Shown here: positions 1-43,115 of the stretch, piece by piece
How the letters are laid out: every line of letters begins with the position of its first letter
Numbering within the stretch: the first letter of the stretch is position 1
Assembly: GCA_001464505.1 (NCBI GenBank)
Contig: LNEH01000203.1
Coordinates: 1 to 43,115, forward strand
Reading direction: 5' to 3'
DNA from: Verrucomicrobia bacterium Ga0077533
GTDB taxonomy: Bacteria > Verrucomicrobiota > Verrucomicrobiia > Opitutales > Opitutaceae
Length of the DNA: 43,115 bases
Notes under the pieces: generated by a model
Told to the model about the DNA's origin: nothing
The model's input: the letters and a program-made list of their open reading frames with translations, nothing else
Databases searched by the model: none
Made by a program: the position numbers and the translations under genes

Positions 1-28
1 CCAAAGGCTACGGCTCGGCAAGTGCGCT

Positions 29-91
29 TCAGTAGACATATTCTTCGAGGAGTGAGAACAGTTCCGTTTCCGTGATGCGCTTCTGCTGCAT
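29..91 (-). pseudogene. Orphan copy of the glycyl-tRNA synthetase C-terminal tail
   Basis: Read on the minus strand, ATG at 91 opens a 20-codon frame ending in TGA at 29. Its product ends RITETELFSLLEEYVY, against RITESELFSLLDEHVY at the end of the intact glyS at 132. The protein tails are close while the codons differ at many positions, so this is a diverged rather than recent duplicate. The homology begins at the Met that matches the Met about 20 residues before the glyS end. A 29-bp dispersed repeat lies exactly between the two tails. It is probably a relic of recombination or replacement at the 3' end of glyS; it is unlikely to be a working gene. Confidence 0.75.
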
Positions 92-119
92 CCTCCTTCG
101 CCAAGGCTTCGGAGGACAG
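91..119. repeat. Dispersed 29-bp repeat, family A, copy 1
   Basis: The 29 bases at 91-119 are the exact reverse complement of 41581-41609, inside the 3' end of the rnpA-yidD frame. A related, shorter match (core CCTTCGCCAAGGCTTC) is at 30806-30835 in the 5' end of prmB. The unit carries an imperfect dyad (CCTCC...GGAGG). Here it separates the glyS stop from the duplicated glyS tail. Confidence 0.85.
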
Positions 120-131
120 GTGCTGTCATCG

Positions 132-1724
132 TCAATAAACGTGCTCGTCTAGAAGGGAGAACAATTCGGACTCCGTAATCCGTCTCTGGGCCATCGTATC
201 GCGTTCGCGGAGGGTGAAGGTGTCGCCGGGCTGCTCGATCGTCTCGAAGTCGATGGTCACGCACCAGGGCGTGCCGGCCTCGTCCTGCCGGCGGTAGCGT
301 TTGCCGATGGCGCCGCCGTCGTCGTATTGCACGGCGTAACGCTTCTGCAGTTTCGCGTGGAGGGCCTTCGCGCGATTGGTGAGCTGTTCCTTGTTCTTGA
401 GCAGCGGCAGCACGGCGACCTTGACGGGCGCGATGCGCGGCGAGAAGCGCAGCACGGTGCGTTTTTCCACGTTGCCCTTCTCGTCAGTGACGTCCTCGAC
501 GGCGTAACCGGCGCAAAGCACGGCGAGCAAAATGCGGTCGACGCCGACGGCGGGCTCGATGACGTGCGGCACGAACTTCTTCTTGCTCGTCTCGTCGAAC
601 AGCTCCTGCGGCTTGCCGCTGGCGGTGGCGTGCTGCGTGAGGTCGTAGTTGCCGCGGGCGGCGATGCCCCACAGCTCCTGCACGCCGAAAGGATACTTGA
701 ACATGATGTCCACCGTGCCCTTGGAGTAGAACGCGAGCTTCTCCTTCGGGTGGGTGTAGCGGGAGAGGTGCGAGGCCGGCAGGCCGATGCTCTTCAGCCA
801 GTTCTCGCACCACGCGATCCACTCCTCGTGGCACCTGGCCCAGTCGGCGTCCTCGTGGATGAAATACTCCATCTCCATCTGCTCGAACTCGCGCGAGCGG
901 AAGATGAAGTTGCGCGGCGTGATCTCGTTGCGGAACGACTTGCCGATCTGCGCGATGCCGAAGGGCAGCTTCACGCGGGTGGTGTCGACGACGTTCTTGA
1001 AATCCACGAACATGCCCTGCGCCGTCTCGGGCCGCAGGTAGGCGACGGACGAGGCGTCGGTCATGGCGCCGACGTTCGTCTGGAACATCATGTTGAACGA
1101 ACGCGGCTCGGTCAGGCTGCCGGGCTCGCCGGTGGCGGGCGAGGGGATGAGTTCGATCTCCTCGGGCTTGGCCTCGGTCATGTCGCGGATTCCTCCAAGT
1201 CGAAACTCACCGGGAATAGACTTCTTACGTTTATGCTCACGCGCGGCCTCCTTGAGGGTCTCTTCAACGTTCTCTGTTTCGAGAGCAGAGACGTAGAAAA
1301 TGGGACTATTGCTCCAAGTGAAACCACTGGGGGGCGGCGATGCTTCACCCACGCTTCCCCGGCCTAGAGCGAATTGCGCGATATAAACCGGCGCGAAAAA
1401 CAGCTGGTCCGCGCGGTAGCGCTGCTTGCTCACCTTGCAATCCACCAGCGGGTCGGTGAAGCCGGCGACGTGGCCGGAGGCTTCCCAGACCTTCGGGTGC
1501 ATGATGATGGAGGACTCGAGGCCGACGATGTCGTCGCGGCGACGGACCATGTCGTTCCACCAGCAGTCGCGGATGTTCTTCTTCAACTCGGCGCCGAGCG
1601 GGCCGTAGTCGAAGAAGCCGTTGAGGCCGCCGTAGATCTCGGAGGACGGGTAGATGAAGCCGCGGCGCTTGGCGAGCGACACAATGGCTTCCATGATGTT
1701 GGCGGGTTCGGCGGCGTTGGACAT
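132..1724 (-). CDS. glyS: Glycyl-tRNA synthetase, alpha2 type
   Basis: Class II aminoacyl-tRNA synthetase that charges tRNA-Gly in the cytoplasm; 530 aa from ATG 1724. The longer TTG-started frame only adds seven unconserved residues. Visible family features are YGPLGAELKKNI near residue 40, motif 2 (SFRNEITPR) near residue 263, the motif 3 region EPAVGVDRILLAVL near residue 390 and a C-terminal anticodon-binding domain from about residue 430. Two oddities occur. Residues about 116-141 hold a Gly/Ser/Pro-rich stretch (GRGSVGEASPPPSG) that I do not expect in the family. That stretch and the last 20 codons also use codons unlike the rest of the gene (for example CTA, CTT, TTG), suggesting a mosaic. 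The gene stands alone, with the restriction-modification remnants upstream. Confidence 0.95.
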   Translation of the reverse strand: MSNAAEPANIMEAIVSLAKRRGFIYPSSEIYGGLNGFFDYGPLGAELKKNIRDCWWNDMVRRRDDIVGLESSIIMHPKVWEASGHVAGFTDPLVDCKVSKQRYRADQLFFAPVYIAQFALGRGSVGEASPPPSGFTWSNSPIFYVSALETENVEETLKEAAREHKRKKSIPGEFRLGGIRDMTEAKPEEIELIPSPATGEPGSLTEPRSFNMMFQTNVGAMTDASSVAYLRPETAQGMFVDFKNVVDTTRVKLPFGIAQIGKSFRNEITPRNFIFRSREFEQMEMEYFIHEDADWARCHEEWIAWCENWLKSIGLPASHLSRYTHPKEKLAFYSKGTVDIMFKYPFGVQELWGIAARGNYDLTQHATASGKPQELFDETSKKKFVPHVIEPAVGVDRILLAVLCAGYAVEDVTDEKGNVEKRTVLRFSPRIAPVKVAVLPLLKNKEQLTNRAKALHAKLQKRYAVQYDDGGAIGKRYRRQDEAGTPWCVTIDFETIEQPGDTFTLRERDTMAQRRITESELFSLLDEHVY

Positions 1725-1942
1725 GGTGGGAAGGATCGCCCCCAACTGGAGGTGGGGAGCAGCGGGCGAGTGAAGGCCGCCGGGCGGAGCCGGTCAAGGC
1801 CGCGTCGCGTCACTCACTTCGCACTTGCGAGGCGGAGGAGAGGACAAGCGGGGCGATGGCCCGCCCGATTAGTTACCAAGACAATAGAGGAGCAGCCCCA
1901 GGCCTCGTCGGAGGTGTGTCGAGGCCCAACAAGCGTATGGAC
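1725..1942. other. Intergenic region upstream of glyS
   Basis: No gene is evident in these 218 bases. The glyS promoter should lie here, but I see no convincing -35/-10 pair. It contains a short sequence (CTTCGCACTTGCGAGGCGG, near 1820-1838) that recurs in near-identical form between genes at about 3608-3622 and 4231-4247, so it looks like another short dispersed repeat. Confidence 0.5.
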
Positions 1943-2170
1943 CTAAGGCTTGGGTAAACCAGCTTGATACCGATTCACGATCGAATTGGCATCGCTAATA
2001 CGCACACGCCGGCTCTTGACTACAGCAACCTCGTCATAGTCCGGATTTATATTCGACCGCCAAGTGGCGGCGATTTTTCTGGCGAGGCGCACGTTATCGC
2101 ATAGCAGAACAGTTTCAACGTATCCGCGCACAACTCTAACGACGGACCATGGGCTAGTATTGGATCTCAC
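1943..2170 (-). CDS. Small protein of unknown function, coupled to the restriction endonuclease gene
   Basis: Frame of 75 codons starting at GTG 2170, whose start overlaps the endonuclease stop as GTGA, so translation was probably coupled. The product is soluble, basic and rich in Arg and Val, with no motif I recognise. The stretch ISDANSIVNRYQ looks like ordinary folded protein rather than noise. Base composition matches the AT-richer island, not the host genes. It may be a third component of the restriction-modification unit or a separated piece of the nuclease. With its upstream partner frameshifted, expression is doubtful. Confidence 0.5.
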   Translation of the reverse strand: MRSNTSPWSVVRVVRGYVETVLLCDNVRLARKIAATWRSNINPDYDEVAVVKSRRVRISDANSIVNRYQAGLPKP

Positions 2171-3091
2171 GATTTACTTGACCAGATCCTTTTGTGCCAA
2201 TCAAGCACGTTGGAATACTCCATGAAAGTGCATAAATCATTTAATCCACTGCGACGAAAGGTCGGGCGATTAACTTGCCTAATAAAGAGGGAACGCCGGG
2301 ATTCATTTGAGACTATGCTGTATCGCGGACAGAGAGACGTAGAATCAAGCAAGACATCATTAAATCGAAGCAACCCGGAGTAGATCGTGGTGGTATGTTC
2401 GACTTCGAATAACCCAACCAATTCTGCAGACCCGCGCCGCGTCCAAATCACATCGATCTCTGAGAGTATCGGAGCGACTTTTGAATACCGATCCGGAAGA
2501 CTCGACTGCATGGGAAACCGCGAAGCAATCGTCCAATCAAGACCCGGACGATCACTTAGTGGACACCAAACATAATTCCCCTTAGCGTGACCTATTGAAC
2601 CAAGTAACGTTTGAACCTGTGCGTGGCTTAGTGAAGCCGCGCGTTCCTCAACGCCTTTTTCGACAGGCAAATTTTTTTCATTCCAGCCAAAGTATCCCTC
2701 AACATTAAATCGGCCGGCATTCGCGATATACAACTCACACCCATCGGAACAAACATCAACCTGAGCCTTGTATTGTCCATCTTGGGAGGGAGCTATTTCT
2801 GAAAAGACGCCCTCAAAGTCAGCATAAGGGATAAGCAGAGGGTTCGCTTGTTTGTCCCAAATTAAGCAGATCAATGAACGATATCCCTGCAACCAATCCA
2901 AATCTACGCGTCTCAGCCCAAAAAAGGTCTTTCTATTAGGATGAATCTTAGAATAACGGGTGTATATCCGGACACCAAGTTCGGGTATTTCGAACAGCGA
3001 TTGAGAGCGCGCTGATTGCTTTATCGACGGATAGCGACGGATAGCGGCGGATTAACTCTCGGAGAAAAAGTTCTTTCGCCGGTTTGGGCAT
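2167..3091 (-). pseudogene. Type II restriction endonuclease, frameshifted by a 10-bp tandem duplication
   Basis: ATG 3091 opens a frame (MPKPAKELFLRELIRRYPS) that runs out of register at 3027-3046, where the 10-mer ACGGATAGCG is present twice. Deleting one copy joins it to the long downstream frame without a stop and gives 304 residues. The join reads RRYPSIKQSARSQSLFEIPE, then RIYTRYSKIHPNRKTFFG and on to the C-terminus. The C-terminal half has a PD-(D/E)XK-like core, IDVIW followed by FEVEHTTTIYSGLLRF, with Glu-x-Glu in place of Glu-x-Lys, as in several restriction-associated nucleases. The methyltransferase remnant lies directly upstream and a GTGA-coupled small gene downstream. As written, only a shortened product from TTG 2901 could be made. 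The nuclease assignment is from motif and context. Confidence 0.7.
3027..3046. repeat. 10-bp tandem duplication that breaks the endonuclease gene
   Basis: ACGGATAGCG occurs twice back to back, with two further matching bases before it. The duplication adds one base beyond a multiple of three, which shifts the frame. Removing one unit restores a single frame from 3091 to 2167. Because slippage at such a repeat can reverse, it could also act as an on/off switch. Confidence 0.85.
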
Positions 3092-3131
3092 AGAAGTATC
3101 GGTGTAATCTTAGAAGATTAACGACAAGGTC

Positions 3132-3479
3132 TTATATCCCGATAGGATAGTCGGCAGGCCAAGTAGATAGGTCGAGGGCGAGAATCGATCTTTGAGCTGA
3201 TTTTTGGACGTGATTGCCCACTTGCCAACATATGCTTCCCCCGTCCACCAATGTTCGGACACACTCCTTGATAACTTGTGCTTGAAAAGCGAGGTAGTCG
3301 GCGACGCTTTGGCGACGCTCGTAGGATTTGCCAAGATTGTAGGGGGGCGAAGTGACAACCAAACGCACGCAGCCGTCGGGAATTTGCCGCAGCAATTCAA
3401 GGCAATCTCCTTCGTGCAACACAACCTGTTCATCGAGTGAAAACCGGCTTGCGACGTGAATGGGTTTTTTCGCGACCAC
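3132..3479 (-). pseudogene. N-terminal fragment of a DNA adenine/cytosine-N4 methyltransferase
   Basis: 115 codons from GTG 3479. The protein carries HEGDCLELL, the catalytic motif IV TSPPYNLGKSYE and GGSICWQVGN, the pattern of beta-class amino-methyltransferases in which the catalytic motif precedes the S-adenosylmethionine site. The family is usually near 280-330 residues. Here homology ends soon after VGNHVQ, and the target-recognition region and the C-terminal DPFxGxGT cofactor motif are missing. The last ~20 residues look unrelated and end only 40 bases before the endonuclease start. The gene has therefore lost about two thirds of its length and cannot be an active methylase. Confidence 0.8.
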
Positions 3480-3643
3480 GCAATCTGGCTATCCTTCACA
3501 CCTGAAAGCGCAAGCGATCAATCCGCTGACACCGATTAGTGAACAACAATACTCAGCCGCCCAGACCAAACCAGGCATTGATCAATCAAAGCGGTTATTT
3601 CATGGCCCGCTTCGCACTTGCGGCCCGTTGAGGCCGGGAAAAC
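3480..3643. other. Boundary between the AT-richer island and the SOUL gene
   Basis: No gene seen. The sequence returns to high GC at about 3600. Near 3608-3622 it carries CTTCGCACTTGCGG, a near-match to sequences at 1820 and 4231. Confidence 0.4.
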
Positions 3644-4177
3644 TCAGGGCTTTTTCCGCACGGGCACCTGCACCTCGGAGCGTTTGGCAAACCACGGGGT
3701 GAACGGCCCGTGCCAGTAGACAGCATAGGCGGGGCCGGTGGCCTCCAACCCCGGTTGGTCGGCGAGCCAAGCCAGCAACTCGGATTTGGTTTTTTCGAAG
3801 TTGGCCTTGGAGTAGGAGCCCCGCGCCCCGCGCGCCGCGACCTCCCGCGCCGGCAACAGCACGACCTCGACCCCGGGGGCCGGACCGGTCGCCTTCGCGA
3901 CCTCGTTCTGCCCCACCCAGAAATACATGGCCGCCTCATCGATCTGCGCCTCCACCGGCACGGTCATCTTGATGTCGCGGGAGGAGATGTAGTTGAAGAG
4001 CGGCCGGAAAAGCCCGCCGCTCTCCTCGAAATAATTCCCGGCCCGGGCGGCCTTGATCAGGGTGCCGGCGGGCAGGGTCTTGACTTCATTCACCCCGGGA
4101 GCGGTGGGCGGGAAGGCTTGTTCGTAGGCCATGGCGGAGGCGGAGAGGAGCAGGGTGATGACAACCGGGCGAAACAT
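3644..4177 (-). CDS. SOUL-family haem-binding protein, exported
   Basis: 177 aa from ATG 4177, chosen because it starts a clear signal peptide (MFRPVVITLLLSASAMA) where longer frames give nonsense. The mature part follows the SOUL/HBP fold: an early YEQAFPP strand, repeated beta-alpha-beta units with GNYFEESGGLFRPLFNYIS, then the family signature region DIKMTVPVEAQ. It ends with YAVYWHGPFTPWFAKRSEV. Proteins of this family bind haem or porphyrins. The export signal places it in the periplasm, which suits a genome segment rich in c-type cytochromes. It is transcribed away from the hypothetical gene at 4274. The physiological partner cannot be read from the sequence. Confidence 0.85.
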   Translation of the reverse strand: MFRPVVITLLLSASAMAYEQAFPPTAPGVNEVKTLPAGTLIKAARAGNYFEESGGLFRPLFNYISSRDIKMTVPVEAQIDEAAMYFWVGQNEVAKATGPAPGVEVVLLPAREVAARGARGSYSKANFEKTKSELLAWLADQPGLEATGPAYAVYWHGPFTPWFAKRSEVQVPVRKKP

Positions 4178-4273
4178 GGGTGCGGGGAGGATACGCGGCA
4201 GTATCTGTGGCGGATGCGCGCCGTGTCCACTTCGCGCTTGCGGGGCGGGGCGGGCGGGCAAGGGTGGGCTGTT

Positions 4274-4738
4274 ATGAAAGCCGCCTTCACCGCCAAGGAA
4301 TTCCGCCAGCTCCTCGAACTCGTGCATCTGGGCATGTGGACCGTCACCGGCTACCAGGGGGAGGACTCCGCCGCAGCCAAGCGCTATTACGTCCTGGACC
4401 AAAAATTGCTGGAGCTGGCGACCGAGGCGGGTTGCGCGGATTTCGTGGAAAAACACACCGATGGTTCCCTGCAGCCGGCGCCGAAACTGTCCGAGGACGA
4501 GCGCGTGCGCGAAATCCAGAGTGAATTCCAGAACGACGTGTTCTGGCACGAGCTGGTCACGCGGCTGGCTGACCGCGACCAGGCGGGCGACCAGGTGAAA
4601 CGCGCCATGGACACGCCCGGCGTCGAGCCGCCGCCGTCGCGCGACGACCAGCTCAAGAAGATCGAGGACCGCTACTGGGTGGAGTTCGAGAAACATGATC
4701 TCGCCAACATCGTGCTGCTCCGCGGCGGGCGGGGGTGA
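4274..4738 (+). CDS. Conserved-looking hypothetical protein
   Basis: 154 aa from ATG 4274, the first in-frame start downstream of the divergent SOUL gene; the longer frame overlaps that gene entirely. The product is soluble, acidic and mostly helical, with no signal peptide, membrane segment or Cys motif. Recognisable stretches include ELVHLGMWTVTGYQ and RYWVEFEKHDLANIVLL. I do not recognise the family. The composition is normal for this genome and there is no close partner gene: a dispersed repeat follows at 4768. Confidence 0.75.
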   Translation: MKAAFTAKEFRQLLELVHLGMWTVTGYQGEDSAAAKRYYVLDQKLLELATEAGCADFVEKHTDGSLQPAPKLSEDERVREIQSEFQNDVFWHELVTRLADRDQAGDQVKRAMDTPGVEPPPSRDDQLKKIEDRYWVEFEKHDLANIVLLRGGRG

Positions 4739-4767
4739 AAGGATTGGGTCTCTCCAACCCGAAAGAT

Positions 4768-4847
4768 TTAACCACTGATCTCTCGGATAAAAATGCCGGA
4801 TAAATGGATTGCTCGCCATCCGTGCCAATCCGGGAAATCCGTGGTCA
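4768..4847. repeat. Dispersed inverted-repeat element, family H
   Basis: The element begins AACCACTGATCTCTCGG and ends AAATCCGTGGTC. Its arms are loosely inverted around GGATAAA and GGATTG steps, with the look of the widespread environmental-bacterial repeat built from ACCACTGAT and ATCCGTGGT. It lies between convergent genes and has no coding capacity. Family membership is from memory of the pattern, not a search. Confidence 0.5.
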
Positions 4848-4920
4848 AAAACAACACCCGATCAGTGGCGCCGCTCCCGGCTGTGAGGGGATTTGCGGCC
4901 AAGAGAAACCGTCCTGCACC

Positions 4921-5403
4921 TCAATAACGCACATCGTTTTTCTTATAAATGAAGTGCATCAGCCAGGCCGGGCCGATGAGCAGGAAGACCACGTCCTTGA
5001 AGAACGAGGGCTTCTTCCCCTCGATCTTGTGGCCGATGAACTGGCCGATCCACGCCAGCACGAACAGAATCAGGCTGCTCTTCCAGGCCGGGAACGGGCA
5101 CAGGATCGCCTGCCACTCGAGCAGGTAGTAGCAGACAGCAATAAAACCCAGCAGGCCGAACGCCAGCGGCACCGACAGCCGGGAATAGAAAATCATCGCG
5201 GCAATCATCACCGGATGCAGCCAGTTGAACCACGGCAGCGGGCCGGCGAGGGCCGCCGGAACCGGGACGGACCACAGCAGGCCCATGACGCTGAAAAAGA
5301 TAATCGGCACGCAGATCCAGTGGATGGTCTTGTTGGTGCCGTCCTGATGGCTCTCGCCATACTCGGCGAACCACTGGTCGGCTGATTTGCGCGGGGTGGC
5401 CAT
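4921..5403 (-). CDS. Mpo1-like (DUF962) membrane protein
   Basis: 160 aa from ATG 5403; upstream extensions are low-complexity and run into repeat sequence. The family hallmarks are present: NKTIHWICVP near residue 25, WFNWLHPVM, then ILFVLAWIGQFIGHKIEGKKPSFF and a C-terminal hydrophobic helix. Four hydrophobic segments are predicted. The eukaryotic namesake Mpo1 is an iron-dependent dioxygenase that shortens 2-hydroxy fatty acids, using the conserved histidines also seen here. Bacterial members are uncharacterised or nearly so, so the activity is inference. It sits alone on the minus strand. Confidence 0.85.
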   Translation of the reverse strand: MATPRKSADQWFAEYGESHQDGTNKTIHWICVPIIFFSVMGLLWSVPVPAALAGPLPWFNWLHPVMIAAMIFYSRLSVPLAFGLLGFIAVCYYLLEWQAILCPFPAWKSSLILFVLAWIGQFIGHKIEGKKPSFFKDVVFLLIGPAWLMHFIYKKNDVRY

Positions 5404-5486
5404 GGGTGATGGCGGGAAATTTGCCGGATCTTGCGCCGCAGGGCAAGCCCGCGCCACCCGGATGGGCATACGGTTTGCGCGAAACC

Positions 5487-5504
5487 TGTAGCGGCGGTCT
5501 ATGA
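5487..5504. repeat. Partial copy of double-hairpin element, family B
   Basis: TGTAGCGGCGGTCTATGA matches the left end of the full element at 21639-21699. The second hairpin is missing or degenerate (GCGCTCATAGAGCGCGGCGG follows within 40 bases). It is intergenic. Confidence 0.5.
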
Positions 5505-5559
5505 ACGACGATTTCAAAAACGGCGCTCATAGAGCGCGGCGGGTTTGCAAAAATAACTT

Positions 5560-5648
5560 GTCATCGCGAGGCCCGCCCGGCGGGCCGTGGCGATCCAAAT
5601 CAGATGGATTGCTTCGTCGGCCCCCTGTGGCGGCCTTCTCGCAATGAC
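5560..5648. repeat. Dispersed palindromic element, family C, copy 1
   Basis: Terminal inverted repeats GTCATCGCGAG and CTCGCAATGAC flank an internal GATGGATTGCTTCGTCG. The flanks extend the dyad, with TTGCAAAA on both sides in inverted orientation. A second copy is at 20461-20538. It matches my recollection of a common REP-like sequence in environmental bacteria. There is no open frame. Confidence 0.8.
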
Positions 5649-5772
5649 ATTTTGCAACACACCCCAGCCGCACGGCACCGAAACGGAGGTTTGCGGTCGG
5701 ACGACCGATCAACACACTCGGCCCGACATGAATTCTAATACATCCCCCGCAGCCTGCTGCGGGAATTTCCCA

Positions 5773-6366
5773 ATGAGATTAGGGCGCCGCACTGGCGCAA
5801 GGGCGGCGCGCAAATTTCCCTGCCTGCTGTTCGCCCTTCTGTTGCTGCCCGGCCTTTTGCCCGCCGCCGAGCGGGTGCTGAAAATCGACCGCAGCCGCTC
5901 CTTCCTGGACGTGGATGTGGATGCGACCAAAAACTTCACGGCCCGCCTCGACGCCTACGTCGCCCGGGTGACGGTGGACGCCGCCGGGAAGATCAAGAGC
6001 GCGGTGTTCACCTTCAAGTTCGCCGACCTCAAGTCCGGCCACGACTCGCGCGATGCCGACATGATCAAGTGGCTGGGCGGCGGCACGCCCGAAGGACGGT
6101 TCGAGCTGGGGAACCTCGCCCTGACCCCCGACGGGCAGGGGCAGGCCTCGGGGCGGTTGATTTTTCATGGCGTCACCGAGCGCATCGAGTTTCCCATCAA
6201 TGTTTCCCGCGCCGACGGGGCCTACGCCATCACCGGCGAGACGACCATCGATTACCGCAGCTGGAATCTTAAGGTGATCCGCAAGGCGTTACTCTTTACG
6301 GTTTCGCCCGAGGTGAAAGTGCGCTTCAAACTGACGGGGGTTCCGGTCGAAGAACCGGCGAAATAA
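5773..6366 (+). CDS. YceI-family periplasmic protein
   Basis: 197 aa from ATG 5773; an ATG at 5728 would add 15 residues. The later start gives a clean signal peptide, with an Arg-rich head and then FPCLLFALLLLPGLLPAAE. A perfect 7-bp hairpin (CCCGCAG/CTGCGGG, 5746-5763) lies between the two starts. The mature part matches the YceI lipocalin-like barrel: LKIDRSRSFLDVDVDAT, FKFADLKSGHDSRDADM, GRLIFHGVTERIEFPINV and TTIDYRSWNLKVI. YceI proteins bind isoprenoid or lipid molecules in the periplasm. In redox loci they are often thought to handle quinone-like ligands, which fits the c-haem gene 75 bases downstream, but that link is inference. Confidence 0.85.
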   Translation: MRLGRRTGARAARKFPCLLFALLLLPGLLPAAERVLKIDRSRSFLDVDVDATKNFTARLDAYVARVTVDAAGKIKSAVFTFKFADLKSGHDSRDADMIKWLGGGTPEGRFELGNLALTPDGQGQASGRLIFHGVTERIEFPINVSRADGAYAITGETTIDYRSWNLKVIRKALLFTVSPEVKVRFKLTGVPVEEPAK

Positions 6367-6441
6367 CCCGCCGCTGAAGCGTATCAGGTCCGCAGACAAA
6401 GCAGGCTTGCCTTCTTCGCTCCGCAGGTTGGTGTTTTGCCA

Positions 6442-7152
6442 ATGAAGACGATAAAACTACTCACGGTTATTAGTTTGTTTGGTGGAATGGTGCTGGCGGC
6501 GCGGGCCTCCGCGACCGACGCGGCAAAGCCAGCCACCGAGCCCACCATCACCTATTTGGAAACCCCGAACAAGATTCCAGCCATGCCGGACGGCAGCATG
6601 GCCGCCTTTGTCATTGGCGGCGATGAGACCGCCAACCAGATCGCCCAATACGGCTTCAAGATGATCGAACAGATCGGCGGCCTGATGATCGCGGAGACCA
6701 ACCGCGAGCTGGCCAACCGCGAGATCAGCGAGGCCGTCAGTCTCTTGCACCTCAAGAGCATGGAGCTGCCCAAGCCGGTCGCCGGCCGGCCCACCATCAC
6801 GGCCATCAAGCGGACCAGCCTGCTGATCCGCGATCCGCGCAACGCGCCGGACGCCGCCGACACGGCCGCCTTGAACAAAATCCACTCGCAGCTGATGGCC
6901 GATCAAATCCCGGACAAGATGCTGGTGCAAAAAATCGAGCGGGCCGGCCAACCGGTCGAATGGCGGGTCTATCGTCCGATCGGCGCTTCCCAGTCCTGCC
7001 TGGCCTGCCACGGCGACCCGAAGACATTCCGGCCCGGCGTGAAAGCCGCGCTCGACCTGCTCTATCCCGAGGACAAGGCGGTGGATTACAGCGCCCGGGA
7101 ATGGCGCGGCATCATCCGGGTGTCGATGACCGCCCCGGCCGCGGCGAAGTAA
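6442..7152 (+). CDS. DUF3365 c-type haem protein, exported
   Basis: 236 aa from ATG 6442 with a signal peptide (MKTIKLLTVISLFGGMVLAARA). The body is the DUF3365 sensor-like fold: ANREISEAVSLLHLKS, TAIKRTSLLIRDPRNAPD and EWRVYRPIGASQSCLACHG. The single CxxCH at residues 186-190 is a covalent haem site, placed as in haem-containing members of the family. It ends with EDKAVDYSAREWRGIIRVS. A paralogue sits at 33672-34340 with the same order of motifs. Family members act as periplasmic redox or ligand sensors or small electron carriers. Here it lies just before the reductase-cytochrome locus, with which it may cooperate. Confidence 0.88.
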   Translation: MKTIKLLTVISLFGGMVLAARASATDAAKPATEPTITYLETPNKIPAMPDGSMAAFVIGGDETANQIAQYGFKMIEQIGGLMIAETNRELANREISEAVSLLHLKSMELPKPVAGRPTITAIKRTSLLIRDPRNAPDAADTAALNKIHSQLMADQIPDKMLVQKIERAGQPVEWRVYRPIGASQSCLACHGDPKTFRPGVKAALDLLYPEDKAVDYSAREWRGIIRVSMTAPAAAK

Positions 7153-7242
7153 GAATCCTTTGGCAAGGCAGCACGGGCAGGGCGGACCGGCCCGGTCCGC
7201 CAAATGATGTCGCGGCGCACCCGGCCTTCTTGCCTCGCAGCC

Positions 7243-8502
7243 TCACGCCTCCAGCACGACATCCCCCTTGGGCTGGGCGATGCACGTCAGGCAGGTGCGC
7301 GCCTCCGGGGGATTGCCGGGGGCTTGGATGTAGGTAACATCGCCCCATTGCATCGCCACAACGCAGGTTCCGCAGTTGCCGGCGCGACAGCCGGAGGCGA
7401 TCACAATCCCGGCATGTTCGGCGAGATCGAGCAACGTGGCGTGCGTCCCGTCCCAGGGCAGGGAGCAGGCGCTCTTGCGGAAGGTCACCAGCGGCGGCGT
7501 GGCCGGGGTTGAAGCGGTGGCCCGCGGGACCAGTCCGACCCGCTTGACGCTCAACGGGCCGAACGCCTCGAAGTGCAGGTGCAAGTCGGGCACGCCCCAT
7601 TGTTTGAGGCCGCTCGTCAACGCCTCCATCATCGGCCCGGGGCCGCAATAGTAGAACCGGAAGTTGCTGGAAGGCAGTTCCCGCTGCAGCAGCTCCGGGG
7701 TGATCCGCCCGCGGATCTGATAATCTTCGCCCAACCGGTCGCCCGGGTCCGGCCGGGAGTAGCAGAGGCGCAGGTTGATGTGAGGGTGGTCGCGCCTCAG
7801 GGCCTCAAGCTCGGCCGCAAACAGCTGCTCGCGGCGGTTGCGCACGCTGTAGAAAAACCAGATCGTGCGCCGGCTCTTCTGATGCACCAGGGTGGCGAGC
7901 ATGCAAAAGACCGGCGTGACGCCGATGCCGGCACCGATCAGCACCACCGGATCGGGCTCGTTGGGTTCGAGCCAGAAATTGCCCATCGGGGCGCGCAGAT
8001 CGAGCAGGTCTCCCTCTTGGATCACATCATGAAACATGCCGGAGCTGAGGCCGGCCGAAGCCGCGCCGGGACCGGCCGGCGGCAGCACCCGCTTGATGCT
8101 GACACGATAGTGCCCCTGGTGCGCCCGGTCGCTCAGGCTGTAGCAACGGATCAGCTGGCTGTTCCCGTGCGTGCTGGGCAGGCGGAAGGTCAGATACTGG
8201 CCGGGCTTGAAAGAGGGCAGGGGCTTGGAGTCATGCGGCTTCAGGTGGAAGGAACAAACGGAAGGGCTCTCCACCATCTTGCGGCTGACGACAAATTTGC
8301 GAAAGCCATTCCACGGCAACGGCTCCTCGGCGAGGCGGCGATGCCGCGTGCGTGCGGCATCCAGCTCTTCCCGCAACCGGGCGATTTCAATCTCGCGCCG
8401 GGCCTTCTCGGCGCGGACCCGTTGGAGGGCGGCGATCACGCCCAGGACCAATCGGACGATCACCAATCCGATCAGAGCGAGGCCAAGATAGGTCCAGAGC
8501 AT
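7243..8502 (-). CDS. Membrane-anchored FAD/NAD(P)H reductase with C-terminal [2Fe-2S] domain
   Basis: 419 aa. Residues 3-25 form one membrane helix and 27-60 a charged coiled coil. Next is a ferredoxin-NADP-reductase-like FAD domain with RCYSLS at 119-124, then an NAD(P) domain with GAGIGVTP at 190-197 and YCGPGPMM at 285-292. The C-terminal plant-type ferredoxin domain has Cys 372, 377, 380 and 407. This FAD-NAD-[2Fe-2S] order is that of phthalate-dioxygenase-reductase and Hcr-type enzymes, not NqrF. It should move electrons from NAD(P)H to a one-electron partner at the cytoplasmic membrane face. It is divergent from the cytochrome operon at 8721, with 218 bases between, so the cyclic-nucleotide ferredoxin (9780) or the b-type protein (11522) are plausible partners. 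Confidence 0.88.
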   Translation of the reverse strand: MLWTYLGLALIGLVIVRLVLGVIAALQRVRAEKARREIEIARLREELDAARTRHRRLAEEPLPWNGFRKFVVSRKMVESPSVCSFHLKPHDSKPLPSFKPGQYLTFRLPSTHGNSQLIRCYSLSDRAHQGHYRVSIKRVLPPAGPGAASAGLSSGMFHDVIQEGDLLDLRAPMGNFWLEPNEPDPVVLIGAGIGVTPVFCMLATLVHQKSRRTIWFFYSVRNRREQLFAAELEALRRDHPHINLRLCYSRPDPGDRLGEDYQIRGRITPELLQRELPSSNFRFYYCGPGPMMEALTSGLKQWGVPDLHLHFEAFGPLSVKRVGLVPRATASTPATPPLVTFRKSACSLPWDGTHATLLDLAEHAGIVIASGCRAGNCGTCVVAMQWGDVTYIQAPGNPPEARTCLTCIAQPKGDVVLEA

Positions 8503-8720
8503 GGCGAAAATTCTTTGGGGCGTGGTTTAAGGACGACCGGCACAGCCGGTGGCGGGGGACGTTATCAGGGAGAGACCCGCCGCAGACAAACCGAATATGG
8601 TGGAGAATCGGCTTGCGCAGGAATTTCGCAGCTTAATCTTGGCGGCGAGGTTACATCACACCTCTGCCCCGCCTTTATCCCAATGCTGTCTTGCCCGGGC
8701 CGCCCCTGCCACCGCCTCCC
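8503..8720. promoter_or_regulatory. Divergent promoter region of the reductase and cytochrome operon
   Basis: No gene in 218 bases between two divergent starts. It contains a small hairpin (ACCGGC.ACA.GCCGGT, near 8534-8548) and a weak candidate promoter for the plus strand (TTGCGC near 8613, TAATCT near 8635). Both transcription units must start here. I see no FNR or NO-regulator box that I would defend. Confidence 0.35.
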
Positions 8721-9755
8721 ATGCGCCTGAGAGATTTGCTGTCGGGCCACCACCGCCGGGCTCTCACCGGCCTGCTGCTGGCCTTGGCCCTTTCGGGCCG
8801 GGTTGCCGCGGCGCCCTTGGCCGACAAGGTGACCGGCCCGGAGTCGTGCGCCGAATGCCATGTCGAGGAAATCGAAGCCTGGAAACGCACGGTGCATCGA
8901 AAGACGCTCAACGAACTGCCCCGCCGGCCGGAGACGGCCGACATGCTCCTCCGTCTGGGCCTGACGAACATGAAAACCGAGCGGCAATGTCAGGATTGCC
9001 ATTTTCTGGGCAAGATCATCGACGACGAATACCAGACCGTGGCCGGCATCGCCTGCGAGTCCTGTCACGGCGCGGCCAGGGACTGGGTCAAGACGCACGG
9101 AGACTACGGAAATGGCGTGACCAAGGCGACCGAATCAGCCGAGCACCGCGCGGCCCGCCGCGCCCAGGCGGTCGCAAGCGGCATGATCAGCCCCGACAAC
9201 CTTTACGTCCTCGGAGCGGCTTGTTATGGCTGTCACATCGTAACCGACGAAAAAATCACCAATGTCGGCGGCCACCCTCCCGGCAGCGCGGGTTTCAGCC
9301 TGCTGACTTGGTCCCAGGGCGAGGTCCGGCACACCATTTTGCACACGGGCAACAAGGCCAACCCCGAGGCGACGCCCGAACGCCGGCGCGAACTTTTTGT
9401 CATCGGCTCCATCCTGGAGGTGGAATTTTGTTTTCGCGCCGTGGCGCGCGCCACCACGAAGGCGGAATTCGGCGTCGCCCAGGCCCGCCGCGCCGACGCG
9501 GCCCGCAAGCTGCTCGAGAAAATCCAGGCACTCGCCCCGATGCCCGAACTGGCCGAGATCGTCGCGATCGCCCAGGCGACGGGCCTGCGCCTGAACAATG
9601 CGGCGGCGCTCACGGCCGCGGCGGATAATATCGCCGGGTTGGGGCGCAAATTGGCCGGCCGGATCAACGGCGCCCAACTGGCCGGCCTCGACATGCTGCT
9701 GCCGGGTCCGGAACACTACAAGGGCACGCCCTATCAGGTCGGGGGCGCGCCGTAG
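8721..9755 (+). CDS. Tetrahaem c-type cytochrome, c554-like
   Basis: 344 aa from ATG 8721, which begins a signal peptide (LTGLLLALALSGRVAAA). Four CxxCH sites are visible at residues 43-47, 90-94, 112-116 and 168-172, with extra His and Met residues between them for axial ligands. This spacing fits the cytochrome c554-type module (PF13435-like). The C-terminal half has no haem motif and is Ala-rich and helical. It is the first gene of the plus-strand operon, 24 bases before the cyclic-nucleotide ferredoxin. It should be periplasmic and could take electrons from, or deliver them to, the decahaem protein at 12356. Confidence 0.88.
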   Translation: MRLRDLLSGHHRRALTGLLLALALSGRVAAAPLADKVTGPESCAECHVEEIEAWKRTVHRKTLNELPRRPETADMLLRLGLTNMKTERQCQDCHFLGKIIDDEYQTVAGIACESCHGAARDWVKTHGDYGNGVTKATESAEHRAARRAQAVASGMISPDNLYVLGAACYGCHIVTDEKITNVGGHPPGSAGFSLLTWSQGEVRHTILHTGNKANPEATPERRRELFVIGSILEVEFCFRAVARATTKAEFGVAQARRADAARKLLEKIQALAPMPELAEIVAIAQATGLRLNNAAALTAAADNIAGLGRKLAGRINGAQLAGLDMLLPGPEHYKGTPYQVGGAP

Positions 9756-9779
9756 CCGGCCGCATCTCCCTCCAGCACC

Positions 9780-11525
9780 ATGGCGAAATCCACCAGCAGC
9801 GCCCCGAATTACTCGGGTTCCCTCCCGCCCCAGGCGCCGGCCAAGCGCACCGCCGCACCGGAGCGCTGGGACAAACCCTTCAGCGCCGACATGGGGGAGG
9901 CGGAGGTGGATCTGCTCCTCGCGCACCCGCTTTTCATCTCGACCCAGCCCAGCCGCTTCCCGGCGTCGATTCCACTCCGGGGCCTTTTGAAAAACGACGC
10001 CCGCCTCCGCCGGTTTCAACGGGGTGAAATCATCGTGCGCCAGGGCGACTACGGCCACTCGGCCTTTGTGATCCTCGACGGCACGGCGCGGGTGTTTCTC
10101 AAGGAGCCGGCGGCGGAGCAACTGGGCCGCCGCCGGCAGGTCCGGCCGACCGTCTGGGGCAGTTTCAAGCGCTGGCTGCAGCGGCCGCGTTTTGCGGAGC
10201 AGACGACCAACCGCGGCTCGGCGGCGGCGCTGCAACTGACCCGCGACGGCGAGGCGCGAATTTTCCTGCAGGATGTGCCGGGCGTGCTGGAGCCCGACCG
10301 GACGCTGCAACTGGGCCCCGGGGAAATGTTTGGCGAAATCGCGGCGCTCGGCCGCACGCCCCGCACCGCCACGATTGTGGCGGACGGGGACACGCAGATG
10401 CTCGAGATCCGCTGGCAGGGCCTGCGCGAGATCCGCAAATACTCCCTTGAGTGGAAGCAGCAGATCGACCAGCGCTACCGCGAGCGCAGCCTGCGGCGCC
10501 ATCTCGCGGAAACCTCGCTGTTTTGGCACCTGTCCGAGGAGGCGCTGGGATTGATCGCCGACGCCACACGGTTCGAGACGTTCGGGGAGTTTGACTGGCA
10601 CCGCGCGTATCACCGTGAGCGCGAGGTCGGCGAGCGCGAGCGGCTGGAACAGGAGCCGCTGATCGCGCGGGAAGGGGACTACCCCAACGGATTGCTGCTG
10701 GTGCGCAGCGGTTTCGCCCGGGTGAGCAGCCGCTACAACCACGGCGAACGCACCGAAAGCTACCTCGGCAAGGGCGAGGCCTTCGGCCTGGGCGAGCTCA
10801 TCGCGGGCTGGCAGGGAAAATTCCGGCCGCTCCGCCACAGCCTGCGCGCGCTCGGCTACGTGGACGTCCTCTTCATCCCCACCGCCGTGCTCGAGCAACA
10901 CGTTTTTCCGCGGCTCACGCCGGAGCAGCTTGCCGCCCTGACGAAAAACCTCGCGCCGGAGCCCGCCGGTTCACCCCACCCCGATCACACCGGGAACAGT
11001 TTCCTGGAATTCATCGTGGCGGGGCGGTTCATCAACGGCCGCGCCGCCATGCTGATCGATTTGGACCGCTGCACGCGGTGCGACGATTGCGTGCGCGCCT
11101 GCGCGGCGACGCACGACAACAATCCGCGCTTCATCCGGCATGGGCCCGAGTCCGGCGGCGTGATGGTGGCCAGCGCGTGCATGCATTGCGTGGACCCGGT
11201 CTGCATGATCGGCTGCCCGACGGGGGCGATCCACCGGGAAAGCATCAACGGCCAGGTGGAGATCAATCCCGACACCTGCATCGGCTGCAGCGTCTGCGCG
11301 CAAAGCTGTCCCTACGGCACGATCCAGATGGTCGCGTTGCACGACGATGCGGGCCTGCCCGTGGTCACGGAGGAAACGGGCGAGCCGATCCGCCGCGCCA
11401 CCAAGTGCGACCTTTGCATCGACCAGCCGGCCGGTCCGGCCTGCGTCAGCGCCTGCCCGCATGACGCCCTGATCCGGGCTGATATGCGGTCCTTCGACAA
11501 TTTGAACCGATGGCTGCACCGATGA
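9780..11525 (+). CDS. Cyclic-nucleotide-binding protein fused to a four-cluster ferredoxin
   Basis: 581 aa without signal peptide or membrane helix. Two cyclic-nucleotide-binding-like domains come first. One, about 70-240, has RFQRGEIIVRQGDYGHSAFVI and GEMFGEIAALGRTPRTATIVA around a proline/arginine-rich insertion. The other, about 255-400, has LIAREGDYPNGLLLVRSGFA and GEAFGLGELIAG. From residue 425 follows a DmsB/NrfC/HybA-type ferredoxin with 16 Cys: 431/434/437/441, 467/470/475/479, 500/503/506/510 and 543/546/555/559, enough for four [4Fe-4S] clusters. There is no DNA-binding helix-turn-helix, so it is not a CRP-type regulator. The stop overlaps the next start (ATGA). It probably docks on the cytoplasmic side of the b-type protein and may be gated by a nucleotide; the gating is inference. 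Confidence 0.92.
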   Translation: MAKSTSSAPNYSGSLPPQAPAKRTAAPERWDKPFSADMGEAEVDLLLAHPLFISTQPSRFPASIPLRGLLKNDARLRRFQRGEIIVRQGDYGHSAFVILDGTARVFLKEPAAEQLGRRRQVRPTVWGSFKRWLQRPRFAEQTTNRGSAAALQLTRDGEARIFLQDVPGVLEPDRTLQLGPGEMFGEIAALGRTPRTATIVADGDTQMLEIRWQGLREIRKYSLEWKQQIDQRYRERSLRRHLAETSLFWHLSEEALGLIADATRFETFGEFDWHRAYHREREVGERERLEQEPLIAREGDYPNGLLLVRSGFARVSSRYNHGERTESYLGKGEAFGLGELIAGWQGKFRPLRHSLRALGYVDVLFIPTAVLEQHVFPRLTPEQLAALTKNLAPEPAGSPHPDHTGNSFLEFIVAGRFINGRAAMLIDLDRCTRCDDCVRACAATHDNNPRFIRHGPESGGVMVASACMHCVDPVCMIGCPTGAIHRESINGQVEINPDTCIGCSVCAQSCPYGTIQMVALHDDAGLPVVTEETGEPIRRATKCDLCIDQPAGPACVSACPHDALIRADMRSFDNLNRWLHR

Positions 11526-12343
11526 AATCATTTCTCGCCCGCCGCTGGATGCTGTCCCTCGCGACTCTCACGCTGGTCCTCGCGCTGACGCTGGCGTGGT
11601 GGCTTCTGTCGAACGCCCTGCGGCCGGTGGGGTTGTATACCGGCTGGCTGCTGCTGGGGCTGGTGTTGCTGCTGACCTTTTTCAACGCCCGCAAGAAACT
11701 GCCCTTTCTGCCGCTCCTGAACGCCAGCACCTGGTTGCAAATCCATGTCTATGCCGGCTGGCTCACCTGTTTTGTTTTTGCCTTGCACACCGGGGCCCGC
11801 CTGCCCGGAGGGCGGCTGGAATTTTTGCTCTGGCTCTGCTTCATCGTGGTGGCCGCCAGCGGCGTCTTCGGTCTCTGGCTCAGCCGGTGGCTGCCACCCC
11901 GGCTGGCCCGCTCCGGCGAGAGCCTCGTCTACGAACAGATACCCCTGCTGCGTCACCGCTTGGAGACGGAGGCAAAGGCCTTGGTGCACCAGGCGGAGGC
12001 CGAGGCGAAGTCCACCACGCTGGCGGATTTTTATGTGCGGGTGCTGGGGGACTGTTTCGCGCGCCACCCGGCGCTGCTGGCCCCGCTGGCGGGCGACGAT
12101 GCGGAGTATCACCGCGTGAAGCTCGAGCTCGCCGCGTTGCGCCGCTTTCTGAACGAACGCGAGATTGCCCTGGCCGACCAGCTCGGGGAATTGCTCGAGG
12201 CCAAACGCAACCTCGATTGCCAGCTGGCGGGCCAGCGCCTGCTCAAGCTCTGGCTGTTTGTCCACATCCCGCTCACCTACGGGTTGCTCGTCCTGATCGG
12301 CGCACATGTGTGGCTGGTCCTGCATTATTCGCACCGGCTGTAA
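11522..12343 (+). CDS. b-type cytochrome-like membrane protein with central cytoplasmic loop
   Basis: 273 aa, ATG 11522 overlapping the previous stop. Five hydrophobic helices are predicted: 11-30, 38-54, 72-92, 99-121 and 243-266. The third contains His75 and His89, and the last His248 and His262, each pair 14 residues apart, the spacing that stacks two haems b in ferric-reductase and cytochrome-b bundles. Between helices four and five lies a roughly 120-residue charged, helical loop (LRHRLETEAKALVHQAEAEA). I did not match it to a named family. Position between the ferredoxin and the decahaem cytochrome makes it the likely membrane electron carrier of a complex. Confidence 0.8.
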   Translation: MKSFLARRWMLSLATLTLVLALTLAWWLLSNALRPVGLYTGWLLLGLVLLLTFFNARKKLPFLPLLNASTWLQIHVYAGWLTCFVFALHTGARLPGGRLEFLLWLCFIVVAASGVFGLWLSRWLPPRLARSGESLVYEQIPLLRHRLETEAKALVHQAEAEAKSTTLADFYVRVLGDCFARHPALLAPLAGDDAEYHRVKLELAALRRFLNEREIALADQLGELLEAKRNLDCQLAGQRLLKLWLFVHIPLTYGLLVLIGAHVWLVLHYSHRL

Positions 12344-12355
12344 CCCGATCCCACC

Positions 12356-14554
12356 ATGCGCCGCCTGCTGCAGAGCATCATCTACAACCGCAAACTCTAC
12401 GATCGTCCGCAGGATGAGTGGATCTGCGGGCGCGCGGCCGAGGGCTGTCCGTGCATTTATGGGCCCGGCCCGAAGGGCGAGTGCCGCGCCACCGGCCGGT
12501 GCCTGCCGGCGAAAAAGGGCGATCGCTGGGTCTGCACGCGGGCAATTTCCCTTGGGGCCGAATGCGAACCGGGTCCGCGACCCGACGGCACCTGCGGCTG
12601 TCCGGTGCCGCCTTGCCGTCCGCAGCGCAGCCTGCGTGCCGAGCGCGGCCGGTTGGTCTGGCTGGTGGTTTGCCTGGCGCTGGGGCTGGTCGTGCTGGCC
12701 CTGTGGGGGCAGACGCGAACCGAGTGGTCCAACCCCGGGCCGTTGACCAACCAGCATGCGGTGTCGGCTCATCGCTGCACGGACTGCCATGTGGAATCGT
12801 CCGGATTAATCCTTTCCTCCTCCGCCCGCTCGTCCCGGATCCAGCAGCACAACCAGCTTTGCATCAACTGCCACGACCTTGGGCCGCACGGCGAGTCGCC
12901 CCACGGCGTGGCCGTCTCCGAACTCCTCGATATCGCCCGCACCCAGCAGCGGGCGACGGACACGCGCCCCATCGCGTTGGCGGCCGCGCATGCGGTGGGC
13001 CCGTCCGCCGATCTGGCCTGCGCCGCCTGCCATAGCGAACACCGGGGGCAGAACCTCAACTTCAAACACCTGAGCGACCGGCAGTGCCAGGTCTGCCACC
13101 AGACGCAGTTCGCCGGCTTCGCGGCGGGCCACCCGGAATTCGCCGGTTATCCCCATGAGCGTCGCACCCGGTTGCAGTTCGACCATGTGACTCACTTTCA
13201 AAAACATTTTCCCGATCTGCGCGTGCCGGCGCCCCCGCCCACCTCCTGCGCCCAATGCCATGAACCGGCGGCGGATGGACGGCAGATGCTTGTCCGGGGC
13301 TTTGAGCAAACCTGCGCCCAGTGCCACGCCGGTCAGATCGAAGGTGTGGGCCGCGCGGGGGCCAAGGGTCTGGCGTTCCTGCGCCTGCCGGGCTTTGACC
13401 TCGCCGCGCTGCAGGCGGCCGGGGTCGGTGTCGGCGAGTGGCCGGCCTTTTCCGAAGGCGGTCTCACGCCCTTCATGCGCTGGTTGCTGGAGGGCGACGA
13501 AAAGGCGCGGACGGCGCTCGCGACCTTGGGCAACCACAGCCTCGCCGACCTGAGGTCGGCCACGCCGGCGCAAAAAGCCGCCGCCGCGCAACTGCTTTGG
13601 AGCATCAAGGGCCTGTTCGCCGACTTGGTCACACAGGGTCAGCCGGTCATCATGCGCCGCCTCGGATCTCCGGCCGGGGTGCAGGCTTCCCTGCCGCAGC
13701 GCACCGGCCAGTTTTCCGCCGATGTCGCGCTCGCCGCCCAGCAGGCGTGGCTGCCCAACCTGCTCGCGGAAGTGGCGGCCCATCGGCGCGGGGAAAAAAT
13801 ACCGCCCGCCCGGCCTGCGCCCGTTCGTCTCAGCGGCCCCGGACCGGCGCCGGCAGTTTCTGGAAATCCCGTGCCGGATCCCGATGATTTGCTGGCCGAC
13901 TCCGCGCCTGAAACCAACCCGGCCGCTCCGGCCGGCGCGACCGCGGCCCTCCCGGCGCCACCACCCGCCGGGCTGGAATTTGATCCCGCCGAGGATCGCG
14001 TCGCGTCGGGCGGCTGGTATCGGCAGGATGACACCTACACCCTCTATTACCGGCCCGGTGGCCACGAGGATTCGTTCCTCACCGCCTGGCTTGAGGGCAC
14101 GGCGGGCAACCCCGCGCCCACGGCGCAGAAAATATTCCAGCAGCTTTCCGCGGACAACTCCCCCGGGGTTTGCATGAAATGCCACACCGTCGACCGGACC
14201 GCCGCGGGCACCACGGTCAACTGGCGGGCCGCGCGGCCGGAGCCGGACGTGCGGCCGTTCACCACGTTCAAGCATACCGCGCACTTCAGCCTGATGGGCG
14301 ACCAGGGCTGCGCCACCTGCCACACCATCGCGACCGGTGCCGACTATGCCGGCTCCTTCGGGGCCAATCACGACCCCGCATTGTTCCAGAGCAACTTCGT
14401 CCCGATCTCGAAGAACACCTGCACCGCCTGCCACCAGCCCGCCAAGGCGGGCGAGAGTTGTCTACAGTGCCACAATTACCACACCGGCGAGACGCAGAAA
14501 TTGCGCCTGCAGTCGGCGGAAATTCCCCGCAGCGCCCCCCTCGGCCGGCCATAA
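12356..14554 (+). CDS. Membrane-anchored decahaem c-type cytochrome with N-terminal Cys-rich module
   Basis: 732 aa. Residues 1-95 contain ten Cys (24, 31, 33, 43, 49, 60, 70, 80, 82, 87) and many Gly/Pro, then one membrane helix at about 100-117. The rest should be periplasmic. Ten CxxCH sites are visible: starts at 141, 169, 222, 244, 298 and 320, then near 606, 652, 689 and 702. The 280 residues between the two haem groups are haem-free, with a helical part and a Pro/Ala-rich linker. With no signal peptide, the Cys-rich head should stay in the cytoplasm, where it could hold an Fe-S or zinc centre. It follows the b-type gene by 12 bases. The function is probably electron export or exchange across the membrane; the substrate is unknown. 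Confidence 0.9.
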   Translation: MRRLLQSIIYNRKLYDRPQDEWICGRAAEGCPCIYGPGPKGECRATGRCLPAKKGDRWVCTRAISLGAECEPGPRPDGTCGCPVPPCRPQRSLRAERGRLVWLVVCLALGLVVLALWGQTRTEWSNPGPLTNQHAVSAHRCTDCHVESSGLILSSSARSSRIQQHNQLCINCHDLGPHGESPHGVAVSELLDIARTQQRATDTRPIALAAAHAVGPSADLACAACHSEHRGQNLNFKHLSDRQCQVCHQTQFAGFAAGHPEFAGYPHERRTRLQFDHVTHFQKHFPDLRVPAPPPTSCAQCHEPAADGRQMLVRGFEQTCAQCHAGQIEGVGRAGAKGLAFLRLPGFDLAALQAAGVGVGEWPAFSEGGLTPFMRWLLEGDEKARTALATLGNHSLADLRSATPAQKAAAAQLLWSIKGLFADLVTQGQPVIMRRLGSPAGVQASLPQRTGQFSADVALAAQQAWLPNLLAEVAAHRRGEKIPPARPAPVRLSGPGPAPAVSGNPVPDPDDLLADSAPETNPAAPAGATAALPAPPPAGLEFDPAEDRVASGGWYRQDDTYTLYYRPGGHEDSFLTAWLEGTAGNPAPTAQKIFQQLSADNSPGVCMKCHTVDRTAAGTTVNWRAARPEPDVRPFTTFKHTAHFSLMGDQGCATCHTIATGADYAGSFGANHDPALFQSNFVPISKNTCTACHQPAKAGESCLQCHNYHTGETQKLRLQSAEIPRSAPLGRP

Positions 14555-14567
14555 TTTCAGTCCGCCC

Positions 14568-15680
14568 ATGCGCTTTCTCGCGCTCGTCTTGGTCAATCTC
14601 CGCCGGCACCACCTGCGGGCCCTCATCGGCGTCGCGGGCATCGGCTTTGGCGTGGCGGCGATGCTGACCATCCTGTCCATCGTCCACGGGGCCATCGGCA
14701 TGTTCGAGCGCATCCTCGCCGTGGACTCGCACTACGTCGTGTTCGAGAAAAATGTCTCCGACCTGTTCTTCAGCAGTGTGCCGGACGAAAAGACCGCCGC
14801 CCTGCGGAAAATGGCCGGCGTCGCGTCGGCCGAGCCGCTGCTGTTTGGCCTCGTGACCTCCGGCGACCGCCCGATCATCACCTGCTTCGGCCTGGAGGCG
14901 AGCAACCCGCGCCTCGCCCAGGCTCAATGGTCCGCCGGCCGGCGCGAGGATTTCGGGCGGATCAAGGACGGCATCTGGCTCGGGGCGCGCGCGGCGGAAT
15001 TTCTAGAAGCGAAGGCCGGGCAAAAAATAGCCATCGGCAAGGGCGAGTTCATCGTCGCCGGCATTTTCTCCACGGAGAACGGCTTCGAGGACGGCGGCGT
15101 TTTTTTGCCGCTGCGCGCGGCGCAGGAATTTTTCAGCCGCGCCGGGGTGGCGTCGGTCGTGGCCGTCAAATTGCGCGACGAGACCCGCGGCGCGGAGTTC
15201 AAGCGCGCCGTCGAGGCGGGCAACCCGGGCCTGCTCGCGCTCGAGAACCGCGAGTTCAACCGGAGCTACACCCAGTTCAAGATTCTGCGTTTCATGGCCT
15301 GGGCGGTGGGACTCTGCGCGTTCCTGCTCGGCGGGCTGGGCGTGGCGAACACGATGCTGCTCTCCGTGTTCAGCCGCATCCGGGAGATCGCCGTGCTGCG
15401 GGTCTGTGGTTTTTCGAAAGGGCAGGTGGCCGGGCTGATCCTGGGCGAGGCCGTGGTGATCGCGGCGGCGGGTTTGGTGCTGGGCCTGGGGCTGGGCTAC
15501 GGCGCGCTCTTTGCCCTGGAGCGGGCGCCGCAGTTCCATGGTTACATCCAGGCGGTGGTGAAACCCGGCTTGCTGGCCGCCATCGCAGCCACGGCGCTGA
15601 TGACTGCGGTCGCCGGTTCGCTCTGGCCCGCGCGTTTTGCGGCCCGTATCCAGCCCGCGGAGGCGCTGCGCTATGAGTGA
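14568..15680 (+). CDS. FtsX/MacB-type ABC transporter permease
   Basis: 370 aa from ATG 14568. The layout is the four-helix FtsX-like permease: helix 1 at about 17-38 (ALIGVAGIGFGVAAMLTILSI), a roughly 200-residue periplasmic MacB-PCD-like domain, then three C-terminal helices beginning FMAWAVGLCAFLLGGLGV. The conserved coupling segment FSRIREIAVLRVCGFSKGQV is present. It lies 13 bases after the decahaem gene and overlaps its ATPase gene. Related permeases extract lipoproteins or export small molecules. Here it may help assemble or deliver the cytochrome complex, or may only share its promoter. Confidence 0.9.
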   Translation: MRFLALVLVNLRRHHLRALIGVAGIGFGVAAMLTILSIVHGAIGMFERILAVDSHYVVFEKNVSDLFFSSVPDEKTAALRKMAGVASAEPLLFGLVTSGDRPIITCFGLEASNPRLAQAQWSAGRREDFGRIKDGIWLGARAAEFLEAKAGQKIAIGKGEFIVAGIFSTENGFEDGGVFLPLRAAQEFFSRAGVASVVAVKLRDETRGAEFKRAVEAGNPGLLALENREFNRSYTQFKILRFMAWAVGLCAFLLGGLGVANTMLLSVFSRIREIAVLRVCGFSKGQVAGLILGEAVVIAAAGLVLGLGLGYGALFALERAPQFHGYIQAVVKPGLLAAIAATALMTAVAGSLWPARFAARIQPAEALRYE

Positions 15681-16360
15681 GAGCGCCGGCAATTTGTAAC
15701 GTATTAATTGACGAATTGACATGTCCAAGAACGAACCACTCGTCTCGGCCCGCGGCCTGCGTGCTGGAGGGCGCAAACCTGGAGGTGCGCGCCGGTGAAA
15801 TGGTGGCGCTGTGGGGCGCGTCGGGCTCGGGCAAAAGCACGCTGCTCCACCTGCTCGGCGGCCTGGATGTGCCCGACGCGGGCGAACTGACGGTCTGCGG
15901 ACTGAATCCATGCATCGAAACTCACCGTCTGGAATTGCGCCGCCGGCACCTGGGTTTTGTTTTCCAACTGCACAATCTCATCCCTGATCTTACGGTCGCC
16001 GAGAATCTCCGGGTGCCGGCGCTGGCCACGGGTGCGCCGCCGGCCCAAACGCGCCTTCGGGTGGGCGAGCTGGCGGAAGCCGTTGGCATCACCCCCCGGC
16101 TCAACCATCGCATCCAGGATATTTCCGGCGGCGAACGCCAGCGCACCGCCATCTGCCGCGCGCTGATGAATTCACCGCGCCTGCTGCTGGCGGACGAGCC
16201 CACCGGTTCGCTCGACGAGGAGACCGGCGACAATGTCTTCGGCCTGCTGCGCCATCTGGTGCAGACGCGCGGCATCGCCATCGTGCTCGCGACGCACGAG
16301 CGGCGCTTCGCCGAGCAGTGCGACCGGGTGCTGAGAGTGCGGGCGGGGCGGATCGAATAG
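15677..16360 (+). CDS. ABC transporter ATPase with a damaged N-terminus
   Basis: From GTG 15677 the frame is open, overlapping the permease stop as GTGA. Homology starts only at VLEGANLEVRAGEMVALWG (codon at 15761). Walker A GASGSGKST, the signature ISGGERQR, Walker B LLLADEPTGSLDEE and the H-loop LATHERR are intact, as in LolD/MacB-type subunits. The usual first strand and its A-loop tyrosine, about 25 residues, are not in this frame. A different frame from ATG 15721 reads MSKNEPLVSARGLR, exactly how such proteins begin, so a deletion of non-triplet length has probably joined the two. A hairpin repeat (15691-15717) also sits just after the overlapping ATG at 15673. It may be non-functional, or the damage may be an assembly error. 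Confidence 0.75.
   Translation: MRAPAICNVLIDELTCPRTNHSSRPAACVLEGANLEVRAGEMVALWGASGSGKSTLLHLLGGLDVPDAGELTVCGLNPCIETHRLELRRRHLGFVFQLHNLIPDLTVAENLRVPALATGAPPAQTRLRVGELAEAVGITPRLNHRIQDISGGERQRTAICRALMNSPRLLLADEPTGSLDEETGDNVFGLLRHLVQTRGIAIVLATHERRFAEQCDRVLRVRAGRIE
15691..15717. repeat. AT-rich hairpin element, family D, copy 1
   Basis: AATTTGTAACGTATTAATTG followed by ACGAATT: the ends are inverted with one mismatch (AATTTGT/ACGAATT). Two further copies, at 18749-18773 and 31803-31829, share the core TTTGTAACGTATTA. It stands between the FtsX stop and the conserved part of the ABC gene, in the window's most AT-rich few bases outside the island. Confidence 0.8.
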
Positions 16361-16394
16361 GGTGGAGCAGCTTGCTTACAAGACGTTCGAAAAG

Positions 16395-16423
16395 AAAGCG
16401 CGTTGAGGTCAACGTGCCCTACC
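16395..16423. repeat. Dispersed repeat, family F, copy 1
   Basis: AAAGCGCGTTGAGGTCAACG continuing to 16423, nearly identical to 23000-23028 and built on GCGTTG/CAACG. On the minus strand it supplies the last codons and the stop of hisIE. Confidence 0.7.
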
Positions 16424-17035
16424 TGAAGGCTTTGCTGCGTGGCGCTTTTCGAGGACGGCGATGACGTCACCGAGGGAAAGTTTCTTCACGTGCAGCAACA
16501 CAAGCAGATGGTAGAGCAGGTCGGCGGCTTCGCCGGCGAACATCTTCTGGTCACCCCGGAGCGCGGCGAGGGCGGTTTCCACGCCCTCCTCGCCTACTTT
16601 TTGGGCGACTCGCGTCACGCCCTCCTTGGCGAGTCGCACGGTGTAGCTCTTCTTGTCGCCGCTCTTGAGGCGGTCGACGATGGTCCGTTCCAGCCGGGCG
16701 AGAAAACCCACGCTGGTGGCGCCGGCGTTGCCGAAGCAGCTCGTCGTGCCGCGATGGCAGGTCGGGCCGTCGGGCCGGGCGGTGATCAGCAAGGTGTCGT
16801 TGTCACAGTCGATCTTCACGTCGACGAGGTGCAGGAAGTTTTTGGAGGATTCGCCTTTGGTCCAGAGCCGCTGCTTGCGACGGCTGAAAAACGTGACCTT
16901 CTTGGTGCGCCGGGTTTTCTTCAGCGCGGTGTCGTCCATGTAGCCGAGCATGAGCACCTGCAGGGTGGCGGCGTCCTGCACGATGGCGGGCACGAGGCCG
17001 GAGCTTTTTTTCCAGTCGATTTTCGGGAGTTTCAT
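16409..17035 (-). CDS. hisIE: Bifunctional phosphoribosyl-AMP cyclohydrolase / phosphoribosyl-ATP pyrophosphatase
   Basis: 208 aa from ATG 17035. The N-terminal HisI half shows VLMLGYMDDTALKKT, FFSRRKQRLWTKGESSKNFL and the metal-ligand region DCDNDTLLI ... GPTCHRGTTSCF. The C-terminal HisE half shows SYTVRLAKEGVTRVAQKVGEEG followed by AADLLYHLLVLL. The enzyme catalyses steps two and three of histidine synthesis. It is the last gene of the his operon, but 200 bases with two hairpins separate it from hisF, so it may be partly uncoupled. The last residues (SGRAR) come from the family F repeat. Confidence 0.95.
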   Translation of the reverse strand: MKLPKIDWKKSSGLVPAIVQDAATLQVLMLGYMDDTALKKTRRTKKVTFFSRRKQRLWTKGESSKNFLHLVDVKIDCDNDTLLITARPDGPTCHRGTTSCFGNAGATSVGFLARLERTIVDRLKSGDKKSYTVRLAKEGVTRVAQKVGEEGVETALAALRGDQKMFAGEAADLLYHLLVLLHVKKLSLGDVIAVLEKRHAAKPSGRAR

Positions 17036-17052
17036 TCGCTGTGGGTCCGATA

Positions 17053-17070
17053 CCCCGAAGCTTGCTTCGG
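17053..17070. repeat. Hairpin CCGAAG-CTTG-CTTCGG between hisF and hisIE
   Basis: A 6-bp stem and four-base loop in the 200-base hisF-hisIE gap. It has the same design and loop as the hairpin at 17143-17162, so both look like members of one repeat family (family G) rather than terminators; neither has a T-tract. Confidence 0.55.
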
Positions 17071-17142
17071 CTTGGTTGGTGGAGCGTGATTGAGTGTGGA
17101 TTGCATGGGGGTCGAGAGGGTTTGTGGAGGTCTTGGCAAATG

Positions 17143-17162
17143 CCCCGGAGCTTGCTCCGGGG
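17143..17162. repeat. Hairpin CCCCGGAG-CTTG-CTCCGGGG between hisF and hisIE
   Basis: A perfect 8-bp stem with loop CTTG, palindromic over 20 bases. It lies within the his transcription unit and could stabilise or process the mRNA between hisF and hisIE. No gene is evident in the surrounding 17036-17235. Confidence 0.65.
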
Positions 17163-17235
17163 ATCTTTACTTTTCGGTGCAGTCGGATGTTAGGAGCGCG
17201 CCCAATCAGCGTTTGCTTTCTCAGTGAGAGAGGTC

Positions 17236-18003
17236 TCATGGGCGGATAGAGATGCCGTCGGCGATGAGTTGGCGTTTCAAATCGGGAATCTTGATCGTGC
17301 CCTTGTGGAATACCGACGCGGCGAGCGCGCCGTCCACGCCGGCCAGCCGGAAGGCGTCGTGGAAGTGAGCGATGATGCCGGCGCCCCCCGAGGCCACGAG
17401 CGGGATGGTCAACACGGCGCGCACGAGCCGCAGTTGGACGAGGTCGTAGCCCTGGCGCATGCCGTCCTGGTTCATGCAGTTCAGCACGACCTCCCCGGCA
17501 CCGAGCCGCTGCGCCTCGCGGGCCCAGTCAATCGTCCGCCAGCGGGTGGACTGCGTCTTGGCGGGGTCGCCGGTGTATTGTTTCACGAAATAGCCGCCCG
17601 CCTCCTGCCGGCTGTCGATGCCGACGACCACGCACTGCGAGCCAAACTCGGTGGCGAGGTCGGTGATGAGCGCGGGGTTCTCCAGCGCCGGGGAATTGAT
17701 CGAGATCTTGTCCGCGCCGCCGTGCAGGATCGCGCGGGCGCCCGCGGGCGAGCGGATGCCGCCCGCCACGCAGAAAGGGATGTCGAGCACGCGCGCGACG
17801 CGGGTCACCCAGTCGGTCGAGACCGTGTGGCCGTCGCTGCTGGCGGTGATGTCGTAGAACACCAGTTCGTCGGCACCTTCGTCGCGATAGCGTTGCGCCA
17901 GTCCGATGATGTCGCCCACGTCCGCGTGGTCGCGGAACTGCGTGCCCTTGACGACCCGGCCGTCGCGGACATCGAGGCAGGGGATGATACGGCGGGCTAA
18001 CAT
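17236..18003 (-). CDS. hisF: Imidazole glycerol phosphate synthase, cyclase subunit
   Basis: 255 aa from ATG 18003, beginning [20 protein letters not shown] with the catalytic Asp of the first strand. The second catalytic Asp follows in the half-barrel repeat. FVAGGIRS-type and ASGGAG-type phosphate-binding loops are visible ([29 protein letters not shown]). It uses ammonia from HisH to close the imidazole ring and release AICAR. The gene overlaps hisA by seven bases, so the two are translationally linked. An upstream in-frame extension overlaps hisA and is not supported. Confidence 0.97.
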
Positions 18004-18725
18004 GCGAGGGCCTCCTTCAGCGTAAACTTCTTCTCGTAGAGCGCCCGACCGACGATGGCGCCGGCGCTGCCGGTCGCTTTCAGGGCCCGCAGATCGTCGA
18101 GCGACGACACGCCGCCCGAGGCCTGGATCTGCAGGGGCGAAAATTTCTTCACGAGTTGGGCGTAGAGCGCGGTGTTCGGGCCGGTCAGTTTGCCGTCGCG
18201 ACTGATATCGGTGCAAAGAATGTGAACCAACCCGGCGGCGAGGTAACTGTGGAGGAAGTCATCCAGCGCCATACCGGTGCTCTCCTGCCAGCCGGCGGCG
18301 GCGACGCGCGGCGTGCCGCCGCCATCGAGGCGAACATCAGGCGATAGGATGATTTTTTCCGGACCGAACTGCCGCAACCAGCCGCGCACGAGCTCCGGCT
18401 GCTTCGCGGCCAAACTGCCGACAATCACCCGCGTGGCTCCCGCCGCGAGGAGCGCGGCAATCTGCGATTCGTCGCGGATACCGCCGCCCGTCTGCACGCG
18501 CAAACCACTGCCTTGGATAATCTCCTCCACGAGCGCGGTCTGGCGTTTCGTCGGATCCTTGGCACCGTCAAGATCAACGACGTGCAGCCAGGTGGCGCCG
18601 GCGGTCGCGAAATCCTTCGCCACGGCGAGCGGGTCGTCACCGTAGGATTTCTCCTGATCGAACCGGCCCTCGGTGAGCCGCACAACGCGCCCTCCGCGGA
18701 GATCGATAGCCGGATAGATGATCAT
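17997..18725 (-). CDS. hisA: Phosphoribosylformimino-5-aminoimidazole carboxamide ribotide isomerase
   Basis: 242 aa from ATG 18725 ([20 protein letters not shown]). It is a TIM barrel homologous to HisF, with the catalytic Asp in PAIDL and the second in LDG. The phosphate loops are [16 protein letters not shown] and [12 protein letters not shown]. It catalyses the fourth step of the pathway. The longer frame (to 18758) would start inside the AT-rich repeat at 18749 and is less likely. It is separated from hisH by 59 bases that hold this repeat, and overlaps hisF at its end. Confidence 0.97.
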
Positions 18726-18748
18726 GGTTGCGAGATTCAGACGCAGAT

Positions 18749-18773
18749 AATTTGTCAATTAATACGTTACAAA
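18749..18773. repeat. AT-rich hairpin element, family D, copy 2
   Basis: On the minus strand TTTGTAACGTATTAATTGAC then AAATT, with TTTGT/ACAAA as inverted ends. It nearly matches 15691-15717 and lies in the short gap between hisH and hisA, where it would form a small hairpin in the his mRNA. Confidence 0.8.
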
Positions 18774-18784
18774 CGGTTCGTGGC

Positions 18785-19378
18785 TCAGGCGCGCCCTTCC
18801 ACGAAGTTTTGCAGGAGCCGGGCGCCGGCGGGGCCGGAGCGCTCGGGGTGGAACTGCACGCCGGAAAAATTGCCGCGCCGGACGATGGCGGCGAACGGCG
18901 TGCCGTGGGTGCAGGTGGCGATCGTGAAGGCGTTCATCGGGGCGGCGAAACTGTGCACAAAATAAAACCGCGCATCCGGCGCGATGCCATCGAGCAGCGC
19001 CGGGTCACGACCCGTGGTGAGGGTGTTCCACCCCATGTGCGGCACGGTGATGCCGGGTAAACCGGGCAACAGGGCCACGTGGCCGGGAATGAGACCAAGG
19101 GTGGGCGTGTCGCCCTCCTCGGAATAGTCGAAAAGGAGCTGCATGCCGAGGCAGACGCCGAGCACGGGTTGCGTCAGACTGCGCACGCAGTTAACAAGAC
19201 CCTTGGCGTGAAGACGTTTCATGCCCTCGGCGGCGCTACCGACGCCGGGCAAAATGACGCGTTCCGCGAAGCGGATGACCGCCGGGTCGGCCGTGAGTTC
19301 GTTACGCACACCGAGCCGCTCCAGCGCGAAGCGCACGGACGCGATGTTGGCGCCGCCACTGTCGACGATGGCCAGCAT
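18785..19378 (-). CDS. hisH: Imidazole glycerol phosphate synthase, glutamine amidotransferase subunit
   Basis: 197 aa. Class I glutaminase: nucleophile elbow LGVCLGMQLLF with the catalytic Cys, then the C-terminal His-Glu of the triad in GVQFHPERSG. The early ILPGVGSAAEGM forms the oxyanion region. It supplies ammonia to HisF. ATG 19378 overlaps the hisB stop by one base (TGATG), a classic coupling. Confidence 0.97.
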   Translation of the reverse strand: MLAIVDSGGANIASVRFALERLGVRNELTADPAVIRFAERVILPGVGSAAEGMKRLHAKGLVNCVRSLTQPVLGVCLGMQLLFDYSEEGDTPTLGLIPGHVALLPGLPGITVPHMGWNTLTTGRDPALLDGIAPDARFYFVHSFAAPMNAFTIATCTHGTPFAAIVRRGNFSGVQFHPERSGPAGARLLQNFVEGRA

Positions 19379-20442
19379 CAGAGCACTCCTTTGGTGCTGG
19401 GGATCTCGCCGTCGGCGCCACGCGCGATGGCCGGACGCAGCGCGCGGCCAAAACCCTTGAACAAGGTCTCGACCATGTGGTGGGTGTTGTCGCCCTTCAC
19501 GCTCATCTGGAGCGTGGCGAGCAACGAATCACTGACGGAGCGGAAGAAGTGCGCCACGAGTTCCGTCGGCATTTCTCCGACAAATTCGCGGTCGAACTTG
19601 CCGTCGAAGGTAAAATAGGCGCGGCCGCTGAGGTCGATCGCGACCTTGGCCTGCGCCTCGTCCATCGGCAGCACGAAGCCGTAGCGGCCCACCCCGCGTT
19701 TGTCGCCGAGCGCCTGTTTGAGGGCCTGACCGAGCGCGATGCCAACATCCTCGATGGTGTGGTGTTCGTCGATGGCGAGGTCGCCGTCGCACTTGATCGC
19801 CAGGCCGATGCCGGCGTTCTTCGCTATCTGCTCCAGCATGTGGTCGAAGAAACCGAGGCCGGTGGCCAGCTGGGCGGGCGCGGCCTGGTCCAGGTCCACC
19901 GATACGGTGATCTTGGTTTCCTTGGTGTTGCGCACGATGGTGGCGCGACGGGGGGCGTCGACAAGCTGCCGGGCGATTTCCGCCCAGCCGAGGGTCATGC
20001 GATCATAGCGCAGGCCGCGGATGCCGAGGTTCTGCGCCAGCTGCACGTCGGTATCGCGGTCGCCGATGACGGCGGATTGCTCACGCGACCAGGACACTTC
20101 CTTCATGTAATCGGTGAGCAGACCGGTCTTGGGCTTGCGGCAATCGCACTTGTCGGCCGCGGTATGGGGGCACACGCGCACGGCCTCGAACGCGATGCCC
20201 TGGGAGGCGAGGATGTCAATGAGCAGTTTTTGCAACGGTTTGAATTCCTCCTCGCGGAAACTCGGGGTGCCGAGGCCGTCCTGGTTGGTGACCATGACAA
20301 AGGCCCAGCCGGCCTCACGCAGGCGCAGCAGGGCGGGGACGCAGTCGGGCTCGAGCACAAACTTGTCGAGGCGGTCGATTTGCTGGTCGAACGGCTCTGC
20401 AATGAGCGTGCCGTCGCGGTCGATAAACAGGATTTTTTTCAT
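19378..20442 (-). CDS. hisB: Bifunctional histidinol-phosphatase / imidazoleglycerol-phosphate dehydratase
   Basis: 354 aa from ATG 20442. Residues 1-160 are a HAD phosphatase: FIDRDGTLI, MVTNQDGLG and a zinc loop CPHTAADKCDCRKP. Residues about 165-354 are the dehydratase with its metal-binding His motifs GFFDHMLEQIAKN, DEHHTIEDVG, HFFRSVSDS and GDNTHHMVE. This N-B fusion is the form first known from enterobacteria and also seen in Bacteroidetes and Verrucomicrobia. It catalyses the sixth and eighth steps. The 105 bases to hisC contain a family C repeat. Confidence 0.97.
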   Translation of the reverse strand: MKKILFIDRDGTLIAEPFDQQIDRLDKFVLEPDCVPALLRLREAGWAFVMVTNQDGLGTPSFREEEFKPLQKLLIDILASQGIAFEAVRVCPHTAADKCDCRKPKTGLLTDYMKEVSWSREQSAVIGDRDTDVQLAQNLGIRGLRYDRMTLGWAEIARQLVDAPRRATIVRNTKETKITVSVDLDQAAPAQLATGLGFFDHMLEQIAKNAGIGLAIKCDGDLAIDEHHTIEDVGIALGQALKQALGDKRGVGRYGFVLPMDEAQAKVAIDLSGRAYFTFDGKFDREFVGEMPTELVAHFFRSVSDSLLATLQMSVKGDNTHHMVETLFKGFGRALRPAIARGADGEIPSTKGVL

Positions 20443-20460
20443 GGTGGGCCTCAATAGCCT

Positions 20461-20538
20461 GTCATCGCGAGCCCGGCGCAACCGGGCGTGGCGATCCAGC
20501 CAGATGGATTGCTTCGTCGCTGCGCTTCTCGCAATGAC
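20461..20538. repeat. Dispersed palindromic element, family C, copy 2
   Basis: Ends GTCATCGCGAG and CTCGCAATGAC, with the internal GATGGATTGCTTCGTCG shared with 5560-5648. It fills most of the hisC-hisB gap, so the his transcript must carry it as a long hairpin. Confidence 0.8.
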
Positions 20539-20547
20539 AAGACAGGG

Positions 20548-21636
20548 TCAGGCACGGGACAAGACCTCCAGGGTGGAGTTGTTTTCCTCGGCGGTGCCGA
20601 CGGTGATACGGATGGAATTAGGCACGTCCTTGCTGCGGTCGCGCCAGATAACGCCTGCGGCGCGGCCGGCGGCCATGGCTTTGGTGGAATCCGCGACCTC
20701 GACCAGCAAAAAGTTGGCGTCGCTCGGCCAGACGCGCCGGACCGCGGGCAGCTTGGCCAATGCAGCGGCGAGCCGAGTGCGCTCGGTGACGAGCATGGCC
20801 GCAGACTCGTGCGCGGCGGCGAGCCCGGCGGGTGTCAGCGCGGCGAGCGCGGCCGATAGCACCGGCGTCGGCACCGGGTAGGGGGCGATGACCTTTTGCA
20901 GCACGGCGATCACGACCGGATCGGCGATGGTCGTGCCGACGCGCGCCCCGGCGAGGCCATAGGCTTTCGACAGGGTGCGAAGGACAACGAGGTTGGGATG
21001 CGCCGCGATCGCGGTGGCCAAGCTCGGTTGGCCCGAGAAGTCCACGTAGGCCTCGTCAACCACGACAACCGCGCGGCCGGCGAGGGAATTGACGAGCGAG
21101 AGCACCGCGTCGCGAGCGAGCAGACCGCCGGTCGGGTTGTTGGGCGAGCAGAGAAACACCAGCTTCACCTCCGGTGTTACAGCCTTGAGGATGGCGGTGG
21201 CATTGAGCGCGAAGTTTTGCTCACGAACGAGCGGCACGGCGACGGTGCGGGCGCCTTGGATGCCGGCGGCGACGACATACATGCCGTAGGTCGGTGGTGT
21301 GATAAGGATGGCGTCCTGTCCGGCGCGGCAAAAGGTGCGCAGGAGCAGGTCGAGGCCTTCGTCAGAGCCGCGCGTCACGAGCACTTGCGCGGGCGCGACG
21401 CCGTAAAGCGCGGCGAGTTGTGCGACGAGGTCAGCCGGTTGAGGTTCAGGGTAGCGGTTGAGCAGGGGCTTGTGCGCCGACGGGGTCTCCGGATTTTCGT
21501 TGGCATCCAGCCAGACCCATCGACTGGGCTCAGGACTGGCGCGCCAGCCCTTGGATTCCTTGCGGGCGGAACTATAGGCCGTCAGCGCGAGGATGTCGGG
21601 ACGGACGAGGGTGAGGACCTGTTCGATGGCGGTCAT
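20548..21636 (-). CDS. hisC: Histidinol-phosphate aminotransferase
   Basis: 362 aa. Fold-type I aminotransferase: LDANENP near the start, VFLCSPNNPTGG, VVVDEAYVDFSG and the PLP-lysine motif LSKAYGLAGARVG, then RITVGTAEENN with the substrate-binding Arg. It catalyses the seventh step. ATG 21636 overlaps the hisD stop (ATGA). Between the leading helix and LDANENP, residues about 28-40 (KGWRASPEPSR) look inserted; the DNA there is a palindrome-containing GC-rich stretch (GGACTGGCGCGCCAGCCC) like other repeats in the window. Confidence 0.96.
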   Translation of the reverse strand: MTAIEQVLTLVRPDILALTAYSSARKESKGWRASPEPSRWVWLDANENPETPSAHKPLLNRYPEPQPADLVAQLAALYGVAPAQVLVTRGSDEGLDLLLRTFCRAGQDAILITPPTYGMYVVAAGIQGARTVAVPLVREQNFALNATAILKAVTPEVKLVFLCSPNNPTGGLLARDAVLSLVNSLAGRAVVVVDEAYVDFSGQPSLATAIAAHPNLVVLRTLSKAYGLAGARVGTTIADPVVIAVLQKVIAPYPVPTPVLSAALAALTPAGLAAAHESAAMLVTERTRLAAALAKLPAVRRVWPSDANFLLVEVADSTKAMAAGRAAGVIWRDRSKDVPNSIRITVGTAEENNSTLEVLSRA

Positions 21637-22988
21637 ATTGTAGCGGCGGTCTGTGACCGCCGGCGGGTGTTGCTACGGCGGTCATAGACCGCCGCTACAA
21701 AAGAAAGAGTTTCCAGGCGCACCCGCACGGCGCGCTGGTGGGCGGCGAGACCCTCGGCGAGCGCGAGGTGTTCGACGACGGGGCCGAGTTTTTTCAAGCC
21801 GGCGCGGCTGGCGGTCTGCACCGTCATGGAGCGCTGGAAGTCGGCGAGTCCCAGGCCGCTGCAAGCGCGGGCCCAGCCGTAGGTCGGCAGGACATGGTTG
21901 GTGCCGCTGGCGTAGTCGCCGAGTGACTCGGGCGTGATGTCGCCCAGAAAAACCGAGCCGGCGGTCGTGATGTCCGCCAGCAGCTCGCGCGGCCGGGCGA
22001 CCTGCAGAATCAGGTGCTCGGGCGCGTAGGCGTTGGCGATGGCGACCGCTTCGGCGTGATTTGCGGCGATAAAAACGCGGCTCCGGTCGAGCGCGCGGCA
22101 GGCGATGGCGGCGCGCGGCAGACCGGCGAGTTCCCTCTCGAGGTAGGCTTGGACGCGGGCGGCGAAATTTTCGGAGAAAGTGACGAGCATTACCTGCGAG
22201 TCCGGGCCGTGCTCGGCCTGCGAGAGCAGGTCGGCGGCGACGAAAGAGGGATTAGCGCGGTGGTCGGCGATGACGAGCACCTCGGACGGACCGGCGGGCA
22301 GGTCGATGGCGACGTCGCGGGTGACCTGCTGCTTGGCCTCGGTGACGAAGGCATTGCCCGGTCCGAAGAGCTTGTCGCATTTCGGGATGCTGGCGGTGCC
22401 ATAGGCCAGGGCGGCGATCGCCTGGACACCACCGACCTTGTAGATTTCCGTGATGCCGCACAGGCGGGCCGCACTGAGGATCCATGGGTTGATGCGACCG
22501 TGCCGATCTGGCGGCGTGCAAAGCACTCGCACCGGATTGCCAGCGATCTGCGACGGCACGCCGAGCATGAGTGCGGTCGACGGCAACGGGGCGCTGCCGC
22601 CCGGCACATAGAGACCGACCCGGCCGATGGGGCGAACTGTCTTTTCGCAGACGATGCCCGGCTGGGTCTCGACGCGCAGATCCTTCGGCTGCTGGGCCGA
22701 GTGGAAGGCGCGGATGTTACGATAGGCCGTGCGAAGTGCGGCGTGGTCGGCGCGCGACAGGGATTTTTCCGCGGCGGCAAACTCGGCTTCACCCACCCGC
22801 AACGAGCGCAAGGCCGCGCCGTCAAACTTCCGCGTGAGGCGGCGCAGCGCCTTGTCGCCGTCGCGGCGCACGGCCGCGATGATCGTGCGCACGGCCGCGG
22901 CGACCGCCGGCTGCGCCGACTGAGTTGGGCGGCGCAAAGCGGCGATACGGGCGGAGGCCGAGAGGTTTTTCCAGGTGAGGAGTTGCAT
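21633..22988 (-). CDS. hisD: Histidinol dehydrogenase
   Basis: 451 aa from ATG 22988 (MQLLTWKNLSASARIAALRRP). An ATG at 23030 overlaps the hisG stop (TGATG) and would add MVEHVAPNALCPPP, residues encoded by the family F repeat. The enzyme oxidises histidinol to histidine in two NAD-dependent steps using zinc. Family motifs are GRVGLYVPGG, YKVGGVQAIAALAYGT, DLPAGPSEVLVIAD, LLSQAEHGPDSQV, APEHLIL and GDYASGTNHVLPT. The last ~21 residues (VAAVYDRRS ... AATI) come from a double-hairpin repeat that also creates the overlap with hisC. Confidence 0.96.
   Translation of the reverse strand: MQLLTWKNLSASARIAALRRPTQSAQPAVAAAVRTIIAAVRRDGDKALRRLTRKFDGAALRSLRVGEAEFAAAEKSLSRADHAALRTAYRNIRAFHSAQQPKDLRVETQPGIVCEKTVRPIGRVGLYVPGGSAPLPSTALMLGVPSQIAGNPVRVLCTPPDRHGRINPWILSAARLCGITEIYKVGGVQAIAALAYGTASIPKCDKLFGPGNAFVTEAKQQVTRDVAIDLPAGPSEVLVIADHRANPSFVAADLLSQAEHGPDSQVMLVTFSENFAARVQAYLERELAGLPRAAIACRALDRSRVFIAANHAEAVAIANAYAPEHLILQVARPRELLADITTAGSVFLGDITPESLGDYASGTNHVLPTYGWARACSGLGLADFQRSMTVQTASRAGLKKLGPVVEHLALAEGLAAHQRAVRVRLETLSFVAAVYDRRSNTRRRSQTAATI
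21639..21699. repeat. Double-hairpin element, family B, complete copy inside the end of hisD
   Basis: 61 bases from TGTAGCGGCGGTC to GACCGCCGCTACA. Each half is its own hairpin (CGGCGGTC-TGT-GACCGCCG and CGGCGGTC-ATA-GACCGCCG), separated by about 16 bases. Partial copies lie at 5487 and 41845. The same architecture with a different core is at 31214-31278. It encodes the C-terminus of HisD. Confidence 0.88.
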
Positions 22989-22999
22989 GGGCGGTGGGC

Positions 23000-23028
23000 A
23001 AAGCGCGTTGGGGGCAACGTGCTCCACC
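23000..23028. repeat. Dispersed repeat, family F, copy 2
   Basis: AAAGCGCGTTGGGGGCAACG continuing to 23028, about five mismatches from 16395-16423. It lies between the hisG stop and the preferred hisD start. Confidence 0.7.
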
Positions 23029-23029
23029 A

Positions 23030-23941
23030 TCAGAGCATCATTTTCTCGATCGGCAGCACGAGGATGCTGCTGGCGCCGGCTTTTTTCAGCGACTCCATGG
23101 TTTCCCAGAAGACGGCCTCCGCGCAGACGGCATGCAGGGCGACCTTGGTGTCGTCGCCGGCGAGCGGCAACACGGTGGGATTCTCCGAGCCCGGCAGGAG
23201 CTTCTTGATCTGGTCCAGCGAGGATTTCGGGGCGTGGAGCATGATGTATTTGGTGTCGGCGGCTTTCTGCACCCCGTCGAGGCGACGGAGCAAAATCTCC
23301 AGCGTATGCGATTTCTCGGCCGACAGAGCCCGGGTGTTGCGGAGCAGGACGGCCGTGCTCTTAAAAATGGTCTCAACGGCACGGAGCTTGTTGGCCTCGA
23401 GGGTGGAACCGCTGGCGACCAGGTCGCAGATGGCGTCGGCCAGGCCGAGGCGCGGGGCGATCTCGACGGAACCGCTGAGGTAGACGACCTCGGCGGTTAT
23501 TTTCTGATCTTCGAGGTAACGGCGCAGCAACTGCGGATAGGAGGTGGCGATGCGCAAACCCTGAAGGTCCTTCAGCCCGGCGTAAGGTTTCTCCTCGGGC
23601 AGCGCGACGGCGAGGCGGCAACCGCCGAAATCGAGCGCGCGTTCCACAAAATAACCGCCGGCCGTGCCGTTGGTGCGGCGCTCGAGCGCGGCTTCCTCAA
23701 GGACGTTGGTGCCGACGATGCCAAGGTCGCACACGCCATCCATGACGAGTTGCGGGATGTCGTCATCGCGGACGAAAAGGATATCGACCGGAAAGTTTTC
23801 CGCATGGAGCAGCAGCTTCTCCTTGGGCGACTTGAGGCGGAGGCCGCAGTTTTTGAGCAGATCGAGCGAGTCAGTGGAGAGGCGGCCGCTTTTTTGGAGG
23901 GCGAGCCGGAGACGGTCTTTGGGAGTGGCGAGAGGAGGCAT
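23030..23941 (-). CDS. hisG: ATP phosphoribosyltransferase, long form
   Basis: 303 aa, the length of the hexameric long form with a C-terminal ACT-like regulatory domain. Such enzymes need no HisZ and are inhibited by histidine. Visible motifs are LRLALQKSGRLS, ENFPVDILFVRDDDIP, CDLGIVGTNV, RIATSYPQLLRRYL, SGSVEIAPRLGLADAICDLV and the regulatory segment from about residue 225 (DTKYIMLHAPK). It catalyses the first, committed step. It is the first structural gene of the operon, 60 bases after an attenuator-type terminator. Confidence 0.97.
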   Translation of the reverse strand: MPPLATPKDRLRLALQKSGRLSTDSLDLLKNCGLRLKSPKEKLLLHAENFPVDILFVRDDDIPQLVMDGVCDLGIVGTNVLEEAALERRTNGTAGGYFVERALDFGGCRLAVALPEEKPYAGLKDLQGLRIATSYPQLLRRYLEDQKITAEVVYLSGSVEIAPRLGLADAICDLVASGSTLEANKLRAVETIFKSTAVLLRNTRALSAEKSHTLEILLRRLDGVQKAADTKYIMLHAPKSSLDQIKKLLPGSENPTVLPLAGDDTKVALHAVCAEAVFWETMESLKKAGASSILVLPIEKMML

Positions 23942-24004
23942 GGCGGACGGGGGAAAGGAATTGGACAGGTGGATTTATCTGCAGGGCAGGCCCGGGACCG
24001 GGGC

Positions 24005-24039
24005 AAAGAAAAACCCCGGCGGATGCACCTGCCGGGGTT
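24005..24039 (-). terminator. Attenuator terminator of the his operon
   Basis: On the minus strand, AACCCCGGC (24039-24031) pairs with GCCGGGGTT (24020-24012) around a 10-base loop. The stem is followed at once by TTTTTCTTT. This is a textbook intrinsic terminator placed between the leader peptide gene and hisG. Confidence 0.92.
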
Positions 24040-24081
24040 GAGGAAAATCGGGTTCCATCTGCCACGGGCAAGGCGCTTTCG

Positions 24082-24102
24082 GCCTTCCCGAGCAGGGAAG
24101 GC
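24082..24102 (-). promoter_or_regulatory. Pause/antiterminator hairpin after the his leader
   Basis: GCCTTCCC and GGGAAGGC form a perfect 8-bp stem with a five-base loop, ending at the leader stop codon. In his attenuation a hairpin in this place pauses polymerase and sequesters leader bases. About 40 bases separate it from the terminator stem. Confidence 0.75.
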
Positions 24103-24137
24103 TAGCTCACGTGGTGATGATGGTGGTTGAGAGCCAT
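24102..24137 (-). CDS. hisL: Histidine operon leader peptide
   Basis: ATG 24137, eleven codons and TAG: MALNHHHHHVS, with five consecutive His codons (CAC CAT CAT CAC CAC). It lies 160 bases upstream of hisG on the same strand, followed by a pause hairpin and a strong terminator. That is the arrangement of ribosome-mediated histidine attenuation: low charged tRNA-His stalls the ribosome on the His run, which lets an alternative fold form and transcription continue. Too short for ordinary gene finders. The promoter should lie between 24138 and 24232, but no clear boxes are visible. Confidence 0.92.
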   Translation of the reverse strand: MALNHHHHHVS

Positions 24138-24232
24138 TGGTTGAGGGCTGTGTTGATGGCTGCGGTCGGGGGGCGGCGCAAGTTTTTTTCGGTAGCGCTT
24201 GGCCGCTGGCTGCGCAATTTGGCGCGTCATAA

Positions 24233-25357
24233 GTGACGAGCAAGGCGCAGCCAGTTTACCGGCCAGAGGGCAAGACCATCGTGGCGGCCGTGACCGCGGT
24301 GGCGGCAGTCTATGTATATTTTCTCATCTTCCCCCAGTTTGGTTTTCTGAAAGCGGTGCAGGCGGCACTGGGCGGGAACGCCGGGATCATCCAGCCGATC
24401 ATGACCGTGATGGGTCTGGCGGGAGTGACGGGCAGCGTGCTCGCCGCGCGGTTTTTTTCGGATCAGGGCTGCCGGCGCTGGTTCGCGACCGGTTTGGGAA
24501 TCTGCGCCGGGGCGGCAGCCTGGTCGCTGGTCGCCCGGCAAACGGCGGAATTTTATGGCGTGGCGCTGCTGGCGGGGCTGGGCACGGGCCTCACGACCGT
24601 GACGCTGGCCGGGATGCTGCGCGGGGCGGTTGGGGATGGCCGCCTCGGGATGATCATCGGGCTGGGCACGGGGCTGGCCTACGCGTTTTGCAATCTACCC
24701 GGCGTGTTCGACGCGAGCGCCACAGCCCAGGCGCAACTGGCGTTGCTGGCGGCGGCGGCGGGGCTGGCGGGAGGAAGCCGGCTCACCCGGCGAGTCGAGT
24801 TGGTGCAACCCGCCGGTGGGAATTACTCGGGCGCGGGAGTGGCGGCGTGGGTGTTGGTTTTCCTGGCGCTGGTCTGCCTCGATAGCGCGGCGTTCTATAT
24901 CATCCAGCACACGGCGGCACTGAAAGAGGCCACCTGGACCGGAGCGGGGCGACTTTCACTGAACGCCGGCGCGCATCTGGCGGCGGCCGTGCTGGCGGGT
25001 TGGGCGCTTGATCGGCGTTGGTTGGGTCGGACGGCCGGTCTCGGCGCGGTCTCGCTGTTGCTGGCGTGTTGGCTGATCCATGAACGGCAGCAGGCGCTCG
25101 CAGGGGCCGGGTTGCTTTATGTCGTGGGGGTCTCGTTCTACTCGACCATGCTGGTGTATTATCCGGCGCGTAGCGGGCGACCCGGACTGGCCGCGCTGGT
25201 TTACGCCGTGGCCGGGTGGGGCGGCTCGGGGCTGGGCATCGCGCTGGCGGAGGAACGGCAAGATTTGCCGGGCGGGCTGCTCCTCGTGGCCGGTGCGGTC
25301 ATCTTGCTCGGCCTAATCGCGCGGCGCGCGGTTCAGCATCCCGGCCCAGCGACCTAG
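24233..25357 (+). CDS. MFS-like integral membrane transporter
   Basis: 374 aa from GTG 24233, the first start clear of the divergent his leader. About eleven or twelve hydrophobic helices are predicted, with the short MFS-like interhelix signature FFSDQGCRRWFATGLG after the second helix and GLGTGLTTVTLAGM in the fourth or fifth. The second half repeats the pattern (LDRRWLGRTAGLGAVSLLL). No substrate motif is visible. Overall it resembles small MFS proteins found beside respiratory genes. It shares its intergenic region with the his operon but is otherwise isolated. Confidence 0.75.
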   Translation: MTSKAQPVYRPEGKTIVAAVTAVAAVYVYFLIFPQFGFLKAVQAALGGNAGIIQPIMTVMGLAGVTGSVLAARFFSDQGCRRWFATGLGICAGAAAWSLVARQTAEFYGVALLAGLGTGLTTVTLAGMLRGAVGDGRLGMIIGLGTGLAYAFCNLPGVFDASATAQAQLALLAAAAGLAGGSRLTRRVELVQPAGGNYSGAGVAAWVLVFLALVCLDSAAFYIIQHTAALKEATWTGAGRLSLNAGAHLAAAVLAGWALDRRWLGRTAGLGAVSLLLACWLIHERQQALAGAGLLYVVGVSFYSTMLVYYPARSGRPGLAALVYAVAGWGGSGLGIALAEERQDLPGGLLLVAGAVILLGLIARRAVQHPGPAT

Positions 25358-25424
25358 ACTTGTGTTTAAGGGTGGATAAGGCCTGTTTTGATAGTTTCAT
25401 TCCCCTGCTACCCCTTCTTCGTAT

Positions 25425-27409
25425 TTGAACACCCCGAAAGGCCCGATCCGGCGTTTTTTCTCCAACCAGCTTCCCCGCCGTCACGGAGGCCTGTTAGTTT
25501 ACTTTGGCGTTTTCCTCGCCCTATCTTTCCTGACGCGCCTTGTGCTGCTGGTGAAGGCGTCGTCCGATGTGACCTGGACCTTGAGTCTGGTGGCGGCCTT
25601 CGGTTGGGGGGCGCTCTATGACCTCGGGGCGGCCGGGTGGGCGGCGCTGCCCATGCTGTTGCTGCTGACCCTGCTGCCGGGCGGCTGGTTCAAGCACGCC
25701 TGGGAGCGGTGGCTGGCGCACGCAACCGGCTTCGTCGTGATTTACCTGCTGCTCTTCAACACCGTCGCGGAGTGGGTTTTCTGGGACGAATTCGGCGTGC
25801 GGTTCAACTTCATCGCGGTGGACTACCTGGTCTACACGACCGAGGTGATCGGCAACATCCGCGAGTCCTACAACCTGCCGCTGATTTTTGGCGGCCTCGC
25901 GCTGGCGACGCTGGTGACTTACTGGTTGTGCTGGCGCACCGGCTGGCCGCGGCGCTGGATCGATGCCGCCGCGCACGAGCCGTTCAGACTCCGGTTCGCA
26001 ACCAGCGGGGTCTGGCTCGCCGGCATCCTGTCGCTGGGCCTGACGCTGAGCGAGAGCCACCTGCCGGCCTTCCGCAACAACTTCAACCGCGAGCTGGCCA
26101 AGAACGGACTCTGGTCGCTCTTCGCCGCGTTCTGGAACAACGCGCTCGATTACGGCAAGTTCTACACGACGCTGTCGGACGACGGCGCCTTTCTGGTCGT
26201 GCGGCATGAACTGGCGCGCGACCGGTCGGTGACCCTGGGCCCGGAAGTGCAGGACACGTTGCACACCGTGCGCAACACCGGCCCCGAGCTGCGCCCCAAT
26301 GTCATCCAGATCACCGTCGAGAGCCTGAGCGCGGATTTCCTGAGCATTTTCAACCATGCGTCCAACCTGACGCCGAACCTGGCCGAGATCGCGCCGAAGA
26401 GCCTGGTGTTCGACAATTTCTACGCTACCGGCACGCGCACCGACCGCGGCATGGAGGCGCTCGCGCTTTCGTTGCCGCCCACGCCCGGCCGTTCGATGAT
26501 CAAACGCCCGCGCAACGAGGACATGTTCACGCTTGGCTCCGTCTTTCGCGCGAAGGGTTATGACACGGCGTTCATCTACGGCGGCACAACGGCTACCGGG
26601 TCATCGACCGCACCGGGGTGCCGAAGGAGGAAATCACCTTCGCCAACGTCTGGGGGGTGTGCGACGAGGATCTCTTTGGTTGGACGCTGCGCGAGGCCGA
26701 CGCCGGCCACGCGACCGGCCAGCCGTTCCACTATTTCGTGATGACCACGTCGAACCACCGGCCCTTCACCTTCCCCGAAGGCCGGATCGACCTGCCGTCC
26801 AAAGTCTCCGGCCGCGCCGGCGCGGTAAAATACACCGACTACGCCATCGGCAAATTCATCCGCGACGCGGCGACGAAACCCTGGTTCACAAACACAGTGT
26901 TCGTGATCGTGGCCGACCATTGCGCCTCCAGCGCCGGCAAGACCGAGCTGCCCGTGCAGAATTACCATATCCCGCTCATCATTTATGCGCCCGGCGGCCA
27001 GATCGCGCCGGGGCGCGTCACGACCCTCACCAGCCAGATGGACTATGCGCCGACCCTGCTCGGACTGCTGAACTGGACCTACCCAAGCCGGTTTTTCGGC
27101 CGTGATGTCCGGCAAACCGATCCACAGGAGGGCCGCGCCCTGATCGGCACCTACCAGAAACTCGGGCTGCTCAAAGGCGACGACTTCATGGTGCTCAACC
27201 CCGTGCGGCGGGAGACGCAATACCGCTACAACCGCGCCGACTTCAGCCTCACGGAACAACCCCTGGACCATGATTTTCTGACGATGGTGGTCGGCTATTA
27301 CCAGGCGGCCAGCCACCTCTACGAACACAACCGCTACCGGGCGCTCAGCCCCGATGAGTTCACCCGCGCGATGCAACCCCCGGCGATGGTGCCTGTCTCC
27401 AAACCATGA
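25425..27409 (+). pseudogene. LtaS-like sulfatase / phosphoglycerol transferase, frameshifted
   Basis: TTG 25425 starts a protein with five N-terminal helices and an alkaline-phosphatase-fold domain: NVIQITVESLSADFLS, the nucleophile Thr in GTRTDRGMEAL and MFTLGSVFRAKGYDTAFIYGG. Just after YGG (about 26582) the frame changes. The continuation HNGYRVIDRTGVPKEEITF runs in another frame to 27409 with WTLREADA, FVMTTSNHRPF and VIVADHCASSAG. Family members normally have an extra stretch between YGG and NGY that includes a conserved Asp and a FDNM-like motif, about 12 residues. So a non-triplet deletion of roughly 35-38 bases has occurred. Such enzymes add glycerol phosphate or phosphoethanolamine to envelope glycans or lipids. 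It may be a true pseudogene or a sequence error. Confidence 0.8.
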
Positions 27410-28320
27410 AATATCCCGCCAAAACCTGCCTGTTGGGTTGTTTTTTTTTGAGCCACCTGATGCTTGGGGCGGAGACCCCGGCCCTGCCCGCTGCGGAAAA
27501 ACCATCGGATGACGACCTACGCGTCCGCGGGATTTTCAACAGCGTGCTGCCGCGCACGGAAAAAAAGCATTCCCTCCGCCTGATCGTCCATCCCCACCTC
27601 GGGGATCTGACCAAGCGCGATCACCTGCGGACCGCGCTGGGCTTTCGCTACGGCATCACCACCCGCTGGGAGGCCACCGCCGAGGCGGACGCCTATTTTT
27701 CCCACGGGCTGAAGCGCCAGGCTTTTTTCGAGGAGAGCGGGTTTTCCACGCTCCGCCTCGGCACCAAATACCGGCTGGGGGAGATTTTCGGGCTCGGCTG
27801 GGAAACGTCCACCGGGGTGGAATTCTCGCAACCCATCGGCAGTCCGCCGATCGACGTGACCGATGGATTGCGGCATATCGCGCCTTTCATCACCGCGTCA
27901 CGTCCGCTGACTGGCGCGCCCGGCTGGCGGGTTTTCGGCGGCGCCGGCTGGGATGATGTGACCAAGGTGTCCGGCGGGAGGGAGTTGGAGAAAAACGAGC
28001 TGAGGAACGACTCGGTCAACGTTTCCGGTGGCGTCTTGTGGGAGCGCGGAACGGTGACCTACGCGCTCGAGGCCACCTACGCGACCACCCGGTTCACAAC
28101 CGACGTCGGCCGCGACGTCTACGCGCTCCGGCCAAGCGTGCTGTGGGTGTTGCCGACGAAATACACCTTCAACAGCAAGGGCAAATGGCTGCTCGGTCTC
28201 GCCCTGCGTTTCTCCCATGGGCCGGACGGCAACGACATCGGGCTCCGCGCCAAGCTGCGGGTCAACTTCGACTTCAAACGCTTGCTCGGCCTCAAGACGG
28301 AGCCAGTCTCGGGGCCATGA
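27406..28320 (+). CDS. Outer-membrane beta-barrel protein
   Basis: 304 aa, ATG 27406 overlapping the end of the sulfatase frame. Signal peptide (LLGCFFLSHLMLGAETP), then alternating amphipathic strands typical of a barrel: LRTALGFRYGITTRWEATAEADAYF, STLRLGTKYRL, LALRFSHG and a C-terminal LRAKLRVNFDFKRL. There are no catalytic motifs. Its gene overlaps both neighbours (ATGA twice), so it forms a tight envelope operon with the LtaS-like and PAP2 genes. The exact family is not recognised. Confidence 0.75.
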   Translation: MKYPAKTCLLGCFFLSHLMLGAETPALPAAEKPSDDDLRVRGIFNSVLPRTEKKHSLRLIVHPHLGDLTKRDHLRTALGFRYGITTRWEATAEADAYFSHGLKRQAFFEESGFSTLRLGTKYRLGEIFGLGWETSTGVEFSQPIGSPPIDVTDGLRHIAPFITASRPLTGAPGWRVFGGAGWDDVTKVSGGRELEKNELRNDSVNVSGGVLWERGTVTYALEATYATTRFTTDVGRDVYALRPSVLWVLPTKYTFNSKGKWLLGLALRFSHGPDGNDIGLRAKLRVNFDFKRLLGLKTEPVSGP

Positions 28321-29021
28321 GTCCCGGACCGGCTGCTTCCCTTCGCCCGCTTTGGATCACCCTCGGGTTGCTGGCCGGGGTGTTCGCGCTGTTCGAGTTC
28401 ACGAATCTCGATCTCGCGCTGCAGGATCACTTTTTCAATTTCGAGACGCGGCGCTGGCTCGTGGACGAGAAAGAGCCGGTGGCGCGACTGGTGTTCTACA
28501 ACGGCCCGAAGGCGCTCGTGTGGGTCTTCGCGCTCACGGCGCTGACCCTCGCCGCCGGGCCGGCGCGGTGGCGCGAACGGTTGCGGCTGGACCGGCGCGG
28601 GCTCTGGCTCGGCGTGCTCGTCATCGCCACCGTGCCCGCGCTCGCCGGGCTCGGGAAGAAATACACCAACGTCTTCTGTCCCTCGGAAATCCGGCGCTAC
28701 GGCGGCGACATGGCCTACGCGAAACTCTGCGAACCCCATCCGGCCGACGACCCGCCGGGGCGGCGCGGCGGGTGTTTTCCCGCCGGCCACGCCAGCGGCG
28801 GATTCGCGCTGATGGGATTGCTCGCCGTGCGCGCCAACCGGCGCTGGCGCCAGGGCGTCATTGCGCTCGGCCTCGGTCTGGGCTGGTGGATGGGCGGCTA
28901 CCAGATGCTGAAAGGCGCGCATTACCTCAGCCACACCCTCACGACCATGCTCGTGGCCTGGCTGGTCGTCCTGCTCTGGCGCCGGGCCCTGCGGATCGCG
29001 CCGGCCGCCGACACGGCATAA
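28317..29021 (+). CDS. PAP2-family membrane phosphatase
   Basis: 234 aa from ATG 28317 (overlap with the previous stop). Six hydrophobic helices are predicted. The acid-phosphatase signature is split as usual: GKKYTNVFCPSE (first motif, Lys-rich), FPAGHASGGFALMG (second, catalytic His) and GAHYLSHTLTTM (third, nucleophile His). PAP2 membrane enzymes remove phosphate from isoprenyl or lipid A phosphates. Beside an LtaS-like transferase and a barrel protein, a role in decorating or recycling an envelope lipid is likely. The precise substrate is inference. Confidence 0.88.
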   Translation: MSPGPAASLRPLWITLGLLAGVFALFEFTNLDLALQDHFFNFETRRWLVDEKEPVARLVFYNGPKALVWVFALTALTLAAGPARWRERLRLDRRGLWLGVLVIATVPALAGLGKKYTNVFCPSEIRRYGGDMAYAKLCEPHPADDPPGRRGGCFPAGHASGGFALMGLLAVRANRRWRQGVIALGLGLGWWMGGYQMLKGAHYLSHTLTTMLVAWLVVLLWRRALRIAPAADTA

Positions 29022-29059
29022 AACCTTGAACGTTCCGCCGGAGCCCGTGTCGTAGGCGC

Positions 29060-29923
29060 ATGCGGATTTTCCTCAAAACTCTCGCGGTGGCGGCCGGCCT
29101 GCTGGCGGCCCTGCTCCTGCGTGCCGCCGAAGCCCCGCCTCGCGCCGAGACCTTGGCCGAAAAAACCCTCAAGGAAATTGTCACGCGGCAGCGCGACATC
29201 TTTGCCCGGGCCGAAAAAGAGGGCGAGCATCTGGACATGGCCTGGCTGCGCGGCGAATTGCAAAGCGTCATTCACAGCTACGATGTGCTCATCCAGAAAA
29301 GCCCGGATTTCGCCCCCGCCTATGTCACCTATGGCCTGTTGCTGGGCCAGGTCGGCATGACGCGCGAGGCCGTCGGTATTTTGCTCAAGGCGAACAAACT
29401 CGACGCGGAAATCCCCGTCGTGAAAAACGAGATCGCCCGCTTCCTCGCCGAGGACGGCAAGGTGGTCGAGGCGTTGCCGTGGCTCACGGCCGCGATCGAA
29501 CTCGAGCCGCAGGAACCGCTCTACCACTACCACCTTGGCAAACTGCTCACGGAGGGGCGCGACGAGTTCATCAAGACCGGCCAGTTCACGCGCGCCTCGC
29601 TGGACCAGGCGATGCTGCAGGCCTTCGCCCGCGCCGCGGAATTGGCCCCGGATAATTTCGGCTACGCCTACCGCAGCGCCGAAGCTTACAACGACCTCGA
29701 GGTTCCCCAATGGGACACGGCGCTCGCGCGGTGGAGCGCACTGGAAACCCGCGCCCAGCCGGGCATCGAGCAGCAGACCATCCGGCTCCAGGCCATCAAC
29801 GTGCTGATCAAGATGGGCCGCCTGGATCACGCCAGCGCCATTTTGGTCACGGTCACCGAACCGGTCCTCCAGAAGCAGAAGCAGACTTTGCTCGACTCGC
29901 TGACGAAGGCCGGGGCAAAGTAG
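29060..29923 (+). CDS. Periplasmic TPR-like protein
   Basis: 287 aa with signal peptide (LKTLAVAAGLLAALLLRAAEA). Helical repeats of TPR type are visible: FAPAYVTYGLLLGQVGMTREAVGILLKA, EPLYHYHLGKLL and NFGYAYRSAEAYNDL. It probably binds protein partners in the periplasm. It precedes the rhomboid-fold gene by six bases and is likely co-transcribed with it. Confidence 0.8.
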   Translation: MRIFLKTLAVAAGLLAALLLRAAEAPPRAETLAEKTLKEIVTRQRDIFARAEKEGEHLDMAWLRGELQSVIHSYDVLIQKSPDFAPAYVTYGLLLGQVGMTREAVGILLKANKLDAEIPVVKNEIARFLAEDGKVVEALPWLTAAIELEPQEPLYHYHLGKLLTEGRDEFIKTGQFTRASLDQAMLQAFARAAELAPDNFGYAYRSAEAYNDLEVPQWDTALARWSALETRAQPGIEQQTIRLQAINVLIKMGRLDHASAILVTVTEPVLQKQKQTLLDSLTKAGAK

Positions 29924-29929
29924 CCGGAC

Positions 29930-30760
29930 ATGGGTTTCCTCAACCGATTCGAACGCGCCTTCGGCCGCTTCGCGATCCCCCACCTCGCGCTCTATCTGAT
30001 CGGCGGGCAGGTGATGTTCCTCGGCTTTGCCCTGCTCGGACAGTTCGACTTGGGACGGATTCTGTTGGTGCCGGCGCTGGTCGGGCAGGGGGAATTCTGG
30101 CGGCTGTTCACCTTCGCCCTGGTGCCACCGGTCACCGGGCAGCTGACCATGGTCGGCGCGGTGTTCCTGGCGGTCAGCTGGTATTTTTTCCACATGATCA
30201 GCCAGGCGTTGGAAAGCCATTGGGGCGTCTTCCGGTTCAACCTGTTTTTCCTGCTCGGCTGGGCGCTGACGGTCGCGGTCTCGTTTCTCACCCCTTATCA
30301 GGCGACCGGCTATGCGTTCTTCGCGGTGTCGGTGTTCCTCGCGTTTGCGTTCCTGAACCCGGACTTCGAGCTCTACCTGTTTTTCATCCTGCCGGTGAAG
30401 ATCAAGTGGTTTGCCCTCCTGCTCTGGCTGGGTTTCGCCTATGCGGTCGTAACCGGCGGTTGGAACGCCCGGCTCGCGGTGCTGGCGGCCACCGGCAATT
30501 TTCTGGTCTTTTTCGCCCGCGACATCGTGCAGCGCCTGAGGACCGGCCGCCAGCACAGGCAGCAGCAGGTCCGCCGGTCCGAGTTTAGCGCGGACGAAAA
30601 CGAGTCGCGGCACCGCTGCACGGTCTGTGGCAAGACCGACTTGACCGACCGGCACATGGATTTCCGCTACTGCTCGAAGTGTGCGAACGACGAGTGCTAC
30701 TGCGCCGACCACATCTTCAACCACGTGCATACGGCCGCGAAAGTCGCGGAAAAGCAATAG
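29930..30760 (+). CDS. Rhomboid/Derlin-fold membrane protein with C-terminal zinc ribbon
   Basis: 276 aa. Residues about 15-200 contain six hydrophobic helices, with LVGQGEFWRLFTFALVPP early on, the WR motif typical of rhomboid-superfamily L1 loops. The catalytic GxSG and the partner His of active rhomboid proteases are not found (the expected helix reads ATGYAFFAVSVFL), so it is probably a pseudoprotease. Residues about 225-262 have Cys pairs CTVCG, CSKC and CYCADH, a zinc-binding module facing the cytoplasm. It lies three bases before prmB. The role is unknown; derlin-like proteins bind and route membrane clients. Confidence 0.75.
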   Translation: MGFLNRFERAFGRFAIPHLALYLIGGQVMFLGFALLGQFDLGRILLVPALVGQGEFWRLFTFALVPPVTGQLTMVGAVFLAVSWYFFHMISQALESHWGVFRFNLFFLLGWALTVAVSFLTPYQATGYAFFAVSVFLAFAFLNPDFELYLFFILPVKIKWFALLLWLGFAYAVVTGGWNARLAVLAATGNFLVFFARDIVQRLRTGRQHRQQQVRRSEFSADENESRHRCTVCGKTDLTDRHMDFRYCSKCANDECYCADHIFNHVHTAAKVAEKQ

Positions 30761-30763
30761 GCC

Positions 30764-31804
30764 ATGGCCGCCCGCGCCCCTGCACCCGCGCCGCCGGGCA
30801 ACCGGCCTTCGCCAAGGCTTCCGCCGTCGCTGAAGCCAAAGCGGACAAGTCGGCCCGGCAAGCCGGCCACGCTGGGCGACTGGCTGCCCTGGGCGGAGCG
30901 GCTATACGCGCGGCACCATGTCGCGCTCGGGCAGGTGGCGACGACGGTCCACGACGAGGCACTTTACCTGCTGCTCCGCACTCTGAACCTGCCGCTCGAC
31001 AGCAAACCCGCCGTGCTGCGCCGCAAGCTGACGGCTGACGAGCAGGCGCGAGTGGCCGAAGTTTTCCGCCGCCGGATCGAGGAGCACGTGCCCGCCGCCT
31101 ACCTGACGCGCGAGGCCTTCCTCGGCGAACACCGGTTCCATGTGGACGAACGCGTCATCATCCCGCGCTCCTATTTTCTGGAGCTGTTGCCCCAGATCGC
31201 CGATCTGGTCGAATGTAGGGCGGGATCACTGATCCCGCCGCGCGCGAAAAAAGGCGGGGTCAGCGACCCCGCCCTACAGCGCAAACCCGTGAGGCGCGCG
31301 GTGGATGTCTGCACCGGCTCGGGCTGCCTCGCCATTCTGCTCGCGCGCCAGTTTCCCGGGGCGAAGGTCGATGCCATCGAACTCTCGCCCGCCGCCTTGG
31401 CAGTGGCCAAGTTCAACGTCGCCACCCATCATCTCATGAAGCGCGTGAAACTGTTCCACTCGGACGTGTTCGATGCCGTTCCGCCGGTGAAATACGACCT
31501 CATCCTCAGCAATCCGCCCTATGTGCCGACACGCGAATTGCGCGGTCTGCCGGCGGAATTCAAACAAGAACCGGCCATGGCGCTCGACGGCGGCAAGGAC
31601 GGACTCGACATCATTCGCAAGCTGCTGCGCCAGGCGCGCGACCGCTTGCAGCCCCACGGCATCATGGTGCTGGAAGTCGGCGGCCTGCGCGCGGCGATGG
31701 ACGAAGCGTTTCCGGAACTCGATCTGCACTGGCTGCACACGGAGGACGGCGAGGATTGCGTATGCCTCGTCCAGTCCGCGCGCCTCGCGCGCGGGTCTCG
31801 GTAA
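30764..31804 (+). CDS. prmB: Ribosomal protein L3 (or release factor) N5-glutamine methyltransferase
   Basis: 346 aa. Helical N-terminal domain, then the SAM fold: VDVCTGSGCLAILLA, DAIELSPAALAVAKFN and the catalytic SNPPYVPTRELRGLP near residue 249. IPRSYFLELL favours PrmB over PrmC, but this is not decisive. Two insertions mark it. Codons about 14-25 come from a family A-like repeat (PSPRLPPSL), and residues about 151-172 (CRAGSLIPPRAKKGGVSDPA) are encoded by a 65-base double-hairpin element exactly between the helical and catalytic domains. The frame stays open, so the enzyme may still work. It follows the rhomboid-fold gene closely. Confidence 0.9.
   Translation: MAARAPAPAPPGNRPSPRLPPSLKPKRTSRPGKPATLGDWLPWAERLYARHHVALGQVATTVHDEALYLLLRTLNLPLDSKPAVLRRKLTADEQARVAEVFRRRIEEHVPAAYLTREAFLGEHRFHVDERVIIPRSYFLELLPQIADLVECRAGSLIPPRAKKGGVSDPALQRKPVRRAVDVCTGSGCLAILLARQFPGAKVDAIELSPAALAVAKFNVATHHLMKRVKLFHSDVFDAVPPVKYDLILSNPPYVPTRELRGLPAEFKQEPAMALDGGKDGLDIIRKLLRQARDRLQPHGIMVLEVGGLRAAMDEAFPELDLHWLHTEDGEDCVCLVQSARLARGSR
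30806..30835. repeat. Family A-like repeat in the 5' end of prmB
   Basis: CCTTCGCCAAGGCTTCCGCC continues to GCTGAAGC. It shares CCTTCGCCAAGGCTTC with 91-119 and 41581-41609 and forms a small hairpin (GGCTT/AAGCC). It is read through in frame. Confidence 0.6.
31214..31278. repeat. Double-hairpin element, family E, inside prmB
   Basis: 65 bases from TGTAGGGCGGGATC to GACCCCGCCCTACA. The left half folds as GGCGGGATC-ACT-GATCCCGCC and the right half as GGCGGGGTC-AGC-GACCCCGCC, with an A-rich spacer. Termini TGTAG/CTACA and the two-hairpin layout match the element at 21639-21699 although the core differs, so the two probably share an origin. Confidence 0.88.
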
Positions 31805-31829
31805 TTTGTAACGTATTATATTACAAATT
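31803..31829. repeat. AT-rich hairpin element, family D, copy 3
   Basis: AATTTGTAACGTATTATATT then ACAAATT, with perfect inverted ends. It overlaps the prmB stop and could terminate or stabilise that transcript. It shares TTTGTAACGTATTA with the copies at 15691 and 18749. Confidence 0.8.
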
Positions 31830-31913
31830 TCCGGCCCAGGGTTTCCCGGCGGCGGCGTGGGCTAATCGGCGTTGCCTCCGGCGGCGGCGCTGTTTGCATG
31901 GCGCGCACCGGAC

Positions 31914-33113
31914 ATGGACGCGCATTACCTAGATTTCCTGAGCATGCTGGTGCGGTGGCTGCACATCATTGCCGGCGTGGCGTGGATCGGCTCGTCGTTC
32001 TATTTTATCTGGCTCGACAACAGCCTCGATGCCCCGGCCCCCGGCTCCGACGCCGCAAAGAAGGGCGTCGGCGGCGAGCTCTGGGCCGTCCACGGTGGCG
32101 GGTTCTACAATCCGCAGAAATACCTCGTCGCCCCGGCCGCGCTTCCGGAGAAACTCCACTGGTTCAAGTGGGAGGCCTACACGACGTGGCTCTCGGGCAC
32201 GGCGCTCTTGGTGCTGGTTTACTGGCTGAAGGCCGGGACCATGATGATCGACGGCAACGTCATGGCGCTCACGCCGCTCCAGGCCGTGGCCATCGGCGCC
32301 GCGAGCATGGTCGGCTCGTGGATCGTCTACGACCTGCTCTGTCGTTCGCCACTGGGCCGACACGAGGGATTGCTCGGGGTCATCGTGTTCGGATTGGTGA
32401 CCCTGCTGGCGTGGGGACTGGCGCGCACGCTCGGCGGCCGCGCGATGTTCATCCATGTCGGCACCGCCATCGGCACCATCATGGCGGCGAATGTTTTTTT
32501 CATCATCATCCCCGGGCAGAAGCGGATGGTGGCGGCGATGCGCGCCGGGTCCGCGCCCGATCCGCGCGACGGCCAGCGCGCCAAGCAGCGCAGCGTCCAC
32601 AACAACTATTTCACGCTGCCGGTGCTGTTCATCATGATCAGCAACCACTACGCCTCGACCTACATGCATCCGCAGAACTGGGCCGTGCTGATGTTGCTGA
32701 CGGCGGCTGGCGTGGTCATCCGGCATTTCTTCAACCGCAAGCACAAGGGGATCCACGCCTGGCAATATCCCGCGCTCGGCGCCGGGTTGCTGGGGCTGGT
32801 GGCCTGGTGGACGCAACCGCGTGTCGTGCCGCTGCCGCCGGTGGAGGGCGAGGTGACGTTCAACCGCGTGCGTGCCATCGTCGGCCAGCACTGCATCCAA
32901 TGCCACTCGCCGCAGCCGACGTTCCCGGGTTATGCGCAGCCGCAGGCGGGGGTGCTGCTGCACACGCCGGCGGACCTGGTGCAGAACGCCCCGCGACTTT
33001 ACCAACAGGTGATCACCACGCGCCTCATGCCCCTCGGCAACATCACAAAGATGACGGACCAGGAACGCGCCGTGCTCGCCGCCTGGATCAAGGCCGGCGC
33101 CAAGATGGATTGA
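31914..33113 (+). CDS. puuD: Urate hydroxylase of the PuuD type (membrane protein with c-type haem)
   Basis: 399 aa from ATG 31914; the family begins like this one, MDAHYLDFLSMLVRWLHIIAGVAWIGSSFYFIWLDNSL. About eight membrane helices carry conserved His (LHIIAG, VHGGGFYNPQKY, GRAMFIHVGTAIGT, RSVHNNYFTLPVLF, ISNHYAST). The C-terminal part is a cytochrome c domain with CIQCH at residues 327-331 and a later Met (RLMPLGNITKMT). PuuD oxidises urate to hydroxyisourate and passes electrons to the respiratory chain instead of making peroxide. No other purine-degradation gene is nearby. The annotation rests on strong family resemblance. Confidence 0.9.
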   Translation: MDAHYLDFLSMLVRWLHIIAGVAWIGSSFYFIWLDNSLDAPAPGSDAAKKGVGGELWAVHGGGFYNPQKYLVAPAALPEKLHWFKWEAYTTWLSGTALLVLVYWLKAGTMMIDGNVMALTPLQAVAIGAASMVGSWIVYDLLCRSPLGRHEGLLGVIVFGLVTLLAWGLARTLGGRAMFIHVGTAIGTIMAANVFFIIIPGQKRMVAAMRAGSAPDPRDGQRAKQRSVHNNYFTLPVLFIMISNHYASTYMHPQNWAVLMLLTAAGVVIRHFFNRKHKGIHAWQYPALGAGLLGLVAWWTQPRVVPLPPVEGEVTFNRVRAIVGQHCIQCHSPQPTFPGYAQPQAGVLLHTPADLVQNAPRLYQQVITTRLMPLGNITKMTDQERAVLAAWIKAGAKMD

Positions 33114-33179
33114 GCGCCCTGCGCGCCATCGGCCGAGAGCCACCCTTGATTGTCCAGAACCCGGGGACTCGGCTCGCGC

Positions 33180-33208
33180 GTTGATGTCAACTATTGGTTG
33201 ACATCAAC
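33180..33208. terminator. Perfect 11-bp hairpin between convergent puuD and rhodanese genes
   Basis: GTTGATGTCAA and TTGACATCAAC flank the loop CTATTGG. It lies in the 155-base convergent gap and is symmetrical, so it could end transcription from both sides, though no T-tract follows. It may instead be a repeat of the family D kind. Confidence 0.5.
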
Positions 33209-33268
33209 CTCGGGGCTCCGGGGGTTTGGCGGCGGGCATGGATCCCGCGATTTCGCGGCGGGGTGGCG

Positions 33269-33667
33269 TCAGGGTTTTGCGGCCGGAACCGGACGGGTCG
33301 GCAGACCGGCTTTCTGCCAGTCGGTGAAGCCGCCGGCGTTGGCGACCTTCAGGCCTTTTTCGGCCAGAATGGCGGCGACTTTGCCGGAGCGGTTGCCGCT
33401 GCGGCAGTAGAGGATGATTTCCTTGCCGGCGTTTTGTTCGAGAAACGGCTTCCAGTCGTTTTGCGCGCCGTCGAAATCGCTTTTGGGCAGCAGCACGGCG
33501 GGGGCAGCGACACCGGATTCGGCGCACTCGCCGGGTTCGCGGACATCGACGAGCACGGCCTTGCCATCGGCGACGAGTTTGGCGGCGTCGGCCGGGGCGA
33601 TCTTCGCCACCTCGGCGGCCGAGGCGGTGGAGCAACACAGGGCGAGGAACAGGAGGCAGGAGCGCAT
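33269..33667 (-). CDS. Exported single-domain rhodanese
   Basis: 132 aa from ATG 33667; signal peptide MRSCLLFLALCCSTASAAE. Single rhodanese domain: VLVDVREPGECAESG, the active-site loop CRSGNRS with Cys88, and a C-terminal GGFTDWQKAGLP. It transfers sulfane sulfur between thiols or cyanide in the periplasm. It begins four bases after the DUF3365 gene and is the last gene of a run with DUF2892 proteins and an RND pump. This recalls YgaP-like rhodanese/DUF2892 pairs. Confidence 0.92.
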   Translation of the reverse strand: MRSCLLFLALCCSTASAAEVAKIAPADAAKLVADGKAVLVDVREPGECAESGVAAPAVLLPKSDFDGAQNDWKPFLEQNAGKEIILYCRSGNRSGKVAAILAEKGLKVANAGGFTDWQKAGLPTRPVPAAKP

Positions 33668-33671
33668 GGGA

Positions 33672-34340
33672 TCAGGGGGTGGTTTTCTTGGGGTTGGCCG
33701 GGGATCCAGCGGGGGCCACGATGGAGACGCGGATGACGCCGCGCCACTCATTAATGGCATAGTTGGTCGCTTTGTCCTCGGGGTAGAGGCGTTCGAGTTT
33801 GGCCTTCACGCCGGGCTCAAGGGTATTGGCCGGGCCATGGCAAACCAGGCAGGCGGCGGAAGTGACGATGGGCCGGTAGACGCGCCACTCGGCCGGCGCG
33901 GAGCCCTCGGCCTCAAGCTGCTGCACGAGCACCTTGGGCGGAGTGTCGCCGTCCGCCAAAGCCGAGTGGATGGACATGAGCGCGGCGAGGTCGGCATTGT
34001 CGGGCAGATTGGCGGGGTCGCGGACCTTGAGGCTGGTGCGCTTGACCGCGGTGACCTGGGGCTGGCCCGGCTGGCCGGCGGGAAGTTTCAACTGCTTCAG
34101 GTGGAGGTCGTCGATGCCGGCCTCCGGGCCCTTCGCCGGGACCACGCGGCTGACCTCGCTGATCAGGTTGTTGCCCACTTTTTGGATCATCGCCTCGCCC
34201 AGGCGGCGGATGTCGCTGACGGCAGAGTCGGTGGAATCCACCCAAGTGAACTTGCGCTGGAGCGCCGGATCCTCCGGGGTCGCGGCCAGCAGGCCGGCAC
34301 AGAGGAAAGGCGCCAGCCAAGGGGCGCAGGAAATTTTCAT
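33672..34340 (-). CDS. DUF3365 c-type haem protein, second copy
   Basis: 222 aa from ATG 34340, with a signal peptide (APWLAPFLCAGLLAA). The order of motifs is that of the gene at 6442: VTAVKRTSLKVRDPANLPD, EWRVYRPIVTSAACLVCHG with CxxCH at residues 164-168, and EDKATNYAINEWRGVIRVS. Just upstream on the minus strand is a TATACT box (GTGTATACTG) only about 12 bases from the start codon, so a leaderless transcript is possible. Placed with the rhodanese, it may accept electrons from sulfur oxidation; that is inference. Confidence 0.88.
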   Translation of the reverse strand: MKISCAPWLAPFLCAGLLAATPEDPALQRKFTWVDSTDSAVSDIRRLGEAMIQKVGNNLISEVSRVVPAKGPEAGIDDLHLKQLKLPAGQPGQPQVTAVKRTSLKVRDPANLPDNADLAALMSIHSALADGDTPPKVLVQQLEAEGSAPAEWRVYRPIVTSAACLVCHGPANTLEPGVKAKLERLYPEDKATNYAINEWRGVIRVSIVAPAGSPANPKKTTP

Positions 34341-34484
34341 GCCGACAGTATACACCTCCGCACGCCGTCAGTCACGGAGAGCAGCAAATGACAATCCATG
34401 CGCAGCGGCGCGGCTCCACCCATGCCAGGCTCCCGGTCGGCAAGGAAACCCCGTCGCGGCGCAAGGCCACGGCGATTGACCCCG

Positions 34485-34676
34485 TCAGTCCTTCTCGATT
34501 CCTCCAGTGTTCAGGCCGAAAGGCAGATACGCCGGGCAGAAACGGAAGACGGCGGTGAGGATCGGCCCGAGGCCGACGAGACCCCACCAGGTCTGGAAGT
34601 AGTAGCCGGCACCGAGGATGGTGAGACCGGCAATAATGCGGATGTAGCGGTCAAAGGAGCCAACATTGGTTTTCAT
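34485..34676 (-). CDS. DUF2892 (YgaP-like) small membrane protein
   Basis: 63 aa from ATG 34676. MKTNVGSFDRYIRIIAGLTI is the typical DUF2892 start. Two hydrophobic helices and RFCPAYLPFGLNT at the end follow, with the conserved Cys-Pro. It is 13 bases after the RND gene. In other bacteria this domain is fused to or paired with rhodaneses, and one is encoded two genes downstream here. Confidence 0.88.
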   Translation of the reverse strand: MKTNVGSFDRYIRIIAGLTILGAGYYFQTWWGLVGLGPILTAVFRFCPAYLPFGLNTGGIEKD

Positions 34677-34689
34677 GGCATTATGGGGT

Positions 34690-37600
34690 TCAGGGTGGAC
34701 GGACAGGAATTGGAGCATCACCCCGCCGGTTGGCCATGAAGTAAAGCACCGGCACGGCAAAGCGGCTGATGAGCAGCGAGGCGACTTCGCCGGCCATGAG
34801 CGAGAGGGCGAGGCCCTGAAAGATCGGATCGGCCAGGATGACCGAGGCGCCGACGATGACGGCGAGGGCGGTGAGCAGCATCGGGCGGAAGCGGACGGCA
34901 CCGGCCTCGACGACCGCCTCGGCCAGTGGCAGGCCCTGGGCCCGGCGCAGCTCGATAAAGTCGACGAGGATGATGGAATTGCGGACAATGATGCCGGCGC
35001 CGGCCATGAAGCCGATCATGGAGGTGGCGGTGAAGAACGCGCCCATCAGCGCGTGGGCCGGGAGGATGCCGATGAGCGAAAGCGGGATCACGACCATGAT
35101 GACGAAGGGCGTGACGTAGCTTTTGAACCAGCCGACCATGAGCAGGTAGATGAGGAGGCACACGGCGGCAAAGGCCAGGCCCAGGTCGCGAAAGACTTCG
35201 AGGGTCACGTGCCATTCTCCATCCCACTTGATCGCGGGCTCGAGTTCGCTGTCGGGCTGGTTCATGTGGAAGACGGCGACGGCGGGCTGCGTGCCGCCGA
35301 AGTCGCGGCCGTCGAGTCGGGCGACTTCGCGGTTCATGGCGAAGAGGGCGTAGGCCGGGCTGGCGACCGCGCCGGCGACGTCGCCGGTGACGTGGATGAC
35401 GGGCCGGAGGTTCTTGCGGTAGAGGTTTCGTTCGCCCGTCGTGCGTTCGAGGCTGACGAGTTCACCCAGCGGGATGAGCGGGCGTTCGCCGGCGCGGATG
35501 ATGTCGTCGTGGTCGGAGCGCAGCTGGAGGGAGAGGAGATCCTCGGGCCGGCTGCGGAGGGCGCGCGGGAGTTCGAGGACGAGGTCCACATCCTCGCGGT
35601 CGAGCGGTTGGTGGAGGAGATCGACCTTGGTGCCGGTGACGGCGGTGCGGATGGTGCGGGCGATGGTGGCGACACTGATGCCGTGCAGGGCGGCCTTCGT
35701 GCGATCCACGCGGAAGTGGACGGTGGGCTGCAGCTCCTCGACATACCAGTCCACGTCCACGACGCCCTCGGTTTCTTGGAAAATCCGCTTCACGCGGCCG
35801 GCGAGGGCGAGGCGGGCCTCCTCGGTCGGGCCGTAAACTTCGGCCACGAGGGTCTGGAGCACGGGCGGGCCGGGGGGCACCTCGGCGACGGCGAGGGTGG
35901 CGCCGTATTTCGCCGCGATGGCGGCGAGGCGGGGGCGGACGCGCACGGCGATGTCGTGGCTCTGGGCCGAGCGTTCTCCTTTGGGCAGGAGGTTGATCTG
36001 GAGGTCGGCGACGTTCGCGCCGCGGCGCAGGAAGTAGTGGCGGACGAGGCCGTTGAAATTGAAAGGCGAGGCGGTGCCGGCGTAGATCTGATAGTCGCGC
36101 ACCTCGGGCTCGGTGCGGACGGCAGCGGCGAGTTCACGGGCGACACGGGCGGTCTCCTCCAGGGTCGAGCCCTCAGGCAGGTCGAGGATGACCTGAAACT
36201 CGGACTTGTTGTCGAAGGGCAGCATCTTCACCTGCACGAAACCCAGACCGACCAGGGACACCGCGCCGAGCAACAGGGCGGCGACACCGCCAAGGAAGAC
36301 CCAGCGCCAGCGGGCGCGGGCGATCATCGGATCCATGACCCGATGATAGAGGCGGGTGAAGAAATCCCTCGGCTCCTCGTCATGCAGTCCGGCTTCATGG
36401 CCGGGGGACAGCGCCCCGGTGTGCCGGCGCAGCACGCGCAGCGCGGCCCAGGGCGTGACGGTGAAGGCGACCACGAGTGAAAACAACATGGCCGCGCTGG
36501 CCCCGATCGGGATCGGCCGCATGTAGGGGCCCATCAGGCCACCGACGAAGGCCATCGGCAGCACGGCGGCGATCACGGCCCAGGTGGCCAGAATGGTCGG
36601 GTTGCCGACCTCGTTCACGGCCTCGACCGCGATCTCATGCAACGGGCGGCCGCGGCTGGAGGGCAGGTGCCGGTGGCGGACGATGTTTTCCACGACGACG
36701 ATGGCGTCGTCCACGAGAATGCCGATGGAGAAGATCAGCGCGAAGAGCGTGATGCGGTTCAGCGTGTAGCCGTAGAGATAGAAAACCAACAGCGTCAGGC
36801 CGAGCGTGACGGGGATGGCGAGCAGGACCACGAGGGACTCGCGCCAGCCGAGGAAGAAAAGGATGAGCAGCGCGACGCCAAAGACGGCGATGCCCATGTG
36901 GAGGAGGAGTTCGTTGGACTTCTCGCTGGCCGTGGCGCCGTAGTTGCGGGTGAAAGTCACCTCGACGTCGGCGGGGAGCAGCACGCCGCGGAGGCGGGCG
37001 ACGGTGGCTTCGATGGCACGGACGACGGTGACGGCGTTGGCCCCCGGGCGCTTGGCGACGCTGAGGGTGACGGCGGCTTCCTCGTCGGTTGTGACCGGCT
37101 CCGCCGGCCCCGGACCGGTCCCAGCGCGGCCGGCGGCATGCAACCCCCGGCCAAAAAGCACATAGTCGGTCAATTCGGCGGGGCCGTCGGTGACAGTGGC
37201 GACATCGCGGAGAAAGATCGGTCGCGACTGCCAGGTGCCGAGCACGAGGTTGGCGGCGTCGGCCGCATCGCGGAAGTAGGCACCGGATTCGATGAGGAGA
37301 ACGCGATTGGCCGTGGCGAGCGCGCCGTCCTGGCTGCGGGCGTTGGCGGCGCGGAGCGCGGCGGCGAGGTCGTCGAGCGTGAGCTGGCGCGATGCGAGCT
37401 TGACCGGATCAACCTGCACACGGAGCTGGCGGCGGACGCCACCGATCAGCGTGGTCTCGGCGACATCCGGCAGCGCCTTCACGGCGTCGTCGAGCTGGGC
37501 GGCCAGCTGGCGGAGGGTCAGATGATCCTGCGTGCGGCTGTGAAGAGTGAGGGCGGCGACCGGGACGTCGTCGATCGTGCGCGGTTTGATGAGCGGGGTG

Positions 37601-38007
37601 CTGACGCCGGGCGGAATGCGGTCGTAGTTGGCCTGGAGTTTCTGGTTGAGCCGGACAAGGCTTTGCTCGGGATCGGAGCCGACCTTGAAGCGCACGATGA
37701 CCAGCGAGCGTCCGGGGTAGGAGGTGGAATAGAGGTATTCGACACCCGGGATTTCCCACAGGAGTTTTTCCATCGGACGGGTGACGCGGTTCTCGACCTC
37801 GCGGGCCGTGGCGCCGGGCATGGCGACAATCACGTCGACCATCGGAACCTTGATCTGCGGTTCCTCCTCGCGTGGCAGCATGATCACGGCGAAACCCCCG
37901 AGCAGCAGCGAAGCGATCACCAGCAGCGGGGTGATCCGGGAATTGGCGAACAGCGCAGCCAGCCGGCCGGCAAAACCGTGCGCGTTGGTGGCGCCGGGCC
38001 GGTTCAT
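34690..38007 (-). CDS. RND-family efflux pump, inner-membrane subunit
   Basis: 1105 aa, full length. Twelve membrane helices lie in two repeats, each with a large periplasmic loop: helix 1 ([16 protein letters not shown]), helices 2-6 at about 375-555 and helices 8-12 near the end. Conserved segments include [54 protein letters not shown] (with acidic residues for proton relay), [19 protein letters not shown] and [17 protein letters not shown]. The overall type is closer to hydrophobe/amphiphile exporters than CzcA. It overlaps its adaptor gene (ATGA). No outer-membrane factor gene is in the operon. Substrate unknown; the regulator suggests a thiol, sulfide or metal signal. Confidence 0.95.
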
Positions 38008-39032
38008 GGCCGGAGGGTGACGGGCTGGCCGTCGCGCAAGGCGGCGGGCGGGGCGAGGACGACCTGCTCCCCGGGGTTAAGACCGGAGAGGATCTCAACG
38101 CGATCACCGGTGGTGCGACCGGTCTTCACCAGCCGGAGCCCGGCGCGTTCATGGACCACGACGAAGACGCGTTCCATCTGGCCGAAGCGGGTGACGGCGG
38201 TCACCGGCACGAAGAGTGCCGGCGCATCACCGACGATGACCTGCAGCCGGGCGAACTGGCCGGAGCGGGCGCTACCGGGCGGCAGCGCGGCCTTGAGCAG
38301 AATCGAGCGGCTGACCGCGTCGGCCGCCGGGGAGAGTTCCTCGATGACGGCGGAGATCGGTTCGGCGCCCTCGGCCAGCACGACGGCGACGGGCGCGCCA
38401 ATCCGCAGGGAAGTCGCCGCCGCCTCGGGCACGGCGCCCTCGGCCCGGAGGCGCTGGGTGGATTCGAACACCAGAAGCGGCAGGCCGGGGGTGGCCAGAT
38501 CGCCGGGCAGGACATGCTTCTCGGTCATCACGCCGGCAAACGGAGCGCGGACAGTCGCGTAGGCCAGCATCGCCTCGGCCTCGGCGGCCGCAGCTTGGGC
38601 GAAACGCAACCGATCCTCGGCGTCACGCAAAGCCTCGGGCGGGTTGACGCCGCTGGCGACCAGCGTGCGCTGGCGGGTCGTGTTGCGCTCGGCCTCGGCG
38701 AGCTGGGCCTGGGCCTGGCGGACGCGCGCCCCGGTCTCGGGGGCGTTGAGCGTGAGCAGCACGTCGCCCGCGGCCACGCTGGCGCCGAGGCCCAGCGGGA
38801 AGGAGGCGACCGTGCCCGTGAGCTTGGCCGCCAGACTCGCGCGCTCGGCCGGGCGGACCGTGGCGGGGGCCTCAAGCAGCACCGGCACCGAGGCGGAGAC
38901 GACCGGAGCCAGGCGGACGGACACGGCCGGAGCATCGGCCACCACGGCAGGGCCCGGCTGGCGGCGGCAGGCAGCGCCGGTCAGCAGCAAAAGAGACAAA
39001 AGGAACAAGCGGAATGGCATGGCCGGGATCAC
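38004..39032 (-). CDS. RND periplasmic adaptor (membrane fusion) lipoprotein
   Basis: 342 aa from GTG 39032, which overlaps the previous stop (GTGA). ATG 39020 is an alternative start that gives 338 aa. A lipobox, LTGAAC, follows the hydrophobic stretch, so the mature protein is lipid-anchored. The layout is that of HlyD/AcrA-type adaptors: lipoyl half-motif [26 protein letters not shown], alpha-hairpin with [20 protein letters not shown], second lipoyl half with [20 protein letters not shown], then beta-barrel and membrane-proximal domains. It links the pump to an outer-membrane channel. Confidence 0.93.
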
Positions 39033-39253
39033 TTTTTCATGCCGCCCCAGTGAATGACGTTGTCGGTGTCAACCCACCCGAGCTTGCGCAGAATCAAGGT
39101 GGGCGGGCAGAAGCCGGTGAAGGCGGATTGGAGAAGGTTCGCGCCGACGAAGCACGTGAGCAGCAGCCACCAGGGGCTCACAAAATACACCAAGGCGACA
39201 CTGAGGAGCGTCATGGCGCCGGCGAGGATGCGGACCAGGTTCTCGATTTTCAT
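39029..39253 (-). CDS. DUF2892 (YgaP-like) small membrane protein, second copy
   Basis: 74 aa from ATG 39253, first gene of the efflux operon. MKIENLVRILAGAMTLLSVAL, a second helix (WWLLLTCFVGANLL) and TGFCPPTLILRKLG with the conserved Cys-Pro identify the family. It is coupled to the adaptor gene by GTGA. Two different DUF2892 proteins bracketing one pump suggests they serve the same process. Confidence 0.88.
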   Translation of the reverse strand: MKIENLVRILAGAMTLLSVALVYFVSPWWLLLTCFVGANLLQSAFTGFCPPTLILRKLGWVDTDNVIHWGGMKK

Positions 39254-39256
39254 AGT

Positions 39257-39282
39257 AGTATATGAGTGAATACGTATATACT
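39257..39282. promoter_or_regulatory. Candidate operator of the ArsR-family regulator
   Basis: An imperfect 26-bp palindrome: AGTATAT, two bases, GT, four bases, AC, two bases, ATATACT. It lies four bases from the DUF2892 start and upstream of the regulator's likely start. A possible minus-strand promoter (TTGGCA, 17 bases, TCATAT) overlaps it. Binding here could silence both directions. Confidence 0.55.
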
Positions 39283-39315
39283 TGCCAAAAGGTCAAGCCG
39301 GCATTTGCTCGCGGC

Positions 39316-39654
39316 ATGGCCCGTCCTCTGCCGCTCAACGACCAGGCCCTCGAAATCGTCGCCCGCCGCTTCGCCGTGCTGGCGGAGCCGATGCGGCTGC
39401 GGCTGATCCAGGCGCTGTTTGACGGCGAGATGAACGTGACCGGACTGGTCGAGGCGACCGGGGGCACGCAGGCGAACATCTCCCGGCACCTCCAGACGCT
39501 GATCGCGGCGCACGTGCTGGCCCGGCGCAAGGAGGGGCTGCAGGTTTTCTACCGGATCAGCGACCCGACGATTCCGAAGCTGTGCGAGCTGGTGTGCGGC
39601 AGCCTGGAGAAATCCCTGACCAGGCAGGCGGGCCACTTCAGCCCGGGCCGGTGA
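39316..39654 (+). CDS. ArsR-family transcriptional regulator
   Basis: 112 aa from ATG 39316. An ATG at 39262 would add 18 residues but would leave only eight bases between divergent start codons and put the operator inside the gene. Winged helix: FAVLAEPMRLRLIQALFDGE, recognition helix TQANISRHLQTLIAA, wing RRKEGLQVFYRIS. The C-terminal helix has a Cys pair (KLCELVCGS) that could sense thiols, sulfide or metal. It probably represses the divergent DUF2892-RND-rhodanese operon. Confidence 0.9.
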   Translation: MARPLPLNDQALEIVARRFAVLAEPMRLRLIQALFDGEMNVTGLVEATGGTQANISRHLQTLIAAHVLARRKEGLQVFYRISDPTIPKLCELVCGSLEKSLTRQAGHFSPGR

Positions 39655-39684
39655 GCGCCGCCGCCCCGGCGACGGGCGCGGGCA

Positions 39685-41508
39685 TCATTTCTTCTTCTTC
39701 GGCGTGACATTCTTCACGCCGTCGGCGGCCGCGGGCTTGGCGGCGCCGTTGTTGATCGGCAGGTCGGGCTCGGGCATCCGGTTGATGACCATCTGCTGGC
39801 CGATGGTGAACAGGCCGTTGATGGTCGAGTAGAGGGCGAGGCCCGAGGCGAAGTTGTAGCAGAACAGCGTGAAGATCCAGGGCATGACCTTGAACATCAT
39901 CTGCTGCGCCGGATCCGTGGACGGCATCGGGGTGAGCCGCATCTGGACGATCATGGTCGCGCCCATGAGCAGGGGCATGATGTTGACGTTCAGGTGCGTC
40001 AGGCCGAGCAGCGGGAGCGTGACGGCGCCGAAGGTGTAGATGGTGTCGGGCGCGGAGAGATCGTGCGCCCAGAGGAACGAGGCGAAGCGCAGCTCCGAGG
40101 CGCTTTGCAGCATGGTGAAGAAACCGATGAAGAACGGGATCGTGATGAGGATCGGGATGCAGCCGCCCACGGGGTTGACCTGGTTCTCCTTAAAAAGGCG
40201 GAGCGTCTCTGTCTGCATCTTCTGGGGGTTGTCCTTGTATTTCTCGCGCATGGCCTGCATGTGCGGCTGGAGCTTCGCCATGCGCTTGGCGGAGCGCGAG
40301 GCGGCCAGGGTGAGCGGCAGGAAGACGATCTTCAGGATCAGCGTGGTGATGACGATGGCCCAGCCCCAGCCCGGCACGATCGAGTGGACCCAGTTCATGA
40401 TGGTCAGCAGCAGCGGGGCGAAGAAACCGGAGAAGAAGACCTTACCAAAGCCGCTGTTGAACTGCATGACATCCCCCTCCTTGTGCTTGAAGACATCGGG
40501 GTTGGAGAGGCGCTTGTATTCCTTGGGTCCGGCGTAGTAGCTGGCGCCGAAGGTGGTGCTGGCGCCCGGCGCGAGCGGCGGCAGGTCGAACTGGGCGTAG
40601 GCCGTGACGCCGTAAGCCGCCCGGTTCTCGGGCGGCTGCAGGGGGTTAATCTTCACGCGCTCGATGCGGACGCCGGTGCCGGGCTGGTCGGGCGTGAGGA
40701 TCATCGCAAAGAACTGGTTCTTCACCGAGGCCCAGCGAATGGCGGCGGGCTTGTCGAGGGCGGCCACCGGCGCGGAGCTGAAGAAGCCGCCGGCGAGTTC
40801 ATCGCGGCTGACAAACTCGGCGTCCTCGCCGTTGTAGTAGCCGACGTTGAGGTAGATGCCCGTGTCGGAGTCGCTGAGCGGAACGGAGGTGCCGAGATTG
40901 AAGACCGCGCGCGGCAGCGCCAACGGGGCCTCCGTGAGGTTGCGAAAGGTGGTTTCGTGGCGGAGCTGGTAGTCGTCGAGACCGGGGGCGGTGGCCAGCG
41001 AGTAGCGGCGGGTGATCTCAAGGTCGGGGGTGACGGCGCGGTAAACAACCTCCGTGGCGCGGTGGGTCACGAGCGTGTAGGCGACGGCACGGTCGGCGCC
41101 GGGGAAGTCGGCGAGGCTCAGCGCGGGCGCGGCCTGCGTGGCGTTGAGCGTGTAGCGTTCATGGGTGGGCTTGCCCTGCGGGTCGAGGTAGGCGGCTTTC
41201 TTGCGCAGGGCGATGGAATCGATGGCGCCGCCATGAGTGGTGAACTTCACCGTGATGAACTCGTTGGCCAGCGTGGCATATTGGGCCGGCGCCAGGGCGG
41301 AGGCGGGCGAGGCGCTGAGCGTGGCGTCGCTCGGGGAGCTGGCCGGACCGGCCACCGGTGCCTGGTTTGTGGCCAGCGGACTGCCGCTGGTGGTGGGGGG
41401 GGCGGACGGACGGACCGGTTGCTGGGGTGCGTAGCGCGCGCTGATGTAGAAACTCACCATGGCGGCGACGAGGAGCAGCACCCCGATGATTGTATTCTTT
41501 TTATCCAT
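39685..41508 (-). CDS. yidC: Membrane protein insertase YidC
   Basis: 607 aa from ATG 41508 (MDKKNTIIGVLLLVAAMVSF), the usual start with one N-terminal helix. The periplasmic P1 beta domain spans about 85-370. The conserved insertase core follows: WGWAIVITTLILKIVFLPLT, the cytoplasmic hairpin KLQPHMQAMREKYKDNPQKM and VNPVGGCIPILITIPFFIGF. Later helices end in a Lys-rich tail (KNVTPKKKK) that contacts ribosomes. Gene order rpmH-rnpA-yidD-yidC is the standard one. The gap to the fusion gene is 40 bases. Confidence 0.96.
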   Translation of the reverse strand: MDKKNTIIGVLLLVAAMVSFYISARYAPQQPVRPSAPPTTSGSPLATNQAPVAGPASSPSDATLSASPASALAPAQYATLANEFITVKFTTHGGAIDSIALRKKAAYLDPQGKPTHERYTLNATQAAPALSLADFPGADRAVAYTLVTHRATEVVYRAVTPDLEITRRYSLATAPGLDDYQLRHETTFRNLTEAPLALPRAVFNLGTSVPLSDSDTGIYLNVGYYNGEDAEFVSRDELAGGFFSSAPVAALDKPAAIRWASVKNQFFAMILTPDQPGTGVRIERVKINPLQPPENRAAYGVTAYAQFDLPPLAPGASTTFGASYYAGPKEYKRLSNPDVFKHKEGDVMQFNSGFGKVFFSGFFAPLLLTIMNWVHSIVPGWGWAIVITTLILKIVFLPLTLAASRSAKRMAKLQPHMQAMREKYKDNPQKMQTETLRLFKENQVNPVGGCIPILITIPFFIGFFTMLQSASELRFASFLWAHDLSAPDTIYTFGAVTLPLLGLTHLNVNIMPLLMGATMIVQMRLTPMPSTDPAQQMMFKVMPWIFTLFCYNFASGLALYSTINGLFTIGQQMVINRMPEPDLPINNGAAKPAAADGVKNVTPKKKK

Positions 41509-41548
41509 GAGAAAGGGAAAGGGAGAGTGAGAGTGAAAGCGGCCGGGG

Positions 41549-42244
41549 TTACCGGTGGACGGCCGTGCAGACCGGCGGCCCTGTCCTCCGAAGCCTTGGC
41601 GAAGGAGGAACCGGATCCTCGCCGCCCGGGTGCCAGGGGCCGCATTTGGCGAGCCGGCGCAACGTGAGGCCGAGGCCAAGGAGCAGGCCGTGCCCGGCCA
41701 GTGCGCCGCGGGCATAGTGCGAGCAGGTCGGCGCGAAGCGGCAGCCGCAAGTCGGGAACAGCACGACCAGGGCGGGTGACACCGTGCGCTGGTAAACCCA
41801 GACCAGCCCGCTTGCGGCGCGGGCGGGAAAGGAAATGATCTGACTGTAGCGGCGGTCTGTGACCGCCGGTGGTGAGGATCGGCGGTCGCACTTGGGCGGG
41901 GACAGTTTGTGGCAGAGGGCGGCGAATTTTTTTTCCACCTCGGTGAATTCCAAGCGCAGCAGGGCGGCGCGGGCGGTGAGGATGAGGTCGAGGCCGGGCG
42001 GCACGAGGGCCTGGTGCTTGCGGTAGATGGCGCGGAGGCGGCGCTTGGCGCGGTTGCGGTGGACGGCGTCGCCCACGGCGGCCCGGGAGGCGACGACCCC
42101 GACCCGCGCGGGAGCCGGCGGCACCGAACCGGGGCGGGCGGCCCAGGTCAGGAGGAAAGCCCCGCAATCGAGGCGATGGCCCTGCTCGCGAACGGCGAGA
42201 AAATCGGCGTTGCGCCGCAGGCGTTGCCCGGCGCGCAGGTGCAT
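41549..42244 (-). CDS. rnpA: Ribonuclease P protein component fused in frame to YidD
   Basis: One uninterrupted 231-codon frame. Residues 1-117 are RnpA ([17 protein letters not shown], the RNR motif [16 protein letters not shown]), which binds the M1 RNA of RNase P. Residues 118-135 ([17 protein letters not shown]) are encoded by a family B repeat. Residues 136-213 are YidD, the membrane-insertion efficiency factor ([39 protein letters not shown]). Residues 214-231 come from a family A repeat. These are normally two overlapping or adjacent genes. No ATG, GTG or TTG is seen at the YidD start, so a fusion protein is the likely product unless an unusual start is used. Confidence 0.9.
41581..41609. 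repeat. Dispersed 29-bp repeat, family A, copy 2
   Basis: Exact reverse complement of 91-119. It encodes part of the C-terminal extension of the YidD segment after the normal family end DPVP. Confidence 0.85.
41845..41887. repeat. Double-hairpin element, family B, partial copy between rnpA and yidD
   Basis: TGTAGCGGCGGTCTGTGACC and on to CGCCGG match the left half of 21639-21699. The right half is degenerate (CGGCGGTC then CGCACTTGG instead of GACCGCCG). It removes any stop between rnpA and yidD. Confidence 0.75.
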
Positions 42245-42246
42245 CC

Positions 42247-42384
42247 TCAGACGACGGTCAGACGCTTGCGGCCTTTGCGGCGGCGGGCGGCGAGGACTTT
42301 GCGGCCACCCCGGGTGGCCTTGCGGGCGCGGAAACCGATCTTGCGGGCGCGTTTCTTGCGGTGCGGGCGGAATGTAGGCTTCAT
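42247..42384 (-). CDS. rpmH: 50S ribosomal protein L34
   Basis: 45 codons from ATG 42384, too short for the usual gene-finding cut-off. It begins [20 protein letters not shown] and ends [12 protein letters not shown], a very basic peptide of exactly the L34 pattern and length. It is two bases upstream of rnpA and therefore co-transcribed, as in most bacteria. Confidence 0.97.
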
Positions 42385-42608
42385 GGTTGTATAGGGAAAA
42401 GAGGGTCAGGTTCGCGGGGCGGGCCGGGGGGTGTCAAGCGAGAGGTTTCCGCCAAAAACGCCCGGCGGCAAGCCCGCGTCATTTACATTCTCGTCTTGGC
42501 TTTCCGGGGTAAACAGCCCGCACCCATATGGTTTTTGCGTTCGGGCGCGACCGCCGCGACTGATTCCGTCGGGGCATGAAGCCCCGACCGGGCAAACAAC
42601 GCGACCGC
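42385..42608. other. Intergenic region between the peroxiredoxin and rpmH genes
   Basis: No gene in 224 bases. It must hold the rpmH promoter; no clear boxes are evident. An 8-bp hairpin at 42568-42588 (GTCGGGGC-ATGAA-GCCCCGAC) follows the peroxiredoxin stop and may end that transcript, although no T-tract is present. Confidence 0.5.
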
Positions 42609-43115
42609 TCAGTTCCCGGGTTTCGCCAGCTCGGCGAGAATGGCTTCGGCCTGCTTGTCGGTCGTGCCCTTGTAGTCGGTGTAGACGATCTTGCCGTCCT
42701 TGATCAGGTAGGCCGAGCGCGAGGCGAATTCACCCACCAGCGGGACGACCTTGGTCGGGACCCCGAAGGCGTTGATGACGGTCTTGTCGGTGTCGGCGAT
42801 CAGGGTGAACGGCAGGTGGTATTTGTCCTTGAAGGCTTTTTGCGCGGCCACGTCGTCGTGGCTCACGCCGATGACGGCCACGCCCTTTTTGCTCAGCGCC
42901 TCATAGCCGTCGCGCAGCGAGCAACCCTGCTTGGTGCAGCCCGGGGTGTCGGCCTTCGGGTAGAAATAGACGAGGGTGTAAGGCTGCTTTTTGTAGACAT
43001 CGGCCAGGGCGAGTTTTTCACCCGAATCGGTGACAGCGGTGACGGCGGGGGCGGGATCGCCGACCTTGAGCGGTTCGGCGGCGGCGCGGGAGAAGAAGAG
43101 CATGGCGGGTAGGAG
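42609..43115 (-). CDS. Peroxiredoxin of the Bcp/AhpC-TSA type (start outside window)
   Basis: At least 168 codons in frame to the window edge. ATG 43103 is inside the frame, but the residues around it (LLPAMLFFSRAAAEP) look like the end of a signal peptide, so the true start is probably beyond 43115. The thioredoxin-fold motif YPKADTPGCTKQGCSLRD holds the peroxidatic Cys and a second Cys five residues later, as in Bcp. HDDVAAQKAFKDKYHLPF and RSAYLIKDGKIVYTDY follow. It reduces peroxides using thioredoxin-like donors; if exported, it acts in the periplasm. Confidence 0.9.
   Translation of the reverse strand, partial: LLPAMLFFSRAAAEPLKVGDPAPAVTAVTDSGEKLALADVYKKQPYTLVYFYPKADTPGCTKQGCSLRDGYEALSKKGVAVIGVSHDDVAAQKAFKDKYHLPFTLIADTDKTVINAFGVPTKVVPLVGEFASRSAYLIKDGKIVYTDYKGTTDKQAEAILAELAKPGN

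Follow-up and report, generated by a model that had tools for sequence, protein, structure and literature searches.

Described systems that resemble the locus reported here each share part of its design. NrfBCD and the CymA/NapC conduits follow the same logic of iron-sulphur protein, membrane step and multihaem cytochrome c, and the HydN/HycB-type ferredoxins correspond to the four-cluster half of its ferredoxin. Cytochromes of the DUF4405, MsrQ, PepSY and ferric reductase-NADPH oxidase kind have in common with its membrane protein four histidines on two helices, 14 residues apart, two predicted b haems bridging cytoplasm and periplasm, and weak sequence matches, a likeness to which the set's reductase, with a transmembrane helix of its own, contributes; a DUF4405 protein has been purified and gave haem b spectra, as part of PMC11334425 describes. 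The Geobacter ext clusters (extHIJKLMNOPQS) share with relatives of the locus an outer-membrane protein and pentahaem or multihaem cytochromes; in the portion of PMC5877670 drawn on here, ExtO is a Rieske protein, ExtP is a bc-type cytochrome b, and no cyclic-nucleotide ferredoxin is named. Putative porin-multihaem complexes were described in Verrucomicrobia by He 2017, with IMCC26134 among the genomes named; in the sections of that paper used here (PMC5615132) they consist of a porin and an octahaem cytochrome, and for the inner-membrane step the drawing shows no more than 'ET in IM'. A description of the five-gene set itself was found in none of the matches listed by a literature search whose scope left aside bioRxiv and most subscription journals.

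The locus lies in a window, meaning the whole 43,115-nucleotide stretch of DNA analysed, and comprises four forward-strand genes together with a divergent fifth. The initial annotation described the four as tightly spaced, and all four ORFs are intact at the positions it gave; they encode a tetrahaem c554-like cytochrome (8721..9755), a cytoplasmic ferredoxin (9780..11525), a five-helix membrane protein (11510..12343) and a membrane-anchored decahaem cytochrome c (12356..14554). The 4-base overlap reported there requires that the five-helix gene start at its second ATG, at 11522. On the reverse strand stands a flavin reductase (7243..8502), which had been proposed as a possible feeder; it is the likely input and a member of the conserved set. 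In the four genes and the reductase alike, GC at third codon positions is 0.82-0.87. The overall reading as a transmembrane electron-transfer set is supported, and we add to it the identity of the nucleotide-binding domains as cyclic-nucleotide domains, a domain of eight cysteines, and putative outer-membrane partners in 20 of 30 relatives. We consider it fairly probable that the products form an inner-membrane electron conduit that works without quinones and is controlled by a cyclic nucleotide.

Joint conservation of the genes, which the earlier reading had asked to see in other genomes, is found. Occurrence was searched with the five-helix protein as query (E <= 0.001), and gene order was checked in eight relatives and in 80 loci. 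Relatives of the five-helix protein occur in 9 of 57 genomes of a kinship series and in 19 of 387 of a phylum sample (own genome included in both; about five of the 19 by weak or partial matches), and 511 stretches of a named collection encode one, from which the 80 loci were kept, 27 of them outside Verrucomicrobiota by their titles. Because these relatives and the gene order recur across genome samples, the gene set is not a chance assembly. Distribution within the genus is patchy, with the set in six of 20 other genomes; two Sphingobium plasmid records contain a match (E <= 0.01), and none of 12 pattern-matching stretches from viral contigs encodes a relative of the membrane protein. Thirty of the 80 loci have at least 18 kb of context, and among these tblastn detected the flavin reductase, five-helix protein and decahaem cytochrome in all 30, the ferredoxin in 29 (missing from L098) and the c554-like cytochrome in 29, nine of the latter being divergent (49-62 bits) and one lying far downstream. 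Over all 80 loci, many of them cut short, the reductase was present in 65, the c554-like cytochrome in 63, the ferredoxin in 77 and the decahaem cytochrome in 80. The four genes are thus part of a conserved five-gene set, from which the c554 gene is missing in L072 and in two of the eight relatives' stretches (L017 and L020).

Conservation was scored in alignments with a length floor, which retained 63 of 69 reductases, 75 of 83 ferredoxins, 82 of 86 membrane proteins, 82 of 85 decahaem and 62 of 65 c554-like cytochromes. Pairwise distances are correlated among reductase, ferredoxin, membrane protein and decahaem cytochrome (r 0.77-0.86, shared ancestry not removed), and the c554-like cytochrome is linked less tightly (r 0.53-0.75).

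The flavin reductase (419 residues) is proposed as the point of electron entry. It matches Pfam NAD_binding_1, FAD_binding_6 and Fer2, the flavohaemoprotein model of NCBIfam (3e-72; 244 bits, below the cut-off of 432) and the flavohaemoprotein 3ozu in the PDB (2.3e-44), so that by sequence its FAD/NAD(P)H domains appear closest to flavohaemoglobin reductase. The FAD (RxYS), NAD(P) (GxGxTP) and CX4CX2C motifs are kept at their columns in at least 61 of 63 sequences, and the cysteine columns of the C-terminal [2Fe-2S] motif in 61-63 of 63. An N-terminal transmembrane helix is predicted in 59 of 63; flanking lysine plus arginine averages 0.14 before the helix against 3.9 after it (n=51), which by charge suggests an N-out, C-in topology. 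Reductases of this family mostly run from NAD(P)H, and this counts against inward flow, in which an outside or periplasmic donor would reduce NAD(P)+ or ferredoxin; transfer from multihaem c to NAD+ would moreover usually run uphill, against the membrane potential. In principle the parts could run either way, and a reduced variant from a Nitrospira bin (L098) keeps only the [2Fe-2S] part of the reductase, yet we regard such a direction as highly improbable.

The ferredoxin (581 residues) had been described as a soluble four-cluster protein with nucleotide-binding domains. The predicted clusters stand: 16 cysteines assigned to four [4Fe-4S] sites (11070..11456, +) are each kept in at least 74 of 75 sequences. 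The domains can be named more specifically, as two cyclic-nucleotide domains of the CRP/PKA type that precede the clusters (Pfam cNMP_binding, 1.4e-27, besides Fer4 families); by this arrangement the protein differs from the HydN/HycB-type ferredoxins, and its NCBIfam matches fall below cut-off. Its matches among PDB sequences are HycB-like ferredoxins, PKG and PKA RI. In the first domain the phosphate-binding cassette (10320..10376, +; GEMFGEIAALGRTPRTATI) contains the ligand glutamate and arginine, each conserved in 75 of 75 sequences, from which cyclic-nucleotide binding is predicted; the second domain keeps the glutamate in 73 of 75 and has no conserved arginine.

That degeneracy of the second domain would also fit a version of the same conduit in which no second messenger takes part and the cyclic-nucleotide fold serves as an NAD(P)H sensor or only for docking. 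HoxI of a soluble hydrogenase offers a precedent, its CAP-like cyclic-nucleotide domain being thought to bind NADP according to part of PMC12319191, and the rarity of class III cyclase-like sequences nearby (six of 86 stretches, four of the six from one Verrucomicrobiota group) points the same way; against it stand the invariant glutamate and arginine of the first cassette and the matches to PKG and PKA RI, and we judge it unlikely. For control by a cyclic nucleotide, cyclase proximity is only a hint. The own genome has seven class III cyclase matches, and on one Sphingobium plasmid (L013) a gene for a calcineurin-like phosphoesterase lies downstream, which in the other plasmid is annotated CpdA.

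In L013 a pyridine-nucleotide flavoprotein and the ferredoxin make up a single fused protein, and the L014 gene is equally long; transfer from flavoprotein to ferredoxin is therefore likely to be direct there. This fusion bears on a further possibility, that the genes are co-located and co-regulated without forming one chain, the ferredoxin being a regulator that senses redox state by its clusters. Cyclic-nucleotide domains are typical of regulators, but the fusion, the correlated divergence of the set members and the lack of a DNA-binding domain among the Pfam matches make such an arrangement very unlikely.

The membrane step of the favoured conduit falls to the five-helix protein (277 residues), for which two bis-histidine pairs had been noted. 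All four histidines are conserved in 82 of 82 sequences and lie on two predicted helices, H79 and H93 on one (residues 72-94) and H252 and H266 on another (216-274), the members of each pair being 14 residues apart. The AF2 model, built from 56 of 76 available alignment rows with the window included, has a pLDDT of 92.1 and a pTM of 0.83. We propose that the protein is a b cytochrome with two haems and that its long helical insert lies in the cytoplasm. The window protein matches no Pfam family at E <= 0.1 (13.3 bits against DUF4405, cut-off 26.7); among 56 members, weak matches to DUF4405 occur in 34 (best 8e-5), to Ni_hydr_CYTB in 16 and to Ferric_reduct in 11. Among the matches to the model listed by Foldseek none reached E <= 0.001, the Z score of 7.0 with the NADPH oxidase of S. 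pneumoniae (8qt6) is tied with unrelated helix bundles, and hhalign against eight Ferric_reduct proteins gave a probability of 11% from a poor 8-row alignment. Any kinship with the ferric reductases is weak by these comparisons. Unlike the DUF4405 and ferric reductase cytochromes, the protein has five predicted helices, a C-terminus predicted to lie outside and a cytoplasmic helical insert of about 110 residues, and falls below every curated cut-off; the set, moreover, would relay electrons from flavin to haem by way of a ferredoxin and has a multihaem c exit.

As had been supposed, the membrane part is not NrfD-like by family match: no NrfD family appears for the window protein at E <= 0.1 or among the best 25 of the 48 Pfam families matched. 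A bc-type cytochrome b was likewise rejected on family matches (best 25 of 48 Pfam and best 25 of 37 NCBIfam families). Direct homology with ExtO and ExtP is unsupported, these being Rieske and bc-type proteins in the portion of PMC5877670 used, and ExtP is absent from the best 25 of 37 NCBIfam families for the 56 members. The set differs from NrfBCD and CymA/NapC in having no NrfD or NapC domain match and in its proposed b haems in place of a quinone site.

The decahaem cytochrome (732 residues) has, as annotated, ten CXXCH motifs, starting at residues 141 to 702, and one predicted transmembrane anchor (12653..12709, +; hydropathy 2.69 over 19 residues). Such an anchor is predicted within the first 170 residues of 85 of 85 relatives, and the haem-binding cysteines and histidines are kept in at least 77 of 82. 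Pfam assigns Cytochrome_C7 (4e-14) and Paired_CXXCH; a NapC reading was rejected, with no NapC/NirT match at E <= 0.1. Ahead of the anchor, at the predicted cytoplasmic N-terminus, lies what we term the Cys8 domain (12425..12616, +), two four-cysteine repeats (C24, 33, 43, 49 and C60, 70, 80, 87), each cysteine being present in 80 of 82 sequences (the exceptions are L098 and L014). Searches with the domain gave nothing better than E 0.027 in Pfam (53 members), E 0.12 among PDB sequences and E 8.7 by Foldseek; its AF2 model, from 53 of 77 available rows including the window, has a mean pLDDT of 83. L098 lacks three parts at once, namely the ferredoxin, the Cys8 domain and the reductase's FAD part, as if these dock on each other, in this one case.

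The c554-like cytochrome (344 residues, four CXXCH, probably exported) matches Cytochrome_C554 (PF13435; 5.9e-14, 53.2 bits against a cut-off of 20.8), in agreement with its first description, and the PDB c554 structure 1bvb (2.3e-8); its match to NrfH (30.7 bits) is below the cut-off of 134. Four haem sites are present in 62 of 62 aligned relatives. A periplasmic detoxification or assimilatory reductase, acting on NO, hydroxylamine or selenite/tellurite, with its catalytic end in c554 or a partner cytochrome, would suit two of the matches: among solved structures this gene product matches c554 best, and the flavin reductase is closest to flavohaemoglobin. The outer-membrane partners in relatives match profiles of ExtM (1.8e-20) and ExtKL (3.2e-9), from a selenite/tellurite operon, far below cut-off. 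However, c554 is dispensable in two of eight stretches, and no known terminal reductase was recognised in the recurrent neighbour clusters (ten proteins scanned, Pfam identities from one representative each); we hold a reductase of this kind to be rather unlikely. Within the set itself we found, as before, no catalytic cytochrome.

The 20 relatives with such partners, all among the full-context loci, encode a putative outer-membrane barrel and a further multihaem cytochrome. The putative barrels end in phenylalanine in 21 of 24 and in tyrosine in 12 of 15, and the type with a 1300-residue cytochrome spans more than one clade; an octahaem query for the porin complexes of 2017 found only short c554-type matches. 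By tblastn the window contains neither barrel nor multihaem module, in which it differs also from the ext clusters. The own genome (83% complete) gave no match to the pentahaem query, run without a positive control, or to the 1300-residue cytochrome, run with positive controls, and an outer-membrane step is thus unsupported for this organism.

In the gated conduit that we favour, NAD(P)H would reduce the FAD of the membrane-anchored reductase, whose [2Fe-2S] cluster would pass electrons to the four [4Fe-4S] clusters of the soluble ferredoxin. Docking sites for the ferredoxin may be the Cys8 domain and the cytoplasmic insert of the five-helix protein, whose two stacked b haems would make the transmembrane step; on the periplasmic side the ten c haems and the tetrahaem c554 would receive the electrons. 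The transmembrane helix of the reductase may stand in for helix 6, which has the counterpart role in NADPH oxidases and ferric reductases, and the set would then amount to that design in split form. Transfer would be opened or closed when the first cyclic-nucleotide domain binds cAMP or cGMP. In many relatives the putative barrel and multihaem cytochrome may extend the chain to an acceptor outside the cell; in the genus of the window the chain would stop in the periplasm or hand over to a partner whose gene lies elsewhere. Its physiological role may be the disposal of surplus reductant. That the products form one physical complex is a candidate reading only.

In its fullest form the proposal is more tentative: possibly, though we would not call it probable, this is the first transmembrane respiratory-type conduit that a second messenger gates directly. 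It would be a wire of split, NADPH-oxidase-like design, with cAMP or cGMP bound to a four-cluster ferredoxin as the switch for export of NAD(P)H electrons to periplasmic or cell-surface multihaem cytochromes; docking would go through a previously undescribed eight-cysteine metal domain, and at least eight phylum-level groups would share the system. We know of no other system in which a second messenger opens or closes an electron wire; if true, such a switch would be a new form of respiratory control, and the Cys8 domain is a new biochemical target. The complete genome of IMCC26134, which we take to be in culture, carries the five-gene set (L092), with the ferredoxin gene at 7215-8951 of that locus. 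For the exit of electrons from the cytoplasm to multihaem cytochromes in Verrucomicrobiota, Planctomycetota and other little-cultured groups, the set provides a concrete candidate.

Examination of open reading frames in the window bore out the coordinates, gaps and haem counts that the initial annotation had given for four genes regarded as a candidate undescribed transmembrane electron-transfer complex. Pfam identified a c554-type tetrahaem cytochrome (8721-9755, + strand), a ferredoxin whose Fer4 clusters come after cyclic-nucleotide domains (9780-11525, +) and a c7-type decahaem cytochrome (12356-14554, +), and found no family for the five-helix protein (11510-12343, +) in a scan of the window's proteins. 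The divergent gene (7243-8502, -) encodes a reductase that combines FAD and NAD(P) domains with a [2Fe-2S] domain at its C-terminus and is nearest to flavohaemoglobin reductase; a rival reading takes the set as a detoxification reductase. The reductase has a single N-terminal transmembrane helix (predicted in 59 of 63 sequences of this protein), and the charge pattern around it (K+R 0.14 before vs 3.9 after; n = 51) assigns the remainder to the cytoplasm.

Just upstream (5587-7152, +) lie genes for YceI-like and Tll0287-like (single CXXCH) proteins, found near the set in five and six, respectively, of six genus relatives. Immediately downstream (14619-16360, +) are genes for a MacB/LolE-type ABC permease and a LolD-like ATPase; these also occur near the set in relatives L015, L017 and L020, and were not found in the other five of eight relatives. 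A SOUL haem-binding domain protein (Pfam) is encoded at 3644-4828 (-).

The same gene set proved to be conserved in other genomes. Six of the 20 other genus genomes searched have the five-helix protein, as do 19 of 387 phylum-sample genomes (E <= 0.001; the window's own counted, some matches partial); the named genome collection yielded 511 stretches encoding it, from which 80 loci were kept. By record title these represent Verrucomicrobiota (53), Pseudomonadota (10), Planctomycetota (9), Myxococcota (2), SAR324 (2), Latescibacterota, Nitrospirota and Poribacteria (1 each), with one lacking assignment; the nearest named relatives are Opitutaceae/Opitutia (Verrucomicrobiota). Three metagenome-assembled genomes titled Akkermansia muciniphila (L045, L046, L115) group with Opitutae or other Verrucomicrobiota by ferredoxin tree or set carried, and that label looks doubtful. 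Among the 30 loci of at least 18 kb, reductase, five-helix and decahaem genes are each present in all, the ferredoxin gene in 29 (missing from L098, a Nitrospira bin) and the c554-like gene in 29 (missing from L072). Nineteen c554-like genes are close relatives (at least 149 bits), nine are divergent (49-62 bits) and on the opposite strand, and that of L078 (104 bits) lies far downstream. Eight further relatives all carry the reductase, ferredoxin, five-helix and decahaem genes, and six carry c554. The correlation of pairwise distances among the four core proteins is r 0.77-0.86 (lower for c554, 0.53-0.75), and common descent accounts for part of this.

Among aligned sequences above a length floor, redox residues are strongly retained: four His of the five-helix protein (82/82), 16 ferredoxin cluster Cys (each at least 74/75), all ten decahaem sites (77-82 of 82), four c554 haem sites (62/62) and the flavin and [2Fe-2S] motif columns of the reductase (at least 61/63). 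An AF2 model of the five-helix protein (pLDDT 92.1) has helices at residues 3-35, 40-61, 72-94 and 102-134, a long one at 216-274 and three shorter ones; the helices at 72-94 and 216-274 each bear two of the four His, spaced 14 residues apart. By eye, using charges beside the helices, we place H79/H252 as the inner and H93/H266 as the outer pair. Weak family matches of 56 members (DUF4405 34, Ni_hydr_CYTB 16, Ferric_reduct 11) point to a putative place in the two-haem b class; PMC11334425 describes a purified DUF4405 protein with haem b spectra. A Foldseek search had no hit at E <= 0.001, the S. pneumoniae NADPH oxidase (Z 7.0) matched the fold only as well as unrelated helix bundles did, and profile comparison with ferric reductases gave an hhalign probability of 11%. 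DUF4405 matches also lie within long open frames of 949 and 521 residues in L161 (G017:C71) and L162 (G000:C40); in G017 the multihaem query also hit a nearby frame of equal length, which suggests further fusions of b and c cytochromes.

In the decahaem protein, residues 24-87 hold two repeats of four Cys, each Cys kept in 80 of 82, the exceptions being L098 and Sphingobium plasmid L014; L118 apparently has three repeats (by eye). Searches of Pfam, PDB sequences and PDB folds returned no convincing relative of this domain, which may serve as a metal site and docking element. The decahaem protein of Sphingobium plasmid L013, outside the 82-row alignment, begins with an FHA-like domain scoring below Pfam cut-offs. 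L098 (3963-11703) is a stripped variant: no cyclic-nucleotide ferredoxin, a reductase reduced to its [2Fe-2S] part, and a decahaem protein without the Cys domain.

Additional partners accompany the set in many full-context loci: a pentahaem c554-type cytochrome with a protein of ~490 residues (13/30), or a decahaem LVIVD-repeat cytochrome of ~1300 residues with an ~800-residue protein and an HbpS-like protein (7/30); ten have neither. The 490- and 800-residue proteins matched no Pfam or NCBIfam family. Outer-membrane proteins often end in Phe or Tyr, and because the C-termini of these two are Phe (21/24) and Tyr (12/15), respectively, we regard both as putative outer-membrane barrels. Geobacter ExtKL and ExtM profiles hit the partner cytochromes, with scores under the cut-off. 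The 1300-residue cytochrome is present in 13 named loci, and a quick ferredoxin tree places 12 of them in one supported clade (22 Verrucomicrobiota), L118 falling outside; both Sphingobium plasmids also carry this cytochrome. On this tree the window lineage branches from within relatives that have the pentahaem/490-residue type, so its ancestors may have had a barrel. Neither cytochrome was matched in the window's genome (83% complete), the pentahaem search being without a positive control.

The Sphingobium megaplasmids L013 (5185-16347) and L014, one typed conjugative, carry a divergent set including a phosphoesterase and the 1300-residue decahaem cytochrome. On L013 the cyclic-nucleotide ferredoxin is fused to a pyridine-nucleotide flavoprotein, and a calcineurin-like phosphoesterase gene, named CpdA in the other plasmid's record, follows the decahaem gene. 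Six of 86 stretches contain a class III cyclase-like sequence (Pfam confirmed a CHASE2-cyclase in L100 only), and the window's own genome has seven class III cyclase matches. The consensus of the first cyclic-nucleotide domain is GxFFGEIAALxRxPRTATI, its Glu and Arg each being present in 75/75; the second keeps Glu (73/75), its Arg not being conserved. Rival accounts have this fold sensing NADPH, or the ferredoxin acting as a mere regulator.

Taken at its simplest, the arrangement of the parts suggests outward flow, in which NAD(P)H would donate electrons to the flavin and these would pass on via Fe-S clusters and b haems to c haems; inward flow is a rival. No description of the gene set was found among the matches listed in a literature search. 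Because the outward route would not involve quinones and would run down the membrane potential, it fits a function in disposing of excess reductant under second-messenger control, and there is a real chance that the set represents a new kind of control.
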